Of a DNA stretch of 64,000 bases, positions 1-64,000 are shown in pieces. Source of the stretch: Odoribacter sp. (GTDB lineage Bacteria; Bacteroidota; Bacteroidia; Bacteroidales; Prolixibacteraceae). Numbering within the stretch: the first letter of the stretch is position 1; every line of letters starts with the position of its first letter. The stretch covers positions 1-64,000 of the forward strand of contig PNOH01000011.1 in the NCBI GenBank assembly GCA_013824715.1, written 5' to 3'. The notes beneath the pieces are model-generated. The model searched no databases and had not been told where the DNA came from. It saw nothing but the letters and a program-made list of their open reading frames with translations. The position numbers and the translations under genes are program-made.

Positions 1-634
1 GTAAGTGCCAGCTCCTACCGTAAAGCTGTTTCCCGGTTGGTAGGTAGTCCCGTCAAGGCTGTACTGGAGTGTGCCCGTGCCGCCACTGGCTGTGATTGTG
101 ATAGTGGTTGTACTGCCGTTGCATAGAAGGCTGGTCGTGGTCGCCGAGGAACTGGCCGTGATAGCCGTTGGTTCGGTAATGCTAACACTGTTGGTCACCT
201 TCGTGCAGTTGTTGGCATCTTTGACCGTGATGCTGCCGTAAGTGCCTGCACCTACCGTAAAGGTATTGCCTGACTGGTAAGTGGTTCCGTCAAGGCTGTA
301 CTGGAGTGTGCCCGTGCCGCCACTGGCCGTGACTGTGATAGTGGTTGTACTGCCGTTGCATAGAAGGCTGGTCGTGCCCGCTGCCGAACTGGCCGTGATA
401 GCCGTTGGTTCGGTGATCGTGATGCTGTTGGTTTCCTTTGTGCAGTTGCTGGCATCTTTGACCGTGATGCTGCCGTAAGTGCCAGCCCCTACCGTAAAGC
501 TGTTTCCCGCCTGGTAGGTAGTCCCGTCAAGGCTGTACTGGAGTGTGCCCGTGCCGCCACTGGCCGTCACCGTGATAGTCGTCGTATTCCCGTTGCATAG
601 CAGGCTGGTGGTGCCCGCTGCCGAACTGGCCGTG
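1..634 (-). repeat. 79-aa SprB-like tandem repeats (237-bp period)
   Basis: The period is exact: equivalent codons fall at 4, 241 and 478. Each unit encodes a motif like LCNGSTTTITVTASGGTGTL, then QYSLDGTTY and FTVGAGTYGSITVKDANNC, typical of SprB-type repeats of gliding and adhesin proteins in Bacteroidota. The left unit is cut by the window edge, so more copies may follow. Confidence 0.85.
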
Positions 635-3600
635 ATAGCGTTTACTGTGGTAGTGGTCGTCCCGGCTGAACTGGTACAGTCATTTACGGTGACCGTTACC
701 GAATAAGTACCGCTTGCGGCGGAAGTGGTACTGGCTATCGAAGGATTCTGTAATCCTGAACTGAAACTGTTGGGACCAGTCCATGAATAGATAGCTCCGC
801 TTACTGTCGGGGTACTCAGCGAGAGGGTTGATCCGGCACAAACCGGTCCGTTATTGCTCGCTGTCGGGGTGGATGGTATCGCGTTTACCGTGGCAATGGT
901 CGTTCCTGCTGAACTGGTACAGCCATTTACGGTGACCGTTACCGAATAAGTACCGCTTGCGGTTGTAGTGGTACTGGTTATCGAAGGGTTCTGTAATCCT
1001 GAGCTGAAACTGTTGGGACCAGTCCATGAATAGGTAGCTCCGCTTACTGTCGGGGCACTCAGCGAGAGGGTTGATCCGGCACAAACTGGTCCGTTATTGC
1101 TCGCTGTCGGGGTGGATGGTATCGCGTTTACCGTGACAGTGGTCGTCCCTGCTGAACTGGTACAGCCATTCACAGTGACCGTTACCGAATAAGTACCGCT
1201 TGCGGCGGTAGTGACACTAGCTATCGAAGGATTCTGTAATCCTGAAATGAAACTGTTTGGACCTGTCCATGAATAGGTAGCTCCGCTTACTGTCGGGGTA
1301 CTCAGCGAGAGGGTTGATCCGGCACAAACCGGTCCGTTATTGCTCGCTGTCGGGGTGGATGGTATCGCGTTTACCGTGGCAGTGGTCATCCCTACTGAAC
1401 TGGTACAGCCATTTACGGTGACAGTTACCGAATAAGTACCGCTTGCGGTTGTAGTGGTACTGGTTATCGAAGGGTTCTGTAATCCTGAGCTGAAACTGTT
1501 GGGACCAGTCCATGAATAGGTAGCTCCGCTTACTGTCGGGGTACTCAGCGAGAGGGTTGATCCGGCACAAACCGGTCCGTTATTGCTCGCTGTAGGGGTG
1601 GATGGTGATGCAATTACTATCGTCGTTACAGAAGCACAATTGGAAGAACCACATGAATTTTCCCATCTTCCAAAATAAGTTGTTGTTGACGTTGGAGAAT
1701 CAATTATTAAAGGATTTCCAACACCTACAGAAGTACCTGCACAAATTGAGGTAAACCATTGAATAGTAGCGCCTGATCCGCCTGCTAAACTCAGGGATAT
1801 GGTGCCAGTATCATCTGAACAATAATTAGTTCTGTCAACATTTGCACTTACAGGATCTACTGGCAAAGGAAGGATTGTTACGGTTGCTGTACTGGAAGTG
1901 GCAGTTCCACATCCGCCGCCTGTTGCATTTACAGTACAATAATAGTAGGTTGTACCTGCTATTGAAGTTGAAGGTGTATAGCTAGAATTAGTGGCTCCAC
2001 TAATTAAAGTTCCTGTAGTATTGTTATTCACCGTATTCGAATACCACTGATAATTTAATGATGGAGTACCTCCTGAAGCACTTACGCTCAGTGCTGTCAA
2101 ACTACCACCAATGCATACTGATGTAGGAGATACAGGGTGCACAGTAATAAGCGGATCAGAGACCAAAGTTACTGTAACCTCTCTTCGAGGTAAACTACTA
2201 ATACAACTTCCATCATAAGTTTCAGCATAATATATTAAACCGTCTGTAAGCGTTAAACCTGATGAAAGAAATGAACCTCCGGTAGCGACTGAATACCATC
2301 TTATTACACCGGTACTTGACAAGGTGGCAACAATATCTGCAATTGTTGCTCCGTTACAAAAAGTCTGTGAAGCGGATGCAGTAGGAATAGAAGGTGTTCC
2401 GGAGGTAACTGTTACAGTTGTTCTATTTACACTTCTACATCCGGTCGTTGAATTTCTGGATTCCGCATAATATGTGGTTGTCGCAACTAATGAAGTTGAA
2501 GTTGGAAGTAAAAATCCTCCAACTGAAAGGGAATACCAATCAACTACACTCCCTGAAGGAGCAGTAACGGTCAAGTCAGCAAGAGTATAACTTCCTGTAC
2601 CGCAATAGGTTTGATTAGCGGCTGCCGTAGGGGCCACAGGCAACGGGTTAAGGGTAAATGAAACACTCCCGGATAAAGAACCATCACAGGCGTTTGAAGG
2701 TATCTTTGAAGCTCTTACTTTTATTACCGTTGGATTTATAGTTAAATCAAAAGTTGTCAGATTTAAATTTGATCCAGTTCCAACTGAAGTAAATCCCCAA
2801 ACCGTTGTGCCATCACTAAGTACCGGTGTATAAAATATTCCTGCCTCCGAATTGGCAACTGTGACTGTTCCCCTTGAATTGACACAGACTTCGGTCGAAG
2901 AAGCTGAAATAGAGCGGTCAGCATGAGGTAAACACTGAACGAACTTTGAAGCTGACGGACTACTTTCACAAAGCCCGGATGAAGTTGCAGTAACGTAAAC
3001 TTCCTCTCCGGGAAAAAGTTCGTAACTCGGAATCCCTGAGATTTGCCATATTCCTGAAGAATTAACCGTAGCGCTATAACTTGTTAAAAAACCTTCAAAA
3101 TAAAGTTTGATGACATCACCATTTACTCCGGTTCCTGAAATTGATGAGCTTAGTTCAACAATAGGATTGGTTGTTATAGCGACTGGGTTCGTTGTAATAT
3201 TTCCAATCAAAAAGGTCGCTGATGGACTGGAAACCGAACCATTGGGCCAACTTGCCTTAGCGTAGATATGATCACCTGGAGAAAGGCTTAGTCCAGTAAC
3301 TGACCAAACTCCTGATGGGCTGACCGAAACCGGGCTACCGATTGCAACATTACTATTGTTATATAACTGAACTGATCCTGAAGTTGCAGCGATATAGCCC
3401 GATATGACGCTGGTAGCGCCACAATAAGTACCAACAATTGCAGGGACTGGAATTGAGCGAACCGCTATTGCAGGACTTTGTGCAGTACATTTATTTAATT
3501 CAGTCGCTTCTGCATAAAAAGTTGTTGAATTGGCAATTAGGGACGAAACAGGAATAGACCAGGTCGTTCCGGTAACGGTGGCGTTCCCGATTGAGGTTCC

Positions 3601-5385
3601 ATTTTTATATACCACTACCGTTGCCCCGGTTTCACAGGTTCCTTTTAAAACAATATCATCCGAATAAACCGGCTCTGAGACAATTGGGGTTACTGAAGGT
3701 GAACACAGTACGGTTACGGTAGAACTGCCTGCCATGCACCTTGTGCCTTCCTTGGAAGTAACAAATATCTGTTCATTTATTGCTAATGTCAGACCGGAAA
3801 TAGTCCAGGTAGTTCCTGTTACTGAGACAGTTCCAATTAAGGTACTACCCTTAAAAGCAATTATTACAACAGGAGTCGCTAAATTTCCACATGTTCCTGA
3901 AATACTAGTACTTCCGGCAATAACAGGTGTATGAATAATTGGAGTTGTTGATGGTAATCCACTACTACAATAAAAAGTTTTGGCTGATAAACAGGCTCCA
4001 TTGGAAGCGACTACATAAAAGTTGGTTGGAAGATTTATCCCATTTGTAGCTCCAATGTCATAAGATGTCGCTGAACTACTAGTAAGGCCATTATTTACCC
4101 CAGCCCATATTGTATTATTATCGGCATTATAAACCGTAATTACATTATCAGAAGTTGAATAACTAATGGTTACCACTTTACCAGCTTGTACATTTGTAAT
4201 TACAGGAGCAGGCACAAAAGCACAAGGAACAGCCCCTGCCAAAACAGTTCTTGAACTGCAATTTCCAATGGACTCACCCTTTCCGCTTGCTATAGCCGTC
4301 GCAGTTATGACATCTCCGGTAATCAGTCCTGAAACAGAATTTAATGTCCATACTCCGGAAGTAACTGTTGTTGACCCAAGTAAAATTCCATTTTTTAATA
4401 CTTTTATACTTGTTCCATTAGCCTCGGTAGATGTTCCTGTAATCGTGGTGTTATTGGTATAAATTGGTCCGTTAATTATCGGACAAGCTGTACGGTCGGG
4501 GCAATACTGGCCGGGAGGACAAGGAGTGTAATTATCGATAATTCCCACCATACACAAATCAAAGTCATCATGACAATCAGTACCGCCCAAATCGGATCGT
4601 GAACTGGTATGGACAACACTCGATGCCTGGGCAGCCATGTTATCGATGACCACCATTCGTAAAGGAGTAGAAGTAGTTACTGAGGGAAAAGCGGCAGTTA
4701 TGTGATTAAAATTCACGTAGAAATCATAGAAATAATCCGGATTTCCACATTCAGTTGATAAGGCAACTGATTTTTGATAGTTTGAATGACCGGGATAAGA
4801 ATGAACGATGGTTGCTGATGGTCCGTTAACATCATAGATATACACTCCAAAATTAGTAGCCAAAACCAATTCTATTTCAAAACCCGGATTTCCAGCTCTA
4901 AAATCAGGATCAGCATTTGGACCACTGGAGCCAAATTTTCCGTCAGTATCAATTAAGATACTGTAACTTTTTGAATTGGGGGCCGTTGCACTCATTCGCA
5001 AACGGAAAAGCCAATTTTTAGTGGTGGTATTTAAATAATTCTGAGCAGGATCCTGTACCGAAACCATTTGTTGCACAAAATCAGTAAATCCACAATTCGG
5101 GCCAGGACCTAAATCATTGTCAGGCTCATCAGCAGGAAAAACCAGCGAGACATATGGAATTTCACTTTCCGACTAATCATTGCTTATAAAACCATTGGTA
5201 GTTTTAGAGGAATATCCATCGCCATTTGGATCAAGTACGGTAATTCCCCCTCCAGGAATTGGATCAAAAATCAATCCCGGAGTTTGAGATTTTACTTCTG
5301 TTGCGGAAATGATAAGTATTATTATTGAGAAGAAGATAAACGCAATAGGTCTTTTAAAGAATTTTAAAAGGAAAGTTGACTTCAT
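1..5385 (-). CDS. Giant secreted Ig-like/SprB-repeat surface protein, partial, with one in-frame TAG
   Basis: One reading frame runs from the ATG at 5385 to the left window edge (1795 codons, unfinished). I read every codon: the only stop is a TAG at 5173-5175 (codon 71). Residues 1-34 are a signal peptide ending in VKSQ. They are followed by a domain with DPNGDGY and, past the TAG, SEIPYVSL, SYSILIDTDGKFG and GNPGFEIELVLATNFGVY, a layout I associate with the N-terminus of large Bacteroidota surface proteins. Then come many Ig-like domains and two repeat blocks near the window edge (3 x 79 aa SprB-like, 4 x 81 aa). A C-terminal secretion domain (type IX) would lie outside the window. Likely role is adhesion or cell-surface architecture; this is inference. 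The reading frame after the TAG shows no decay, so it may be a recent nonsense mutation, a readthrough site or a sequencing error. Confidence 0.75.
640..1612 (-). repeat. 81-aa Ig/PKD-like tandem repeats (243-bp period)
   Basis: Four units with an exact 243-bp period (equivalent codons at 841, 1084, 1327 and 1570). Each encodes a domain containing TYSWTGPNSFSSGLQNPSI and GTYSVTVTVNGCTSSAGTT. By hand alignment the unit at 841-1083 differs from the unit at 1327-1569 at only 6 of 243 positions, but from the intervening unit at about 18. Alternate units are therefore the closest relatives, which points to a 486-bp duplication. Confidence 0.85.
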
Positions 5386-5460
5386 ATATGATTGTTTTAG
5401 ACTTTTTTATATAATGAAAAGAAACTCAATAATAATGACCCTGTCAGTTATGAAAAAAAA

Positions 5461-5490
5461 CAAAAGTAAACTAATCTCAATAATATTAAA
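5461..5490 (-). promoter_or_regulatory. Candidate sigma-ABfr promoter of the giant surface protein gene
   Basis: Read on the minus strand, 5468-5461 is TACTTTTG, a perfect Bacteroidota -7 box (TAnnTTTG). TTTA at 5490-5487 is a one-mismatch -33 box with an 18-bp spacer. This would leave a leader of about 70 nt before the ATG at 5385. Confidence 0.4.
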
Positions 5491-5584
5491 TACTGGTGAC
5501 CAATTTAAACTAATTGCTGTAAATTACATTCCAATCCATATAAAATAGGACTATAAGATCGCTTTTCAGGTATTAAAACAAACA

Positions 5585-5625
5585 ATTCTAATAATTTCTA
5601 ATTTGAAATTAGAAATTATTAGAAT
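5585..5625. repeat. 41-bp perfect AT-rich palindrome in divergent intergenic region
   Basis: Two 20-nt arms are exact reverse complements around a single central G. It lies in the 419-bp space (5386-5804) between the divergent surface protein and rpsF operon, about 100 bp upstream of the rpsF promoter. No gene ends here, so a terminator role is not obvious. Apart from this palindrome and the two promoters I see nothing else in this gap. Confidence 0.8.
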
Positions 5626-5720
5626 TTATTCGAATCCAATGTTCAGGGATACCTTATGAATTATCAAAACCCTATATTCACTGATCGAAAGTTTCTAATT
5701 AAATCTTTTCATCGGTCTTG

Positions 5721-5751
5721 TTTGAATAATAGCGAAATATTTCTAATTTTG
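5721..5751 (+). promoter_or_regulatory. Promoter of rpsF-rpsR-rplI operon
   Basis: TTTG at 5721-5724, a 19-bp spacer, then TAATTTTG at 5744-5751. This is a perfect match to the Bacteroidota housekeeping consensus TTTG-N19-21-TAnnTTTG. The predicted start site is near 5758, about 47 nt before the rpsF ATG. Confidence 0.8.
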
Positions 5752-5804
5752 CGCGACCTAAATTTAGGTATAAATTATTCATGTTTAATTAATTCAGATG
5801 TTTT

Positions 5805-6158
5805 ATGAAAAACCAGTATGAAACCGTTTTCATCATTACTCCCGTTTTATCTGATCTTCAGGTAAAGGAAACGGTAAAAAAATTCAGGGACATCATCTCC
5901 GAACACGGTGGAGAGATGGTCAGTGAAGAGGACTGGGGATTACGCAAATTAGCTTATCCCATTCAAAAAAAATCGACAGGGTTTTATCAACTCTTCGAAT
6001 TTGCCGCCGACCCTTCGTTTGCAAAAACGTTGGAAACCCAATTCAGACGAGACGAACGCATTATTCGCTTCCTGACTTTCAGCAAGGATAAACATGCCAT
6101 TGCTTACAGTGAGAAAAGAAGAAACAAATCAAAAGCTAAAACTGAAAAGGAGAACTAA
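5805..6158 (+). CDS. rpsF: 30S ribosomal protein S6
   Basis: 117 aa. S6 binds 16S rRNA together with S18 in the platform of the small subunit. The start [17 protein letters not shown] and the internal GLRKLAYPI and GFYQLFEF segments are typical of the S6 ferredoxin-like fold, followed by a lysine-rich C-terminal tail ([12 protein letters not shown]). It is the first gene of a three-gene operon, 3 nt before rpsR and behind a perfect promoter at 5721-5751. The order S6-S18-L9 is the usual one in Bacteroidota. Length is normal. Confidence 0.95.
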
Positions 6159-6161
6159 ATT

Positions 6162-6431
6162 ATGGCCGCAAATTCAAGTGAAATCAGATATTTGACCCCC
6201 CCATCGGTTGAAATCAAAAAGAAAAAGTATTGCCGCTTTAAAAAGAACAAAATCAAGTTCATTGACTATAAAGACGCTGAATTTTTGAAAAAATTCTTAA
6301 ACGAGCAAGGTAAAATTTTACCCCGTCGTATTACAGGAACCTCTTTGAAGTACCAACGCAAAGTGGCCAAAGCAGTTAAAAGAGCCCGTCATATCGCATT
6401 GCTGCCGTATGTGACTGATATGATGAAATAA
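6162..6431 (+). CDS. rpsR: 30S ribosomal protein S18
   Basis: 89 aa. Partner of S6 on the small subunit. The segments [40 protein letters not shown] and [11 protein letters not shown] are the conserved S18 core. CRF retains a cysteine but a full zinc-binding set is not seen, as in many bacterial S18. It starts 3 nt after rpsF ends and is followed 19 nt later by rplI, so all three are surely co-transcribed. Confidence 0.96.
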
Positions 6432-6450
6432 TTTTTAAAGCTGAAGTAAA

Positions 6451-6897
6451 ATGGAAATTATATTATTGCAAGATGTTGCACGTTTAGGATCGAAAGATGA
6501 TGTTTTAACCGTGAAAAACGGTTACGGGCGCAACTTTCTTATTCCCCAGAAGTTGGCAGTTATTGCCACCGAATCGTCAAAAAAAGTATTGGCTGAAAAT
6601 ACCAGACAAAGGGCTCACAAAAATGCAAAATTGAAAGATCTTTCGTTAAGTGTGGCCGAAAGACTTAAAACACTTCAATTGGTAATTGGCGCAAAAACAA
6701 GCAGTACCGGAAAAATTTTCGGTTCGGTCAATACCATTATGCTGGCAGAAGCTATCAATAGCAATGGATTCGAAATTGATCGCAAACAGATCACGATTTC
6801 TGAAGATAGTGTTAAGGAAGTAGGCCATTTCACTGCCAAAATCAAATTACACAAAGAAGTAATTATCGAAATAGGTTTCGAAGTAGTTTCAGAATAA
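6451..6897 (+). CDS. rplI: 50S ribosomal protein L9
   Basis: 148 aa, normal length. L9 binds 23S rRNA at the base of the L1 stalk and influences frame maintenance. The N-terminal domain begins MEIILLQDVARLGSKDD and has VKNGYGRNFLIPQKLA, the L9 signature. A connecting helix and the C-terminal domain (KIFGSVNTIMLAEAI) follow. It is the last gene of the operon; a rho-independent terminator lies 49 nt downstream. Confidence 0.96.
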   Translation: MEIILLQDVARLGSKDDVLTVKNGYGRNFLIPQKLAVIATESSKKVLAENTRQRAHKNAKLKDLSLSVAERLKTLQLVIGAKTSSTGKIFGSVNTIMLAEAINSNGFEIDRKQITISEDSVKEVGHFTAKIKLHKEVIIEIGFEVVSE

Positions 6898-6946
6898 ATA
6901 ATCGTTTATAAACTAAGATTCAAACATTTTTCAAACAAACAGATAG

Positions 6947-6981
6947 AGCCACTCGTTTTCACATGCGGGTGGCTTTTTTTA
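6947..6981 (+). terminator. Rho-independent terminator of rpsF operon
   Basis: AGCCACTCG (6947-6955) pairs with CGGGTGGCT (6966-6974) through 9 bp including one G-U pair, around a 10-nt loop. A run of seven T follows. Confidence 0.85.
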
Positions 6982-7075
6982 TGCATTTTTTTTTAGTTAA
7001 TTACAGTGAACAATTTTCACAGGATTAGGTTTATAAACTAAGGATTCTGTTTATTTACCAATAAAAATCCTCACC

Positions 7076-7972
7076 ATGAAAAAATTTCTGTACGTATTCA
7101 CACTAATTATCTGTCTGATTGGGATCCCGGTTTTATCCGGTGCACAAAACAATCAGGACTCCATCAAAAAATACAGGGTAGAAACTATTGACGGAAATGA
7201 ATACATTGGCAAAATAATTGATCGTTCGGCAGATAAAATCCGGATTAAAACTGAGAAGCTGGGTGAAATTTCCATTCTTAACAAAGATGTCCAAAAAATA
7301 ACTGAAGTGACTACTGTAGTAGTGAAAGATGGAACTTATTGGTTTGACAATCCGCAATCCACCAGATACTTATGGGCTCCTAATGGCTACAGCTTAAAAA
7401 AAGGTGAAGGATATTACCAGAATGTCTGGATTTTAGGCAACCAGGCTATTTACGGCATTACGAATCATTTTTCTGCCGGACTTGGCGTAATTCCACTTTT
7501 CCTTTTTGCCGGAGCTCCAACTCCAGTTTGGATAACAGCCAAATATACCGTTCCGGTGGTTGAAAATAAAATTAACCTTGGAACAGGGGCATTATTGGGC
7601 ACAATTATTGGCGTAGGGGCAGGAACAGACAATTATGCCGGAATCCTATATGGCATCAGCACCTTTGGTTCAAAGGATAAAAATCTTAGTATTGGAATGG
7701 GTTGGGGATTTGCCGGAGGCGAAATGGCCAGCAGACCAACAATCAACATCAATGGGATGATCCGTACCGGAGCAAAAGGTTATTTTATTACAGAAAATTA
7801 TTTCATCGCTACTCCCGACAATTTCATGGTTTTAATGTCACTCGGTGGTCGAAGGATCATTAAAAATGTAGGCCTCGATTTTGGTGCATTTATTCCACTT
7901 GGTGGCGATATTGGAAGTTTTGTAGCTATTCCCTGGCTGGGCTTTACGATTCCGTTTGGAACAAAAAATTGA
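7076..7972 (+). CDS. Predicted outer-membrane beta-barrel protein, unknown function
   Basis: 298 aa. A signal peptide (residues 1-24, ending LSGAQ) is followed by a short domain of about 60 residues with YRVETIDGNEYIGKI and KIRIKTEKLGEISI that looks like a small beta-rich ligand or RNA-fold domain. The rest (about 110-298) is alternating hydrophobic/polar strands rich in glycine, ending IPWLGFTIPFG, consistent with an outer-membrane barrel. It stands alone after the L9 operon terminator and ends 5 nt before a large palindrome. I do not recognise a characterised family; it resembles conserved hypothetical proteins of Bacteroidota. Confidence 0.7.
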   Translation: MKKFLYVFTLIICLIGIPVLSGAQNNQDSIKKYRVETIDGNEYIGKIIDRSADKIRIKTEKLGEISILNKDVQKITEVTTVVVKDGTYWFDNPQSTRYLWAPNGYSLKKGEGYYQNVWILGNQAIYGITNHFSAGLGVIPLFLFAGAPTPVWITAKYTVPVVENKINLGTGALLGTIIGVGAGTDNYAGILYGISTFGSKDKNLSIGMGWGFAGGEMASRPTININGMIRTGAKGYFITENYFIATPDNFMVLMSLGGRRIIKNVGLDFGAFIPLGGDIGSFVAIPWLGFTIPFGTKN

Positions 7973-7977
7973 ATGAA

Positions 7978-8024
7978 TAACTTTTCAAGAGTTTTATAAA
8001 ATTTATAAAACTCTTGAAAAGTTA
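7978..8024. terminator. 47-bp palindrome, probable bidirectional terminator
   Basis: Two 23-nt arms (7978-8000 and 8002-8024) are perfect reverse complements around one A. It sits between the end of the + strand membrane protein gene and a truncated sucB 3' end on the minus strand, so it can act as a hairpin terminator for both. It is AT-rich with short A/T runs at both ends. Confidence 0.7.
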
Positions 8025-8028
8025 AAGC

Positions 8029-8220
8029 TTACAATCCCAGCAAAACTTCCTCCGGATTACGGCCTCCGGTTAGTAACCGTTCCGGATTTTCAATCATCTC
8101 TTTTACTTTTACAAGAAACCCAACCGAATCTTTTCCGTCAATGATCCGATGATCGTAGGATAGAGCCACATACATCATCTGGCGTATAACACCCAGGTTG
8201 TCATTCGACTGTCAGCCGTT
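8029..8220 (-). pseudogene. Truncated second copy of sucB 3' end
   Basis: 8029-8195 encodes the last ~55 codons of a dihydrolipoyl succinyltransferase, including [20 protein letters not shown] and [12 protein letters not shown] plus the stop, in alignment with 9079-9245 of the intact sucB. By hand the two stretches differ at about 18-20 positions over roughly 165 nt. Nearly all the changes are synonymous; the clear replacements are M/L and Q/P. Upstream (8196-8220) similarity breaks down with indels. The pattern implies that this fragment was once part of a functional allele from another lineage, not a fresh copy of the neighbour. Confidence 0.85.
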
Positions 8221-8246
8221 TACGATTAGAGCAAGTTCTTTTATTT

Positions 8247-8561
8247 TTATAAGCTAATTTCCAAACCCGTATTTAAAATTTCACAAGCTAACGGATTTTC
8301 AGGAGTAAAATCCTCGGAACTCATTGGGTGTGGTTCAATTCTAGTATCTATATAACTTGCCAAGGATAACATTTGAACCTGTAAGTCAAAGTAATCAATT
8401 GATTTGTTCTCATCAAAAATGAATGCTAAATCAATATCACTGTAAGCTGATTGCTTATTTTTAGCATAGGAGCCAAAAAGATAAACTTTTTTAAATTGCA
8501 AATTCTCCTTTCGCAAAGAGAGTATATATGAATTAATTATTTGATTAATTCCTTTATCCAT
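8247..8561 (-). CDS. MNT-type minimal nucleotidyltransferase (HEPN/MNT pair)
   Basis: 104 aa. It contains the nucleotidyltransferase signature YLFGSYAKNKQSAYSDIDLA near residues 27-46, with GS and the DxD metal-binding aspartates. In HEPN/MNT toxin-antitoxin modules this protein is usually the antitoxin, which can AMPylate the HEPN toxin. The gene overlaps the end of the upstream HEPN gene by 25 nt, so the two are translationally coupled and transcribed leftwards. The A+T content is visibly higher than in flanking sucB. The pair sits between two diverged copies of the sucB 3' end, suggesting acquisition by recombination. Confidence 0.85.
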   Translation of the reverse strand: MDKGINQIINSYILSLRKENLQFKKVYLFGSYAKNKQSAYSDIDLAFIFDENKSIDYFDLQVQMLSLASYIDTRIEPHPMSSEDFTPENPLACEILNTGLEISL

Positions 8562-8944
8562 AGCCTATATGCTTTTATTTTTTCAATCCATTTATTAGTA
8601 AACTCGCTTGTACACTTATTATAGAAGTTCTGCTTAAAATCATCGTATCGTGCAGATATGTTGAATGTAGTAATCATAGCAAAATCATTTCTTTGCTCAT
8701 TAGTCAGGTCTAAATTTGAAAGTTCAGCGATTCTAATCAAATTGTGCAGGTTTTGAGAATGCTTATGATTGACTTTGATGTAATATGCTTTTAATAACTT
8801 TTCCAAACATAAATGGCCAATAAAAAGTGACCAATTATTTCTATTTATCTTAAAAAAATCCAGCATTTCGTCATAATTATTGTCTGACGACTTAATCCAT
8901 GCATTTATAGCTTTATCAATATTTTCAATATTTGCTTGTTCCAT
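8537..8944 (-). CDS. HEPN-domain protein (HEPN/MNT pair)
   Basis: 135 aa. All-helical; GHLCLEKLLKAYYIKVNHKH and NLHNLIRIAEL near residues 44-75 and SARYDDFKQNFY near residues 99-110 are the hallmarks of the HEPN (PF05168-like) fold. HEPN partners of MNT proteins are often RNase toxins with an RX4-6H motif. I do not see that motif here, so catalytic toxicity is uncertain. It is the first gene of a two-gene unit, overlapping the MNT gene by 25 nt. High A+T and the position between sucB 3' duplicates point to horizontal acquisition. Confidence 0.8.
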   Translation of the reverse strand: MEQANIENIDKAINAWIKSSDNNYDEMLDFFKINRNNWSLFIGHLCLEKLLKAYYIKVNHKHSQNLHNLIRIAELSNLDLTNEQRNDFAMITTFNISARYDDFKQNFYNKCTSEFTNKWIEKIKAYRLWIKELIK

Positions 8945-9078
8945 ATTTTCTTAATCCTAAAACAAATGTAATAAAATTACACCAAAATTTGCCCAAACGG
9001 TTTTTATCCTCCAGCAGTTGCAAAACAAAAAACCCTTTCCGGTAAAGAAAAGAGCTTAAATGCGGCGTAAAATTCAAA

Positions 9079-10368
9079 TTACAATCCGAGCAAAACTTCC
9101 TCCGGATTTCGGCCTCCGGTTAGTAACCTTTCAGGATTTTCAATCAGTTCTTTCACTTTTACAAGAAATCCAACCGAATCTTTTCCGTCGATTATTCGGT
9201 GATCGTATGATAAAGCTACATACATCATCGGGCGGATGACGACCTGCCCATTGACAGCCACCGGGCGGTCCACAATGTTGTGCATCCCCAGGATGGCCGA
9301 TTGTGGCGGATTGATAATCGGTGTCGAAAGTAACGATCCGAAAGTTCCGCCATTGGTAATGGTGAATGTTCCTCCGGTCAGTTCCTCAACAGTTATTTTT
9401 TTTGAGCGGGCTTTTTCGGCCAGCGCTTTTAACTCGAGTTCTATTTCTGAAATGGTTTTGCTCTCAGCATTCCGAATGACAGGAACCATCAACCCTTTGG
9501 GCGTTTGCACTGCAATCCCGATATCTACAAATTCAGGAGTAATAATCTCTTCACCGTTAATTTGTGAATTTATGGACGGATGAAACTGCATCGCTTCAGC
9601 CACCGCTTTGCTGAAAATGGACATAAAACCCAGTTTCAAACCGTATTTCTCTACAAACCTGGTCTGAAGTTTCGTACGCATTTCCATTACCCGGCTCATG
9701 TCAATTTCGTTGAAAGTGGTGAGCATGGCTGTCTCATTCTTTACCGAAACCAGGCGTTCTGCCAGTTTGCGGCGCAGGGAGGTCATTTTCTCCCGTTTTT
9801 CTACCCGCGACACTTCGACAGGCTCAGTGCCCGCTCCAACAGGCTCAGCGAGCGATTTGCCGACAGCTTTGGTGGCTGAGCTTGTCGAAGCCAAAACTGC
9901 TTCAATGTCGTTTTTCGAAATCCGGTGCAATCCGCTCAAAACTTCCTCCATCGAAAGGTGGTGTTCTTCCATCATCTTCTGCGCGACCAAAGTAACCTTG
10001 ACATTAGACTTATTCTGTTTCTCCGGAATGTCAACCGGAGTTTCCTTTTCAGGAGCAGAAAACTGTTTTTCTTTCAACCCCTGTTTTGGTTCGGCCTTTG
10101 TCGCAATAACTTCAACATTATTTCCTGAAGTTACACTGGTATCAATGGTGCAGGCAATTGCCCCAACAGCTACACTTTCCCCTTCCTGAACAAGGATTTT
10201 AATTTGTCCGCTTTCGGTGGCCGATAAAGTTAAAGTGGCTTTATCCGATTCAATCTCTCCAAGTTCCTGATCTTTCCTTACCATATCGCCATCAGAAACA
10301 ATCCATTTTCCAATTTCCACTTCGGTAATGGATTCGCCGGGTGTAGGTACTTTCAGTTCGATTAACAT
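9079..10368 (-). CDS. sucB: 2-oxoglutarate dehydrogenase E2, dihydrolipoyl succinyltransferase
   Basis: About 429 aa from the ATG at 10368 ([13 protein letters not shown]). The longer reading frame up to 10443 only adds translated repeat sequence. The enzyme transfers succinyl from lipoamide to CoA in the TCA cycle. The lipoyl domain has the lipoylated Lys in [12 protein letters not shown], then a peripheral-subunit-binding domain ([16 protein letters not shown]) and a catalytic domain with the active-site HRIIDGK near the C-terminus. The linker between binding and catalytic domains ([17 protein letters not shown]) is encoded by a palindromic REP-like element, inserted in frame. Downstream of sucA, probably same transcript, separated by 131 bp of repeats. 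Confidence 0.95.
9813..9890. repeat. REP-like inverted repeat inside sucB coding sequence
   Basis: CTTCGACAGGCTCAG (9813-9827) and CTGAGCTTGTCGAAG (9876-9890) are reverse complements except one G-U-compatible change. A further CAGGCTCAG lies between them at 9840-9848. This core is a widespread bacterial intergenic palindromic repeat. Here it is 78 bp, a multiple of three, read in frame as part of the sucB interdomain linker. Confidence 0.75.
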
Positions 10369-10383
10369 GATTGGTTTTTTTAG

Positions 10384-10419
10384 TAGCCCCTCCCTAACCC
10401 TCCCCAAAGGGGAGGGAAC
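10384..10419. repeat. REP-like hairpin between sucA and sucB
   Basis: CCCTCCCC (10398-10405) AAA GGGGAGGG (10409-10416) is a perfect 8-bp GC stem with a three-base loop, preceded by CCCCTCCCTAA. There is no T-run, so it is not a simple terminator. Similar sequence recurs at 39995-40021. It is followed (10470-10497) by a reiterated GACTTCGGACTTC pattern. Confidence 0.7.
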
Positions 10420-10499
10420 AAGCAGTGCGCAATGGTTCCTCAATATTCACTATTTCAATTTGGTCTTCTGACTTCGGACTTCGGACTTCCGACTTTTTC

Positions 10500-13229
10500 T
10501 TAGGCCATCACTTTCTCCTCAAATACCGTATCCAGTATCTTCTTCAGGCGGGTGTTGTGCTGGTACATTAGACCAACGGCAGGACTTGCGCTTGCCGGTC
10601 GTGAAACTAACTCAAAATTCACATCAGGCAAAAACCGCTGAACATGTTGCCAGGCTCCCATATTGGACGGTTCATCCTGGGCCCAGACAATCTTTTCCAG
10701 ATTCGGATATTTTGAAATAATCGTTCTGATCCGGTCGGTATTTAGCGGGAATAATTGCTCAACACGAACAATTGCCACATTCAAAATTCCCTCTTCGGCC
10801 TGCCGTTTGTGCAAGTCGTAATAAAGTTTCCCGTAAGTAAAAACCAATTTACTTATTTTTGAAGGTTTCGACACTGCATCTTCAATTATTTCCTGAAATA
10901 CCCCTTCGGCCAATTCATCAACCGATGAGGTTACCATCGGATGCCGCAATAAACTTTTCGGTGTGAACACAACCAGCGGTATCCGGAAGTTAGAATGCAT
11001 CTGACGGCGAAGCAAATGAAACATATTGGCAGGAGTTGTCGGAATTACTACCTGAATATTATTTTCGGCAGTAAGGTTCAGAAACCTCTCGATTCGGGCG
11101 CTCGAATGCTCCGGCCCCTGTCCTTCGTATCCGTGCGGCAAATACATTACCAGGCTGTTCATCATTCCCCATTTTTCGTAGGCCGAAGAAATATACTGAT
11201 CAAAAATTACCTGGGCCACATTGGTAAAATCGCCAAACTGCGCTTCCCAAATCGTCAGGCTTTTGGGATTGGCCAACGAATAGCCGTATTCAAAACCAAG
11301 TACTCCATATTCAGATAAAAGCGAATTGTAAACTTGGAATGCTGCCTGTTTTTCACTGATATTTTTCAGCGGAAAGTACTTCTCGTCGGTATCTTCAACC
11401 ACAAAAGAAGCATGCCGGTGGGCAAAAGTTCCGCGCTCCGAATCCTGTCCGCTCAACCTGACCTGAAATCCATCTTCAAGCAAAGTACCGTAAGCCAGTA
11501 ACTCAGCCATAGCCCAATCCATGCGGTTATCAAGCATCATCATACGCCGGTCTTCCACAATACGGTCAATTTTCTTGAAAAACTTCTTGTCGGCAGGCAA
11601 ATGATTGATTTGGCCGGCAATCCTGATCAGTTCACTTTTTTTAACTCCTGTTTGAACTGAACTAAGTAAATCTGAATCTACAGGATTGTCATATTCAGTG
11701 TATTCGCAATTCAGGAAACGGCGAACCTGAACCTTATCAATTTTTTCAGATTCTTTGTATTTTTCTTCCAGTTGGAGATCAAAATCCTGATTCAGCTTTA
11801 CCGCCTCTTCCGGAGAAAAAACACCCTGGGCAACTAGTTTTTCAGCATAAATATCGCGTGGATTCGGATGTTTCTCAATAGCTTTATACAATAATGGCTG
11901 GGTAAAACGTGGTTCATCGCCTTCGTTGTGGCCATACTTACGGTAACACAAAATATCAATAAAAACATCAGCATGGAATTCTTGACGAAATTCCATAGCC
12001 AGCTTCACGGTATAAATGATTGCTTCAACATCGTCGCCATTCACATGAAAAACAGGAGAACGGGTTACTTTTGCCACATCGGTACAATAGGTACTCGAAC
12101 GGGCATCCAGATAGTTGGTGGTAAAACCAACCTGATTATTAATGACCAGATGAATGGTTCCGCCGGTTTTGTAACCGGGTAACTGCGACATCTGAATTAT
12201 TTCATATACAATTCCCTGGGTAGCGATCGCAGCGTCGCCATGAATAACAATCGGCGCTACCTGATCGTAATTGTCGCCATAATGCGAATCAATTCTCGAC
12301 CGAACCATTCCCTGAACCAATGCAGCAACCGTTTCAAGATGCGATGGATTTGGCATCAGACTCAGTTTTATCTTTTTACCTGAATCGGTTTGCACATCAT
12401 TTTCATAGCCCAGGTGATATTTGACATCGCCGAGCGAAAGATCCTCTTCGTATTCGGTCCCAACATATTCTTTAAAGACATGCTCATAAGGCTTTTCAAG
12501 GATGTTGGTCAGTACATTAAGACGGCCACGGTGAGCCATACCAATTACAAATTCCTGAATGCCCAGTTCCGAGCCATGCTCAATAACCGCATCCAATGCG
12601 GGAATCAGCGCTTCGCCACCTTCGAGCGAAAACCGTTTCTGGCCAACGAATTTCCTGTGAATAAAGTTTTCGAATCCGACTGCAAGTTTCAGGTGATAAT
12701 AAATGTGTTTCTGTTTTTCGGGCGAAAATACTTCTGAATTCCGGACCGATTCCATCTTGACTTTAAGCCAATCAATAAGTTTGGGATGGCGCATAAAAAC
12801 ATATTCCACACCAATCGACTGGCAATAAGTAGCTTCAAGATGCTCAATGATTGCCCATAAGGTTGCAGGTCCGATACCGATGTTCGATCCTGCCTGAAAA
12901 ACAGTTTCCAGATCAGATTTCTGCAAGCCAAAATTTTCGATATCCAAGGTGGGCAAATACTTCCGGCGTGAACGGACCGGATTGGTTTTGGTGAATAAAT
13001 GGCCGCGCTGACGGTAGCCATGAATGAGATTCAGGATAGCAAATTCCTTATCAATCTTATTGTCGTGCAGAGGACTATTACGATCAGAAAAATTCTTCCG
13101 GGCAAACTCGAACCCGGCAAAATAATTTTTCCAGCTTGAGTCCAGCGACTCAGGATCAGACAAATAGGTGGTGTACATTTCTTCTATTGCAGCGATTTCC
13201 TGGTTACCAACCTGCGAAAATTTATCCAT
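10500..13229 (-). CDS. sucA: 2-oxoglutarate dehydrogenase E1 component
   Basis: 909 aa, normal for the family. Thiamine-diphosphate enzyme that decarboxylates 2-oxoglutarate and passes the succinyl group to E2. It starts MDKFSQVGNQEIAAIEEMY, the E2-binding N-terminal arm. Other marks are IGMAHRGRLNVL, VIHGDAAIATQGIVYE, HVNGDDVEAIIY and RKYGHNEGDEPRFTQP (thiamine/Mg region), plus a C-terminal transketolase-like half with WEAQFGDFTN and LPHGYEGQGPEHSSAR. It is followed by sucB on the same strand. The E3 gene is not in the window. Confidence 0.97.
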   Translation of the reverse strand: MDKFSQVGNQEIAAIEEMYTTYLSDPESLDSSWKNYFAGFEFARKNFSDRNSPLHDNKIDKEFAILNLIHGYRQRGHLFTKTNPVRSRRKYLPTLDIENFGLQKSDLETVFQAGSNIGIGPATLWAIIEHLEATYCQSIGVEYVFMRHPKLIDWLKVKMESVRNSEVFSPEKQKHIYYHLKLAVGFENFIHRKFVGQKRFSLEGGEALIPALDAVIEHGSELGIQEFVIGMAHRGRLNVLTNILEKPYEHVFKEYVGTEYEEDLSLGDVKYHLGYENDVQTDSGKKIKLSLMPNPSHLETVAALVQGMVRSRIDSHYGDNYDQVAPIVIHGDAAIATQGIVYEIIQMSQLPGYKTGGTIHLVINNQVGFTTNYLDARSSTYCTDVAKVTRSPVFHVNGDDVEAIIYTVKLAMEFRQEFHADVFIDILCYRKYGHNEGDEPRFTQPLLYKAIEKHPNPRDIYAEKLVAQGVFSPEEAVKLNQDFDLQLEEKYKESEKIDKVQVRRFLNCEYTEYDNPVDSDLLSSVQTGVKKSELIRIAGQINHLPADKKFFKKIDRIVEDRRMMMLDNRMDWAMAELLAYGTLLEDGFQVRLSGQDSERGTFAHRHASFVVEDTDEKYFPLKNISEKQAAFQVYNSLLSEYGVLGFEYGYSLANPKSLTIWEAQFGDFTNVAQVIFDQYISSAYEKWGMMNSLVMYLPHGYEGQGPEHSSARIERFLNLTAENNIQVVIPTTPANMFHLLRRQMHSNFRIPLVVFTPKSLLRHPMVTSSVDELAEGVFQEIIEDAVSKPSKISKLVFTYGKLYYDLHKRQAEEGILNVAIVRVEQLFPLNTDRIRTIISKYPNLEKIVWAQDEPSNMGAWQHVQRFLPDVNFELVSRPASASPAVGLMYQHNTRLKKILDTVFEEKVMA

Positions 13230-13422
13230 AGTTGAACAATTGGTTTTTCAGTGACTTAAAATAAGCAATTTAAATAACAATTACTAATCTGCCCAATCTT
13301 TAAAGGACTGAACAAATGAACCAACAATTAATGAAGTTGTTTAATTGGGAAGCTTAAAAAACACATTTTTTTCTAAAGGAAGCGCCCTTGAAATTAGCTG
13401 ACATGAATAGTTTCCTGAGTTT

Positions 13423-14736
13423 CTAAACCAGCGATGGTTCTTCCTTTTTCAATTTTGTAACCGCAATAATCACAAAGCTGACTATAAAAAATAAGGACAA
13501 CAACAAGGTGCTGTTCCGCATACTGCCGGTAAGATGTTCAATAATGCCAAATCCTAACATCCCAATTACAATGGCCAGTTTTTCAGTACTGTCGTAGAAA
13601 CTAAAATACGAAGCCGTATCTGTTGTATCGGAAGGGATTAATTTTGACCAGGTTGACCGTGCCTGTGACTGGATTCCTCCCATGACCAGGCCAACCAATG
13701 CGGCCAAAGCATAAAATTGGTATTCGTCATGAACACTATATGCTGAGAAACAAACAAATACCCATATCGCAAGCATCCACAAAAGTGAAGTTTTGTTGCC
13801 AAATCGGGAAGAAACCCTTCCAAATACAACGGCTCCCAAAATCGCTACCAATTGAATAATCAGGATGGTCATGATCAGCTTGGTATCTGTGATCCCCAGT
13901 TCTGCTTTGCCAAAAAGTGAAGCTACAATAATGATGGTTTGTACACCCATGCTGAAAAAGAAAAAGGAAAGCAGAAAGCGGTACATGGCCTTATGCTTTT
14001 TGATATAACTTAATACTTTGAAAATTTCATGAAATCCCCTTGTGAAAATAGTTGTATCCAATTGAACCTTTTTATGCTCTTCGCGCAAATAATAAAAAGC
14101 GATTTGGGAAACAACCAACCACCAGATACCCACCTCAATAAATGAAAACCGAATGGCTTCCAATTTATCTGAAAATCCAAACAGTTCATAATTTTGCAGC
14201 GAGAAAATATTGAAAATCAGCAGCAACATACTACCGGCATAACCGAACGAAAAGCCCCTGGCACTGATACGGTCGTGGCGATCGGGAGTGGCAATGATGG
14301 GCAAAAATGAATTGTAATAGACCAGGGAACCTGCAAATCCCAGAACAGCCACCATCGGCAGTAAGAGGCCCAATCCGATATTGGCGCCATTAAATCCGTA
14401 TAACCCTATGCAGGCCAATGAGCCCAACAAAGTAAAAAACTGCATAAACCGTTTACGATAGCCGCCCATGTCGGCAATCCCCGATAGTGATAAAGTCAGA
14501 AGTATGACTATAAAATAACCAAGGGCAATGGCATATTCATACAATACGGTATTCCTGATGCTCAAACCCATAAACGGGATCATTTCCGAACCAAAAGCAT
14601 TCTGTGTTACCTGCTGATAAAATATCGGATATAGTACCGTATTAACACTTAATATATAGGCCGAATTAGCGATGTCGTATGAACACCAGGCATTGATAAC
14701 CTTCGGGGAATTTACAGGCAATACGGGTTTATTCAT
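13423..14736 (-). CDS. UMF1-family MFS transporter (Atg22-like)
   Basis: 437 aa integral membrane protein with about 11-12 predicted helices. The N-terminus (VINAWCSYDIANSAYILSVN) is the UMF1/Atg22-like signature 'WxxYDxANSAY'. The loop SGIADMGGYRKRFMQ matches the MFS A-motif region, and GGIQSQARSTWSKLIPSD the second-half signature. The family includes amino-acid or unknown-solute exporters; the substrate cannot be told here. Single gene on the minus strand, 193 bp upstream of sucA, with no obvious promoter box. Confidence 0.85.
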   Translation of the reverse strand: MNKPVLPVNSPKVINAWCSYDIANSAYILSVNTVLYPIFYQQVTQNAFGSEMIPFMGLSIRNTVLYEYAIALGYFIVILLTLSLSGIADMGGYRKRFMQFFTLLGSLACIGLYGFNGANIGLGLLLPMVAVLGFAGSLVYYNSFLPIIATPDRHDRISARGFSFGYAGSMLLLIFNIFSLQNYELFGFSDKLEAIRFSFIEVGIWWLVVSQIAFYYLREEHKKVQLDTTIFTRGFHEIFKVLSYIKKHKAMYRFLLSFFFFSMGVQTIIIVASLFGKAELGITDTKLIMTILIIQLVAILGAVVFGRVSSRFGNKTSLLWMLAIWVFVCFSAYSVHDEYQFYALAALVGLVMGGIQSQARSTWSKLIPSDTTDTASYFSFYDSTEKLAIVIGMLGFGIIEHLTGSMRNSTLLLSLFFIVSFVIIAVTKLKKEEPSLV

Positions 14737-14893
14737 CTCAGTTTGATTTTTCTATAATCAAAAATACCCTTTTTATTTGTATCAGATTCAGGAATTGGTT
14801 TTAAATATGAAGGCGTTTATTCAGCATTTGTCATCCTGAAGTTAACTTATTCCCCCAAAGTTTCTATTTTTGGATGTTAAAGGTAAAGATCAA

Positions 14894-15787
14894 ATGAAAA
14901 AACAAAATTCATTCATGCTTCTTTTATCGAAGATTATAGCCTTCAAAATCAGGTTACTGCTTCGTTTTCGCTACAAAATTTTGGTTAAAGGATCAGAGGT
15001 TTTCCAAAACGACTCGCCAGTTCTTATTTTACCAAATCACCAGGCATTGATTGATCCGGTTATCCTGTTGAGCCAGATCTACAGGTTCTCAGATGCAACT
15101 GCGGTCATCGCTGAAAAATACTATAACATGCCGGTACTCCAATCACTTTTTAAACGATGGGGGGCAATTCGGGTCAGCGATCTTGAAAAAGGCAACCGTG
15201 ATACCCAGGTTTTAAAAGTAATCACCCGCTCTGTCGTTAAAGGTTTCAGGCGCAAAAAGAATATTGTCCTTTACCCCAGCGGGCAGATTGCCGGACAAGG
15301 ATATGAGAAAATTTTCAATAAAAAATCGGCGTACCATATCGTTAAAAAGTTACCTGAAGATGTTCGGGTTATTGGCGTTCGCATAACCGGGTTATGGGGA
15401 AGCATCTGGTCAAAAGCCCGTACAGGTAAATCACCTGATTTTTTCATTCAATTATTGAAAGGGATTTTTTACGTCGTGGCAAATCTGTTTTTCTTTCTGC
15501 CTAAACGGACCATTACCATTGAATTTGAAGATCTGACGTCATTCGCAAAAAGCAAGGCGCTTCTGGGACAAAAACCGTTCAATTCATTTCTGGAGGATTT
15601 TTATAACCTGCATGGAGAGGAGTCTCCCCTTTTCCTGAAACACTTTTTTTATTCACGCGAGTTGAAAAGGAAACTTCCTGGAAAGATATATGGTTCTGCC
15701 CGTGAAGCACAATACGAAGCTTTGCCTAACGATACCTGTAATGCCCAACTGGACCGTAGCGAAAAAAGTGCTGGAACATTGCTCTGA
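14894..15787 (+). CDS. PlsC-like lysophospholipid/glycerophosphate acyltransferase
   Basis: About 297 aa from the ATG at 14894; the frame extends to a TTG at 14870. It transfers acyl chains to lysophospholipid or glycerol-3-phosphate. Motif I NHQALIDP (HX4D variant) lies near residue 50, and motif III YPSGQIAGQG near residue 130. No long transmembrane anchor apart from a hydrophobic N-terminus. The last ~20 residues look unlike a normal end. After the stop another frame encodes IPVLRTGKIDDKVLRKMIEE, like the tail of acyl-adenylating ligases. It may therefore be the surviving acyltransferase half of a fused acyltransferase/acyl-ACP ligase. Confidence 0.75.
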   Translation: MKKQNSFMLLLSKIIAFKIRLLLRFRYKILVKGSEVFQNDSPVLILPNHQALIDPVILLSQIYRFSDATAVIAEKYYNMPVLQSLFKRWGAIRVSDLEKGNRDTQVLKVITRSVVKGFRRKKNIVLYPSGQIAGQGYEKIFNKKSAYHIVKKLPEDVRVIGVRITGLWGSIWSKARTGKSPDFFIQLLKGIFYVVANLFFFLPKRTITIEFEDLTSFAKSKALLGQKPFNSFLEDFYNLHGEESPLFLKHFFYSRELKRKLPGKIYGSAREAQYEALPNDTCNAQLDRSEKSAGTLL

Positions 15788-15789
15788 AA

Positions 15790-15867
15790 CTGCGGCAATC
15801 TTATATTCCCGTTCTTAGAACCGGCAAAATTGATGATAAAGTTTTACGAAAAATGATTGAAGAATAA
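15790..15867 (+). pseudogene. Possible remnant of acyl-ACP/CoA ligase C-terminus
   Basis: Frame +1 relative to the upstream acyltransferase encodes QSYIPVLRTGKIDDKVLRK followed by MIEE and stop. 'PVLxTGKIDxxxLR' is the usual end of adenylate-forming enzymes, carrying the catalytic lysine of the C-terminal subdomain. No start codon or N-terminal part remains. It fits an internal deletion with frameshift of a once fused protein; weakly supported by length. Confidence 0.35.
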
Positions 15868-15878
15868 TGATTCAAGGT

Positions 15879-16715
15879 CTATTTCAGCAAAACTTTTTCA
15901 CTTTTGATTTTTCGTCCTATAAAGGTTGTGGCATTCTTCTCAAACACTTCTTCATTTTCGGTAGTAAAGTATTTGACTATTCCTGATTTTGAACATCTCT
16001 GATCCATTTCAGGATGGCGGTTCAGGTATTCGATCAGTTTCGAACTTACCAGCTTTCCCTGTTCGAGCAAATGCACACTTTCGGGTACAAATTTCCGGAT
16101 AACCGGCATCAGTAAGGGATAGTGTGTACAGCCTAAAATAATAGAATCAATCTCCGGATCGGCTGCCAGCAGGTTATTTATATTCTTCGAAACAAAGTAT
16201 TCGGTTCCGGGCGAGTCAGTTTCATTGTTTTCGACCAAAGGCACCCAAATCGGGCAGGCTTCCTGGGTTGTTTTAACTACCTTACCGCCAGCCCACTTTT
16301 CAAGCTCAATCGGATATGAATTGGATAGGACAGTACCAACCGTCCCCAAAATTCCAACGTGACCGTTACGTGTATAGTTGCCGATTGATTCTACTGCCGG
16401 GCGGATAACTCCCAAAACCCTTCGTTCGGGATCAATATGGGGCAGGTCTTTTTGCTGAATATTGCGTAAAGCTTTGGCCGAGGCTGTATTACAGGCCAGA
16501 ATAACCAACGGGCAGCCCATCTCAAAGAGTTTCTTTACTGCCTGAAGCGTATATTCATAAACTACCTCAAACGAACGCGGACCATAAGGGGCGCGTGCAT
16601 TATCGCCCAAATAAATGAAATCATAGGCGGGAAGATCGTTTAAAAATTCTTTCAGGATTGTTAACCCGCCATATCCTGAATCAAAAACGCCGATAGGCTG
16701 AAATTCGGACTTCAT
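15879..16715 (-). CDS. murI: Glutamate racemase
   Basis: 278 aa. Interconverts L- and D-glutamate for peptidoglycan. Catalytic cysteines are in ACNTAS (C75) and GCTHYP (C196, followed by H198). GVFDSGYGGLT near residue 9 supplies the conserved Asp/Ser, and YLGDNARAPYG near residue 35 is also diagnostic. Start at MKSEFQPIGVFD fits the family. It lies downstream of the BamA/OmpH operon, separated from it by a strong terminator, so it probably has its own promoter. No anomaly seen. Confidence 0.96.
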   Translation of the reverse strand: MKSEFQPIGVFDSGYGGLTILKEFLNDLPAYDFIYLGDNARAPYGPRSFEVVYEYTLQAVKKLFEMGCPLVILACNTASAKALRNIQQKDLPHIDPERRVLGVIRPAVESIGNYTRNGHVGILGTVGTVLSNSYPIELEKWAGGKVVKTTQEACPIWVPLVENNETDSPGTEYFVSKNINNLLAADPEIDSIILGCTHYPLLMPVIRKFVPESVHLLEQGKLVSSKLIEYLNRHPEMDQRCSKSGIVKYFTTENEEVFEKNATTFIGRKIKSEKVLLK

Positions 16716-16740
16716 TTGAATTTGATTTTTAACAAAATTA

Positions 16741-16770
16741 AAAAAGCCATCTGATAATAGATGGCTTTTT
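16741..16770 (-). terminator. Terminator of uppS-bamA-ompH operon
   Basis: AAAAAGCCATCT (16741-16752) and AGATGGCTTTTT (16759-16770) form a perfect 12-bp stem with a 6-nt loop. T-runs on either strand make it bidirectional. It lies 26 nt after the second ompH stop. Confidence 0.9.
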
Positions 16771-16795
16771 GCATATTTTTTATTTCAGGAAGAAC

Positions 16796-17311
16796 CTATG
16801 GAATTGCCAGTTTAGCTTTTACCAGAGGAAGTAAATCCAGGCTTTCTTTCGAATTATAAAGAATAACCCTTGAGCTCATGTCAAATACATAGATTAATCC
16901 CTTTTCGGCGCCAACGTCTTTTACTGCTTTGTCGGCTTTGTCAAGCATTGGTTTAAAAATTTCAGCCTGTTTGGTCTGCATTTGCTGTTGTGCGCTCTGC
17001 TGATAGGTCTGAATACGGTCATTCATTGCATTCAGATCGTCTTCTTTCATTTTACGTACAGTTTCTGACAAGGAATCTCTTTTGGCCAGATACTCTACAT
17101 ATTTTGTTTGGGCTTCTTTCTGCATCATGCCCAGGGCATCTTCCAATTCTTTCTGGTATGCAAGGAATTGTTTCTCGCCAGCCGCTCTTTCGGGCATAAT
17201 CTGGTAAAGGGCCTGCAAATCGATATGACCGAATTTTGAAGTCTGGGCATTGGCAAATCCTGCTGAAAATAACAGTATTCCTAAAACACAAATTTTGAAA
17301 ACACTTTTCAT
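16796..17311 (-). CDS. OmpH/Skp-family periplasmic chaperone (second copy)
   Basis: 171 aa. A signal peptide (residues 1-22, ending FANAQ) precedes a short beta segment SKFGHIDLQALYQIMPE, then long coiled-coil helices (about 45-125) and a closing VIYVFDMSSRVILY-type strand: the Skp/OmpH fold. Skp holds unfolded outer-membrane proteins on their way to BamA. Lies 43 nt after the first ompH and just before the operon terminator. The two copies have the same length but differ clearly in sequence, so the duplication is old, as is usual in Bacteroidota. Confidence 0.9.
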   Translation of the reverse strand: MKSVFKICVLGILLFSAGFANAQTSKFGHIDLQALYQIMPERAAGEKQFLAYQKELEDALGMMQKEAQTKYVEYLAKRDSLSETVRKMKEDDLNAMNDRIQTYQQSAQQQMQTKQAEIFKPMLDKADKAVKDVGAEKGLIYVFDMSSRVILYNSKESLDLLPLVKAKLAIP

Positions 17312-17354
17312 ACTTTTTGAGATTTAATTTTTTATTTGTGACAAAATTAGAATA

Positions 17355-17870
17355 TTAATTTTTATAACCAAGTTTGGTGAGAACCTGATCGGAAAGGTCG
17401 AATTTTGGATTGGTAAAAATCAGAGTAACGCCATTGGCTTTATCAAAAATTACTGCATAACTACCTTCGGTTGAGATTTCCTGAATGGCATTAAAAATAT
17501 CATCCTGAATAGGTTTTACCAAACCCTGGCGTTTCTTGAACAGATCGCCATCCCGGCCAAAATATTTGCGCTGCAATTCTTTGTATTCTTTTTCTTTCGT
17601 AATTATTACGTCTTCACGTTTGCGTTTCATTTCGTCTGAAAGCAATACACTTTCTGATTGGAAATCTTTGTACATCTGTTCAATTTCGGCGTGCATTGAC
17701 TCCAATTCCTTTTGATACTGAGCTGAAAGCTGATTAAGCTGCTCCTGAGCGGCTTTATAGGCAGGAATATTTTCCAGGATATACTCTGAATCGACGAATG
17801 CAAATTTTTGAGCAAATGTGGTTGCTGCAGCAAGCAACAAAATACCTGTGATAATCGCTAGTTTCCTCAT
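17355..17870 (-). CDS. OmpH/Skp-family periplasmic chaperone (first copy)
   Basis: 171 aa. The signal peptide ends ATTFAQ; the mature start KFAFVDSEYILENIPAYKAA is the OmpH beta strand and first helix. Glutamine/glutamate-rich coiled coil follows to about residue 125, then SYAVIFDKANGVTLIF. Periplasmic chaperone for outer-membrane protein transport, working with the BamA encoded immediately upstream (63 nt). Confidence 0.92.
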   Translation of the reverse strand: MRKLAIITGILLLAAATTFAQKFAFVDSEYILENIPAYKAAQEQLNQLSAQYQKELESMHAEIEQMYKDFQSESVLLSDEMKRKREDVIITKEKEYKELQRKYFGRDGDLFKKRQGLVKPIQDDIFNAIQEISTEGSYAVIFDKANGVTLIFTNPKFDLSDQVLTKLGYKN

Positions 17871-17933
17871 GATATTATTTTTTTATTTGTTTTTGTCTCG
17901 ACTTTATCAAATACCAGACCAAAACATATTGAT

Positions 17934-20627
17934 TTAAAATTGTTGCCCGATTACGAAATGGAACTGGCTTCCGGCAGCATCAGATTGCCCTGCAACCTTA
18001 TCAAAACCATATCCCCAGTCAATCCCCATCAAACCAAACATAGGCAGAAAGATCCTGACCCCTGCCCCAGCCGACCGGTGAAGCTTAAACGGGTTGTAAT
18101 CGTCGAAATTATTCCAGGCATTACCGGCTTCAAGGAATCCAAGTACATAAATGGTTGATGAAGGTTTCAGGATAACCGGATACCTGAGTTCCATCGAAAG
18201 TTTATTATAAATATTTGACCCGTAATAATTACTCAAACTGTAATCTTTATATCCGCGCAACGAAACAATATCGCTTCCATACAGATTATATCCTGACATT
18301 CCTGAACCCCCTACACGGAATCCTTCGAATGGTGATTTTCGGTTTTTATCAAAATATCCTAAAAATCCATATTCAAATTTGGTATGTAAAACCAGATTGG
18401 TGTTTTTTGATAAGGGTGTGTACCAATCTCCTTTGAACATCCATTTATGGTATTCAATCCATTTGTATCGTTCCTCATTTGTTAATTCCGGATTGCTGTA
18501 ATTCACGCCATTCCATAAAGAATATGGAGGAGTAAATTGGAGGGAAACTGTAAAACTTGATCCGCGACGGGAATATAATGGGTTATCTATTGAGTTTCGT
18601 CCAAAAGCGGTTTTAAAGCTGAAGTTATTGAACCCACCATTTCCATTACCGGTTCCATCGTTCAGAAAATAGTAATAACCGGCCATATTTTGCAGTTCAT
18701 AGTGCTGAAATGAGAGCTCATGGTATATGGTGAAATAATCATCGGGCCAGGTCAAACGGTATCCATAACCTATTGCTGCTGCTGTGGTGATCTGAATCTG
18801 GTCATCTGCTTCTGATTGGGTATCGTAAGTATAATTGGTGCCATAATCGTAACCGGTGTTATAACCATAACCGTAGCCATAGGGGGAATAGCCAGAGCCA
18901 TACGGAGAATAACCTCCGTAACTTCCACCGTATCCACCGTATCCGCCGCCACCATAACCACCGTAACCACCGTACGGATCGTTATAACCGCTTCCGTATG
19001 AGTTTGTATTGGCCGAATAATTGACTTTGGAGTGAGAGAATGAAAAAGTAAATGAGTTAGGTTTTTTCCCGCCAAACCAGGGCTCAGTAAATGTCAAACT
19101 GTACGATTTATAAAATTTACCGCTCGTTTGCGCCCTAAGGCTCAATGCTTGCCCATCACCCGTTGGCAAAGGCCTCCAGGCTTCTTTGTTAAAAATATTG
19201 CGTACCGAAAAATTGGAAAACTTTAAACCCAGTGTCCCAACAAACATGTTGGCTCCCCAACCTCCCGAAAGTTCAATCTGGTCGTTTGCCTTTTCGACAA
19301 GCTGATATTCAATATCCACAGTCCCATTTTCGGGATGAGGGCGTACATCCGGGTTTATTGCTTCGGGATCAAAATGCCCTAATTGTGACAACTCCCTTAC
19401 GGTACGTATGATGAGTGATTTGCTGAACAAATCGCCAGGCAAAGTCCGAAGTTCGCGACGGGCAACATGTTCGTTTGTTTTGGTATTTCCTGAGATTATA
19501 ATTTTATCGATGGTTGCCTGACGTCCTTCATAAATACGCATTTCGAGGTCTATCGAATCCGCATCAATGCGGGTTTCGATGGGCGACAGGTTAAAGAATA
19601 AATAACCATTATCGAGGTAGGTGTTACTTACTGCATCTTCATCATCTTTGGTACGCTTATCAAGGAGTTTCTGATCAAAAACATCGCCCTTTTTAATACC
19701 CAGAACTGCGTTCAGATAATCGCTGGGATAAACGGTGTTCCCAACCCATTTAATATCCCTGAAATAATATTTGTTTCCTTCTTCGACCCAGATATCAAGC
19801 CGAACGCGGTCGTCATCTTCCAGTTTCGAAATTGAATCTTTAACAATGGTAGCATCGCGGTAGCCTTTTTCATTGTATTTCTTGATCAGGTTAATCTTAT
19901 CGTCGGAATACTTTTCGGCAAGGAATTTTTTGGAGCTGAAAAAATTGATGATTTTCTTTGCTTTGGTTTTCTTCATCGAACGTTCAAGGGTAAACGGCTT
20001 AAGGTTTTCATTTCCATGGAATACGATTTCATCAATTTTAACCTTCGTTTTTTTATCCACATTAATGTCTAAAATAATACTGTTATTCTGACTTGTATCG
20101 TCGCGTTGAATGATATTCACTTCAGTATTTAAGAATCCTTTTTCAAGGAAAAGGTTCTTTATTGCTTTTTTTGCTGTATTTACCTGGTTATCGGTAACCT
20201 GACTTCCTTTCAGCAGCAACACTTTTTCGTTAATATTATCTTTTTCCGATTTGCTTACTCCGCTAAAATTCACTTCTGCTAACCGGGGGCGTTCCTGTAA
20301 ATTAATCCGAAGCCAGATATTATCGCCCACAATTTTATCCGCCGTAATTTTAACATCCGAAAACAAACCGTGATTCCAAAGTTTTTTAATTGAATTGGTA
20401 ATAGCATCTCCGGGCACTGTAATCCGGTCGCCGATGTTCAGGCCTGAAATCTGTAGCAACACTTGTGTATCCAGATACCTTATTCCCTGAACATCTAAAC
20501 CTGCAATTACATATTCTTTGGGGCTTGAATAATAGATTGAAAAATTTATCGAATCGCTTTCAGCTTCCTGTGAAAACACTTTTGCGCTGATTAACAGCAG
20601 AGTAACAAACAGTTTTATTTTTCGCAT
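17934..20627 (-). CDS. bamA: Outer-membrane protein assembly factor BamA with Gly/Tyr-rich loop
   Basis: 897 aa. After a signal peptide (ending KVFSQ) come about five POTRA domains (roughly 45-440) and a C-terminal 16-strand Omp85 barrel ending FHFVIGQQF, the aromatic insertion signal. It folds and inserts outer-membrane proteins. Residues 543-605 are an extraordinary low-complexity stretch of glycine, tyrosine and serine (YGGYGGYGGGGYGGYGG and similar), between two early barrel strands, so probably a surface loop. The gene is third in a leftward operon: DUF6089 gene, uppS, bamA, ompH, ompH, with 15 nt to uppS. Confidence 0.95.
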   Translation of the reverse strand: MRKIKLFVTLLLISAKVFSQEAESDSINFSIYYSSPKEYVIAGLDVQGIRYLDTQVLLQISGLNIGDRITVPGDAITNSIKKLWNHGLFSDVKITADKIVGDNIWLRINLQERPRLAEVNFSGVSKSEKDNINEKVLLLKGSQVTDNQVNTAKKAIKNLFLEKGFLNTEVNIIQRDDTSQNNSIILDINVDKKTKVKIDEIVFHGNENLKPFTLERSMKKTKAKKIINFFSSKKFLAEKYSDDKINLIKKYNEKGYRDATIVKDSISKLEDDDRVRLDIWVEEGNKYYFRDIKWVGNTVYPSDYLNAVLGIKKGDVFDQKLLDKRTKDDEDAVSNTYLDNGYLFFNLSPIETRIDADSIDLEMRIYEGRQATIDKIIISGNTKTNEHVARRELRTLPGDLFSKSLIIRTVRELSQLGHFDPEAINPDVRPHPENGTVDIEYQLVEKANDQIELSGGWGANMFVGTLGLKFSNFSVRNIFNKEAWRPLPTGDGQALSLRAQTSGKFYKSYSLTFTEPWFGGKKPNSFTFSFSHSKVNYSANTNSYGSGYNDPYGGYGGYGGGGYGGYGGSYGGYSPYGSGYSPYGYGYGYNTGYDYGTNYTYDTQSEADDQIQITTAAAIGYGYRLTWPDDYFTIYHELSFQHYELQNMAGYYYFLNDGTGNGNGGFNNFSFKTAFGRNSIDNPLYSRRGSSFTVSLQFTPPYSLWNGVNYSNPELTNEERYKWIEYHKWMFKGDWYTPLSKNTNLVLHTKFEYGFLGYFDKNRKSPFEGFRVGGSGMSGYNLYGSDIVSLRGYKDYSLSNYYGSNIYNKLSMELRYPVILKPSSTIYVLGFLEAGNAWNNFDDYNPFKLHRSAGAGVRIFLPMFGLMGIDWGYGFDKVAGQSDAAGSQFHFVIGQQF

Positions 20628-20642
20628 TCTGTCTTTATTGAA

Positions 20643-21392
20643 TTAGCTTACTAATTGTTGGCTCGTTTTACCAAACCTTCTTTCCCGGTTTTGATAGTCA
20701 TAAATGGCCTTAAATAAATCTTCTTTCCTAAAATCGGGCCACAATTTAGGTGTAAAATATAATTCGCTGTAGGCAATCTGCCACAATAAAAAATTGCTGA
20801 TCCGGCATTCTCCACTCGTTCGGATAAGTAATTCAGGATCGGGCATATTCGATGTATTCAGGTAACCGTCCATTAAGTCATAATTGATTGCTGAAGGTTC
20901 GAGTTGCCCTAGTTTAACTTGTTCAGCTATTCGTTTTACTGCTTCAACAATTTCCCATTTTGAGCTGTAACTCAAAGCCAGAACAAGAGTCAATCCGGTG
21001 CAATTATTAAGCTTCGCGATTGACCAGTCCAGCTTTTCCTGAACATTTTGTGGCAGGCTTTTTACATCTCCGATTACCCGAAGCCGGACATTACTTTTCA
21101 ACAATTCGTCGGTTTCGTCGGAGATTGACTGAACCAAAAGGCCCATCAAAGCATCCACTTCGAGCTTCGGCCGTGACCAGTTTTCGGTGGAGAACGCGTA
21201 AAGGGTTAAATATTCAACACCAATTTCGCCAGCTCCTTCAACCACCGAACGAACCGCTTCAACACCGTGTTCATGGCCAAAAGTCCGTTCATTCCCAAAC
21301 TGAGCTGCCCATCGCCCATTTCCATCCATGATGATGGCCACGTGTTTTGGTATTTTATCTTCTCTAAGTTTGTCTTTATATAACATTTTCAA
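20643..21392 (-). CDS. uppS: Undecaprenyl/isoprenyl diphosphate synthase
   Basis: 249 aa. Makes the C55 lipid carrier for peptidoglycan and polysaccharides by cis-prenyl transfer to farnesyl diphosphate. IMDGNGRWA near residue 21 carries the catalytic Asp (D23). LTLYAFSTENW and LIRTSGECRISNFLLWQIAY (substrate-binding region) and the ELYFTPKLWPDF end are diagnostic. Starts 3 nt after the upstream DUF6089 gene and ends 15 nt before bamA, so it is co-transcribed with envelope assembly genes, a common Bacteroidota arrangement. Confidence 0.95.
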   Translation of the reverse strand: MKMLYKDKLREDKIPKHVAIIMDGNGRWAAQFGNERTFGHEHGVEAVRSVVEGAGEIGVEYLTLYAFSTENWSRPKLEVDALMGLLVQSISDETDELLKSNVRLRVIGDVKSLPQNVQEKLDWSIAKLNNCTGLTLVLALSYSSKWEIVEAVKRIAEQVKLGQLEPSAINYDLMDGYLNTSNMPDPELLIRTSGECRISNFLLWQIAYSELYFTPKLWPDFRKEDLFKAIYDYQNRERRFGKTSQQLVS

Positions 21393-21395
21393 AAG

Positions 21396-22181
21396 TTATT
21401 CTTTTCTGTCCTTATTCCAGATTCCCCAGTCCAGTATATTCTTCCGGGGTGTTCGGAGAACCCAATCCCGGTTACCGTATATCAGCTTATATACCAGGTG
21501 AATGTCCACATAAGATGTCCAATCGTTGTTATGAAACTGATCGGCATATTTTACTTTTATTTTGACGCCTTTAGTATCTTCATACATATAACTTAACGGA
21601 TCGTCCAGATTATCAAGTTTATCGGACAATGTTTTACGCATGCCACCTTCCAGTGCGATTCCCCAGCGTTTGCTTAAGTTGAATTTAAATCCTAATCCGA
21701 AAGGAATAGTCGGGGTTATTTCCGGTCCGGAAAAGTCAGCCATCGAAAAGTAGCTTGGATCAACGAATTCAGCTAATTTTGTGGCATCCATTTCATAACT
21801 ATACGTTTGAATTCCAACACCCCCAAAAAGAAAAGTGGACCAGTGAGTTTCTTTGTCGCCAACAATGTATTTCATGTAATTGAATTCAAACAGAAAGGAA
21901 ATATCCAATACATTTTTATCAAAGTTCCAGGGTTTAGATTCGAATTCTCCTGTGGCACCAATAGTGCTGTTTATCACATTAAACCTCAACCCATACCTTG
22001 GGTTAAAATTGAACCGGACAAATCCTCCGTATGCCGGATTGACCGATTTGTTTAATTCAATTTTAGTCATATCGCCAAAGTAGGTACCTGCTCCTCCCAA
22101 AAGACCTATATCAACGCTTGGTTGTCCAAACGCATCAATAGCTAAAAAACCAACCAGAAAAAATACCAGTAATCGCTTCAT
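21396..22181 (-). CDS. DUF6089-type outer-membrane barrel protein
   Basis: 261 aa. A signal peptide (ending AIDAFGQ) is followed by glycine-rich beta strands: DIGLLGGAGTYFGDMTK, FVRFNFNPRYGLRFNV, FLFEFNYMKY, TLFPFGLGFKFNLSKRW-like segments. This is the layout of DUF6089 porin-like barrels that precede uppS-bamA in many Bacteroidota. Exact function is unknown; position suggests an envelope role. First gene of the operon. Confidence 0.8.
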   Translation of the reverse strand: MKRLLVFFLVGFLAIDAFGQPSVDIGLLGGAGTYFGDMTKIELNKSVNPAYGGFVRFNFNPRYGLRFNVINSTIGATGEFESKPWNFDKNVLDISFLFEFNYMKYIVGDKETHWSTFLFGGVGIQTYSYEMDATKLAEFVDPSYFSMADFSGPEITPTIPFGLGFKFNLSKRWGIALEGGMRKTLSDKLDNLDDPLSYMYEDTKGVKIKVKYADQFHNNDWTSYVDIHLVYKLIYGNRDWVLRTPRKNILDWGIWNKDRKE

Positions 22182-22268
22182 CGAAATGCATTTTTGAAAG
22201 GGTTTTTACCAGTTAAAACATTCAGGCACTACTATTTACACTCTGAACATAACACCTTTCAAGGGTTA

Positions 22269-22276
22269 CAAAAGTA
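22269..22276 (-). promoter_or_regulatory. Candidate -7 box for the DUF6089-uppS-bamA-ompH operon
   Basis: Minus strand TACTTTTG, a perfect TAnnTTTG, 88 nt before the first ATG. The -33 position has no clear TTTG, so the call is tentative. Confidence 0.35.
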
Positions 22277-22356
22277 ATACAATTCTGAGATATCCATGCC
22301 TGATGCATATTATAAAACCCAAATAGAGGTTAAAAATTGTTAAGCTGCCGAAGAAA

Positions 22357-23238
22357 TTAGTTTCGCTTATCGGCTCCCCACATGAGTTTATTTCGGAGGG
22401 TAGAAAAAAAACTGTGGTCTTTAAGCCTGATAGTCTTGACTTTAAAAGAAGCCTTCTTAATTTTCAAAAGTTCCGTAAATTGTATGACTTCAGATTTGGA
22501 ATCAATAGAAGTAAGAAAGTGAAGGCCACGTCCTTCAACCTGAAGAGTAATGGAATGGTGATCGGGAACCACAATTGGCCTTACCGTCAGATTGTGGGGA
22601 GCTATCGGACTGATAACGAAATTTTCAGAATCGGGAGTAAGAATTGGCCCTCCAACACTCAATGAATAAGCTGTTGAACCCGTGGGCGTTGCAATGATCA
22701 GCCCATCGGCCCAGTAGGTGTTCAGAAATTCACCATTCACATAAGTATGTATATTTATCATCGATGCCGAATCGAGTTTGGTCACCGTAATTTCATTAAG
22801 CGCATAAAAAAATTCGGACTCTCCATTTTTGACAATCTCCAGCTCCAATACGGTCCGTTCATCAATTATGATATTCCCTTCCAAAATACTATTTAAGGCA
22901 ATTTCAATTTCATCACGCGAGATATCAGATAAAAATCCAAGTCTTCCTGAATTGATACCGACCAGGGGAATGGACCTGTTTTTTGCAGCCATAAAAGATT
23001 TCAACAAGGTTCCGTCACCTCCCAGACTTAGAAGAAACGAAACATCTCCTGGTATATCATCGCCATTTTCAAATTGGCCTGATACTTCAGGCCAAATTCC
23101 AAAATCATGCTGAAGGTATTCGAGGAAAGGGCGATAAATAAAACATTCTATCGATTTTTCATTAAAAAGATCAAACAATCTTAATAATTCATCAATAAAA
23201 TCGGGTTTAACAGAGAGTCCGTAGAGTGCAATCTTCAT
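22357..23238 (-). CDS. nadK: NAD kinase
   Basis: 293 aa. Phosphorylates NAD to NADP. The GGDG motif is at residues 73-76 (SLGGDGTLLK), with NSGRLGFLSDI next. The second signature WADGLIIATPTGSTAYSLS near residue 175 completes the NAD-kinase fold. Follows the CBS-domain gene by 23 nt on the same strand, probably one transcript. Confidence 0.96.
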   Translation of the reverse strand: MKIALYGLSVKPDFIDELLRLFDLFNEKSIECFIYRPFLEYLQHDFGIWPEVSGQFENGDDIPGDVSFLLSLGGDGTLLKSFMAAKNRSIPLVGINSGRLGFLSDISRDEIEIALNSILEGNIIIDERTVLELEIVKNGESEFFYALNEITVTKLDSASMINIHTYVNGEFLNTYWADGLIIATPTGSTAYSLSVGGPILTPDSENFVISPIAPHNLTVRPIVVPDHHSITLQVEGRGLHFLTSIDSKSEVIQFTELLKIKKASFKVKTIRLKDHSFFSTLRNKLMWGADKRN

Positions 23239-23261
23239 TCGAAAAAAATTTGAAAAAGAAG

Positions 23262-23927
23262 TTATATATTCAAATACCTCATCAATTGGTCGTAGCGGTC
23301 GTCGTACAAATTCTGGATTCTCGATTCGTCCATATAGGCTGCTTTAATGTTATAATCGTACCGTACAAAGGTCTGAATAATGGCAGATAAATCAATCACA
23401 TTTACTTTTAAAGTTACCGTCATCAGGTTCGATTCGGGAACCTGTGTAATATAAAAGCTTAGTATCCTGGCATCGTTGCCCTCCACAATCTGGGCAATCT
23501 GAGAAAGCGAATAGTCAATCGCATTTAATTCCAATTCAATAACCCCGCCAGGTTCACCTACTGCAACCAAATCGGCAAATTTCTGCGCCAAATCAAAAAC
23601 AGTTATGATTCCGCAATATTCGTGATGAAGGTTGAGTACCGGAATAGCGCTTAGTTTTAATACCGATATAGCTGAAAAAACTTCGTAAATATGCTGATTC
23701 GTATAAACATGAGGTGAAAGCAAATAATCGGAATAATCGCCAACCGGATGTTCGATGATATTCAGGTCATAAATTATTTTGTCTGAGATCAACCCCACCA
23801 ATTGTTTCCCGTCTATCACCGGCAGATGCGATATCCTGAAAATTTCCATCCAGTTCAGGGCCTTCTGGCCAGTATCGGCCAGGTGCAATGCAGGGACAAC
23901 TTCTGAAAGAAGGTTTTGAGCTATCAT
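23262..23927 (-). CDS. CBS-domain protein
   Basis: 221 aa. Two CBS domains (about 10-60 and 70-125; [20 protein letters not shown] and [21 protein letters not shown]) and a C-terminal ACT-like part (about 135-215; [20 protein letters not shown]). CBS pairs usually bind adenosyl ligands and regulate partners. No catalytic domain is present. Coupling to nadK suggests an adenylate or nicotinamide-nucleotide sensing role, which is inference. Divergent from pdxJ with 67 bp between. Confidence 0.85.
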
Positions 23928-23994
23928 TTTTTTAAGTTTTCTGTATATCCTGAATCAAATCTTAATCGTAAATTGCGCCGGTAAAAATCATATC

Positions 23995-24708
23995 ATGACC
24001 AGACTTAGCGTAAATATAAACAAAATAGCAACATTACGAAATTCACGCGGCGGAAATACCCCAAATGTCCTGGAAGCTGCCATGAACTGTCAGAAATTTG
24101 GCGCTCAGGGGATTACAGTACACCCACGGCCCGATGAAAGACATATCAGGCGCCAGGATGTATTTGAAATCAGGCCGCATATTACCACAGAATACAATAT
24201 CGAAGGTTATCCCAGCGAAGATTTTATCCGAATGGTGATTGAAGTAAAAGCCCATCAGGTTACCCTGGTTCCTGATACCCACGACCAGCTAACTTCGGAT
24301 CATGGCTGGGATACCAGGGAAAACCTATCTTTCCTGAAAGAAGTGATTGCCCGTTTTAAAGCCGAAAGTATCCGGACTTCCATTTTTGTAGATCCTGATC
24401 TGGGAATGATTGAAGGTGCGAAGGAAACCGGAACCGACCGGATTGAATTATATACCGAACCTTATGCCAAAATGTATCCGGTTGATCCAATCCTTGCCGT
24501 GGCTCCGTTTAAAGAGGCTGCCAAACTGGCCCACAAACTTGGTCTGGGAATCAATGCCGGTCACGATTTAAGCCTGAAAAACCTTCGCTTTTTCCACGAT
24601 CATGTGCCATATCTCGACGAAGTTTCGATTGGCCATGCTTTGATTGCCGACGCGCTTTACATGGGCTTACGGAACACTATTCAGGATTACCTCTCGTGCC
24701 TTCAATAA
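23995..24708 (+). CDS. pdxJ: Pyridoxine 5'-phosphate synthase
   Basis: 237 aa. Condenses 1-deoxyxylulose-5-phosphate and 3-amino-2-oxopropyl phosphate to make vitamin B6. [19 protein letters not shown] at the start, [13 protein letters not shown] near residue 40, [14 protein letters not shown] and [14 protein letters not shown] near residue 190 are all family signatures. Normal length. Followed 8 nt later by a hydrolase on the same strand. Confidence 0.96.
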
Positions 24709-24716
24709 ACACAGCA

Positions 24717-25523
24717 ATGCAATTATTTTTCAGGATTGAAGGCGCCGGCAAACCAGTTGTGATTATCCATGGACTTTACGGATCGTCTGACAACTGGCTT
24801 ACTGTTGCAAAAAAACTTGCTTCACACTATTTGGTGTATTCGATCGATCAGCGGAACCATGGCCGTTCGCCCAATTCGGAAGTGCACAGTTTCGAAGCAA
24901 TGAAAAACGATCTGGCGGAGTTTTTTGATCGGCAGAAAATTGAAAAAGCCATTGTTTTGGGGCATAGCATGGGCGGAAAAACGGCCATGTGCTTTGCGGC
25001 TGATTACCCCGAAAGGATTGAAAAACTAATTGTGGTTGACATTGCCCCGAAAGACTATTTTTTACTGAACGACGAGAGCCAGTATTATCTGCACAACAAT
25101 ATTTTACGGGCCATGCTCGAAATTGATTTCAGTAGGATAGAATCGCGAAAGCAAGTCGAAAATTTCCTGCACGAACGCATTGACGGCGCTCAAATTGTCC
25201 ACTTTCTGCTGAAAAATATACATCGGAATAAAGCCAACCACCAATTTGAATGGCGGTTAAATGTTCCGGTCCTGTACGACAACCTGGACGAAATCATTAA
25301 AGGAGTCAACGCACATTATTTCGACGACCGGATCCCCATCTTCAATTATCCGGTTATGTTTGTCAAAGGGGCTAATTCAAATTACATCCTTCCTGAAGAT
25401 TATGCTTCCATCCGCCGTATTTATCCTGAAGCACAAATCATTGAAATCCCTAATGCCGGGCACTGGCTGCATGCAGAGCAGCCACGGTTGTTTATGGATG
25501 CGATTTGGAAATACATAAAATAG
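24717..25523 (+). CDS. Alpha/beta hydrolase (YbfF-like esterase)
   Basis: 268 aa from the ATG at 24717. The frame reaches back to a GTG inside pdxJ, but this ATG begins the conserved strand MQLFFRIEG. Nucleophile Ser is in GHSMGG (about residue 84), the oxyanion strand is IIHGLYGSSDNW, the catalytic Asp is in the GANSNYI region and the His is in PNAGHWLHAEQP. YbfF-like esterases cleave acyl esters/thioesters; the substrate is unknown. Ends before an inverted repeat shared with convergent malQ. Confidence 0.85.
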   Translation: MQLFFRIEGAGKPVVIIHGLYGSSDNWLTVAKKLASHYLVYSIDQRNHGRSPNSEVHSFEAMKNDLAEFFDRQKIEKAIVLGHSMGGKTAMCFAADYPERIEKLIVVDIAPKDYFLLNDESQYYLHNNILRAMLEIDFSRIESRKQVENFLHERIDGAQIVHFLLKNIHRNKANHQFEWRLNVPVLYDNLDEIIKGVNAHYFDDRIPIFNYPVMFVKGANSNYILPEDYASIRRIYPEAQIIEIPNAGHWLHAEQPRLFMDAIWKYIK

Positions 25524-25526
25524 TTC

Positions 25527-25586
25527 CAAGTTCCAAATTCCAAGTTCCAAGTTTACTTGAAATTTGGAATTTGAAACTTGGAACTT
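25527..25586. repeat. Inverted TTGGAACTTGGAA repeat between convergent genes
   Basis: Reiterated TTCCAAGTTCCAAATTCC followed by its near-complement GGAATTTGAAACTTGGAAC forms a hairpin of about 25 bp with several mismatches. The same vocabulary recurs at 51600-51618 and 58196-58245. It probably acts as a bidirectional transcription end for the hydrolase and malQ. Confidence 0.6.
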
Positions 25587-25587
25587 C

Positions 25588-27063
25588 CTACCGGTTATAC
25601 TTCTCCGTTATCTTCTTCAGAAACACTTTATGATTTAACCGGATTTGGGGCCAGGTGAAGCGCCAGTCCCAGTTTCCGGCAGCTACTCCGGGAGTGTTCA
25701 TGCGGGCATCAGTGTCCAGTCCAAGAACATCCTGCATTGGAATTATGGCTGTGTGCGCAGCCGATGCCCAGGCTTGTTCAATGAAATTACGCACAAACTG
25801 TTTTCCACTTCCGGGGATGTATTTATGCAATAATTTCCTTTCCTTTTTGTTGATCGAGTTAAACCATCCCAGCGAAGTATCGTTATCGTGTGTGCCGGTA
25901 TAGACCAGAAAATTCGAGGTATAGTTATGAGGTAAATTTTCATTGGTTGCATCATCACTAAAAGCGAACTGAAGGATTTTCATTCCGGGCAATCCAAAGT
26001 CATCGCGCAACTTTTCCACTTCAGGAGTAATAACGCCTAAATCCTCGGCAATTACTTCCAGATTTCCTATTTGCTCTTTCAACTTCCTGAACAATTCATA
26101 TCCTTTTGCCGGAAGCCATTCACCAACTATGGCCGTTTCCTCTTCAACCGGCACAGCCCAGAACGACTCCAGGCCGCGAAAATGATCAACCCGCACCTGA
26201 TCGAACATCCGGAGGTTAAAATGAACACGGGCCAGCCACCAGTCGAAATCGCGCTCGGCAACACGTTCCCAGTCGAAAACCGGATTTCCCCACAACTGAC
26301 CGGTCTCACTGAAATAATCGGGCGGAACCCCGCCAACCTGCGTTGGTTTTGAATCTTTGTCGAGCAGAAAAATATCCTGATTGGCCCAAACATCAACACT
26401 ATCCATCGAAACATACAGCGGAATATCGCCGATAATCCGGATGCCTTTCTGATTGGCATAGGTTTTTAATTTATACCACTGCCTGAAAAATATAAACTGA
26501 AGGAAACGGTGAAAGTCAATTTCAGCATGCAGTTCTTTAAATGCTTCCTGAATCGTGTGCCTATCGCGAATGACCAGTTTTTTCTCCCAGGTATTCCATA
26601 CCGTTTCACCATTTTTGGTTTTTAGTGAACGAAACAGTGCATAATCGTCGAGCCACCACGAGTTATGGCTCATAAATGTCACATATTCATCTTTGTAGCG
26701 ATCAAAATTCTTCTTAAAACCGGCAAAGGCTTCCCTGAATAATTCAGTTTTCCACTCTCCTACCCTTTCAAGTTCAACCTGTTTGGCTTTGAAATGCTGA
26801 TCAGTTAGCGAATCTTTGGCAATCAGCCGGTCGGTCACTAAAAGCTGAACATCTATAAACATCGGATTTCCGGCGAAAGCTGAATAACACTGATAGGGCG
26901 AATTACCGTAACCTACCGGGCCAAGCGGCAGAATCTGCCAGATTTTTTGTTTTGTCTGAGCCAGAAAATCAATAAACTGATAGGCATCTTTGCCCAAACT
27001 CCCAATACCTTCATCGCCCGGAAGCGAACTGATATGCAACAGGATTCCGCTACTTCTTTCCAT
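25588..27063 (-). CDS. malQ: 4-alpha-glucanotransferase (GH77)
   Basis: 491 aa, the short bacterial amylomaltase type. Moves maltodextrin units between alpha-1,4-glucans in glycogen/maltose metabolism. Signatures: GILLHISSLPGDEGIGSLG at the start, GNPMFIDVQLL near 75, IIGDIPLYVSMDSVDVWAN near 215, nucleophile region VRVDHFRGLESFWAVP near 290 and IAEDLGVITPEV near 340. Its start overlaps the end of the upstream oxidoreductase by 14 nt, so the two are translationally coupled. There is no N-terminal starch-binding extension as in large Bacteroidota MalQ. Confidence 0.96.
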   Translation of the reverse strand: MERSSGILLHISSLPGDEGIGSLGKDAYQFIDFLAQTKQKIWQILPLGPVGYGNSPYQCYSAFAGNPMFIDVQLLVTDRLIAKDSLTDQHFKAKQVELERVGEWKTELFREAFAGFKKNFDRYKDEYVTFMSHNSWWLDDYALFRSLKTKNGETVWNTWEKKLVIRDRHTIQEAFKELHAEIDFHRFLQFIFFRQWYKLKTYANQKGIRIIGDIPLYVSMDSVDVWANQDIFLLDKDSKPTQVGGVPPDYFSETGQLWGNPVFDWERVAERDFDWWLARVHFNLRMFDQVRVDHFRGLESFWAVPVEEETAIVGEWLPAKGYELFRKLKEQIGNLEVIAEDLGVITPEVEKLRDDFGLPGMKILQFAFSDDATNENLPHNYTSNFLVYTGTHDNDTSLGWFNSINKKERKLLHKYIPGSGKQFVRNFIEQAWASAAHTAIIPMQDVLGLDTDARMNTPGVAAGNWDWRFTWPQIRLNHKVFLKKITEKYNR

Positions 27064-28156
27064 TTTCCTGAATTGATTTTCTGTAAATACTAAGATGACC
27101 GGCTGTTTCCCTTACCAAACGCTGAACGGCCAGTCCATGTTTCAGATCGGGAACAAAAGTTTTGGTATCGTTACCGGTCAGGAAAATATAATGGGCATGA
27201 ATCATTGAGCGCAGCCATCCGGGAGGAACATGACCGGAAGGAAAACTGGTTATTGGTACGTAATTGCTGCCTACAACCTGACGCGTCCATTGCCCGGTTT
27301 CTTCCAGATAATATTCGAAATAATCAACCGAATGCGATGAGTACCGCAGCATTCCTTTTTCGGCATAGATTTCGAGTGTGACCAAATCGCCCGTTCCTGA
27401 ACTGATGCGGCTCGCCGACAGGATTCCGGCTGCCTTATTTTCAGGATTAACCAGGGTTAACGAACTAAATAAATCCGAATCTTCAGGAACATCGTCAAAA
27501 CTTCCGGCCTGAAAAGCGCTGGTAATTTGAAGGTTTTCGCCCAGGAAAGCCATCAGCAAACTGATTCCGTGCGAACCCAGATCGGCCATAGCGCCGCCAT
27601 CGGGAGCCGGAGTTAAACGGCTTGCCCGTTTGTCGCGGTACGATTGCTGCAAATAATCGCCATGGTAATATTTCAGGTCAAAATGAATGGGGTTTCCGAG
27701 TTTTCCTGAATTCCAGAAGGCCAATGCTTCTCTGACCGATGCCGTTTGCAAATACTGAAAACCAACCTGAATTTGCTTTCCTGTTTCAGCGGTAAGCAAT
27801 GCCATTTGGTGTTCTTCTTCCAGAGTGGTACAGACAGGCTTTTCCAGATAAATCCGGGTAACCGATGGCATTTCGAGCGCTAGTTTCAGGTGGTCAAAAT
27901 GGACTTTATTTGGGCCCAATATCAGGACAGTATTGATTTTCGGATTGGACTTGAATTCATCAAGCATTATTGATTTCCGGAATCCGAACCTGGCAGCAAA
28001 GGCATCACGGCTTTCTTTCCGGGCCGAACAAACCGCTTCAAACTCAATTTCAGGAACTTCAGGATAGAAATACTTGAGTGAATTAAGTGCATACGCATGT
28101 GACCGGGCAATTCCTCCTGCGCCTAAAAATCCAATAACCATTTTTTCTGAAACCAT
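27050..28156 (-). CDS. Gfo/Idh/MocA-family oxidoreductase
   Basis: 368 aa (start at 28156, or five codons later). The Rossmann start VIGFLGAGGIARSHAYALN binds NAD(P). YLEKPVCTTLEEE gives the EKP motif near residue 100, with the GGAMADLGSHGISLL region carrying the catalytic His. The C-terminal half is the substrate-binding beta sheet. Substrate is unknown, likely a sugar or polyol. It overlaps malQ by 14 nt, linking it to glucan metabolism. Divergent from the PAS gene with 15 bp between the longest frames. Confidence 0.88.
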   Translation of the reverse strand: MVSEKMVIGFLGAGGIARSHAYALNSLKYFYPEVPEIEFEAVCSARKESRDAFAARFGFRKSIMLDEFKSNPKINTVLILGPNKVHFDHLKLALEMPSVTRIYLEKPVCTTLEEEHQMALLTAETGKQIQVGFQYLQTASVREALAFWNSGKLGNPIHFDLKYYHGDYLQQSYRDKRASRLTPAPDGGAMADLGSHGISLLMAFLGENLQITSAFQAGSFDDVPEDSDLFSSLTLVNPENKAAGILSASRISSGTGDLVTLEIYAEKGMLRYSSHSVDYFEYYLEETGQWTRQVVGSNYVPITSFPSGHVPPGWLRSMIHAHYIFLTGNDTKTFVPDLKHGLAVQRLVRETAGHLSIYRKSIQENGKK

Positions 28157-28189
28157 CGAATATACATTTGTTTGGAAATATCAAAATTA

Positions 28190-29434
28190 ATGGATTTAGC
28201 GAGAGTTGCGAGGATAAATTTCAATAGATTCGGGAAAAGACTTTCAACAGGTAAAAAAGTTGCAATTATGAATACATTCAGAAATGTTGCAAAAACAATA
28301 TTAAATGCTTTGAAATTAAAGCCAGACCGACATACTGCAAGTATTGAGGAGGATATCACCGAGCGCAAACAAGCAGAAGAAGCGTTGGAAAAGAGCCGAA
28401 ACTTGCTTGCAGAGTCCCAAAGAATAGGAAACGTTGGTGGTTGGGAATTTAATATTGATACTAAGGAGGTGATATGGACAGAAGAAGTTTTCCGCATCCA
28501 CGAAGTGGAGCAGCCCTATCGCTTGAATATTGAACAAGGAATCAATTTTTATACGCCGGAATCCAGACCGGTTATTGAACAAGCCGTACAACGTGCAATT
28601 GAATATGGAGAGCCGTTTGATGTAGAGTTGGAAATCATCACCGCCAAAGGCAATCTTTGCTCGGTTCATGCCATCGGCAAGGTGGATATGAAACAGCGCA
28701 GAGTCTTTAGCTTCTTCCAGGACATCACCGAACGTAAGCACACAGAAGAAAAATTGCGCTTATCTGAAGTGAAATTTTCCAATGCCTTCCACGTGGGTCC
28801 TGAAGGAATGACGATTACCCGAATCGCAGACGGCAAATTCATTGATGTCAACGAATCCTTTCTTGGGATGTTTGAATTCAGCCGCCAGGAGGTGATTGGA
28901 CACACATCTATGGAATTGAATTTGTGGATGCCTGAAGAACGCAAAAAACTGATAGAGCGACAACTTGAGTCGGGAGGGCTGCGAGAATATGAACTTCAGG
29001 CGCGGGCAAAATCAGGCAGGATCATAAATATCCTGTTCTCCTTAAAGCCGATAGAGCTGGAAGGCAAAACCCATCATTATATACAGCTTCTGGCTGCCGA
29101 AATCTGGCAATACATGGTTACTTCACAAACTCAGGTTACTAAAGAAGTTGTCGAAACCTGTGCGAAACAAATTGTTGAACTTAAAAAAGACTACTATTTC
29201 GATCTATTCGACCGTCAATCCCTGATGCAAAAGCAATTGCTAATTGCTCTGGCTTATAACGGCAATAACATTTTCTCAGCAACATATACCAAAAATAATA
29301 GGTTATCCACAGCTTCAACTACCCAAAAATCAGCGCTGGCTTTAATGGAAAGTGGAATTATAGACAAAACTGACAGTTCTTATTTTATCAGCGATCCTTT
29401 TTTCAAACGGTTTCTGCAAAATTGCGCCTCGTAG
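28190..29434 (+). CDS. PAS-domain protein with ATPase-like C-terminal segment (chimera)
   Basis: About 414 aa from the ATG at 28190; the open frame begins with TTG at 28172 and another ATG lies at 28268. Two PAS/PAC units are visible: VGGWEFNIDTKEVIWTEEVF followed by FFQDITERKHTEEKLR, and FSNAFHVGPEGMTITRIADG followed by VNESFLGMFEFSRQEVIGH. The N-terminus itself opens on a PAC end (EEDITERKQAEEALEKSR). After GKTHHY (near 29080) the protein changes to about 117 residues (IWQYMV, KKDYYFDLFDRQSLMQKQLL, STTQKSALALMESGIID, YFISDPFFKRFL). These resemble the C-terminal winged-helix part of archaeal-type AAA ATPases. No kinase or Walker motifs are present. It looks like an in-frame join of two gene pieces. 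Confidence 0.7.
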   Translation: MDLARVARINFNRFGKRLSTGKKVAIMNTFRNVAKTILNALKLKPDRHTASIEEDITERKQAEEALEKSRNLLAESQRIGNVGGWEFNIDTKEVIWTEEVFRIHEVEQPYRLNIEQGINFYTPESRPVIEQAVQRAIEYGEPFDVELEIITAKGNLCSVHAIGKVDMKQRRVFSFFQDITERKHTEEKLRLSEVKFSNAFHVGPEGMTITRIADGKFIDVNESFLGMFEFSRQEVIGHTSMELNLWMPEERKKLIERQLESGGLREYELQARAKSGRIINILFSLKPIELEGKTHHYIQLLAAEIWQYMVTSQTQVTKEVVETCAKQIVELKKDYYFDLFDRQSLMQKQLLIALAYNGNNIFSATYTKNNRLSTASTTQKSALALMESGIIDKTDSSYFISDPFFKRFLQNCAS

Positions 29435-29747
29435 CGTTACGCCTTGAAACGTAATTTCAAAAAATTCTATTTATTTACCTGTAAACCAGAGCGTTTTGAT
29501 CTGTGCTAAGCTTAACTTTTAGTTATATAACAAATGCTGTGGGTATTATAGTTATGTTCGGAGTGGCTTCATTTGTCATAGGTACCGGAATTTTCATTTT
29601 TTAAAACCTTATTTGTCAGAGGAACCTTAGTAGTAATGATTCGTGAATGTGAATTAGACCTAATTCCTCGTTTGAAATTTACTTTGTAGTCAGTAAAAAT
29701 TCGTACCCACACAAAACGTTACAGAACCTAACTTTTAGTCTCCTCTC
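29435..29747. other. Intergenic gap with a diverged repeat core
   Basis: No gene is supported in this 313-bp gap. Positions 29601-29634 (AAAACCTTATTT, then GGAACCTTAGTAGT) match the internal arms of the MITE-like element at 50119-50405. GTACCCACAC at 29703-29712 resembles the inner end of that element's terminal repeat. Most likely a decayed relative of the same element. Confidence 0.45.
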
Positions 29748-31292
29748 CTATTCCAACTCCAGAACTACTACCGATTTTCCAGGAATATTCACTTCCAGCT
29801 TATTATCAGAAAGCTTTTTCGCATTCCTAAACGAAACGGGTGCAACTGTTTCAGGTTTTTCGAAGGTATTTACTGAATTGAATGCAGCGGCAGTCAAAAT
29901 AGTTCCTGAATTAATTTTGCTGAACCCTTTGCCTGAAAGATTCACTTCAAGTTTAATCTCTTTGTTTGGGTTTAGATTGCTCAGGCTGATATGGATTTTG
30001 CCATTTTTATCAACCGAAGAAGAACTGACTATTGAGGGAATTTGATCGTTACCCAGTTTATAGTTTTCGCAAATCAGATTGGAAGGCAGCAAAGTTGCAT
30101 CCTGATGAACGGTAAACATTTTAAAAACATGATAAGTCGGGGTCAGCACCATTTTGTCTCCCTGTGTCAAAATCATGGCCTGCAATACATTCACAATCTG
30201 TGCAATGTTGGCCATTTTAACACGATCGGCATGTTTGTTCAGGATGTCGAGTGTGGTTGAAGCGATCAGGGCATCACGCATGGAGTTCTGCTGAAACAAA
30301 TGTCCGGGATTGGTTCCGGGTTCCACATCAGTCCAGATTCCCCACTCATCAACCAGCAAATCGACGCGTTTATCCTTATCATACTGGTCCATGATGGCCG
30401 AGTGTTTGCTTACCAATTCATCCATATACAAACCCTTTTTCAATCCTGAAAAATAGAGCTCTTCGCCAAAGCCTGTGGCAGCCGATTTATTGTTCCATCC
30501 CTCACCAGCAATAGTGTAATAATGCAACGACAAACCATCCATGTTGTTCCGGCCTTTTTCCATCATGACCTTGGTCCAGTTCAGGTCGCTACCGTTCGAG
30601 CCACAACCGATACGGTCGAATTTATTGCCACCGTACATTCTGGCGTAATTTGAATATTGCTTCATCAGGTCGGCATAATATTCCGGGGTCATATCTCCGC
30701 CGCAGCCCCAGCTTTCGTTTCCGATTCCGATAAACTTTACATTCCACGATTTTTCCCGGCCATTCTTCCGGCGAAGGTTTGCCATCGGAACATCATCATC
30801 CGAAGTCATGTATTCAATCCAGTCAACCATTTCACCAACGGTACCCGAACCCACATTGGCCGAAATGTAAGGATCGCAACCCAGCAATTCGCAAAGGTTA
30901 AGAAATTCGTTGGTGCCGAAACTGTTGTCTTCAACGGTTCCGCCCCAGAAAACATTTTTAATTTTCGGACGGTCGGCCAACGGACCGATTCCGTTTTTCC
31001 AATGATAAGTATCGGCAAAACAACCACCGGGCCAGCGAAGTACAGGGACTTTTAATGCCTGAAGGGCTTCAAGCAAATCTTTGCGGTACCCGTTCACATT
31101 CGGAATTGGTGAATCTTTTCCAACCCAGATTCCATCGTAAATGCAACGGCCCAGGTGTTCGGCAAACTGGCCGTAAATGTTTTTGTTGATCTGGGTTTTT
31201 CCTCCGGCAGCATCAATCGAAAGCACATTGATCTGTGCTTTTGTGACTAAAACAGAAATTAACAGAAAGAATATGACTGTAATTCTTTTCAT
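29748..31292 (-). CDS. Alpha-L-arabinofuranosidase, GH51
   Basis: 514 aa. Releases arabinofuranose from arabinan/arabinoxylan. The signal peptide ends VTKAQ, so it is exported to the periplasm or surface. GH51 marks: IYGQFAEHLGRCIYDGIWVG near residue 39, VLRWPGGCFADTYHW near 84, the acid/base Glu E193 in GIGNESWGCGG, and the nucleophile E316 in LLVDEWGIW. The last ~150 residues form the usual beta-sandwich. No SusC/D pair is nearby, so it is not in a classical polysaccharide utilisation locus. Confidence 0.95.
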   Translation of the reverse strand: MKRITVIFFLLISVLVTKAQINVLSIDAAGGKTQINKNIYGQFAEHLGRCIYDGIWVGKDSPIPNVNGYRKDLLEALQALKVPVLRWPGGCFADTYHWKNGIGPLADRPKIKNVFWGGTVEDNSFGTNEFLNLCELLGCDPYISANVGSGTVGEMVDWIEYMTSDDDVPMANLRRKNGREKSWNVKFIGIGNESWGCGGDMTPEYYADLMKQYSNYARMYGGNKFDRIGCGSNGSDLNWTKVMMEKGRNNMDGLSLHYYTIAGEGWNNKSAATGFGEELYFSGLKKGLYMDELVSKHSAIMDQYDKDKRVDLLVDEWGIWTDVEPGTNPGHLFQQNSMRDALIASTTLDILNKHADRVKMANIAQIVNVLQAMILTQGDKMVLTPTYHVFKMFTVHQDATLLPSNLICENYKLGNDQIPSIVSSSSVDKNGKIHISLSNLNPNKEIKLEVNLSGKGFSKINSGTILTAAAFNSVNTFEKPETVAPVSFRNAKKLSDNKLEVNIPGKSVVVLELE

Positions 31293-31418
31293 TTGGATTG
31301 GTTTTAATTGGTTTACTTCGATTTTAAAGTTCTGATCTCAAAAGAACAAAAATATAACTGTCTTTCAAACACTTTATTTTTTTAAACACAAAATAATGTT
31401 GTGTCCATATTGGAAGAA

Positions 31419-31665
31419 ATCGGATAGGAGAAACGGGATTGTTTCCCGTTTCGTCCTTCCACACTACCGTGCGTATTGTTCGGCATACGGCGGTTCCTTA
31501 ATTTACGCCATTCACTTTCCGATAATAATCCGTGAAGAACATGTATCCTGCCAGTTTTAAACGATCGTTAGAAGTATTTACGATGGGGCTATTGGCTAAT
31601 GGTTGGCAACTACCGTTTCACATAACGGACTTGCACCGTCAAGTTATTCGCCATGCACGGCGCAC
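31419..31665 (-). other. ORF-less, internally deleted group II intron (class C-like)
   Basis: Read on the minus strand: 31665 begins GTGCGCCGTGCATGG, like a group II intron 5' end, with GACGGTGCAAGTCCG soon after (domain I). 31496-31463 forms a domain-V-like hairpin (GAACCGCCGTATG...CGCACGG). 31452-31430 (GAAACGGGA, loop, TCCCGTTTC) is a domain-VI-like hairpin with CCTATCCGAT and an unpaired A at 31425. Total 247 nt, with no reverse transcriptase frame. It lies directly after the T-run of the tRNA-Lys terminator hairpin, the preferred target type of class C introns. It may also be a splicing-dead remnant. The rest of 31293-31717 holds no gene. Confidence 0.6.
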
Positions 31666-31670
31666 AACAA

Positions 31671-31703
31671 AAAGCTCTGCAATCAATTCGATTACAGAGC
31701 TTT
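31671..31703 (-). terminator. Rho-independent terminator of tRNA-Lys
   Basis: AAAGCTCTG (31671-31679) pairs perfectly with CAGAGCTTT (31695-31703) over a 15-nt loop. On the minus strand it is followed by a T-run and by the intron 5' end six nucleotides later. It lies 14 nt after the tRNA. Confidence 0.85.
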
Positions 31704-31717
31704 ATAATTTCAAAAAG

Positions 31718-31790
31718 TGACCCAGCTGGGATTCGGACCCAGGACCCCATCCTTAAAAGGGATGTGCTCTACCAACTGAGCTACTGAGTC
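31718..31790 (-). tRNA. tRNA-Lys (anticodon UUU)
   Basis: 73 nt on the minus strand from 31790. Acceptor stem GACTCAG pairs with CTGGGTC (one G-U), discriminator A. The D arm has AGCTCAGTTGGTAGAGC, the anticodon loop is CTTTTAA flanked by ATCCC/GGGAT, and the T arm CTGGG-TTCGAAT-type loop is GTCCGAATCC. CCA is not encoded, as usual in Bacteroidota. Confidence 0.96.
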
Positions 31791-31824
31791 ATCCTTATCT
31801 GCTTTTGTTTTTCAAAAGCGGTTG

Positions 31825-31856
31825 CAAAAATATGTTTTTAATATTAAACTATCAAT
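31825..31856 (-). promoter_or_regulatory. Promoter of tRNA-Lys
   Basis: Minus strand: ATTG (31856-31853), a one-mismatch -33 box, a 20-bp spacer and TATTTTTG (31832-31825), a perfect -7 box, 35 nt before the tRNA 5' end. The remainder of the 31791-32096 gap is AT-rich with no gene and no clear promoter for the rightward operon. Confidence 0.7.
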
Positions 31857-32096
31857 ATTATATGGAACAAATTCATATAAAAAATATATCGCATTGAAAT
31901 TCAATAATAACCAAACAAATTTTGAATTTCAAAATCAACTAACCAAAACTTTGTGGTCCATTTTTTTAATAGATCAAGTATAAATAATATTCCTTCTTTA
32001 AACAATTTTCTATTTTCGCTCAATCTATTTCGAAACAAAAAATAGAAGTCGTAACTTTATACAAAATCGGAATATAATCCGTTTTTATACTAAAAT

Positions 32097-33224
32097 ATGG
32101 ATATGAATATTCAAATGGTTGACTTGTACGGGCAGTACTTTAAAATAAAAGATGAAATTGATCAGGAAATGAACCAGGTTATTCGTTCTTCTGTATTTGT
32201 AAAAGGAGGAAAGGTACTTGAATTTGAAGATAATCTGAAAAAATATCTCGATGTTGAGCATGTAATCACCTGCGGAAACGGAACGGATGCCCTCCAGATT
32301 GCGATGATGGCTTTAAACTTAAATGAAGGAGATGAAGTGATAACTGCTCCTTTTACCTTTGTTTCGACACTCGAAGTTCTGGCTCTTATGAAATTAAAGC
32401 CTGTTTTGGTGGACGTTGATCCGAATAACTTTAACATCAGGCCAGAGTTGGTCAGTAGCCATATCGACCACTTAACCAAAGCCATTATTCCTGTTCACCT
32501 TTTCGGACAATGTGCCGATATGGAATCGCTTAATCAGATTGCCTTGGAGAATAACCTTTTTATTATTGAAGATGCCTGTCAGGCCCTGGGAACCGAATAT
32601 ATTTTCAAAAATGGCATGGTAGCCAAAGCAGGTACAATTGGAGATATAGCCTGCAATTCGTTTTTCCCAACTAAAAATCTGGGCGCTTTTGGCGATGGCG
32701 GGGCGCTCTTCACTAACAACAATGAGCTTGCCCAAACCATGCGTTCAATCGCCAATCATGGCATGGGCAACCGGTATTATTATCAGCAAATTGGGATGAA
32801 CTCTAGACTGGACGCCCTTCAGGCAGCAATTTTGGATGTGAAACTTAAATACCTCGACCAGTATGTTCAGGCACGACAGTCGGCAGCAGAATTTTACGAC
32901 CGTGAGCTTGCTGCAATACAGGAAATATCAATCCCGGCAAGGGTTTCATTCAGTTCTCATAGTTTTCATCAATACACCATAAAAGTACCAAAAAGAAGAA
33001 ATGAGCTGCAAAGATTCCTTCATTCAAAAGGAATTCCATGTATGGTTTATTATCCGTTGCCCCTTCATCTTCAGGAGGCATACCAATATCTGGGTTACCG
33101 TAAAGGTGATTTTCCGGTTGCAGAGGAACTTTCGGAACAAGTGTTATCTTTGCCCATGCACACCGAATTGACCGACGAAGAATTGAATTATATCATAGCG
33201 GCCATCCGGGAATTTTTCAGCTAA
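32097..33224 (+). CDS. DegT/DnrJ/EryC1-family sugar aminotransferase
   Basis: 375 aa. PLP-dependent transamination of a nucleotide-linked keto-sugar. PLP lysine K193 is in [14 protein letters not shown]; the D159 of [10 protein letters not shown] and the [11 protein letters not shown] phosphate-binding segment near residue 61 complete the site. Together with the next two genes it forms the amino-, acetyl- and dehydrogenase set known from UDP-2,3-diacetamido-uronic acid synthesis (WbpE/WlbC-like). The stop overlaps the next ATG by one base. First gene of a four-gene operon. Confidence 0.9.
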
Positions 33225-33805
33225 TGGAAACAACTTATTTTGCCCACGAAACCGCGGTAATAGACCCTGGTTGCCAAATTGGCGAAGAAACCAGAATCTG
33301 GCACTTTTCACACATCATGACAAACTGTTTCATTGGCCAACAATGCTCAATCGGACAGAATGTGGTTATTTCGCCGGAAGTTCGAATTGGAAACCGGGTT
33401 AAAATCCAGAATAATGTTTCGGTTTACACCGGCGTGATTTGTGAAGATGATGTCTTTCTCGGGCCATCAGCAGTGTTTACCAATGTAATCAATCCCAGAA
33501 GTGCGGTAAGCCGCAAAGATGAATTTAAACCAACATTAGTGAAGAAAGGCGCAACCATTGGGGCCAATTCAACAATTATATGTGGCATAACGATTGGGAA
33601 ATATGCATTTGTTGGCGCTGGGGCTGTTGTTACGAAAAATATTCCTGATTATGCCCTCGTTGTGGGTAATCCTGCCAGGCAAACCGGATGGATGAGCGAA
33701 TATGGCCATAAATTAAATTTCAATTCAGTGGGAATGGCTGTTTGTCCTGAAAGTCAGGAACAATACCAGTTCGAAAATGGAAAAGTGTCAAAAATAAAAG
33801 CTTGA
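33224..33805 (+). CDS. Hexapeptide-repeat sugar N-acetyltransferase (WbpD/WlbB-like)
   Basis: 193 aa. A left-handed beta-helix acyltransferase with imperfect hexapeptides ([63 protein letters not shown]). It fits enzymes that N-acetylate the 3-amino group of UDP-GlcNAc(3NH2)A. The C-terminal [14 protein letters not shown] end is typical of WbpD/WlbB relatives. Starts on the stop codon of the aminotransferase and is followed by the oxidoreductase 7 nt later. Confidence 0.88.
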
Positions 33806-33812
33806 AACTATT

Positions 33813-34847
33813 ATGTCAGCAGAAAAAATAATACGGTTTGCAGTCATTGGACAAGGGCATATCGGCAAACGACATTCAGAAATGGTGCTACGGAACCCAC
33901 AAACCGAACTGGTCGCTGTTTGCGATATACTTTCTCCGGAAGAATGTAAAACTTCATATAATGGCATTCCGTTTTACCCATCGATTGACGAATTACTTGA
34001 AAAAGAAACCAGTCTGGATGTAATAAATATCTGCACTCCAAATGGATTACATGCAGAAATGGCTGTCAAGGCCCTTGAAAAGGGATTGCATGTGGTGGTT
34101 GAGAAGCCAATGGCTTTGACCAAAACCGATGCTGAACGAATCGTTTTTAAGTCGTTGGAGAAACATAAAATTGTTTTCTGCGTGATGCAAAACAGATATT
34201 CCCCGCCATCAGTCTGGCTAAAAAGTGTGATGGATCAAAACTTGCTAGGGGAACTGTTTCATGTACAGATTAATTGCTACTGGAACCGCGACGAACGTTA
34301 TTACACCCATCAAAACTGGCATGGAGATCAGCAACTTGATGGCGGCACACTATTTACACAATTCTCTCATTTCATCGACATCATGTACTGGTTGTTTGGC
34401 GATATTAAAAATATCAGCGGACAATTCAGGGATTTTAATCATCAGTCTTTAACCGATTTTGAAGATACGGGTATTGTCAATTTTGAGTTTGTAAAGCAGG
34501 GAATTGGTACTTTGAATTATTCCACTTCCATTTACCATGAAAATCTGGAAAGCAGTCTGACTATTATTGGCGAAAAAGGAACTATCAAAGTAGCTGGCCA
34601 GTATATGAACGAAGTAACATACTGCAACATTAAAAACTACCAGATGCCTGAACTGGAAGCCAGTGCGCCGCCTAACGATTACGGACTTTACAAAGGGTCG
34701 GCCCAAAACCATCATTTGGTTATTCAAAACGTGGTGGACACCATTATCGGCCTTCAACCTATGAGTACAAATGCGCTTGAAGGTTTGAAAATTGTAGATA
34801 TTATCGAACGGATTTATGCGGTCAGAAACCAGGTATGGAAAAAATAA
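33813..34847 (+). CDS. Gfo/Idh/MocA dehydrogenase (WbpB/WlbA-like)
   Basis: 344 aa. The Rossmann start FAVIGQGHIGKRHSEMV binds NAD; HVVVEKPMALTKTDAE carries the EKP motif. WLKSVMDQNLLGELFHVQIN and the WNRDERYYTHQNWHGD plus LDGGTLFTQFSHFID (catalytic His) segments match UDP-N-acetylglucosaminuronate 3-dehydrogenases. In that pathway it produces the 3-keto sugar that the neighbouring aminotransferase consumes. The ATG of the next gene overlaps its end by 13 nt. Confidence 0.88.
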   Translation: MSAEKIIRFAVIGQGHIGKRHSEMVLRNPQTELVAVCDILSPEECKTSYNGIPFYPSIDELLEKETSLDVINICTPNGLHAEMAVKALEKGLHVVVEKPMALTKTDAERIVFKSLEKHKIVFCVMQNRYSPPSVWLKSVMDQNLLGELFHVQINCYWNRDERYYTHQNWHGDQQLDGGTLFTQFSHFIDIMYWLFGDIKNISGQFRDFNHQSLTDFEDTGIVNFEFVKQGIGTLNYSTSIYHENLESSLTIIGEKGTIKVAGQYMNEVTYCNIKNYQMPELEASAPPNDYGLYKGSAQNHHLVIQNVVDTIIGLQPMSTNALEGLKIVDIIERIYAVRNQVWKK

Positions 34848-35374
34848 ATTCAGCAATTTGTTATAAATGGTATGCGCTTTACGTAAAATCCAGAGCCGAA
34901 AAAAAAGCACATGCTGAGTTACAATTCAAAGAAATAGAGACTTTCCTGCCCCTTCAGCGCAGACTCCGGCAGTGGAGCGACCGAAAAAAATGGGTGGAAA
35001 TGCCACTCATCCCCGGATATTTATTTGTCAGGATCAGCCGGAAAGAGCATGATTCAGTATTACAATCTAATTTCATTGTGAACTTCATCAAATTTGAAGG
35101 TGCCGCCGCCGTAATACCGGATAATCAGATTGATTATCTGAAACTGATGCTCAAACAGGAAAATCCCGATATCGAAATCACTTACGAAACCTTCGCCTAC
35201 GGACAGATGATTGAAGTTATTTCCGGACCTTTAATCGGGTTACACGGAAAACTGGTTCGAATTAAGGGTAAAAACAAGGTAGCCATTGAACTAGAACAAA
35301 TTGGTTATTCTGTTATGGTAGAGATGTTAGCAGAAAATATCCGGTTTTCCGGGAATAAAGAAATGTGCAGATAA
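34835..35374 (+). CDS. UpxY-like NusG-family transcription antiterminator
   Basis: 179 aa. An N-terminal NGN domain (WYALYVKSRAEKKAHAELQ, ETFLPLQRRLRQWSDRKKW, LIPGYLFVRIS) is followed by a C-terminal KOW-type segment (GQMIEVISGPLIGLHGKLVR). In Bacteroidota such NusG paralogues allow transcription through polysaccharide loci and are normally the first gene. Here it is the last of a four-gene operon, and downstream there is only a decayed 358-bp stretch. It may have lost, or never had, its polysaccharide locus. Confidence 0.9.
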   Translation: MEKINSAICYKWYALYVKSRAEKKAHAELQFKEIETFLPLQRRLRQWSDRKKWVEMPLIPGYLFVRISRKEHDSVLQSNFIVNFIKFEGAAAVIPDNQIDYLKLMLKQENPDIEITYETFAYGQMIEVISGPLIGLHGKLVRIKGKNKVAIELEQIGYSVMVEMLAENIRFSGNKEMCR

Positions 35375-35732
35375 AGGATGACCTACAACTTTCAGTAACT
35401 TAACTCCTTGAAAAAACAAGACGAGTTTGTTGTTGTGATTATCCGCTCGCATCATAGCAGGCAAATCAAACGGACTGGAAATAACCCAATGTCAGGTTAA
35501 AAGGGCTTGAATTATTGAAAAGTCAGATAAAAACAAGCGATCTGAAACAATACGAAGCGGTATTGGCCCTACGATTTCCTGGAATCGGGAAGACAATCGT
35601 CGAATTCAACTTTTTTGATCATTATCAGTCCGCCAGCATTGCCGTTCACCGAAAACGGAGAGCGCATTACCTCCAATTTACAAAACCTTAAATCGAAAGA
35701 AGGCGACAATCTGGTACTTATTCCTTTTTTTA
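35375..35732. other. Gene-free, decayed-looking 358-bp stretch
   Basis: No intact gene. Two partial frames can be read on the + strand: KQYEAVLALRFPGIGKTIVE with FNFFDHYQSA, and later, in another frame, LPFTENGERITSNLQNLKSK to a stop near 35752. They look like pieces of former coding sequence with frameshifts. I cannot name the original family. Confidence 0.4.
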
Positions 35733-36458
35733 TTAAAGATTATCTGCATTAAAACATAAACAGCGAATACATTTATCCGATTGACAAGATAAAGAATTGG
35801 CTAATTCGTCCATTTTGAGCAAGCGGATTTCCTTGCCAGTTGCCTCAATAAGTCCCATATTATGAAGCGACCTGATTTCTCGGGAAAGTGATGGCCTGTT
35901 TACGCCAAAAAACTGGGCTAACTCTGTCTGTGATTTTTTCAGGATCAGTCTGTCAGAGTTCTGCTCCCTGGCTTGTGACAGGAGGTAAACAATGAACCGT
36001 TCCTTTAATGATCGTTGAGAAAAGCATGAAATCCGCTGATAAAGGTATGATGCACCTTCTGCAACCTCATTCAGATAGTTCTTCAGAAAAGTCTGATTGA
36101 TTTGCATCATTTTTAAAACCTCGCTTTTTTCAATCTTCAGTACCACTACATCAGTCATTGCAATAACATCCATCGGATAAACGATATCAACTCCCAACAG
36201 AAGGGCCGTTGAAAGGGCCGTTGTACTTTTTTGCTCAACTATCCGAAGAGAATTACCATTTTTACAGGTAATTTCACCTTTAATCACGCCTTTTATCAAG
36301 ATAATCAGGCTCTTCTGATACGAACCATTTCGGATAAGGCATTCATCTTTTAAGTAATGCTGAATGCGATGTACAACCTGACTTAACAAACCGCTGATTT
36401 CAGGAAGGCTAATTCCATCAAAAAGTGCACAATTCTTAATATTTTTTAACTGGTCCAT
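35733..36458 (-). CDS. Crp/Fnr-family transcriptional regulator with C-terminal Cys cluster
   Basis: 241 aa. A cyclic-nucleotide-binding-like beta-roll (about 15-125), a dimer helix, then a Crp-type winged helix with SQTELAQFFGVNRPSLSREI near 180-205. The roll lacks an obvious RxS cAMP-binding pocket, so another signal is likely. The last 17 residues contain four cysteines (C225, C230, C233, C235), unusual for this family and a possible metal or redox site. Divergent from a predicted NO-reductase operon 185 bp away, with a perfect GTAAC-N4-GTTAC palindrome just upstream of its own ATG. This suggests control of that operon and of itself. Confidence 0.85.
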   Translation of the reverse strand: MDQLKNIKNCALFDGISLPEISGLLSQVVHRIQHYLKDECLIRNGSYQKSLIILIKGVIKGEITCKNGNSLRIVEQKSTTALSTALLLGVDIVYPMDVIAMTDVVVLKIEKSEVLKMMQINQTFLKNYLNEVAEGASYLYQRISCFSQRSLKERFIVYLLSQAREQNSDRLILKKSQTELAQFFGVNRPSLSREIRSLHNMGLIEATGKEIRLLKMDELANSLSCQSDKCIRCLCFNADNL

Positions 36459-36471
36459 TATTTTAATGCCT

Positions 36472-36485
36472 GTAACATAGGTTAC
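36472..36485. promoter_or_regulatory. Candidate operator palindrome GTAAC-N4-GTTAC
   Basis: GTAACATAGGTTAC is a perfect 5+5 inverted repeat with a 4-bp spacer, the geometry of Crp/Fnr-family operators. It is 13 bp from the start codon of the Crp/Fnr-type gene and in the divergent region with the heme-copper reductase genes. Confidence 0.5.
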
Positions 36486-36643
36486 CGTTTCGTTGGTTAA
36501 AGAACAATATTTTTACAACAAATTAAGATAAAACTGTTTACAAGCATGTAGCAAAAATCAAATTACACGTTTTTTTGTAAGTAGTTTTAACTAATCCTTA
36601 ACAGCCATAAAAAAAAACAAAAACCTTACTTAAAACAACGTCT

Positions 36644-37216
36644 ATGATTGATTCAAATGTTGTACTTAACGGACAAACAATGGCTTATACATTCTATTGT
36701 ATTGCCATTCTCCTGCTAATGGGATGGTTTGGTCTGAGAATAACCAGAAAAGGGAGCAGTAACAAAGTGATTCCCGGGCTGTTTTATTCTTTTGTTGGTC
36801 TGCTTGTGATATTGGGGGTATCATTGCATATTGTTACCTACAATACCATTCCCTGGGTGAAAATGGACATTAACAGGGCGAATTTAAAGCCTGACAAAAC
36901 ATTCACTATCCTTGTCGAAAATCACAAATTTCAACTTCCTTCCGAAAAAATGATTGTCAGTTGCGATGACAAAGTATTGTTTGATGTCAGTTCTAATGAT
37001 CTCACTTACGGCTTTGGCGTTTTCAGGCAGGACAATTCAATGGTTTTCCAGATGCAGGTGGTGCCTGGTCATAAAAACGACATTCTTTGGAAATTCGAAA
37101 AGCCTGGTGTTTACACCATCCGCTCGACCGAATATTCGGGTCCAAAAGGTATCGCCATGATTGAAAAGGATGTAATTGAGGTGCTTGAATCAAGTGCAAC
37201 TTCAACTAACAAATGA
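36644..37216 (+). CDS. Subunit II of atypical heme-copper reductase, CuA ligands absent
   Basis: 190 aa. Two N-terminal transmembrane helices (about 15-34 and 44-64), then a cupredoxin-like domain with YGFGVFRQDNSMVFQMQVVP and KFEKPGVYTIRSTEYSGPKG, the COX2 layout. The CuA set is gone: the two cysteines are Ser161 and Ser165 (STEYSGP), the first His position is Y/G near 122, and no His follows. Only M172 remains. Electrons therefore must enter another way. Its stop overlaps the ATG of subunit I. This composition is known for some non-canonical NO reductases, but the assignment is inferred. Confidence 0.75.
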   Translation: MIDSNVVLNGQTMAYTFYCIAILLLMGWFGLRITRKGSSNKVIPGLFYSFVGLLVILGVSLHIVTYNTIPWVKMDINRANLKPDKTFTILVENHKFQLPSEKMIVSCDDKVLFDVSSNDLTYGFGVFRQDNSMVFQMQVVPGHKNDILWKFEKPGVYTIRSTEYSGPKGIAMIEKDVIEVLESSATSTNK

Positions 37217-38871
37217 CTCAATTAATTAAACTTAAAAGAAAACCTATGAATTTTACAAATACATTGCTCAACGGGGAACAAGGCTTATTCAAGGAAAAAA
37301 CCTTAACCCCCATGCAAAAACTAACGCTTCGTTTTGTCGTTGTCGGGTTGATTTATTATGGTCTTGCCGTAATCGAAGGTATGATCATGAGATTGTACCA
37401 AGTCGCGCCACTGCCAACCATCGAAACAAGCCAGTTCTTCGCCATAATGACGGCACATCCACTCGTTGGAATTTTCGGTTCGACCTATTCGATTGTTTTC
37501 GGGGCATTTTTATTCCTGGTCCCGTTCCTGATGAAAAAACCTCTCTGGAGTTTTAAACTTGCAAACTGGACCTTTTTATTGATTACAATAGGCACATTAA
37601 CTTTCTGGTTAGCTGGTTTTATTTCTGAATATGCACCGCTTTACACTTTATACTGGCCATTGCCAGCCGATTTCAGCCAGTTCAGCCCTCTGGGCGGCGC
37701 TGTTTTTATCGCAGGCATTGCGCTCGTTATGGTCGGAGCAGTATTTTTTGTGATCAACATTTTCAAAACTATCGTTTATACTCCCGAAGGCTGGGAAAAA
37801 CAGCCTGCAAGCGCCCTGTTCGCATCAGCTATCGGTTATGATGGCCTTCGTAACCTCTTCTCAAAAAAGAAGGTTAGGAAAGAACATTTAGTTTCTTTAC
37901 CAGTAGCTGCTATCGCACGTGGAACTATAGATGTTGCATTAAATGCAGGTATTATTTTATTCACCGGTGTACTTATTCTGGTTTACATGGTTAGTGCATT
38001 GCTTGGTTTCGACCTGAAAGAAACGGCAATCGATGCACTTCTGTATAAAAACTGGTTCTGGTGGGGGCTCGATTTAATTGCCGATGGGCTGGTCCTTATC
38101 TTTGTAGCCGGAACCTGGTATTTGCTGGCGATGATGATTACCGGAAAGAATTTGTATATGCAGAATATTGCCAGGGCCGCTTTGCTGGTCGAATTAGTCG
38201 TATCGTGGACGGTATGGTCTCACCATTTGCTTTCAGATCAGGCACAACCGATCATGCTTAAAATTGTTTCCGGAGAGTTGGTTACGGCCTTCGAGCTAAT
38301 TACCCAGGGACTGGCATTCTTCATCACTCTGGCCACTTTGTGGAGCGCACGTCCTTTAAAAATGACCAATGAATTAAAATTCTTGCTCGGTGGTCTTACC
38401 GGATTTGCACTGGCTGTTCCGGCAGGTATTATGCAGGCTGATATGGGTTTAAACCGGATTTTGCACAATACCCAGTGGATTATCGGGCCTCATGTACATG
38501 TCGCTATTTTGGTGGGATTAACAATGACTCTTTATTCAGCTATTTACGTTTTGTTCCCTGTTCTGACCAATGGAGCAAAACTGTACAGCCAGAAGTTAGC
38601 CAACTTCCATTTCTGGGCTCATCTGTTAGGCGGTATTGGTATGGGTGCATTCATGGGAATGGCTGGATTGAAAGGTATGCTACGCAGGACCATATACCTG
38701 GATGGCGAATTTAACCTGTATATGATCCTGGCCGCGATTTGCGGAACACTTCTGCTGCTTGCCTTCCTGGCCTTCTTTTACAACATTGTGATGAGCGTGG
38801 GGATTAATGGGGTGATTGGAATTTTCAAGCCTTCCAAGCTAAATAAAAAGGTTTTATTACCTACTGAATAA
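37213..38871 (+). CDS. Heme-copper oxidoreductase subunit I, NO-reductase-like (gNOR/sNOR-type)
   Basis: 552 aa, about 13-14 membrane helices. H82 (IMTAHPLVG) fits the low-spin heme ligand of helix II. H337-H338 (WSHHLLSD) fit the two CuB histidines of helix VII. H427 and H429 (IIGPHVHVAI) fit the heme ligands of helix X. On helix VI the usual GHP histidine is missing: the sequence is FWWGLDLIADG, placing D287 (or D291) there. Also, the Tyr cross-link of oxidases is not seen. Carboxylate substitution of a CuB His is a trait described for gNOR/sNOR-type NO reductases. Probable membrane NO reductase for detoxification or respiration; a divergent oxidase remains possible. Confidence 0.72.
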   Translation: MTQLIKLKRKPMNFTNTLLNGEQGLFKEKTLTPMQKLTLRFVVVGLIYYGLAVIEGMIMRLYQVAPLPTIETSQFFAIMTAHPLVGIFGSTYSIVFGAFLFLVPFLMKKPLWSFKLANWTFLLITIGTLTFWLAGFISEYAPLYTLYWPLPADFSQFSPLGGAVFIAGIALVMVGAVFFVINIFKTIVYTPEGWEKQPASALFASAIGYDGLRNLFSKKKVRKEHLVSLPVAAIARGTIDVALNAGIILFTGVLILVYMVSALLGFDLKETAIDALLYKNWFWWGLDLIADGLVLIFVAGTWYLLAMMITGKNLYMQNIARAALLVELVVSWTVWSHHLLSDQAQPIMLKIVSGELVTAFELITQGLAFFITLATLWSARPLKMTNELKFLLGGLTGFALAVPAGIMQADMGLNRILHNTQWIIGPHVHVAILVGLTMTLYSAIYVLFPVLTNGAKLYSQKLANFHFWAHLLGGIGMGAFMGMAGLKGMLRRTIYLDGEFNLYMILAAICGTLLLLAFLAFFYNIVMSVGINGVIGIFKPSKLNKKVLLPTE

Positions 38872-38890
38872 CAATTTTTCGCATACTCTA

Positions 38891-38926
38891 AAAAGCCGTA
38901 ATTATGAATAATGATTACGGCTTTTC
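38891..38926 (+). terminator. Terminator of the reductase operon
   Basis: AAAAGCCGTAAT (38891-38902) and ATTACGGCTTTT (38914-38925) form a perfect 12-bp stem with an 11-nt loop and T-rich ends, 20 nt after the stop. Confidence 0.9.
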
Positions 38927-39082
38927 TATTTTAAACTCTTCTGATTAATGAAAAGTCAGAAATGAACAATCGATAATATTACCAAACTGTAACTTCAACC
39001 CAGATTGCGTATTAATACCACTCAATAAGCGAGTTAATAGTATTATTTTAGCCGTCCTGAAATTAAAACGAAAATAACAGTA

Positions 39083-39991
39083 ATGACAGAATATAGTCTA
39101 TCTCATTTAAAGGAACTGGAAGCCGAAGCTATCCATATTATCCGTGAAGTAGCAGCCGAATTCGAGAATCCGGTGATGCTTTATTCCATCGGAAAAGACT
39201 CATCGGTCATGGTTCGTTTGGCTGAAAAAGCTTTTTACCCCGGAAAAGTTCCGTTTCCGCTAATGCACATCGATTCGAAATGGAAATTTAAAGAAATGGT
39301 CGAATTTCGCGACAATTATGCCCGCGAAAATGGCTGGAACCTGATTGTTCATTCCAACATGGCAGCATTTGAAGCAGGTGTTGGCCCGTTTACCCACGGA
39401 AGCAAGGTACACACCGATATAATGAAAACCCAGGCTTTGCTCGAAGGACTTTCAAAATACAAGTTTGATGCTGCTTTTGGAGGCGCCCGCCGCGACGAGG
39501 AGAAATCGCGTGCCAAAGAACGAATCTTTTCATTCCGTGATAAATTTCACCAGTGGGATCCCAAAAATCAACGCCCCGAATTATGGGACATCTACAATGC
39601 CCGTGTCCACAAAGGCGAATCAATCCGGGTATTTCCGATTTCAAACTGGACAGAACTCGATGTCTGGCAATATATCCGACTCGAAAAAATTCCAATTGTT
39701 CCGCTCTATTTTGCCAAAGAAAGGCCAATAGTAAATATTGACGGGAATCTGATCATGGTTGATGACGACAGGATGCCCAAAGAAATAGCTGCCAAAGCCG
39801 AAATGAAAATGGTGCGATTCCGTACACTGGGCTGTTACCCACTCACCGGAGCCGTTGAATCGGAAGCAGATACCATTGAAAAAATTGTGGAGGAAATGAT
39901 GACGGTAACCGTTTCGGAGCGCACCACCCGGGTGATTGATTTCGACCAGGATGGCTCGATGGAACAGAAAAAACGGGAAGGGTATTTTTGA
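39083..39991 (+). CDS. cysD: Sulfate adenylyltransferase subunit 2
   Basis: 302 aa. With CysN it makes APS from ATP and sulfate. The PP-loop ATPase motif is in [14 protein letters not shown] near residue 40, with [15 protein letters not shown] and [20 protein letters not shown] (ATP-binding) and [12 protein letters not shown] near residue 190. C-terminal [20 protein letters not shown] is the usual end. Separated from cysN by 157 bp full of REP-like sequence. Confidence 0.97.
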
Positions 39992-40035
39992 AGCCCCCTC
40001 CAAACATCCCCCAAAAAGGGAGACTAAAAAAAGTG

Positions 40036-40123
40036 TCCGTCACATGAATGAGACGGCAAAGAATACTGCTTAGTCATTCATCGCTCCATATCCTTTGCCG
40101 TTTGGCTTTAGCCAACGGACATG
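40036..40123. repeat. REP-like palindromic element between cysD and cysN
   Basis: CCGTTTGGCTTTAGCCAACG at 40098-40117 is a near-perfect palindrome. Its flank ATATCCTTTGCC is inverted relative to GGCAAAGAATACT at 40054-40066, and ATGAATGA / TCATTCAT are a further inverted pair. The same 33-nt core occurs in inverse orientation at 51526-51558. Confidence 0.75.
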
Positions 40124-40148
40124 TAAATAAAAACAAACAATAAACATC

Positions 40149-42134
40149 ATGAATACTGATAAACTTCAAAATAGTTATACAGATAATTCCCCTTTTGGAG
40201 AAGCCCGGGGAACACTCGATATCAACGCCTTCCTCAACCAGGACGAAAAGAAAGACCTGCTTCGCCTGTTGACCGCTGGTTCGGTTGACGATGGAAAATC
40301 AACATTGATTGGCCGTTTGCTGTCCGACAGTAAGAAAATCTACGAAGATCAGCTTTCGGCGCTCGAGCGCGATAGCAAACGGGTTGGACATGCAGGCGAT
40401 GAAATTGACTACGCCCTCCTGCTCGATGGTTTAAAAGCCGAACGCGAACAAGGAATCACCATTGATGTGGCATACCGCTATTTCTCGACCAATAAGCGGA
40501 AATTCATCATTGCCGACACTCCCGGACATACCCAATACACCAGAAACATGGTCACCGGTGCATCAACCGCCAACCTTGCCATTATCCTGATTGATGCAAC
40601 CAAAGGAGTAATCACGCAAACCCGTCGCCATACATTTCTGGTTTCGATGCTCGGAATCAAACATGTGGTGCTCGCTGTCAATAAAATGGATCTGGTGAAT
40701 TACGACCAGAAAGTATTTGATGAGATTTGTGCCGATTACAAGGCTTTTATCACGCAGCTTGATGTTCCGGATGTGAACTTTATTCCGATTTCGGCCCTAA
40801 AAGGCGAAAACCTGGTTGAACCAACCACACTGATGCCCTGGTATCATGGAAAAAGCATGCTCGAATTCCTTGAATCGGTGCACATTAGCAGCGACCGCAA
40901 CTTCGACGATATGCGTTTCCCGGTTCAGTACGTGCTTCGTCCCGACCTTGATTTCCGGGGATTCTCGGCCCGAGTGGCTTCAGGAATCATCAGGAAAGGT
41001 GAAAACATTATGGTTTTACCATCGCGCAAAACATCACGGATAAAAGAAATTATTACCTACGACGGAAACCTGGATGAAGCTTTTCCACCGCAATCGGTAA
41101 CTATAACGCTCGAAGACGAAATTGATATTTCACGTGGAGATATGATAGTTTATCCGGATAATCTGCCACGCATTGAACGTCATTTTGAAGCCATGCTGGT
41201 ATGGATGGACGAAAAACCAATGGATACAGGCATGCAATTATTTCTCAAACATGCAAACAACACGACCCGGGTGCGGTTTGATAAAATTCAGTATAAAATT
41301 GATGTCAACAGCCTTCAGAAATCGTCTGTCGGTCATTTCGAGCTGAACGAAATCGGGCGGGTGGTTCTGACTACCAACAAAGCTATTTTCTTCGATCCTT
41401 ATAAGAAAAACCGCAGCACGGGCTCGTTTATCCTGATTGACCCTATCACGCACAACACCGTTGCTGTTGGAATGATCATTGATAAACTGAATGCTGAAGA
41501 CCTTCCATCGAAAATAGTGGACGAAAAAACGCTGGAAGCAAACAAACTCCGCATCACCAAAGGACAATCCCTGATTTCGGAAACCCAACTTCAAAAACGG
41601 TACAACCAAAAAGGAACAACTTTATGGATTACCGGATTGCACGGTTCAGGAAAAAACGAACTGGCATTCACCCTTGAAAAAGAGCTGTTTGAACAGGGTG
41701 CAACCGTAGTTTTGCTCGATGGAAGTTCAATCCGTTCAGGACTTTCCAACGAGCTTGACTTTTCGCCTGCAGATCGTGCCGAACATCTGCGTCGCGTGGC
41801 CCATATCTGCAAATTGCTGAACGATCAGGGAATCATTACGATATGCTCATTCATTTCTCCGGACGAAAACATCCGCAGGCAAGTGGTCCAGATCGTTGGC
41901 GAAAACCGGTTTAAGCTTATCCACATGGACGCAAGCCTTGATTTCTGCAAAAAGAACAAACCCGAATTGTACGAAAAATTCGAGCAGGGATTGATCGAAA
42001 ACCTTCCGGGAGCCGATCTTCCATTCACAACTCCTGAAAATCCGACATTGGTTTTAAAACCGGAAAACAGGGCGCAAAACACACGAATCATCATGGAGTA
42101 TTTGGCCGATAGTAAGATTTTCCCGATAGTTTAG
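40149..42134 (+). CDS. cysN: Sulfate adenylyltransferase subunit 1 fused to a degenerate APS-kinase domain
   Basis: 661 aa. Residues 35-440 are the CysN GTPase: [13 protein letters not shown] (K50), [28 protein letters not shown] and NKMDL. Residues about 490-661 resemble APS kinase (CysC): [48 protein letters not shown]. The kinase P-loop has Asn-Glu where Ser-Thr is expected after GSGK, and DGDNxR has become DGSSIR. APS made here may thus not be phosphorylated by this domain. Follows cysD; FkbM methyltransferase begins 12 nt later. Confidence 0.9.
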
Positions 42135-42146
42135 CAAAGAAGATGT

Positions 42147-42944
42147 ATGTTATCAGTAAAAAGAGTTTTTAAAACGAACGCACACAACTCATTTTTCAAG
42201 GTTCTTGCTGGGTTTGGCAGATCCATGAACCGGTTGTATGAAAACAGGAACCATGATATCCACAGTAATGGTGAATTAACGATTTTGAAGAAAATCGCTC
42301 GAACTAATCCGTCGGTAATTATTGACGGAGGGGCAAATACCGGAGATTATTCATTGCTCACCAATCAATATAATCCTGACTGCAAAATTTATTCATTTGA
42401 GCCCGTAGAGGCTACATTTCAGTGTTTAACCGAAAACGTAAAGGATAATAAAAACATTATTCCGGTCAGAAAAGGATTATATAACAAGAACTGTTCTAAG
42501 GAAATAAATGTATTTGATTCAGACCAACACTCGTCCATCTATGATATCCAGGGGCTAAACTATGATTCAAATCAGAAACTAATGATTGAACTGGTTCGTG
42601 GTGACGATTTTATGGAAGAGAATGAAATAGATTCCATCGATTTTCTAAAACTTGATATTGAAGGCGCAGAGTATGATGCGCTGATTGGATTTGAAAACAG
42701 CATCAGGAATGGCAAAATAAAAGCCGTTCAGTTTGAATATGGCTATATCAATATTTCAACAAAAATATTACTGATTGATTATTACAATTTCTTTGAGGCA
42801 AATGACTATATCGTTGGTAAAATCTTCCCAAAGACCGTTGAATTCAGAAAATATGAATTTAAATACGAGGACTTTATAGGACCGAATTTCATTGCAGTGA
42901 AAAAATCAGAAACAGAACTTATCCATTCACTGCGCACAAAATAA
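42147..42944 (+). CDS. FkbM-family methyltransferase
   Basis: 265 aa. S-adenosylmethionine-dependent O-methyltransferase fold: IIDGGANTGDYSLL near residue 60 is motif I, IYSFEPVEATFQCL near 85, and FLKLDIEGAEYDALIGF near 170 is the FkbM signature. Targets are often sugar or polysaccharide hydroxyls; unknown here. Twelve nt behind cysN, so likely same transcript. A possible polysaccharide-modification role is inference. Confidence 0.88.
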   Translation: MLSVKRVFKTNAHNSFFKVLAGFGRSMNRLYENRNHDIHSNGELTILKKIARTNPSVIIDGGANTGDYSLLTNQYNPDCKIYSFEPVEATFQCLTENVKDNKNIIPVRKGLYNKNCSKEINVFDSDQHSSIYDIQGLNYDSNQKLMIELVRGDDFMEENEIDSIDFLKLDIEGAEYDALIGFENSIRNGKIKAVQFEYGYINISTKILLIDYYNFFEANDYIVGKIFPKTVEFRKYEFKYEDFIGPNFIAVKKSETELIHSLRTK

Positions 42945-42960
42945 ACAAACAACCAAACAC

Positions 42961-43425
42961 TTAACTCTGGCTACGAATAACATTCAAGGCCACACTCGCA
43001 TGCTTTTCCGGCGACAATTGAGATTTGAATTTCTGAATCAACCTTCCTTCAGAATTGAAAACATAAGTCACACGTCCAGGTATTAAACCAAACAAATCGG
43101 AGGGAACTCCCAGCAATTTTCGTAACTCACCCGCAGTATCAGATAGCAAAGAAAATGGCAATTCGTATTTGGCCTTAAACCTTGCATGAGTGGCAGGCTT
43201 ATCGCTACTCACACCATAAACCACGGCGCCGGCATCAACCAAACGCTGAAACGAATCCCGAAAACTGCAGGCTTCTTTTATGCATCCCCTGGTATCGTCT
43301 TTCGGATAAAAGTAGATAACCAGAAATTTTCCGGTTATTGAAGAAATATCAATAGGTTGGTGGGCTTCGTCCTTAAGAATGAAATGCGGAAGCTGATCTC
43401 CAACGATTAATCTTTTTTTCGCCAT
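42961..43425 (-). CDS. Peroxiredoxin, Bcp/PrxQ type
   Basis: 154 aa. Thiol peroxidase. FYPKDDTRGCIKEAC gives the peroxidatic Cys C48 and a second Cys C53 five residues on, as in atypical 2-Cys Bcp. VYGVSSDKPATHARF and SLLSDTAGELRKLLGVP follow the thioredoxin-like fold. Convergent with the FkbM gene (16 bp apart). Next to a thioredoxin gene, its plausible reductant. It may instead reduce organic hydroperoxides only; specificity is unclear. Confidence 0.92.
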   Translation of the reverse strand: MAKKRLIVGDQLPHFILKDEAHQPIDISSITGKFLVIYFYPKDDTRGCIKEACSFRDSFQRLVDAGAVVYGVSSDKPATHARFKAKYELPFSLLSDTAGELRKLLGVPSDLFGLIPGRVTYVFNSEGRLIQKFKSQLSPEKHASVALNVIRSQS

Positions 43426-43474
43426 TTTTCAGTCAGGTCAGGTAATCGTGTATGTTTGGTTATTAGAGTTGTAA

Positions 43475-43774
43475 TTACAGGATTTCACGCAAAGCGATCG
43501 AAATATCGTTTACTGCCTGCAACCCAGTACCGCTCCATTGAATTTTACCCCCCTGAAACAAAACTATGGCAGGTATGTTCCGAACCTTACAGGAGGTAGC
43601 TATGTCGGGATAATGATCAACATTCACTTTTATAATACGCACGTGTTCCCTAAAATCATCTTTAACTTCTTTTAAAACGGAAGGCATTAAACGGCATGGA
43701 ACACACCAGTCAGCATAAAAATCGACCAATACCGGTTTTGCCGATTTTACGATATGGTTAAACCGACTATTCAT
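43475..43774 (-). CDS. Thioredoxin
   Basis: About 99 aa from the ATG at 43774 (MNSRFNHIVKSAKPVLVDFY); the longer frame to 43951 is the neighbouring gene read out of phase. Active site WCVPC (C24, C27), a variant of WCGPC, then NIPAIVLFQGGK with the cis-proline. Its ATG overlaps the end of the DUF6132 gene by 8 nt, so the two are translationally coupled. Probably reduces the nearby peroxiredoxin. Confidence 0.9.
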   Translation of the reverse strand: MNSRFNHIVKSAKPVLVDFYADWCVPCRLMPSVLKEVKDDFREHVRIIKVNVDHYPDIATSCKVRNIPAIVLFQGGKIQWSGTGLQAVNDISIALREIL

Positions 43775-43982
43775 TTCTGCTTTCCCGCTTTGCAATATAA
43801 CTTCCCAGCAAATCGCCCAGTAAATATCCCAATGCTGCCCCCCATAAGGTAGATAAATACCATACCGATTGTATCGGGCAGGTGCCGCTTGTGCAACCAA
43901 CAAATTTCCAATACAGGAAACCGCTAAAAGCTCCAACGCCGACAAATCCAACTTTAATCCAAAAAATTTTGTTTTTAGCCAT
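43767..43982 (-). CDS. DUF6132-like small membrane protein
   Basis: 71 aa. Two hydrophobic segments (about 7-26 and 40-60) and a cysteine pair in VGCTSGTCPIQS between them. This pattern, CTSGTCPI, is characteristic of DUF6132-type proteins found beside thioredoxin genes. A redox-linked membrane role is plausible but not known. Coupled to the thioredoxin gene by an 8-nt overlap. Confidence 0.8.
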   Translation of the reverse strand: MAKNKIFWIKVGFVGVGAFSGFLYWKFVGCTSGTCPIQSVWYLSTLWGAALGYLLGDLLGSYIAKRESRNE

Positions 43983-44126
43983 TTCTTATTATTTCGAATT
44001 GAAACAATAGCTTAGTTGATAAGTTCAACCCTTTCGAATAGATAATAAAATACATACATAGATATTTTTGATATTCATGCTGTAAACCAATCTGAAACAA
44101 ACCTCCATCATTAAACTGGAAGCTGT

Positions 44127-44465
44127 TTATTTAATAAACTCCTTACGTATGGGATTAAAATTATCAATCAGTCGGGCCTGTTGCGAAAGAAGCCGGATCG
44201 TATGTTTTTTGCCTGAAGGTACAGCAAACATATCGCCTGCCTGAAGGTGCTGCTCCTTTTCGCCTTCACAGTAAAAAATAATCTCACCCGAAGCAACATA
44301 ACTGGTTTGCTCGTGGAGGTGTGAATGATAAGGCTCTGCTTCTGCCCATGGACCATCAGAAAAACCGACGATAACTGTCATTAAATTTGGGGTGTGGATA
44401 ATCCGTCGTTCCAGTCCTTCCCGAACAATCTCAGGAGCGCTTTCTGCGAATTTTACAACTGCCAT
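44127..44465 (-). CDS. Cupin-domain protein
   Basis: 112 aa. A single small beta barrel: YHSHLHEQTSYVASGEIIFY gives the HxH...E metal-binding motif 1, and LQAGDMFAVPSGKKHTIRLL motif 2 with its His. Such proteins bind a metal and a small ligand, often sugar-related. Function unknown. Downstream of the sugar locus on the same strand but separated by 116 bp of short inverted repeats. Confidence 0.85.
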   Translation of the reverse strand: MAVVKFAESAPEIVREGLERRIIHTPNLMTVIVGFSDGPWAEAEPYHSHLHEQTSYVASGEIIFYCEGEKEQHLQAGDMFAVPSGKKHTIRLLSQQARLIDNFNPIRKEFIK

Positions 44466-44499
44466 ATTTTAACTGATTATTGATGAATGTTGATTTAAA

Positions 44500-44578
44500 G
44501 AATTTGACAATGTGACAATTCGACAATTCGACAATTATAAAAAGTGCAGCTCAATTACCGAATTATCGAATTGCCGAC
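44500..44578. repeat. Short reiterated GACAATTC inverted repeat
   Basis: GACAATGTGACAATTCGACAATTCGACAATT with a downstream partial complement ATTACCGAATTATCGAATTG can form an imperfect hairpin. It separates the cupin gene from the PmoA-like gene and may end transcription. Confidence 0.45.
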
Positions 44579-44581
44579 TTA

Positions 44582-45487
44582 TTATTTCACCGCTTTATTA
44601 ATCTGTTTTTCACTCAGTTCTCCCTTAAATACCAGTAATGAATATTTCAGTACCAAAGGTTGGTCATGCGGAATTGCAACAGATTTTCGTCCCGGGAACG
44701 CTGCATTTTGCATACTGGCCTTTTTCCTGAGAATCCAACTTTCGGCTGGTGATGGATTTTGTGGATTACTCCAAATCACTACCCCACCCTTTTTGCCTCC
44801 TTCCAGAAATGAACCTGAAATTTTCATCGAACTTCCAGCTACAATAGCAGTATTGGTGGGTTCAATCAAACCGGTTTCGCTCGTAAATCTGACATCCTCA
44901 GGCAAGTTCAGGCGAACAGAAAAGCCACTGTAGCCTTTTTCGTCATCCGAACCGCCAATGGATAAACGATCAGTCAAGGCTAACAGTTTAATTTGAAAAT
45001 CAAAACGGCGGTGGTTTCCTGATTTCGGGTAAAGGATGATCCGGGTTTCCTCGCGCAGGTATGCCTCTGCCCCATTTTTCCACAAAGGCGATTTCCAGTC
45101 AACCGAAGTCATTATATAGCCATTTCCTTTGCTCTGCTTAAATTCAAAATTGTTCACCTTTTGCTGAAAGTTTTTCAATTCCCAGCCATCCGAAACCGAT
45201 TGGCCGTCAATTAAAATCTGGTGCCAGGCCCAAAAAATACCGCGATGGTGAAGGTGATCAGCAGGAAAATCCTCAGTTAAACGTGTTCCATCAGGGCCAA
45301 ATAGCGGGTGGATGTAATTGCACCGGCTATACTCCCCGTCTTTATCTTTCGGACTTTTTTGATAAAAAAACAGGCTGTCTTTCCCTTCCAAAAAAAGAAA
45401 ACCTTCATCTTTTACCACTATGTTGATCTGGGCTTGTCCAGCAAACGACAGACCTATCAGGAGAAAAACAGTTATTGGCTTAAGCAT
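44582..45487 (-). CDS. PmoA-like (DUF6807) secreted protein
   Basis: 301 aa. The signal peptide ends LSFAGQAQ. CNYIHPLFGPDGTRLTEDFP and DHLHHRGIFWAWHQI near residues 57-90 are the DUF6807/PmoA hallmark (histidine-rich), followed by a beta-sandwich-like body with FSVRLNLPEDVRF. Common in Bacteroidota sugar loci next to Gfo/Idh/MocA and DUF1080 genes. Function is not established. Last of three leftward genes here, after an interval of 126 bp from the oxidoreductase. Confidence 0.8.
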   Translation of the reverse strand: MLKPITVFLLIGLSFAGQAQINIVVKDEGFLFLEGKDSLFFYQKSPKDKDGEYSRCNYIHPLFGPDGTRLTEDFPADHLHHRGIFWAWHQILIDGQSVSDGWELKNFQQKVNNFEFKQSKGNGYIMTSVDWKSPLWKNGAEAYLREETRIILYPKSGNHRRFDFQIKLLALTDRLSIGGSDDEKGYSGFSVRLNLPEDVRFTSETGLIEPTNTAIVAGSSMKISGSFLEGGKKGGVVIWSNPQNPSPAESWILRKKASMQNAAFPGRKSVAIPHDQPLVLKYSLLVFKGELSEKQINKAVK

Positions 45488-45613
45488 TGAGTTAGTTTAA
45501 TTAAGCTTTATGAAAAATATTAAAAAACAAAACTCCCCGAAGAATTTCCAGAGAGTTTGCTGTTATGCAGCAGCAGCTTTTCATTTGACTGACCACTGCG
45601 ACTGGCCACTTGT

Positions 45614-46960
45614 TTATAGCTTCGGCTCCCATCCTTTTTGGTATTCACGATCCCAAAGTTTCATTCCGTCTTTATCCAAAATCCGGCCAGTTTCGGTGTT
45701 AACCTTGTACGATTTGTTGATACGGTACGAAATATTGGCATAATGGGTCAGCATTTGGGTGATAGCGCCCTCTTCTATTGGCGAATTCAGTTTGGTTTCT
45801 GTGCCACGGATCACATTGAAGAAGTTGGCTACGTGACCGTCGGTCATATCGCCACCTCCACCTAAAGCAGTGCCGGCCTCGCTTCCCGACGATTTGCTGT
45901 CTTTAATTTTTTTGCCGCTACGATCGAAAAGTGTGTAACCTTCACGATTTACAAAAACACTTCCCTCGCTTCCGTAGATGATGGTACCCCGATCTGATCC
46001 ATAAGTTTTATGCCCGTTACGGCTTTTCCCGTCCCATTTGATAATTTTATTTCCGGGGAAACGGAAAGTAGCGTCCATCGTGTCGTACATTTCCCAGCCA
46101 TCATTCAGAAAGTGGCGTTTGGCGGCTTCAACATCAACTTGTTCAGGATAGTTAACCTGAAGCGCCCAACGGGCAATGTCCAACTCATGCGTTGCATTAT
46201 TTCCGGTTTCGGCCGTTCCCCAGTTCCAGCCGTACCAGTGCCAGTTATAATCCCAGATGTCGTGCATATATTCCTGGTGCGGGGCCGGGCCCTGCCAAAG
46301 GTTCCAATCCAGGCCTTCCGGAACCGGAGCTTTTTTAGGGACCGGGCTTTCGCCACGGGTATTGGCGTAAAAAGCGACCGCTTTATAAGCATCGCCAATC
46401 ACACCTTTGTGTATTTCAGCAATAATTTCCTGCGATTCTTTTGACGAACGTTGCTGGTTTCCCATCTGCACAACCTTTCCGTATTTTTTTGTAAAGGCAA
46501 CCAGTAATTCACCTTCACGCGGATTGTGGCTGCAAGGTTTTTCAATATACACATGTTTGCCGGCATTCATTGCCATCCAGGTACCCGGAGCATGCCAGTG
46601 GTCGGGAGCTGCATTAAAAATTGCATCAACGCCCTGATCGTTCCAAACTTCGTGAATGTCGCTCACCAAAGTTGCTTTACCTGAAATTTTACCATTCAGG
46701 TCCTTGCCCACTTTATCGCGTTGCTTTTTCATCACATCGCAGATGTAGGCAACATCCACATTATTTTTTTTGTCCTGAAGTGCAGCATAATAAGCGCTTA
46801 CCCTGCGGCCACAGCCCATCAGTGCAACATTGAGGCGATCGTTTGCGCCAACAATCCTTGAATAACTTTTTGCAGTAAAACCAGAAGCCATTCCTCCAAA
46901 AGCAACTCCGGCAGTTCCTACTGCCACATTCCGTAAAAATTCACGACGATTTGAACCCAT
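45614..46960 (-). CDS. Tat-exported Gfo/Idh/MocA oxidoreductase
   Basis: 448 aa. NRREFLRNVAVGTAGVAFGG at the N-terminus is a twin-arginine signal, so it is exported folded with its cofactor. LNVALMGCGRRVSAYY near residue 42 binds NAD, VYIEKPCSHNPREGE has EKP, and WNWGTAETGNNATHELDIAR carries the catalytic region. Such exported enzymes are linked to oxidation of sugars (often at C3) in the periplasm. The gene follows the tandem DUF1080 gene by 18 nt, implying a joint pathway. Confidence 0.9.
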   Translation of the reverse strand: MGSNRREFLRNVAVGTAGVAFGGMASGFTAKSYSRIVGANDRLNVALMGCGRRVSAYYAALQDKKNNVDVAYICDVMKKQRDKVGKDLNGKISGKATLVSDIHEVWNDQGVDAIFNAAPDHWHAPGTWMAMNAGKHVYIEKPCSHNPREGELLVAFTKKYGKVVQMGNQQRSSKESQEIIAEIHKGVIGDAYKAVAFYANTRGESPVPKKAPVPEGLDWNLWQGPAPHQEYMHDIWDYNWHWYGWNWGTAETGNNATHELDIARWALQVNYPEQVDVEAAKRHFLNDGWEMYDTMDATFRFPGNKIIKWDGKSRNGHKTYGSDRGTIIYGSEGSVFVNREGYTLFDRSGKKIKDSKSSGSEAGTALGGGGDMTDGHVANFFNVIRGTETKLNSPIEEGAITQMLTHYANISYRINKSYKVNTETGRILDKDGMKLWDREYQKGWEPKL

Positions 46961-46978
46961 AATATTTTGATTTAGTTT

Positions 46979-48325
46979 TTAAAGTTTCCTGATTTTTAAA
47001 CTTCTGAATTTAACCTGATCATTATGGTACTGAAGCAAGATCGGGGCTTCTTTTACCATGCCGAATTTTTCAAATTCAGCATATTTACTGCGGGCAACAA
47101 GTGCTTTGTAAATATTCGAACCCCGAACATATTCAACCACTTTCATTCCGTTTAACCAGTGTTCAACGCGATTGTCGGGATAAACCACAATGCGGCCAAT
47201 GTTCCACTCACCGGCAGGTTTCACAAAACGGTCCTGTTTATCAGCCGGAATCAGGTCGTACAGCGAAGCCATGGTACGGTTTCCTGCTGCTCCCATTTTG
47301 GCGTCTGCATGTTTTTTATCATCCAAAACCTGATATTCGAGCCCGATGGAAGGACCGCCATTTCCGGTAAAATATTTCACGCCGCTGTTGGCGCCTTCTG
47401 CAAAATTAAATTCGAACTGGAAATCAAAAGCCGAAAATTTTTCATCCGAAACGATATCGGTTCCCTTAACTGGCTTTTCTTTTGTATTTGCTATAGCGAT
47501 CAGAGTTCCATCTTCTGCTTTCCAACCTTCAGCAGGGAATATTTCCTTTCCGGCAGCTTTCCATCCTGAAGTTGTTTTTCCATCGAAAAGCATTTTCCAT
47601 TCTTGTTCTTTTTCTGCCTGACAGAGTGTGTTGGGCAATAAATTCACCACAAAAACATCCGCCGTTTCGGTTGCTTTCAGATTGGTAGTTTTTATTCGGA
47701 TATTTTTCCAGCGTATTTGCTTTCCGGGTTGAACATCTTTACCGATGGCATGAACCTGAAGGGCAATTAAACCACTTGGGGTCATATCGTCGAGCACATA
47801 AGCAACCGGAACCCCGTTTATCCAGGTGCGGATGCTGCTTCCCACACACTCGATGCGGTAATGGTTCCACTCGCCACCTCCCAATTTAAAAGCAGGTTTG
47901 GCTGCAGGATTTAATTCGCCGGTGTAAAGCCAGCCACGGCGGGCTTCGTCGTAAATTCCACCACTCCATGCACGGGCTGAAGGATCAACCTCGCACTGGT
48001 AACCATGCACACGGCCATTCATTACTTCAGGCTTACTGATACTTCGGAACTGAATTCCTGAATTCATCTCATTGGCAACCAGCAAATCGAGTTCGAGGAT
48101 AAAATCACCGAAATCTTTATCAGTAGCCAGAAATGAATTGGGAGTATTCGAAACGGTTGTGCCAACAATTTCACCTTTTTCAACATGATATTTGGCCTGA
48201 CCATTGAGCTGATGCCAGCCAGTTAAATCCTTACCATTAAAAAGGGATACCCAGCCGTCGTTCTTTTTTGCTGAAACGGTTGAAACAAACAACAGGAACG
48301 CAAGTAGAATTTGAATTTTTCTCAT
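46979..48325 (-). CDS. Tandem DUF1080 (3-keto-glycoside-processing) protein
   Basis: About 448 aa from the ATG at 48325 (MRKIQILLAFLLFVSTVSA); the frame extends 33 codons further without a signal peptide. Two consecutive DUF1080 lectin-like sandwich domains: the first (about 22-215) WVSLFNGKDLTGWHQ, NSGIQFRS, GWLYTGELNPAAKPAFKLGG; the second (about 230-447) WKMLFDGKTTSGWKA, NSGVKYFTG, GEWNIGRIVVYPD. DUF1080 proteins are known 3-keto-disaccharide hydrolases/lyases. Adjacent to a Tat-exported dehydrogenase, it is likely the cleavage step for oxidised glycosides in the periplasm. Two domains in one chain may handle two linkages. Confidence 0.88.
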   Translation of the reverse strand: MRKIQILLAFLLFVSTVSAKKNDGWVSLFNGKDLTGWHQLNGQAKYHVEKGEIVGTTVSNTPNSFLATDKDFGDFILELDLLVANEMNSGIQFRSISKPEVMNGRVHGYQCEVDPSARAWSGGIYDEARRGWLYTGELNPAAKPAFKLGGGEWNHYRIECVGSSIRTWINGVPVAYVLDDMTPSGLIALQVHAIGKDVQPGKQIRWKNIRIKTTNLKATETADVFVVNLLPNTLCQAEKEQEWKMLFDGKTTSGWKAAGKEIFPAEGWKAEDGTLIAIANTKEKPVKGTDIVSDEKFSAFDFQFEFNFAEGANSGVKYFTGNGGPSIGLEYQVLDDKKHADAKMGAAGNRTMASLYDLIPADKQDRFVKPAGEWNIGRIVVYPDNRVEHWLNGMKVVEYVRGSNIYKALVARSKYAEFEKFGMVKEAPILLQYHNDQVKFRSLKIRKL

Positions 48326-48701
48326 GAGGTTTTTTGGTTTATGATTAAAATAAGATATTCCGTGTGCGGTAACGGAAACAAAAATAGATATTTTTATGAA
48401 TTTTATTTCAATGTTCTTGAACACAAAGTTGCCTTTTGATTAAGATAAAGTGTATAATGCGAATCAAGAGTTGAAAATATAAGTATAATAATGCCGAAGG
48501 CATCATAGGATTATAGCCAATTAGGATCAAAAAGAGTTAAAATGCCGAAGGCATGACAGATTAATGCCACCACTTCGTGGTTTAAGACAGCTTGCTCCAA
48601 CATTTTCTATAATCATTACAACCTTTCAGGTTTAAAAATCCAACACTTGATTCGCATGTATAATACTTTTTTACTTTTGCCTTTTTACTTTTTCAGATTT
48701 C
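48326..48701. repeat. Gene-free stretch with ATGCCGAAGGCAT palindromes
   Basis: ATGCCGAAGGCAT occurs at 48491-48503 and 48542-48554, each a perfect short palindrome, followed by CCACCACTTCGTGGTT (48574-48589) as a third. These are intergenic hairpin repeats of a REP type. No gene or clear promoter seen between the divergent DUF1080 and symporter genes. Confidence 0.6.
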
Positions 48702-50087
48702 ATGAAGATTACCATCCTGATCGTTTACGCGTTAATCTTATTCCTGATCGGAATTTATTCGTACCTGAAAATCAAAACTCCATTCGACTATTTCCTTGCC
48801 GGGAAAAAAACCGGGGTTTGGCAAATTTCGGGCAGTTTACTCGCCACCATTCTGGGTGGATCGGCCATTCTGGGAACCATTGGATTGAGCGAAAGCCAGT
48901 CGTGGGCCTCGGCCTGGTACATTCTGGCGGCCAGTTTGGGATTGTTCGGACTTTTACCCATCGTCAGAAAAGTATATAAACAGGGAAAATTCACTCTGCC
49001 CGAACTGATTGGTCAATATTACGGAGAACCGGCCCGGAAAGTCACTTCGCTGATTATTCCGGTTGCCTGGCTTGGAATTGTAGCAGCCCAGATCATTGCA
49101 GGATCTCAAATTCTGGTCAGCTTTTTCGATACAACTTACACCACAGGAGTATTGCTTACAGGTGTGGTCTTTATCGTGTACACCTATATCGGTGGACAGG
49201 TTTCTGTCATGAAAACGGATTTGTTTCAGGCTTTTTTCATATTGGCTGGCGTTGTATTAACAGCCTTGCTGATTCCTTCAGCGAACATTTCAAAAATACC
49301 GGCTTTCACCGAAAACTTCCCGTTTAACGCTCAGTATTCGCCTTTCGATTTATTTATCATGATTTTGACATTCTCAAGTACATTTGTTGTTGGCCCCGAT
49401 ATTTATTCGCGTGTTTTTTGCGCCAAAGATTCGAAAACTGCTTTCCGGAGTGTTTTGATTGTTGCCCTGATCCTGATTCCGTTTGCATTTGTTCTGTCGT
49501 ATGTCGGTATTTATGCTGCAACATTTCATTCCGGTGCACAAAACAGCTCGGCCCTGGTCAATCTTGCAGATGTCTATTTACCTGAATGGGCTTCGGGTAT
49601 TCTGGTGGCAGCATTGATCTCAGCGGTTCTTTCAACAGCTTCCACAACCCTGCTAACGGCTTCCATGATTTTAAGCGAACTTTTTCACAAAGACATCAAC
49701 AATCAAAAATCGTTCAAACAAACCAAACTGTTTCTTATTGCCGTTGGAGTTTTAAGTATGCTCATTTCACTGAAGGTCACCTCAATTGTTTCATCGCTTT
49801 TGCTGGCGCTTTCGTTTTATTCGGGGGCATTTATTATTCCGATGGTCGCGGCGCTTTTCAACCTTCCGTACAACAAACGTTTCAGTATAGCTGCCATGCT
49901 TACCGGAGGAATTTTTGCTCTTTCCGGAAAACTGTTGATGACTTTTAATCATCCTGAAATCGGTTCTGTTATTCTGATTTTAGGATTTGCGTTGAATGCA
50001 CTATTGATTTTTTTACCTTTCCGTAAAAATATAGTCATCAGTCAATTGGAAAAGGAAAAAGAGAATAGAGAAAAGAGGAACAGATGA
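48702..50087 (+). CDS. Sodium:solute symporter (SSS family)
   Basis: 461 aa with about 12-13 membrane helices. Sodium-coupled uptake. FDYFLAGKKTGVWQISGSLL and GGSAILGTIG near residues 27-60 are the SSS N-terminal signature; TYIGGQVSVMKTDLFQ near 155 is the conserved loop (like 'GGMxAVxxTDxxQ'). LISAVLSTASTTLLTASMIL near 310 holds the sodium-binding serine/threonines. Substrate unknown; the setting favours a sugar or sugar derivative released by the DUF1080 system. Divergent from the DUF1080 gene. Confidence 0.88.
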   Translation: MKITILIVYALILFLIGIYSYLKIKTPFDYFLAGKKTGVWQISGSLLATILGGSAILGTIGLSESQSWASAWYILAASLGLFGLLPIVRKVYKQGKFTLPELIGQYYGEPARKVTSLIIPVAWLGIVAAQIIAGSQILVSFFDTTYTTGVLLTGVVFIVYTYIGGQVSVMKTDLFQAFFILAGVVLTALLIPSANISKIPAFTENFPFNAQYSPFDLFIMILTFSSTFVVGPDIYSRVFCAKDSKTAFRSVLIVALILIPFAFVLSYVGIYAATFHSGAQNSSALVNLADVYLPEWASGILVAALISAVLSTASTTLLTASMILSELFHKDINNQKSFKQTKLFLIAVGVLSMLISLKVTSIVSSLLLALSFYSGAFIIPMVAALFNLPYNKRFSIAAMLTGGIFALSGKLLMTFNHPEIGSVILILGFALNALLIFLPFRKNIVISQLEKEKENREKRNR

Positions 50088-50118
50088 ATATAGCACGAAC
50101 TTCATTTTGGACGAAATG

Positions 50119-50405
50119 CCTGCCTGTCGGCAGCTACCGTGTACCCACATCTTTTCCAGTCTATGACGATTGATAAAACCTTATTTTTATGGGGAAACCT
50201 TAGTACAAAGCATGCTATCCAAAGACTCAAACCTTAATAAAAGGGTGTATTTTGATATAAAATAAGGTTCTAATCAGATGGTGGTTGCCGGGCTACTAAG
50301 GTTCTTCCGGGAAAATAAGGTTAAAAAATTCTGATTATCCATTTCAATCAACAGAGAGCCAAAAGTAACAGATTTGTGGGTACACGGTAGCTGTCGGCAA
50401 ACAGG
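50119..50405. mobile_element. MITE-like element with 31-bp imperfect terminal inverted repeats
   Basis: 50119-50149 and 50375-50405 are inverted repeats differing at 4 of 31 positions; the shared inner part is AGCTACCGTGTACCCACA. Inside are further inverted units built on AACCTTA/TAAGGTT (50175-50204, 50259-50269, 50293-50322). The 287-bp element has no ORF of note. It fills the gap between the symporter and the alcohol dehydrogenase (50088-50464). No clear target-site duplication is visible. A related core lies at 29601-29634. Confidence 0.6.
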
Positions 50406-50464
50406 GAATCAAGCTTCAAAAAGGTTGTTAACTTTGTGAAATAAACTTGCAAATACATCTTTCA

Positions 50465-51496
50465 ATGAAATCACTTGTTTTAGAAAAATACAATGAGTTT
50501 ACCGTACTCGAAACCGAAATTCCGGATATAAAACCCGGTTGGGTATTGGTCAAAGTTGAAGCCTGCGGCATTTGTGGGAGCGATGTTCATGGCATGGATG
50601 GCAGCACAGGAAGAAGGCAGCCACCGGTAATAATGGGGCACGAAGCTTCCGGAATTATTCATGAAATAGCGCCTGATATCTGGGGCTGGAAAATAGGAGA
50701 CCGGGTTACTTTCGACTCTACCATTTCGTGTGGCCAATGTTTTTTCTGTCAGCGGGGCGAAGTTAATTTGTGCGAAAACCGACGTGTACTTGGCGTTTCG
50801 TGCAACGAATACAGACAAAACGGAGCTTTTGCCGAATTTGTAGCCGTTCCGGCGCATATTCTTTACGAAATTCCTGAAAATATAAGTTTTGAACAGGCAG
50901 CAATGGTCGAAGCGGTTTCGATCGCTGTTCATGCCACTTCCATCAGTTCAGTAAAAGCAAATGATACGGCCGTTGTGATTGGCTGTGGAATGATTGGGTT
51001 GCTATGCATTCAGGCCTTAAAAGCTGCCGGCTGTGCAAGGGTGATCGCTATCGATCAGTTGGATGAAAAGCTTGAAATAGCTCATGAGTTGGGCGCCGAT
51101 CTTGCCTTTAGATCAACCGATCCGGATTTAATTCAACAGATTTTGAACGAAACTGAAGGCCGGGGTGCAGATATTACCTTCGAAGCCGTCGGAATTGAGC
51201 CAACGGTAAATCTGGCCATTGATTGCACCCGAAAAGGTGGAACTGTGACCCTGATTGGCAACCTGACCCCGGAAATCAAACTTCCGCTCCAAAAAGTAGT
51301 GACCCGTCAACTGAAACTACAAGGTTCGTGTGCTTCAGCCGGAGAATATCCACTTTGCCTGGAGATGATTGCCTCCGGAACGATAAAAGTTGACCGGATG
51401 ATCAGCAAAGTAGCGCCTTTGGAAGAGGGAAACGAATGGTTCCATAGACTTTATAACAAAGAAGCCGGATTGATGAAGGTGATTCTGAAACCTTGA
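50465..51496 (+). CDS. Zinc-dependent medium-chain alcohol/polyol dehydrogenase
   Basis: About 343 aa from the ATG at 50465 (MKSLVLEKYNEFTVLE); a further start lies six codons upstream. Catalytic zinc ligands: C in EACGICGSDVHG and the HE of MGHEASG. Structural zinc cysteines are in CGQCFFCQRGEVNLC near residue 90. NAD binding is by VIGCGMIGLLCIQALKAAG near residue 170. Family members oxidise sorbitol, galactitol, threonine or similar. It likely feeds the same sugar pathway as its neighbours. Followed 136 bp later by a Gfo/Idh/MocA gene. Confidence 0.9.
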   Translation: MKSLVLEKYNEFTVLETEIPDIKPGWVLVKVEACGICGSDVHGMDGSTGRRQPPVIMGHEASGIIHEIAPDIWGWKIGDRVTFDSTISCGQCFFCQRGEVNLCENRRVLGVSCNEYRQNGAFAEFVAVPAHILYEIPENISFEQAAMVEAVSIAVHATSISSVKANDTAVVIGCGMIGLLCIQALKAAGCARVIAIDQLDEKLEIAHELGADLAFRSTDPDLIQQILNETEGRGADITFEAVGIEPTVNLAIDCTRKGGTVTLIGNLTPEIKLPLQKVVTRQLKLQGSCASAGEYPLCLEMIASGTIKVDRMISKVAPLEEGNEWFHRLYNKEAGLMKVILKP

Positions 51497-51525
51497 ATGC
51501 AGCTTTGGTTTTTCTAATCAAATGA

Positions 51526-51558
51526 CCGTTGGCTAAAGCCAAACGGCAAAGGATACTG
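51526..51558. repeat. REP-like palindrome, second copy
   Basis: CCGTTGGCTAAAGCCAAACG with CAAAGGATACT beyond it is the inverse-orientation match of 40085-40118. The palindromic core can form a stem with a three-base loop. A TTGGAACTTGGAAC repeat follows at 51600. Confidence 0.75.
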
Positions 51559-51632
51559 TTTGAAAAACATTTATCGCTGCTCATTACTTTTTTTTTTGAA
51601 CTTGGAACTTGGAACTTTAAACTAAATACATC

Positions 51633-52751
51633 ATGCCCATCAATGTTGCCATAATCGGCTGTGCCAGGATTGCACAGATCCATGCCAAAGCCATCCTGCA
51701 AATTCCTGAATTAAGTTTTAAAGCGGTTTGGAGCCGGACTTCGGAATCGGCCCGGAAATTTGCAGAAGAGTTTGGGGTAAAAGCTTATTCATCCATTCCG
51801 GAGATGATTCAGGCAGAAAATATCCGGATGGCTATAGTCTGCAACGCACATCCCTATCATGCCGACGTGTCCATTCAGGCGATGGAAGCCGGAGCGCACG
51901 TGCTGATCGAAAAACCACTTGCATCAACGTTGCAGGATTGCGACCTGATTATTGAAGCTGCCCGAAAAACCGGACGAAAAGCCGGTGTTATCAGCCAGCG
52001 GCGCTGGTACCAGCCAATCGTGCGCATGAAAAAAGCCATTGATGAAGGTAAAATCGGAATTCCTATGCTGGGAACAATTCAAATGCTCGGTTGGCGCGAT
52101 CAGGCTTATTATGAAAGTGATGCCTGGCGCGGATCGTGGAAAATGGAAGGCGGCGGTGTGTTGGTCAACCAATCGCCCCACCAACTCGATTTGTTGCAAT
52201 GGCTCATGGGCGATATTGATGAAGTTTTTGGGTACTGGAGCAACATCAATCATCCGTACATCGAAGTGGAAGATACCGCAATTGCCATTGTCAGGTTTAA
52301 AAATGGCGGACTGGGAAATATTCTGGTCAGCAATTCACAAAAGCCTGGAATTTATGGGAAAGTTCATATTCACGGAAGTAATGGCGCCACTGTTGGCGCA
52401 CAACCTGAAGGCGGGGCCATGTTCATTGCCGGAAAAACAACCATTGCCGAACCGCCCAGACTCGATTTGTGGACCGTTCCGGGTGAAGAACACCTGATTG
52501 ACGAATGGAACAAAACCGACAGTGACGAATTCTATTCCGTTGATTCAATGACCTGGTATTTCAAACAGCAACTGGAAGATTTTAAAAATGCAATTCTGAA
52601 CAACTGTCAACCTCTGGTAACTGCCGAAGAAGGCCGAAAGACCGTTGAATTATTCACCGCAATTTACCGTTCTCAGCGGGATGGAAAACCGGTGAAATTT
52701 CCACTGAAGCCTGAAATTGAGAGGGGGGATATGGATGGGAGGATTAACTAA
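51633..52751 (+). CDS. Gfo/Idh/MocA-family oxidoreductase
   Basis: 372 aa, cytoplasmic (no signal). INVAIIGCARIAQIHAKAIL binds NAD(P); the third Gly is replaced (GCARIA). HVLIEKPLASTLQDC near residue 90 is the EKP motif, and WRGSWKMEGGGVLVNQSPHQLDLL near residue 165 bears the catalytic region with His. Resembles dehydrogenases of inositols, keto-sugars or amino-sugars. Works presumably with the upstream zinc dehydrogenase. Ends 18 nt before a hairpin. Confidence 0.88.
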   Translation: MPINVAIIGCARIAQIHAKAILQIPELSFKAVWSRTSESARKFAEEFGVKAYSSIPEMIQAENIRMAIVCNAHPYHADVSIQAMEAGAHVLIEKPLASTLQDCDLIIEAARKTGRKAGVISQRRWYQPIVRMKKAIDEGKIGIPMLGTIQMLGWRDQAYYESDAWRGSWKMEGGGVLVNQSPHQLDLLQWLMGDIDEVFGYWSNINHPYIEVEDTAIAIVRFKNGGLGNILVSNSQKPGIYGKVHIHGSNGATVGAQPEGGAMFIAGKTTIAEPPRLDLWTVPGEEHLIDEWNKTDSDEFYSVDSMTWYFKQQLEDFKNAILNNCQPLVTAEEGRKTVELFTAIYRSQRDGKPVKFPLKPEIERGDMDGRIN

Positions 52752-52769
52752 ATAAATCTGATTATTTTA

Positions 52770-52803
52770 TTCACGGGGTGACTTTGGAGTCACCCCGTGA
52801 ATA
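52770..52803. terminator. Strong hairpin between convergent genes
   Basis: ATTCACGGGGTGACT (52770-52784) and AGTCACCCCGTGAAT (52789-52803) form a perfect 15-bp stem with a TTGG loop. No clear T-run follows on either strand, but its place between converging genes fits a terminator. Confidence 0.75.
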
Positions 52804-52812
52804 TCAGTTCAA

Positions 52813-53955
52813 CTACTCAAACTTCAGTTTAAAAACCACCACCTCAGGCCGGTTTCCAACCCTTACCGATGGTCCCCAGGTTCCGAAACCCGATGAAACA
52901 TAGAAATGGGTTTCGCCTTTTTTCAGATAACCCCAGCTCAGTTCAAAAATGGCTTCGGTCAGGTAATTAACTGGCCAGAGTTGTCCGTTGTGCGTGTGGC
53001 CTGATAAGTGAAGGTCAACTTTGGCGTCGGCAGCTTCCTGCAAATTAAATGGCTGATGGTTCATCACAATAATAGGTTTTTCATGGTCGGTTCCGGCAAT
53101 CAATTCAGCAAGCGGTTTTGGCGCATTCGCCCCTCTTCCCGATGAATGGTCGTTTCTACCAACTAACTGAATACCATTTGGTAAAGTTATGACTTCGTCG
53201 AGCAACATGCGAATGTTAATACTTTTCAGGTAAGGCAAGGTCCTCTCAATTCCTCCGATGTATTCGTGGTTTCCGGTTATGGCGTAAACGCCAAGCGGGG
53301 TTTTAATCTCCTGAATGTGCCGGCCCAGATTTTTTCGCAGAGCGGGAGCAATTTCACCATCAACAAGGTCGCCACAAAGCAAAACCAGATCAGGCTTTTG
53401 TTTCTGGATGATTTTCAGTAAACGATTTTCGCGCCGTTCGCCAATCAGTGCGCCCAGATGCAAATCGGAAGCCATTAAAACCTTCACTTCAGAAGAGCCG
53501 GAAACCTTTTTATGAATCGTCAGTGGTATTTCTTTTACATTGATCCACAAAGCGTTGATATGGCCGGCAATAACAATAAGTGAAACTACTAAAACGACAA
53601 CCAGTCCCAAACGGAATTTCATGACTTCAGTAAAAGGAGGCAAAAAATGAATGAAATAATTGAAAATACGGACTACATCAATCAAAACAACAGCTATCCC
53701 CAAATACAGCATATATGCTATCCAGAACGATCCGATCCGGTAAACCCACTCGCTGAAAGCGGATGTAGCCGTGCGTTCCAAAACAGAACCGACAATGAAC
53801 AGGAAAGCGACTGTCCAGAAGATTAAAACATACCATTTCTTTGTGGCCTGGGTAATGGAAAATGCCTGAAGCCCGCGAACGTACAGGTAATAATTGGCTG
53901 AAGTGAAAATCAGCATTACGATGCTGAAAAAAATCAAAAAAGAGTAGCTGCGCAT
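52813..53955 (-). CDS. Membrane-anchored metallophosphoesterase
   Basis: 380 aa. Four hydrophobic helices in residues 1-145, then a calcineurin-like phosphoesterase: MASDLHLGALIG, LCGDLVDGEI, ITGNHEYIGG, MNHQPFNL and LSGHTHNGQLWPVN supply the metal ligands in order. This YkuE/YaeI-like family acts on lipid or nucleotide phosphates at the membrane, e.g. UDP-2,3-diacylglucosamine-type substrates; the actual substrate is unknown. Single gene. Confidence 0.92.
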   Translation of the reverse strand: MRSYSFLIFFSIVMLIFTSANYYLYVRGLQAFSITQATKKWYVLIFWTVAFLFIVGSVLERTATSAFSEWVYRIGSFWIAYMLYLGIAVVLIDVVRIFNYFIHFLPPFTEVMKFRLGLVVVLVVSLIVIAGHINALWINVKEIPLTIHKKVSGSSEVKVLMASDLHLGALIGERRENRLLKIIQKQKPDLVLLCGDLVDGEIAPALRKNLGRHIQEIKTPLGVYAITGNHEYIGGIERTLPYLKSINIRMLLDEVITLPNGIQLVGRNDHSSGRGANAPKPLAELIAGTDHEKPIIVMNHQPFNLQEAADAKVDLHLSGHTHNGQLWPVNYLTEAIFELSWGYLKKGETHFYVSSGFGTWGPSVRVGNRPEVVVFKLKFE

Positions 53956-54005
53956 AAGGATAGCAAAAAGGAAAATAGAAAATGACAGTGGTACAAAATG
54001 TTAAC

Positions 54006-54287
54006 TCAAGAAGTGTAATTTTGAGTATTGTCATTATAAGCTTTAAGAATATACATTTTAACCAAAGATTCAAAAGGTACATCAATTTTATTCGCCCTCA
54101 CCTTTATTTTTTCGAGCAAATCAAGTGGAAGGTTTAAAGTTATTTCTTGTGAAGTTTTTTTCAAATTAGGAAAATTCACCTTCTTAGCTTTATCCCAGTC
54201 AATATATTCCATTGAATCTGCTTTGGTCCAAAATTCAAACTCTTCAAGTTCGTTCTTAAATTCAGGAATTGATTTATAAGTTTTCAT
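54006..54287 (-). CDS. brnA: BrnA-family antitoxin
   Basis: 93 aa. Ribbon-helix-helix type C-terminus: QEITLNLPLDLLEKIKVRAN near residue 48 followed by DVPFESLVKMYILKAY. The N-terminal part EFEFWTKADSMEYIDWDKAK binds the toxin in related modules. BrnA neutralises BrnT and represses the operon. Its ATG overlaps the end of the toxin gene by 14 nt. Order toxin first, antitoxin second, as normal for brnTA. Confidence 0.88.
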   Translation of the reverse strand: MKTYKSIPEFKNELEEFEFWTKADSMEYIDWDKAKKVNFPNLKKTSQEITLNLPLDLLEKIKVRANKIDVPFESLVKMYILKAYNDNTQNYTS

Positions 54288-54579
54288 AATACATTCTTTC
54301 TTTTTTATTCATTCTTCGGGCAGAAATAACTCTTATCAGGCCTTTTCTTACAGTAAATACAACCATCAGCATTAACTCATTATCGGTTTTTCCAAACGCA
54401 TACCACCTATTTTCTATATTGGAATGCTTTACATCTTCATAGATTAAAAATGGGTCATTAAAAAATAATTCTTCTATCTGCCATTTATCAAGTTTGTGTT
54501 TCCTTTTGTTCTTCTCTATATTACCCTTGTCCCATTCAAATCCTGATATTTCGTTGAAATTAAAATTACCAAAATTCAT
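54274..54579 (-). CDS. brnT: BrnT-family ribonuclease toxin
   Basis: 101 aa. FEWDKGNIEKNKRKHKLDKW near residue 14 matches 'FEWDxxKxxxNxxKHG', with IEELFFNDPFLIYEDVKHSN, WYAFGKTDNELMLMVVFTVR and IRVISARRMNKKERMYYENL: the complete BrnT fold with the active-site ISARR. The G of KHG is replaced by Lys (KHKL). BrnT cleaves mRNA to halt translation under stress. First gene of the pair. Confidence 0.9.
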   Translation of the reverse strand: MNFGNFNFNEISGFEWDKGNIEKNKRKHKLDKWQIEELFFNDPFLIYEDVKHSNIENRWYAFGKTDNELMLMVVFTVRKGLIRVISARRMNKKERMYYENL

Positions 54580-54654
54580 TTTTATTTGTATAACGCATTA
54601 AAACTAATGAGCAAAAATAGGCTAATTTTCAGTGAACTTCCAAATGCAAATTAA

Positions 54655-55350
54655 TTATTGCTGTTCTGATCCGTCATTAGCATTTTGTTCCGACTCTTCT
54701 ATTTCTATTATATCCTGATTATTCATAAATTCATTGGCAAAACGCTCCACCCATTCGGTAAGTGTTGTGGCAAAAACAATTTTTTGAGCTTTTGGTAAAC
54801 TTTGGGCCAGGCGGTCGAGTTGCAGATAATTCAGATTTTTAATGACCCGATCGGCATCGTCAATGGCGAAAATTTGAACTGATCCGAGATTCAGCGCATA
54901 TAACGTATAAATCTGGTTCAGGCGTTTGGCCGTTCCAATCACCACATCCGATCCCATATATATTTTATCCTTCTGCACATCAATTTTTTCATCATCGCAG
55001 GCGGTATGAATACGCAGGTCGGTGTAATCGCCCAATCGGCCAAATTCATTTTTCATTTCCAGGGCACGCTCTTTATCGGCAACAACAATCACCGCGCGGG
55101 GATTATCTTCCAGTTCAGCTTTCAAACGCTGGAGGACACTAACAATTATTGTGGTTGATTTACCACTGTCCTTTCCGGCAATGCAAAGCAAATCGTGGCC
55201 ACTTTTAATTTTGGGAATGCAAATTTGTTCCAGTTCGGTTGATTCGATAAATCCGTTTTCTTTGAGTGATTCCAGAAGTTGGGCATCTAATCTTTCTTTA
55301 ATCATTTGTATTTGTGGTTTTAATAATTTCGATTTAAAATTTTCATGCAT
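54655..55350 (-). CDS. Single-RecA-domain DEAD-box-like protein (half helicase)
   Basis: 231 aa. Resembles the N-terminal half of a DEAD-box RNA helicase: a Q-like region, Walker A as CIAGKDSGKSTT near residue 57, motif Ia-like ADKERALEMKNEF, motif II changed from DEAD to DDAD (FAIDDADR) and motif III ATT for SAT. The second RecA domain needed for unwinding is missing; the protein ends in a short acidic, Gln-rich tail. It may be a regulatory remnant or act as a nucleotide-dependent clamp. The next 318 bp upstream contain no gene. Confidence 0.8.
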   Translation of the reverse strand: MHENFKSKLLKPQIQMIKERLDAQLLESLKENGFIESTELEQICIPKIKSGHDLLCIAGKDSGKSTTIIVSVLQRLKAELEDNPRAVIVVADKERALEMKNEFGRLGDYTDLRIHTACDDEKIDVQKDKIYMGSDVVIGTAKRLNQIYTLYALNLGSVQIFAIDDADRVIKNLNYLQLDRLAQSLPKAQKIVFATTLTEWVERFANEFMNNQDIIEIEESEQNANDGSEQQ

Positions 55351-55668
55351 TAAATTAGTCGTCTGATGAAGTTGTTCTCCATTTCGTCCGAAAAAAGAAA
55401 ATTGCTTTTTTCAACATTATTTCGCGGACGAATTTCCGCTTTACTTCTGAACCCGGGGTGTCGTTCCTTCGTCACTTTACCCCCGGGCTACAAATATTTC
55501 GCCCATACTGGGCTTAACCCCATTGGCTTCACTACGCATTCCTATTATTCATTTATGGGTTCATTCTTCCAATAAAACCAAACTATAAATGACCATCATT
55601 GACGTGAAACTATTGACAATTAATGAACATTTGAACTGAGAACTGCGACTGCGACTGCCAACTGATCA
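55351..55668. repeat. Gene-free gap with REP-like sequence
   Basis: 55456-55515 has CCCGGGCTACAAATATTTCG and GCCCATACTGGGCTT, in which GGGC/GCCC arms are inverted repeats. I recall similar sequence as an intergenic repeat in Bacteroidota. A 69-codon frame here is a chance frame through the repeat. Downstream a short GCGACTGCGACTGCC reiteration near 55648. Confidence 0.4.
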
Positions 55669-58155
55669 CTACCCTATCACCACCACAGTAATTCCTGCCC
55701 CTCCAAACTGGACATGTTCGTCGCGAAATGTTTTCACGGCTGGCTCAGTTTTCAGGTAATTCCTGATCATCTCTTTTAAAATGCCATTACCTTTTCCATG
55801 CAGGATTCTCAGCTCACTAAAATCGAGCATAATGGCATCGTCAACAAATGCCTGAATATTATGCAAAGCTTCCTCAGCCCGCTGTCCCCGAACATCAACC
55901 TCGGTTTTGAAATTGAGCCGCTTCTCACTCAAATTCTTATTAATATTGGGCATGGTTTGGTTGTAAGTCCGGTGTATTTTTTTTGCTTCATTGTTGGTAA
56001 TCTTCTGCAACTTTTCGCGGCTTACCGATGTGCGGATCTGGCCAAAAGCAACCACCACATTCTTCTCATTCAGTTCCAGAATCTCGCCTACATACTGATT
56101 TCCTTCCATTAAGACCTTATCGCCAGCTTTCCAGACCTCAGGTTCAATAACTTTTACCTTCCCGTCGGTTAATTTCTTTTCCGGTCGTTTTTCATTTCTT
56201 CGTGATTCCTTTTCTTTTAGTTTCTGAATCTTCCGGGTTATCAGGTCATCCTGAATAGTTGTGGTTTCTACCACTTCTTGTTTGAACTCAACCAGTTTAG
56301 CGCGGATTTGTTTGGTCTTTTCCTTATCAGCCTGACTTTCACGTATCTCGCGGATGGTATTTTCAATCCGTTTGTTGGCTTCGGCCAATATCTGTTCAGC
56401 TTCCTGACGGGCTTTTTGGATAATTTCCTTCCTTTGTTTATCGAGGGTATTCAGATCGGTTTCATATTTTTCAGCCAGATCGTCAAGCGATTTCTCCACC
56501 TTGCGAATTTTCAGTCGTTTGGTTTCCCAGTATCGTTTGTCACGTACAATGTCGCGCAGATGTTTGTCGAAATTAATATGATCTTTCCCGATTTTCTCGG
56601 TTGCATTCTGAAGAATGTTTTCCGGAAGTCCTATTTTTCGGGCAATTTCGAATGCAAACGAACTGCCCGGTTTACCAATATCCAACTGAAACAAGGGTTC
56701 CATTTTAGACGAATCGTACATCATGGCGGCATTCTCAACGCCTTCGGATGAGGAGGCAAAATGCTTCAGGTTAGTGTAATGAGTGGTGATTACACCGAAG
56801 GATTTCATTTCATTTAACTGGGAAAGAATTGATTCTGCAATGGCTCCACCCAGCATGGGTTCAGTTCCTGTACCAAATTCATCAATCAAAACCAATGTTT
56901 TTTCGTTCGAATTTTTCAGGAAAAACTTCATGTTCATCAAATGTGAACTGTAAGTACTCAGGTCGTTTTCAATCGATTGTTCATCGCCAATATCAATAAA
57001 CAGTTTCTCGAAAATTCCGGTTTCGCTGTTTTCCTTTACAGGGATCAGTAATCCGCATTGAAGCATATACTGAAGTAATCCAACAGTTTTCAGGCAGACG
57101 GATTTACCGCCTGCATTTGGACCGGAAATGAGTAAAATATGTTTTTGAGGTGTCAGGCGAATATTCAGCGGAACGACTTTCCGGTTTTCCCTCCGCAAAG
57201 CCAACATTAATAATGGGTGAACCGCGCTCTCCCAATCGAGCTGGCATTTATTCTCAAAAAACGGTTTAATGCCATTGATATCAATAGCGTAAATAGCTTT
57301 CGCACGGATAAAATCAATCCTACCCAGAAATTCGTATGCCAGAACCAGGTCTGGTAAATATGGCCGGATATCGTTCGAGAAAATGGTTAGTATCTTAACG
57401 ATTTCGCGCATTTCAGCATATTCCAATTCGCGGATTTCGTTGTTCAGTTCAACCACTTCGGCCGGTTCGATGTATGAAGTCTTTCCGGTAGATGATTCAT
57501 CATGCACTATTCCACTCAATTTGCGTTTAAACGCAGAAGTAACAGGAATTACTGCGCGTCCGTCGCGGATAGCAACCGATGCATCGTCTTCAACCCACCC
57601 ATCGTCCTGTGCTTTTTTCAGGATGGCATGCAAACGTTTCGAAACTCCGGACTGTTTGCTTAACAGCTCTTTCCGGATACGGGCCAATTCAGAAGAAGCA
57701 TTATCTTTTATTTTTCCGTATTTATTCAGGATGGCGTCAATCCGTTCGATCACATACGGATAAACCTGAACACCTGAAAGTAACCTTTTTAAGCAGGGGA
57801 ACTGGCCTTCTTTGGTTTGTTTCAGGAAACGGATAATTCCTGAAATCGTTTCGAGCGAACGTTTCAGATCGAACAATTCCTGAATTTCGAGAAAACGGCC
57901 TTCAATCCTGATTTTAGAGAGAGCTTCGCGAAGATCGAAATAATAGCTGGTCGGAAAATTTTCCATTTCCATCCGGATAATTACGAATTCATCAACCAGC
58001 GAAAGGTTTTCGGTGAGTTTTTCATAATCGCTGCTGAAGCGGATATCATCAACCAATTCCCTTCCCAAATCACTCAGGCAACAGTCTTTGAGCAATTCGC
58101 GGATTTTATCAAAACCAATTTTCGATTCAAAATTTTCAGGATAAACCAAAGTCAT
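55669..58155 (-). CDS. mutS2: MutS2 with C-terminal Smr endonuclease domain
   Basis: 828 aa, normal length. MutS-like core: LISGPNAGGKSVCLKTVGLL (Walker A, near residue 340), LVLIDEFGTGTEPMLGGAIA (Walker B) and TTHYTNLKHFA. A long coiled coil follows (about 520-640). The C-terminal Smr domain starts VDVRGQRAEEALHNIQAFVD and has LRILHGKGNGILKEMIR. MutS2 suppresses recombination and rescues collided ribosomes in some bacteria; the role here follows from family knowledge. Single gene. Confidence 0.97.
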   Translation of the reverse strand: MTLVYPENFESKIGFDKIRELLKDCCLSDLGRELVDDIRFSSDYEKLTENLSLVDEFVIIRMEMENFPTSYYFDLREALSKIRIEGRFLEIQELFDLKRSLETISGIIRFLKQTKEGQFPCLKRLLSGVQVYPYVIERIDAILNKYGKIKDNASSELARIRKELLSKQSGVSKRLHAILKKAQDDGWVEDDASVAIRDGRAVIPVTSAFKRKLSGIVHDESSTGKTSYIEPAEVVELNNEIRELEYAEMREIVKILTIFSNDIRPYLPDLVLAYEFLGRIDFIRAKAIYAIDINGIKPFFENKCQLDWESAVHPLLMLALRRENRKVVPLNIRLTPQKHILLISGPNAGGKSVCLKTVGLLQYMLQCGLLIPVKENSETGIFEKLFIDIGDEQSIENDLSTYSSHLMNMKFFLKNSNEKTLVLIDEFGTGTEPMLGGAIAESILSQLNEMKSFGVITTHYTNLKHFASSSEGVENAAMMYDSSKMEPLFQLDIGKPGSSFAFEIARKIGLPENILQNATEKIGKDHINFDKHLRDIVRDKRYWETKRLKIRKVEKSLDDLAEKYETDLNTLDKQRKEIIQKARQEAEQILAEANKRIENTIREIRESQADKEKTKQIRAKLVEFKQEVVETTTIQDDLITRKIQKLKEKESRRNEKRPEKKLTDGKVKVIEPEVWKAGDKVLMEGNQYVGEILELNEKNVVVAFGQIRTSVSREKLQKITNNEAKKIHRTYNQTMPNINKNLSEKRLNFKTEVDVRGQRAEEALHNIQAFVDDAIMLDFSELRILHGKGNGILKEMIRNYLKTEPAVKTFRDEHVQFGGAGITVVVIG

Positions 58156-58195
58156 GCCATTTTATTATGCGTGCAAAAGTACGAAGGAAATCCAT

Positions 58196-58245
58196 GTTTC
58201 AAGTTCCAAATTCCAAATTTCAAGTGTGTAAACTTGAAACTTATA
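58196..58245. repeat. TTCCAAATTCCAA inverted repeat upstream of mutS2
   Basis: TTTCAAGTTCCAAATTCC and the partial complement AAACTTGAAACTT form a weak hairpin. Same vocabulary as at 25527 and 51600, so part of a dispersed family. Confidence 0.5.
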
Positions 58246-58359
58246 ATTTTTTGGAGCTTTTTCGCCTGGAATTGTTAAGGTCACAAAATTGATTTATTTA
58301 AATGTGTAAAGTTCCCATTTTTGTATAAATTTGTTAAACAATTAAAAAAACAGAAAACT

Positions 58360-58614
58360 ATGTTACCAAAATTTTTACTTGCCGACAACTCTCAGGAAAT
58401 GCCTGATATGTTGTATGTTGTTCACAATGAATCGCCGAGGTTTATCGTTGGCAGTGACATCGAAGAGTTTTCGGTAAATCAAACTATTTACTGGATAGAT
58501 GAAGAACCAATGGATAAAGAGCTAATTGCACATCTGCTCGAAGAAGCTGAAGAGTTTCTTGAAGCTGAACTGGAAAATCAGGACAGTTATTTTGAGGACG
58601 GGGAGGGCAATTAA
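58360..58614 (+). CDS. Conserved hypothetical protein upstream of PspC gene
   Basis: 84 aa from the ATG at 58360 (MLPKFLLADNSQEMPDMLY); the frame runs back to a TTG at 58321, which is less likely. Very acidic C-terminus (LLEEAEEFLEAELENQ). VVHNESPRFIVGSDIEEF suggests a small beta-alpha fold. No family recognised with a known role. The downstream PspC gene starts 1 nt after its stop, so the two are co-expressed, hinting at a membrane-stress role. Confidence 0.7.
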   Translation: MLPKFLLADNSQEMPDMLYVVHNESPRFIVGSDIEEFSVNQTIYWIDEEPMDKELIAHLLEEAEEFLEAELENQDSYFEDGEGN

Positions 58615-58615
58615 T

Positions 58616-58816
58616 ATGACTACGCAGAAAAGACTTACCCGATCGAAAGACAAAATGATAGGCGGTGTTTTAGCCGGAATTGCAAACTATTTTGATATTG
58701 ATCCAACAATTATCAGGATTGCTTATGTTGTTTTGTCGATTGCAAGTATTGGCTTTCCAGGACTTGTGGCATATATCATCATGTGGATTATTATTCCAGA
58801 GGAAAAGCTGGTTTAA
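58616..58816 (+). CDS. PspC-domain membrane protein
   Basis: 66 aa from the ATG at 58616 (MTTQKRLTRSKDKMIGGVLA). GGVLAGIANYFDIDPTIIRI is the PspC signature, followed by one hydrophobic helix (VLSIASIGFPGLVAYIIMWI). PspC proteins take part in envelope-stress responses. Its stop codon overlaps that of the convergent tex gene by 4 bp. Confidence 0.92.
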   Translation: MTTQKRLTRSKDKMIGGVLAGIANYFDIDPTIIRIAYVVLSIASIGFPGLVAYIIMWIIIPEEKLV

Positions 58817-60948
58817 TGCTGTGGCGCTTGTTTCAGGCTTAATTGAATTCGTTTTCTCTGTAAATCGAGTTCAATTACCTTGACCTGAACATGTTCATGA
58901 AGTTTAACTATTTCTGAAGGATCGCTGATAAACCGATCGGCCATTTGCGAAACATGAACCAACCCGTCCTGTTTCACTCCAACATCAACAAACACTCCGA
59001 ACTTCGTAATGTTGGTGACAATCCCGGGTAAAACCATCCCCACCATCAAATCTTCTATCTTAAAAATATTTGGGGTAAATTCGAACACTTTGATGATTTG
59101 TCGTGGATCGCGGCCAGGTTTGGCGAGTTCCATCTGAATATCTTTCAATGTAGGAAGACCAATTTCATCCGTCACATATTTCGTCCATTCTATTTGCTTC
59201 TGTAACTCTTCATTCGAAATCAACTCCTGAACATTGGATTTCAAATCCTTTGCGATCTTTTCAACCACATAGTATGATTCGGGATGAACAGCCGAATTGT
59301 CAAGTGGATTTTCAGCTTCAGGAATTCGTAAAAATCCGGCCGATTGTTCATAGGCTTTTGCACCCATACGGGCTACCTTGGTTAATTCAGACCGTGAATG
59401 AAAAGGGCCATTTTCTTTTCGGTAATCCACAATGTTTTGAGCAAGCATTGGTCCCAGTCCCGAAATATAAGTTAACAAATGTTTCGAAGCCGTATTGACA
59501 TTTACCCCTACCAGGTTTACACTCGATTCAACTACCCTATCCAAGCTGTTTTGTAATTTTTTCTGGTCAACATCGTGCTGATACTGGCCAACACCTATTG
59601 ATTTCGGATCAATTTTTACCAGTTCCGCAAGCGGATCCAGCAACCTCCGGCCTATCGAAACAGCTCCCCTGACAGTTACATCGTATTGCGGAAATTCATC
59701 GCGGGCAATTTTTGAGGCAGAATAGATGGATGCCCCATCTTCCGATACCACATAAACACGCAATTCCCGGTCAAAATGCAGTTTCTTGATAAAAGTTTCT
59801 GTTTCGCGGCTGGCAGTACCATTTCCGATAGCAATGGCTTCAATCTGATACGAACTCACCAGTGAAGATATTTTCCGCGCAGCCTGTTTCGTTTCTTCCT
59901 GCGGTTTGTGCGGATAAATGGTTTCGTTATGCAGCAAGTTTCCCTGGGCATCGAGGCAAACCAACTTACAACCGGTACGATAACCCGGATCTAAAGCCAA
60001 CACACGCTTTTGCCCCAGAGGCGCGGCAAGCAACAACTGGCGCAAATTATCCACAAAAACACGGATAGCCTCTTCATCGGCCTTCTCTTTCGATAAATTG
60101 GCAAATTCGGTTTCAATCGATGGCTCTAATAAACGTTTGTACGAATCAGTTACAGCCAATTCTATCTGACCGGCACAACTGCCAGGACTGTTTATAAAAT
60201 ACCGTTTAAGTCTCAAAATAGCATCTTCACTTTCAGGAGAAATCGAAACCCTGAGAAAACCCTCATTTTCACCACGGCGCATAGCCATTAACCGGTGTGA
60301 AGGACATTTTTTCAGCGGTTCGTTCCAATCAAAATAATCATGGAATTTAGCCGCTTCCTCTTCCTTACCTTTGATTACTTTCGACGATATAAATGCCCCG
60401 GAATCGAAAGCACGGCGAACGATTGATCTGGCTTTTTCGTTTTCACTGATCCATTCGGCAATAATATCGCGGGCACCAGCCAAAGCATCTTCAACCGAAC
60501 CAACATTTTCATTTACAAAAGTATGGGCTTTGCGTTCAATATCCGGCTCATTCTGTTTCATGATGATTTTAGCCAGTGGCTCCAAACCCTTTTCGCGTGC
60601 AATCATGGCACGGGTCCGCCGTTTTGGTTTGTATGGCAGATAGATATCTTCCAGTTCGGTGGTATCAAAACAATCTTCAATTCGCTGCAGCAGCTCCGGA
60701 GTCAGGAAATTTTGCTCACGAATACTTTTCAGAATGGTTTCCTTGCGCCTTAATAACTCCTCCAATCGTTCCTTCTCATCTTTGATGGTTTCAATCTGAA
60801 CTTCATCGAGGCTTCCTGTCCGTTCCTTTCTATATCGCGAAATAAACGGGACAGTTGCGCCTTCATCCAGTAAACTAACTGTATTAATTACCTGCATTTC
60901 CTGAATACCAACTCGTTGAGATATAAGTTGAATTATCTTCTGATCCAT
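58813..60948 (-). CDS. tex: Tex-family S1 RNA-binding transcription accessory protein
   Basis: 711 aa, a little shorter than the usual 720-780. Tex N-terminal helices, the YqgF-like RNase-H fold RVLALDPGYRTGCKLVCLDA near residue 318, tandem helix-hairpin-helix (NTASKHLLTYISGLGPMLAQ) near residue 490 and a C-terminal S1 domain (GMVLPGIVTNITKFGVFVDV) near residue 640. Tex links RNA polymerase and RNA processing and affects toxin expression in some pathogens. Single gene, convergent with pspC. Confidence 0.96.
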   Translation of the reverse strand: MDQKIIQLISQRVGIQEMQVINTVSLLDEGATVPFISRYRKERTGSLDEVQIETIKDEKERLEELLRRKETILKSIREQNFLTPELLQRIEDCFDTTELEDIYLPYKPKRRTRAMIAREKGLEPLAKIIMKQNEPDIERKAHTFVNENVGSVEDALAGARDIIAEWISENEKARSIVRRAFDSGAFISSKVIKGKEEEAAKFHDYFDWNEPLKKCPSHRLMAMRRGENEGFLRVSISPESEDAILRLKRYFINSPGSCAGQIELAVTDSYKRLLEPSIETEFANLSKEKADEEAIRVFVDNLRQLLLAAPLGQKRVLALDPGYRTGCKLVCLDAQGNLLHNETIYPHKPQEETKQAARKISSLVSSYQIEAIAIGNGTASRETETFIKKLHFDRELRVYVVSEDGASIYSASKIARDEFPQYDVTVRGAVSIGRRLLDPLAELVKIDPKSIGVGQYQHDVDQKKLQNSLDRVVESSVNLVGVNVNTASKHLLTYISGLGPMLAQNIVDYRKENGPFHSRSELTKVARMGAKAYEQSAGFLRIPEAENPLDNSAVHPESYYVVEKIAKDLKSNVQELISNEELQKQIEWTKYVTDEIGLPTLKDIQMELAKPGRDPRQIIKVFEFTPNIFKIEDLMVGMVLPGIVTNITKFGVFVDVGVKQDGLVHVSQMADRFISDPSEIVKLHEHVQVKVIELDLQRKRIQLSLKQAPQH

Positions 60949-61104
60949 TTTCGAAATAAAAAATTGTGGCTCGAAGGTAGCCTTTTTTTGAGGAATTCTG
61001 AATTCAAAAATGAGCTATTGAAAAGATTATATCATTCATCCAATTGAATTAAAACTCCTAACTTTTATTTACTTTTAAGCCCATAATCATATAAACAGAT
61101 AACT

Positions 61105-61482
61105 ATGAAAAAACAGATTTTGACACTAATGGTTTTAGCAATAATTTTGTTGTCCTCAGTCTCACAAATTCAGGCAGAAGTAAAAAACAAACAGATTTTG
61201 GGCGAATGGCTTTATGAAGTTACCGAAGCGCCTTATGGATACGAAAAAGGAAGTTTGATTTTTTCTGAAACTGATGGACAAATTACCTGTATAATTAAAC
61301 TTGAAGCCGGTGAATTAGCTGTAAGCAACCTGAAAATTGAAAAGGAAAACATTAGCTTCTCAACGATGGTTGACGGAAACGAAATTAACGTTGAACTCAA
61401 ACTTGAAGAAAACAAATTAACTGGAAAGGTTGTTACACCTGAAGGGCCCAAAGTTCTGACTGCCCTCAAAAAAGAAATATAA
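61105..61482 (+). CDS. Small secreted protein, unknown function
   Basis: 125 aa. Signal peptide (residues 1-24, ending IQA), then a beta-rich domain with GEWLYEVTEAPYGYEKGSLI, FSETDGQITCIIKL and LTGKVVTPEGPKVLTALKKE. It looks like a lipocalin- or DUF-type small barrel. Ten nt later begins the Tat isomerase gene, so they share a transcript. No firm assignment. Confidence 0.7.
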   Translation: MKKQILTLMVLAIILLSSVSQIQAEVKNKQILGEWLYEVTEAPYGYEKGSLIFSETDGQITCIIKLEAGELAVSNLKIEKENISFSTMVDGNEINVELKLEENKLTGKVVTPEGPKVLTALKKEI

Positions 61483-61492
61483 ACCGATTTTA

Positions 61493-62374
61493 ATGCCTAC
61501 TACAATGACAAACAGAAGAGATTTTTTAAAAACCAGTTCATTTATTGTTGCCGGAAGTCTTTTGGGCAGCTCCTTACTGAAGGCAACTGAACTATCGGCA
61601 AAAGCTAAAAAGGGCATTGGATTGCAGCTTTATTCATTGCGCGATGCTATGAGAGCAGATGCATTGGGAACCTTGAAATTAGTTTCGAACATTGGCTTCA
61701 CCACCTTGGAAGCAGCTAATTATGCTGAAGGGAAAATCTACGGAATGGCTCCTTCAGAATTCAAAAAAGTAGTTAAAGATCTTGGCATGAAACTGACAAG
61801 CGCCCATCTGGGTGGACCAAATTACACCAAAGATAAGCATACCGAAGCAATGAATTGGTGGAAGAAGGCCCTAGAAGATCATCTTGAAGCAGGTGTTCGT
61901 TTTTTGGTCAAACCAAGTATGCCGATGCCCAAAAAGATGGACGAATTAAAGATGTGGTGCGATTTTTACAACGCAATAGGAGAAATAACTGCTTCTTCAA
62001 AGGTTCGGTTCGGCTATCATAACCACGACCGTGAATTTGCAAAAATTGAGGATGGTATCATATACGATTTGATGCTCAAAAACACAGATCCTAAAAAAGT
62101 ATTCTTCGAAATGGATGTGTACTGGGTCATGAAAGGCGGTTACAAAGCCGTTGACTACATGAACATGTATCCTGATCGTTTTCCTCTACTGCACATCAAA
62201 GACGAAAAAGAAATCGGTGAAAGCGGGCTGATGGACTTCAAACCGATTTATGAAACTGCTTATAAAAACGGATTGAAGGATTCTTATGTAGAAGTTGAAA
62301 GATATAATTTTGATCCTGTGGTAAGTGTTCAGAAGAGCTATGATTTTTTAAAAGCTGCACCTTACGTCAAGTAA
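61493..62374 (+). CDS. Tat-exported sugar phosphate isomerase/epimerase-like TIM barrel
   Basis: 293 aa (or from the ATG at 61505). NRRDFLKTSSFIVAGSLLGS is a twin-arginine-like signal. A xylose-isomerase-like (AP-endonuclease 2) TIM barrel follows: GIGLQLYSLRDAMRADALGT, TLEAANYAEGKIYG, SAHLGGPNY, VRFGYHNHDREF, VFFEMDVYWV and PLLHIKDEKE contribute the metal ligands H, E, D and H. Such exported isomerases accompany Gfo/Idh/MocA and DUF1080 enzymes in keto-sugar turnover. Followed by a clear terminator. Confidence 0.88.
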   Translation: MPTTMTNRRDFLKTSSFIVAGSLLGSSLLKATELSAKAKKGIGLQLYSLRDAMRADALGTLKLVSNIGFTTLEAANYAEGKIYGMAPSEFKKVVKDLGMKLTSAHLGGPNYTKDKHTEAMNWWKKALEDHLEAGVRFLVKPSMPMPKKMDELKMWCDFYNAIGEITASSKVRFGYHNHDREFAKIEDGIIYDLMLKNTDPKKVFFEMDVYWVMKGGYKAVDYMNMYPDRFPLLHIKDEKEIGESGLMDFKPIYETAYKNGLKDSYVEVERYNFDPVVSVQKSYDFLKAAPYVK

Positions 62375-62399
62375 AATCAGGTAATAAGGTTCAAGAAGT

Positions 62400-62442
62400 A
62401 AAAAGCTTGCAATTTGGATGTTATGCCAATTGTAAGCTTTTT
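62400..62442 (+). terminator. Terminator of the isomerase operon
   Basis: AAAAAGCTTGCAATT (62400-62414) pairs with AATTGTAAGCTTTTT (62428-62442) over 15 bp with one G-U pair, with a 13-nt loop and a T-run, 26 nt after the stop. Confidence 0.88.
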
Positions 62443-62527
62443 CCGTTTGTAATTATACACAGAGTTTTTGCTACGTGCTATTCAATGAAGGTTATTCAGA
62501 CCTAAAATTCTGAATGTAAATAATCGG

Positions 62528-63874
62528 CTACGACAAATGGGCGACGCGCCGGTATGTATATTTTAGCCTGAAGCCAAATAAAACAGCCGCTGTGCCAAGT
62601 CCAAATACAAAACCGATCCAAACACCCGGTGATCCCAGATTAAATACAAAGGCAAGCAAATAACTTATAGGCAGGCTAACCACGATGTATGAGAAAAATG
62701 CAATAAACATTGGAATTCTTACATCGGCCATTCCACGCAAAGCGCCCAACAAAACAACCTGTACTCCATCGAAAATCTGAAAAAGTGCGCCAACAACCAA
62801 CAATCCCGCTGCAAGCCTGATTACTTCAGGATCGTTTGTAAACAAGAGTGGAAGCTGATTGCGCAATACTACAAATAGAATTCCCATCAGCGACATAAAA
62901 GCAATCACAATATGCAGCGATGCGAATACGACATGTTTTAGCTCATTCCGGTCGCGATCGCCAAAGGCATGGCTCACCCTGATGGTTGTCCCCGAAGCCA
63001 AACCAAACGAAATCATGTAAGTCATCCCGGCCATCCCGATAGCAACCTGATGACCAGCCAGCGCCTCTTTCGAAATCCATCCCAACATAATGGCGCCAAC
63101 ACTAAAGGCCAAAATTTCGATAATCATTTGCATCCCGATTGATAATCCGACAGATAACATTCGCATAATTTTTTTAATTTCAAATCCTGCTTTTTTTGCC
63201 GAATAAAAGTAAACCTTGAACGATGGCCTTTTTAGAATAATCAGGAGAAAAATGACCGGCATAATCAATCTTGCAATCAAAGTTGCATAACCGGCGCCAT
63301 TCAGTCCGAGAGCAGGAAATCCCAATTTACCGAATATCAGGATATAATTAAGGCCAATATTCACCAGATTGGCAATAATGGTGATGATCATGGCAATTTT
63401 TGTATTGCCAACCCCTTCAAAAAATTGCTTCATTGAAAAGAAAATCATCATGGGTAAAAGAGAGGCTACCTGAATCAAAAAATATGGAATTGCTGCCCGT
63501 ACAACCTCTTCGCTCTGTCCCATTCGTCCCATAAAGAAAACAACCGACGACATGAGCAAACAAAGCAACACAGCGGAAATAAAATGCACCAAAACGCCAT
63601 TTTTAAGCCATCCTCCAACTCCACCCGGATTTTGTGAGTTGAATGATTGCCCAACCAGAGGAGTTATGCCCAAAGTTATGCCCAGTCCAAATAACATTCC
63701 CACATGAAAGACATTGATTGCAAACGAAGAAGCAGCAAGTTCGATAGTACCGACGTGACCAACCATCATAGTGTCGGCCAGATTAACAGTCACTTGCCCT
63801 ATCTGTGCAAAAATGACAGGAATGGCTAGTGTCAGATTTTTTCGGTAAACAGGTAAATAGTCAGAAATAGTCAC
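62528..63874 (-). CDS. MATE-family multidrug efflux transporter
   Basis: 448 aa with 12 helices. Cation-coupled drug/metabolite export. QIGQVTVNLADTMMVGHVGT near residue 25 is the MATE N-terminal signature; LGITPLVGQSFNSQNPGG near residue 68 and QIFDGVQVVLLGALRGMADV near residue 365 are the counterpart of the second bundle. NorM/DinF-like in length. Substrate unknown. Single gene at the right end; I see no gene in 63875-64000, which contains only its upstream region. Confidence 0.93.
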   Translation of the reverse strand: MTISDYLPVYRKNLTLAIPVIFAQIGQVTVNLADTMMVGHVGTIELAASSFAINVFHVGMLFGLGITLGITPLVGQSFNSQNPGGVGGWLKNGVLVHFISAVLLCLLMSSVVFFMGRMGQSEEVVRAAIPYFLIQVASLLPMMIFFSMKQFFEGVGNTKIAMIITIIANLVNIGLNYILIFGKLGFPALGLNGAGYATLIARLIMPVIFLLIILKRPSFKVYFYSAKKAGFEIKKIMRMLSVGLSIGMQMIIEILAFSVGAIMLGWISKEALAGHQVAIGMAGMTYMISFGLASGTTIRVSHAFGDRDRNELKHVVFASLHIVIAFMSLMGILFVVLRNQLPLLFTNDPEVIRLAAGLLVVGALFQIFDGVQVVLLGALRGMADVRIPMFIAFFSYIVVSLPISYLLAFVFNLGSPGVWIGFVFGLGTAAVLFGFRLKYTYRRVAHLS

Positions 63875-64000
63875 AACTTTATATTCACAATTTCAGGCAA
63901 AAGAAAGCAATTTATAACGAAAACCAATAGCTGAATTTGACCATAAATACATTTTGGGATTTCACATTAGGGATATTGATAAAGCTTTTCCAGATTGACT

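Follow-up and report, generated by a model that had tools for sequence, protein, structure and literature searches.

A predicted gNOR-type nitric oxide reductase with two subunits, encoded beside an HcpR-like regulator gene in a bacterium resembling Prolixibacteraceae

Arrangement of the locus

The window (the whole 64-kb stretch of DNA that was analysed) contains two adjacent genes that predict subunits II and I of a heme-copper superfamily reductase, and the two open reading frames (ORFs) overlap by 4 bases. A regulator gene is transcribed divergently from the reductase genes, leaving an intergenic stretch of 185 bp (Table 1). The ORF coordinates and residue numbers in an earlier sequence-only reading of this DNA agree with the ORF list. 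Met12 of subunit I is conserved in 109/109 homologous ORFs that reach it, so the real start of the gene may be 33 bases downstream. Locus L046, in a record titled Prolixibacteraceae bacterium, encodes a subunit I that is 97% identical to the window protein, which places the host near Prolixibacteraceae by this protein. A defence-model scan gave no matches.

Table 1. Genes, promoter box and predicted active-site positions at the reductase locus
Feature	Position in window	Strand	Description or basis
HcpR-like Crp/Fnr-family regulator gene	35733-36458	-	241 aa; PF13545 and PF00027
GTAACATAGGTTAC	36472-36485	.	Exact match to HcpR2 consensus GTAACnnnnGTTAC
Subunit II gene	36644-37216	+	ORF; cupredoxin domain lacking CuA ligands, plus two transmembrane helices (predicted)
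Former CuA loop S161-T-E-Y-S165	37124-37138	+	Invariant in 99/99; on CuA Cys positions
Subunit I gene	37213-38871	+	552 aa; catalytic heme-copper-superfamily subunit; PF00115 E 6.5e-54
H82, low-spin heme ligand position	37456-37458	+	Alignment and conservation
D287, helix-VI CuB His position	38071-38073	+	hhalign and conservation
D291, i+4 from D287, Tyr/Glu position	38083-38085	+	Conservation; position by spacing, not hhalign
H337-H338, metal ligand pair	38221-38226	+	Alignment and conservation
H427 and H429, heme ligand positions	38491-38499	+	Alignment and conservation

Active site of subunit I

The homologue set comprised 113 subunit I ORFs from 112 sources, which are not all independent genomes because the same contig appears twice in places (e.g. 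L005 and L046). The sequence-only reading had H82, H337, H338, H427 and H429 retained in subunit I, with an Asp where the CuB His of helix VI should be, and both claims hold across the family. H82, D287, D291, H337, H338, H427 and H429 are all found in each of the 108 ORFs (94 distinct sequences) that cover the seven positions, and D287 and D291 are both Asp in 110/110 ORFs reaching them. Neither residue is covered by the remaining three ORFs, all of them fragmentary (L024, L045 and the second piece of L022).

An hhalign comparison of 38 family members with seven A-type subunits (probability 99.7, E 6.5e-26) put D287 on the CuB His and opened a 4-residue gap directly after it, so that the oxidase Tyr was paired with L295 and not D291. 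This pairing of the Tyr counts against the explanation preferred below. MAFFT, run with A-type, cbb3 and cNOR sequences, placed L286 on the CuB His at the cost of a one-residue gap. A His at the helix-VI CuB position was looked for and is absent, and the helix-VI His and Tyr of A-type oxygen reductases are both missing from subunit I by MAFFT and hhalign. If helix VI is unbroken, the i+4 distance from D287 would put D291 at the Tyr/Glu position, matching the H-x3-E-G of cNOR; hhalign disagrees, but a gap within a transmembrane helix is unlikely, and D291 would fall on the oxidase Tyr if the helix is ungapped. Aligned by eye without gaps, FWWGLDLIADG of the window protein lies beside WWYIVHLWVEG of cNOR, and both the His and the Glu of the cNOR segment are matched by Asp. 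This comparison is by eye because the cNOR profile alignment (probability 4.2) took in the C-terminal part alone, leaving the D287 region outside. The K and D channel residues of A-type oxidases correspond to A368 and L111 in subunit I (hhalign, A-type channels), and proton pumping would be unlikely since the A-type residues are absent at these aligned positions.

Fold and phylogenetic placement of subunit I

The AlphaFold model of subunit I (pTM 0.82, mean pLDDT 77.5; pLDDT 56 and 66 in blocks 281-290 and 291-300) has the oxidase fold, with Z scores of 29.3 to 25.6 to cytochrome oxidases in the best 50 matches listed. No NOR structure is among the 50 matches listed in either of two fold comparisons, which excludes nothing. 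In a 19-row tree, the family forms its own clade with 100/100 support beside the A-type sequences used; placement within the oxygen reductases, which would have spoken against the sequence-only reading, did not appear. The reference sequences contain no B-type, qNOR, eNOR, sNOR or authenticated gNOR sequence, support is weak at the deepest fork (77/64), and a warning of long branches that meet was issued.

A quinol-fed oxygen reductase, with low activity or a scavenging role, would agree with the NCBIfam search, in which subunit I matched oxidase models only and all below cut-off, and with oxidases being the nearest folds listed, as any superfamily member could give. This assignment is nevertheless very improbable. 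The third metal-ligand position has no His, neither of the candidates for the Tyr position (D291 and L295) is Tyr, and the clade is fully supported. The genome also already has two other PF00115 subunits, one carrying an oxidase helix-VI motif and the other a cbb3 motif, and no member beyond these and the window's own was found in it.

Subunit II

Compared by profile with solved structures, the window's subunit II comes closest to CuA domains of other subunit II proteins, including the Thermus ba3 type (9 chains, E 1.7e-5 to 9.6e-4). The model, composed of two helices and a beta domain, has a Z score of ∼11 to CuA domains, and Pfam COX2 gave a weak match in 26 of 44 subunit II members. Profile, Pfam and model thus identify the second subunit as a cupredoxin and not a heme c protein. 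Unlike the Thermus ba3 CuA subunit, the window protein has its CuA ligands replaced, as the sequence-only reading had recognised for Ser161 and Ser165 in place of the cysteines. In the profile alignment, Y122, S161, S165 and G169 occupy four CuA ligand positions (His, Cys, Cys and His, in that order), while M172 and E163 remain. Y122, S161, E163, S165 and G169 are invariant in 99/99 aligned subunit II sequences and M172 is present in 96, this count leaving out 7 of 106 subunit II ORFs that have no GQT motif in the first 40 residues. Such strict conservation of a loop without CuA argues against decay. Loss of the CuA ligands, together with the lack of a cytochrome c domain, makes quinol the most likely electron donor.

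In locus L039, the gene directly before subunit II (3774-4229, - strand) has a 152-aa product that aligns to the first part of COX1 (E 1.9e-7, below cut-off), and the cluster to which this protein belongs is present in 7 loci.

Regulator gene and divergent promoter

The best match to the regulator among solved structures is 9day (E 5.6e-22), which is P. gingivalis HcpR, an NO-responsive heme protein, according to an excerpt of PMC12750200. In the phmmer alignment, the HcpR heme ligand Met68 is replaced by Ile in the window regulator, and this counts against the explanation preferred below. The window regulator carries NRPSLSR at residue 187, with R-P in the recognition helix and, as placed by eye on CRP numbering, the Pro at position 181 that goes with HcpR2. 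The HcpR2 site is GTAACnnnnGTTAC and is linked to Pro at recognition position 181, and in two cyanobacteria hcpR orthologs are arranged divergently to hcp and norB (excerpt of PMC1274295).

The exact HcpR2 pattern occurs once in the window, inside the divergent promoter, and shuffling the 185-bp intergenic stretch produced an exact box in 27 of 200000 cases. With up to one mismatch allowed, the box is found at 3 places in the window against 0.98 expected. The exact pattern was detected in 4/100 upstream regions against 0.04 expected, three of the four coming from the window itself and from one close relative that is present twice, and in L113 it is upstream of a homologous operon with no recognised regulator at -2. 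Across the window's own genome, the pattern is not enriched (4 places versus 10 for a reversed control), and one of these four adjoins the reductase operon. This also counts against the preferred explanation, as does the absence from this genome of any TIGR01703 match for hcp. The NO-response role that the sequence-only reading gave to the Crp/Fnr gene gains from the HcpR match and the exact HcpR2 box and loses from the missing Met68 and hcp. Because Met68 is lost, hcp was not found and the pattern is not enriched in the genome, the regulator is named HcpR-like and not HcpR.

A cysteine cluster (C225, C230, C233 and C235; 35754-35786, - strand) at the C-terminus of the regulator, not a feature of HcpR/HcpR2, is also present in the near-identical relative L005/L046. 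Elsewhere in the genome, an exact HcpR2-type pattern was seen between rhodanese-like and Crp-type ORFs (L132) and just after an ORF resembling cytochrome c maturation genes (L135), with these names assigned by eye.

An Rrf2-type gene precedes subunit II in 65 of 112 loci when assigned by clustering at position -2. The count varies with method, as a motif rule gave 52/100 and a three-Cys rule 38 ORFs. The one Rrf2-type member tested scored above the cut-off for the Rrf2 superfamily and far below that for NsrR. A dyad, ATACCT-N2-AGGTAT, found in 7 of 52 regions upstream of Rrf2-type operons and in 0 of 5 shuffled sets, is a possible Rrf2 site. In L074, a protein with DUF6448 and a hemerythrin domain is encoded near the operon (1346-2404), and the protein cluster to which it belongs is present in 6 loci.

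Comparison with known NO reductases

The sequence-only reading gives Asp in place of a CuB His as a trait of gNOR/sNOR-like enzymes; for gNOR, the literature matches listed contain no confirming text. In an excerpt of PMC8756737, Table A4, which names Hemp and Gennis 2008 as its source, has D as the active-site residue of gNOR, N for sNOR and CuANOR, Q for eNOR, and E for cNOR and qNOR. The same table gives gNOR 0 proton channels, and the text places a cupredoxin in its second subunit. gNOR is described as quinone-oxidizing and non-electrogenic (excerpt of PMC8906906), and a two-gene gNOR, Damo_1118-1119 of Ca. M. oxyfera, has been reported with a suggested role in nitrosative stress (PMC6094997). 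The excerpted part of PMC11388526 treats sNOR, gNOR and nNOR as proposed enzymes related to B-family oxidases, and this kinship of gNOR fits the matches of subunit II to CuA domains. Excerpts of PMC5492636, PMC12569097, PMC10359470 and PMC13370916 leave the picture unchanged.

The window enzyme resembles gNOR (NorGH; Sulfurimonas, Sulfurovum, Persephonella and Ca. Methylomirabilis) in its two subunits, in the cupredoxin nature of subunit II and, with D291 placed by spacing, in its Asp active-site residue, and the absence of CuA fits the quinone oxidation reported for gNOR. It differs in its host, which resembles Prolixibacteraceae, and in its HcpR-like regulator; no paper among the literature matches listed brings gNOR together with HcpR. 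With membership drawn from features compared by published description, the window enzyme would work like gNOR and very probably is one.

The enzymes sNOR, eNOR and bNOR (CuANOR) are also NORs described as B-family-related, but their listed residues are N, Q and N where the window enzyme has D. Asn, expected for sNOR at the Tyr position, and Gln, expected there for eNOR, are found neither at D291 (by spacing) nor at L295 (by hhalign). Of the gNOR/sNOR-like character proposed by the sequence-only reading, the gNOR part is supported by features (Asp, cupredoxin subunit II, no CuA) and the sNOR part is not, Asn being the residue listed for sNOR in the PMC8756737 excerpt. The H-x3-E-G of cNOR (NorBC) helix VI is mirrored by D-x3-D-G in the window protein. 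However, cNOR retains both the His and the Glu, and its gene has a cytochrome c gene on one side and NorQ/NorD-type genes on the other; no such neighbours were recognised beside the window operon, without a dedicated NorQ/NorD search.

Distribution

Within the same family, subunit I at ≥75% identity is present in 21 of 140 genomes, the window's own and fragments included. Two of the genomes (G012 and G083) have two copies each. In a phylum sample, 11 of 395 genomes, own included, gave matches at E 1e-40, and all 11 hold close members. A search of named genomes (tblastn, E ≤1e-3) found 320 stretches encoding relatives, with identities of 77-97% in the best 80 of the 320. Titles among these best 80 are mostly Bacteroidetes, Bacteroidota and Bacteroidales, with Prolixibacteraceae and Ignavibacteria-type titles also present, and single records titled Neomarinimicrobiota, Anaerolineae and Acidobacteriota. 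For the last, a sample of 297 genomes from that phylum gave eight matches, four being close members, that genome included, and four weak ones of another type. The four close members are 77-79% identical to the window protein and lie in DNA of 61-67% G+C. High likeness in GC-rich DNA of another phylum suggests lateral transfer, with a binning error as the alternative. Among viral contigs, 22 stretches matched a pattern and none encoded a relative.

These matches also bear on whether the family is a separate, unnamed group of NORs that shares its Asp with gNOR through convergence and not descent. Matches in the first phylum sample were all close, those in the second were either close or weak and of another type, and neither sample linked the family to a named gNOR, which is what such a group would give. 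Yet the published gNOR traits that can be checked agree or are inconclusive, with none contradicted, and a family encoded in so many stretches of named genomes is likely to be in published surveys already. Separate origin is thus quite improbable, and assignment to the gNOR type is retained.

Nitrogen genes in the genome

The genome that includes the window has an NrfA-like gene (E 2.2e-168), which is below a strict cut-off reached by none of the 140 family genomes. No match to NirK was found in this genome, and NosZ over cut-off was found neither in it nor in any of the 140 family genomes; the NosZ matches below cut-off fall at the C-terminal end of the model, where its CuA domain is. Cytochrom_D1 gave two weak matches (E about 1e-4), one of which passes the Pfam cut-off when joined with in-frame neighbours. 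These results answer the check for denitrification genes elsewhere in the genome that the sequence-only reading proposed.

The NrfA-like gene, taken with the lack of a NirK match and of NosZ above cut-off, favours NO detoxification, and the simplest reading is a module that removes NO in a bacterium that possibly ammonifies nitrite. Across the family, presence of the reductase shows no association with nrfA (10/21 versus 66/119, p 0.64), which counts against this explanation. Use of the enzyme for NO respiration and energy gain, and not for protection, would suit the full NosZ found in 3 of 12 relatives tested, in view of which detoxification need not be general. For the window's host, respiration is unlikely given the NosZ and NirK results and the weakness of the two Cytochrom_D1 matches.

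Proposed function and significance

Taken together, the locus probably encodes a quinol-fed, two-subunit NO reductase of the gNOR type, with NO reduction inferred from the features above. Subunit I would hold a low-spin heme (H82 and H429) and a high-spin heme (H427), with a second metal ligated by H337, H338 and D287, and D291 adjacent. Two NO would be converted to N2O at this heme-metal site using electrons supplied most likely by quinol. The adjacent HcpR-like protein probably turns the operon on via the 36472-36485 box under NO or nitrite stress, and the purpose would be to clear NO, whether formed alongside nitrite reduction of the NrfA type or coming from neighbours.

A more tentative possibility, itself doubtful, is that the second metal is non-heme iron held by a 2-His/2-carboxylate site (H337, H338, D287 and D291) in a heme-copper fold, with an HcpR-like switch whose NO sensing does without the heme ligand known from HcpR and perhaps uses the C-terminal cysteine cluster. 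This ligand set is of the kind in soluble mononuclear iron enzymes, and no chaperone gene was recognised beside it. If true, it would represent a separate route from copper oxidase to iron NO reductase.

A quinol-fed gNOR-type enzyme, the preferred reading, is of a known but little-studied kind, and the detail added here lies in a CuA loss that is strictly conserved, in the distribution of close members and in the pairing with an HcpR-like regulator gene. With this pairing, the response of such an enzyme to NO can be addressed directly, and the Asp-Asp site is a test of how much alteration the active site tolerates. Standard annotation can label bNOR and sNOR as oxidases (excerpt of PMC11388526), and because enzymes of such a kind can be annotated as oxidases, the capacity to form N2O is undercounted.
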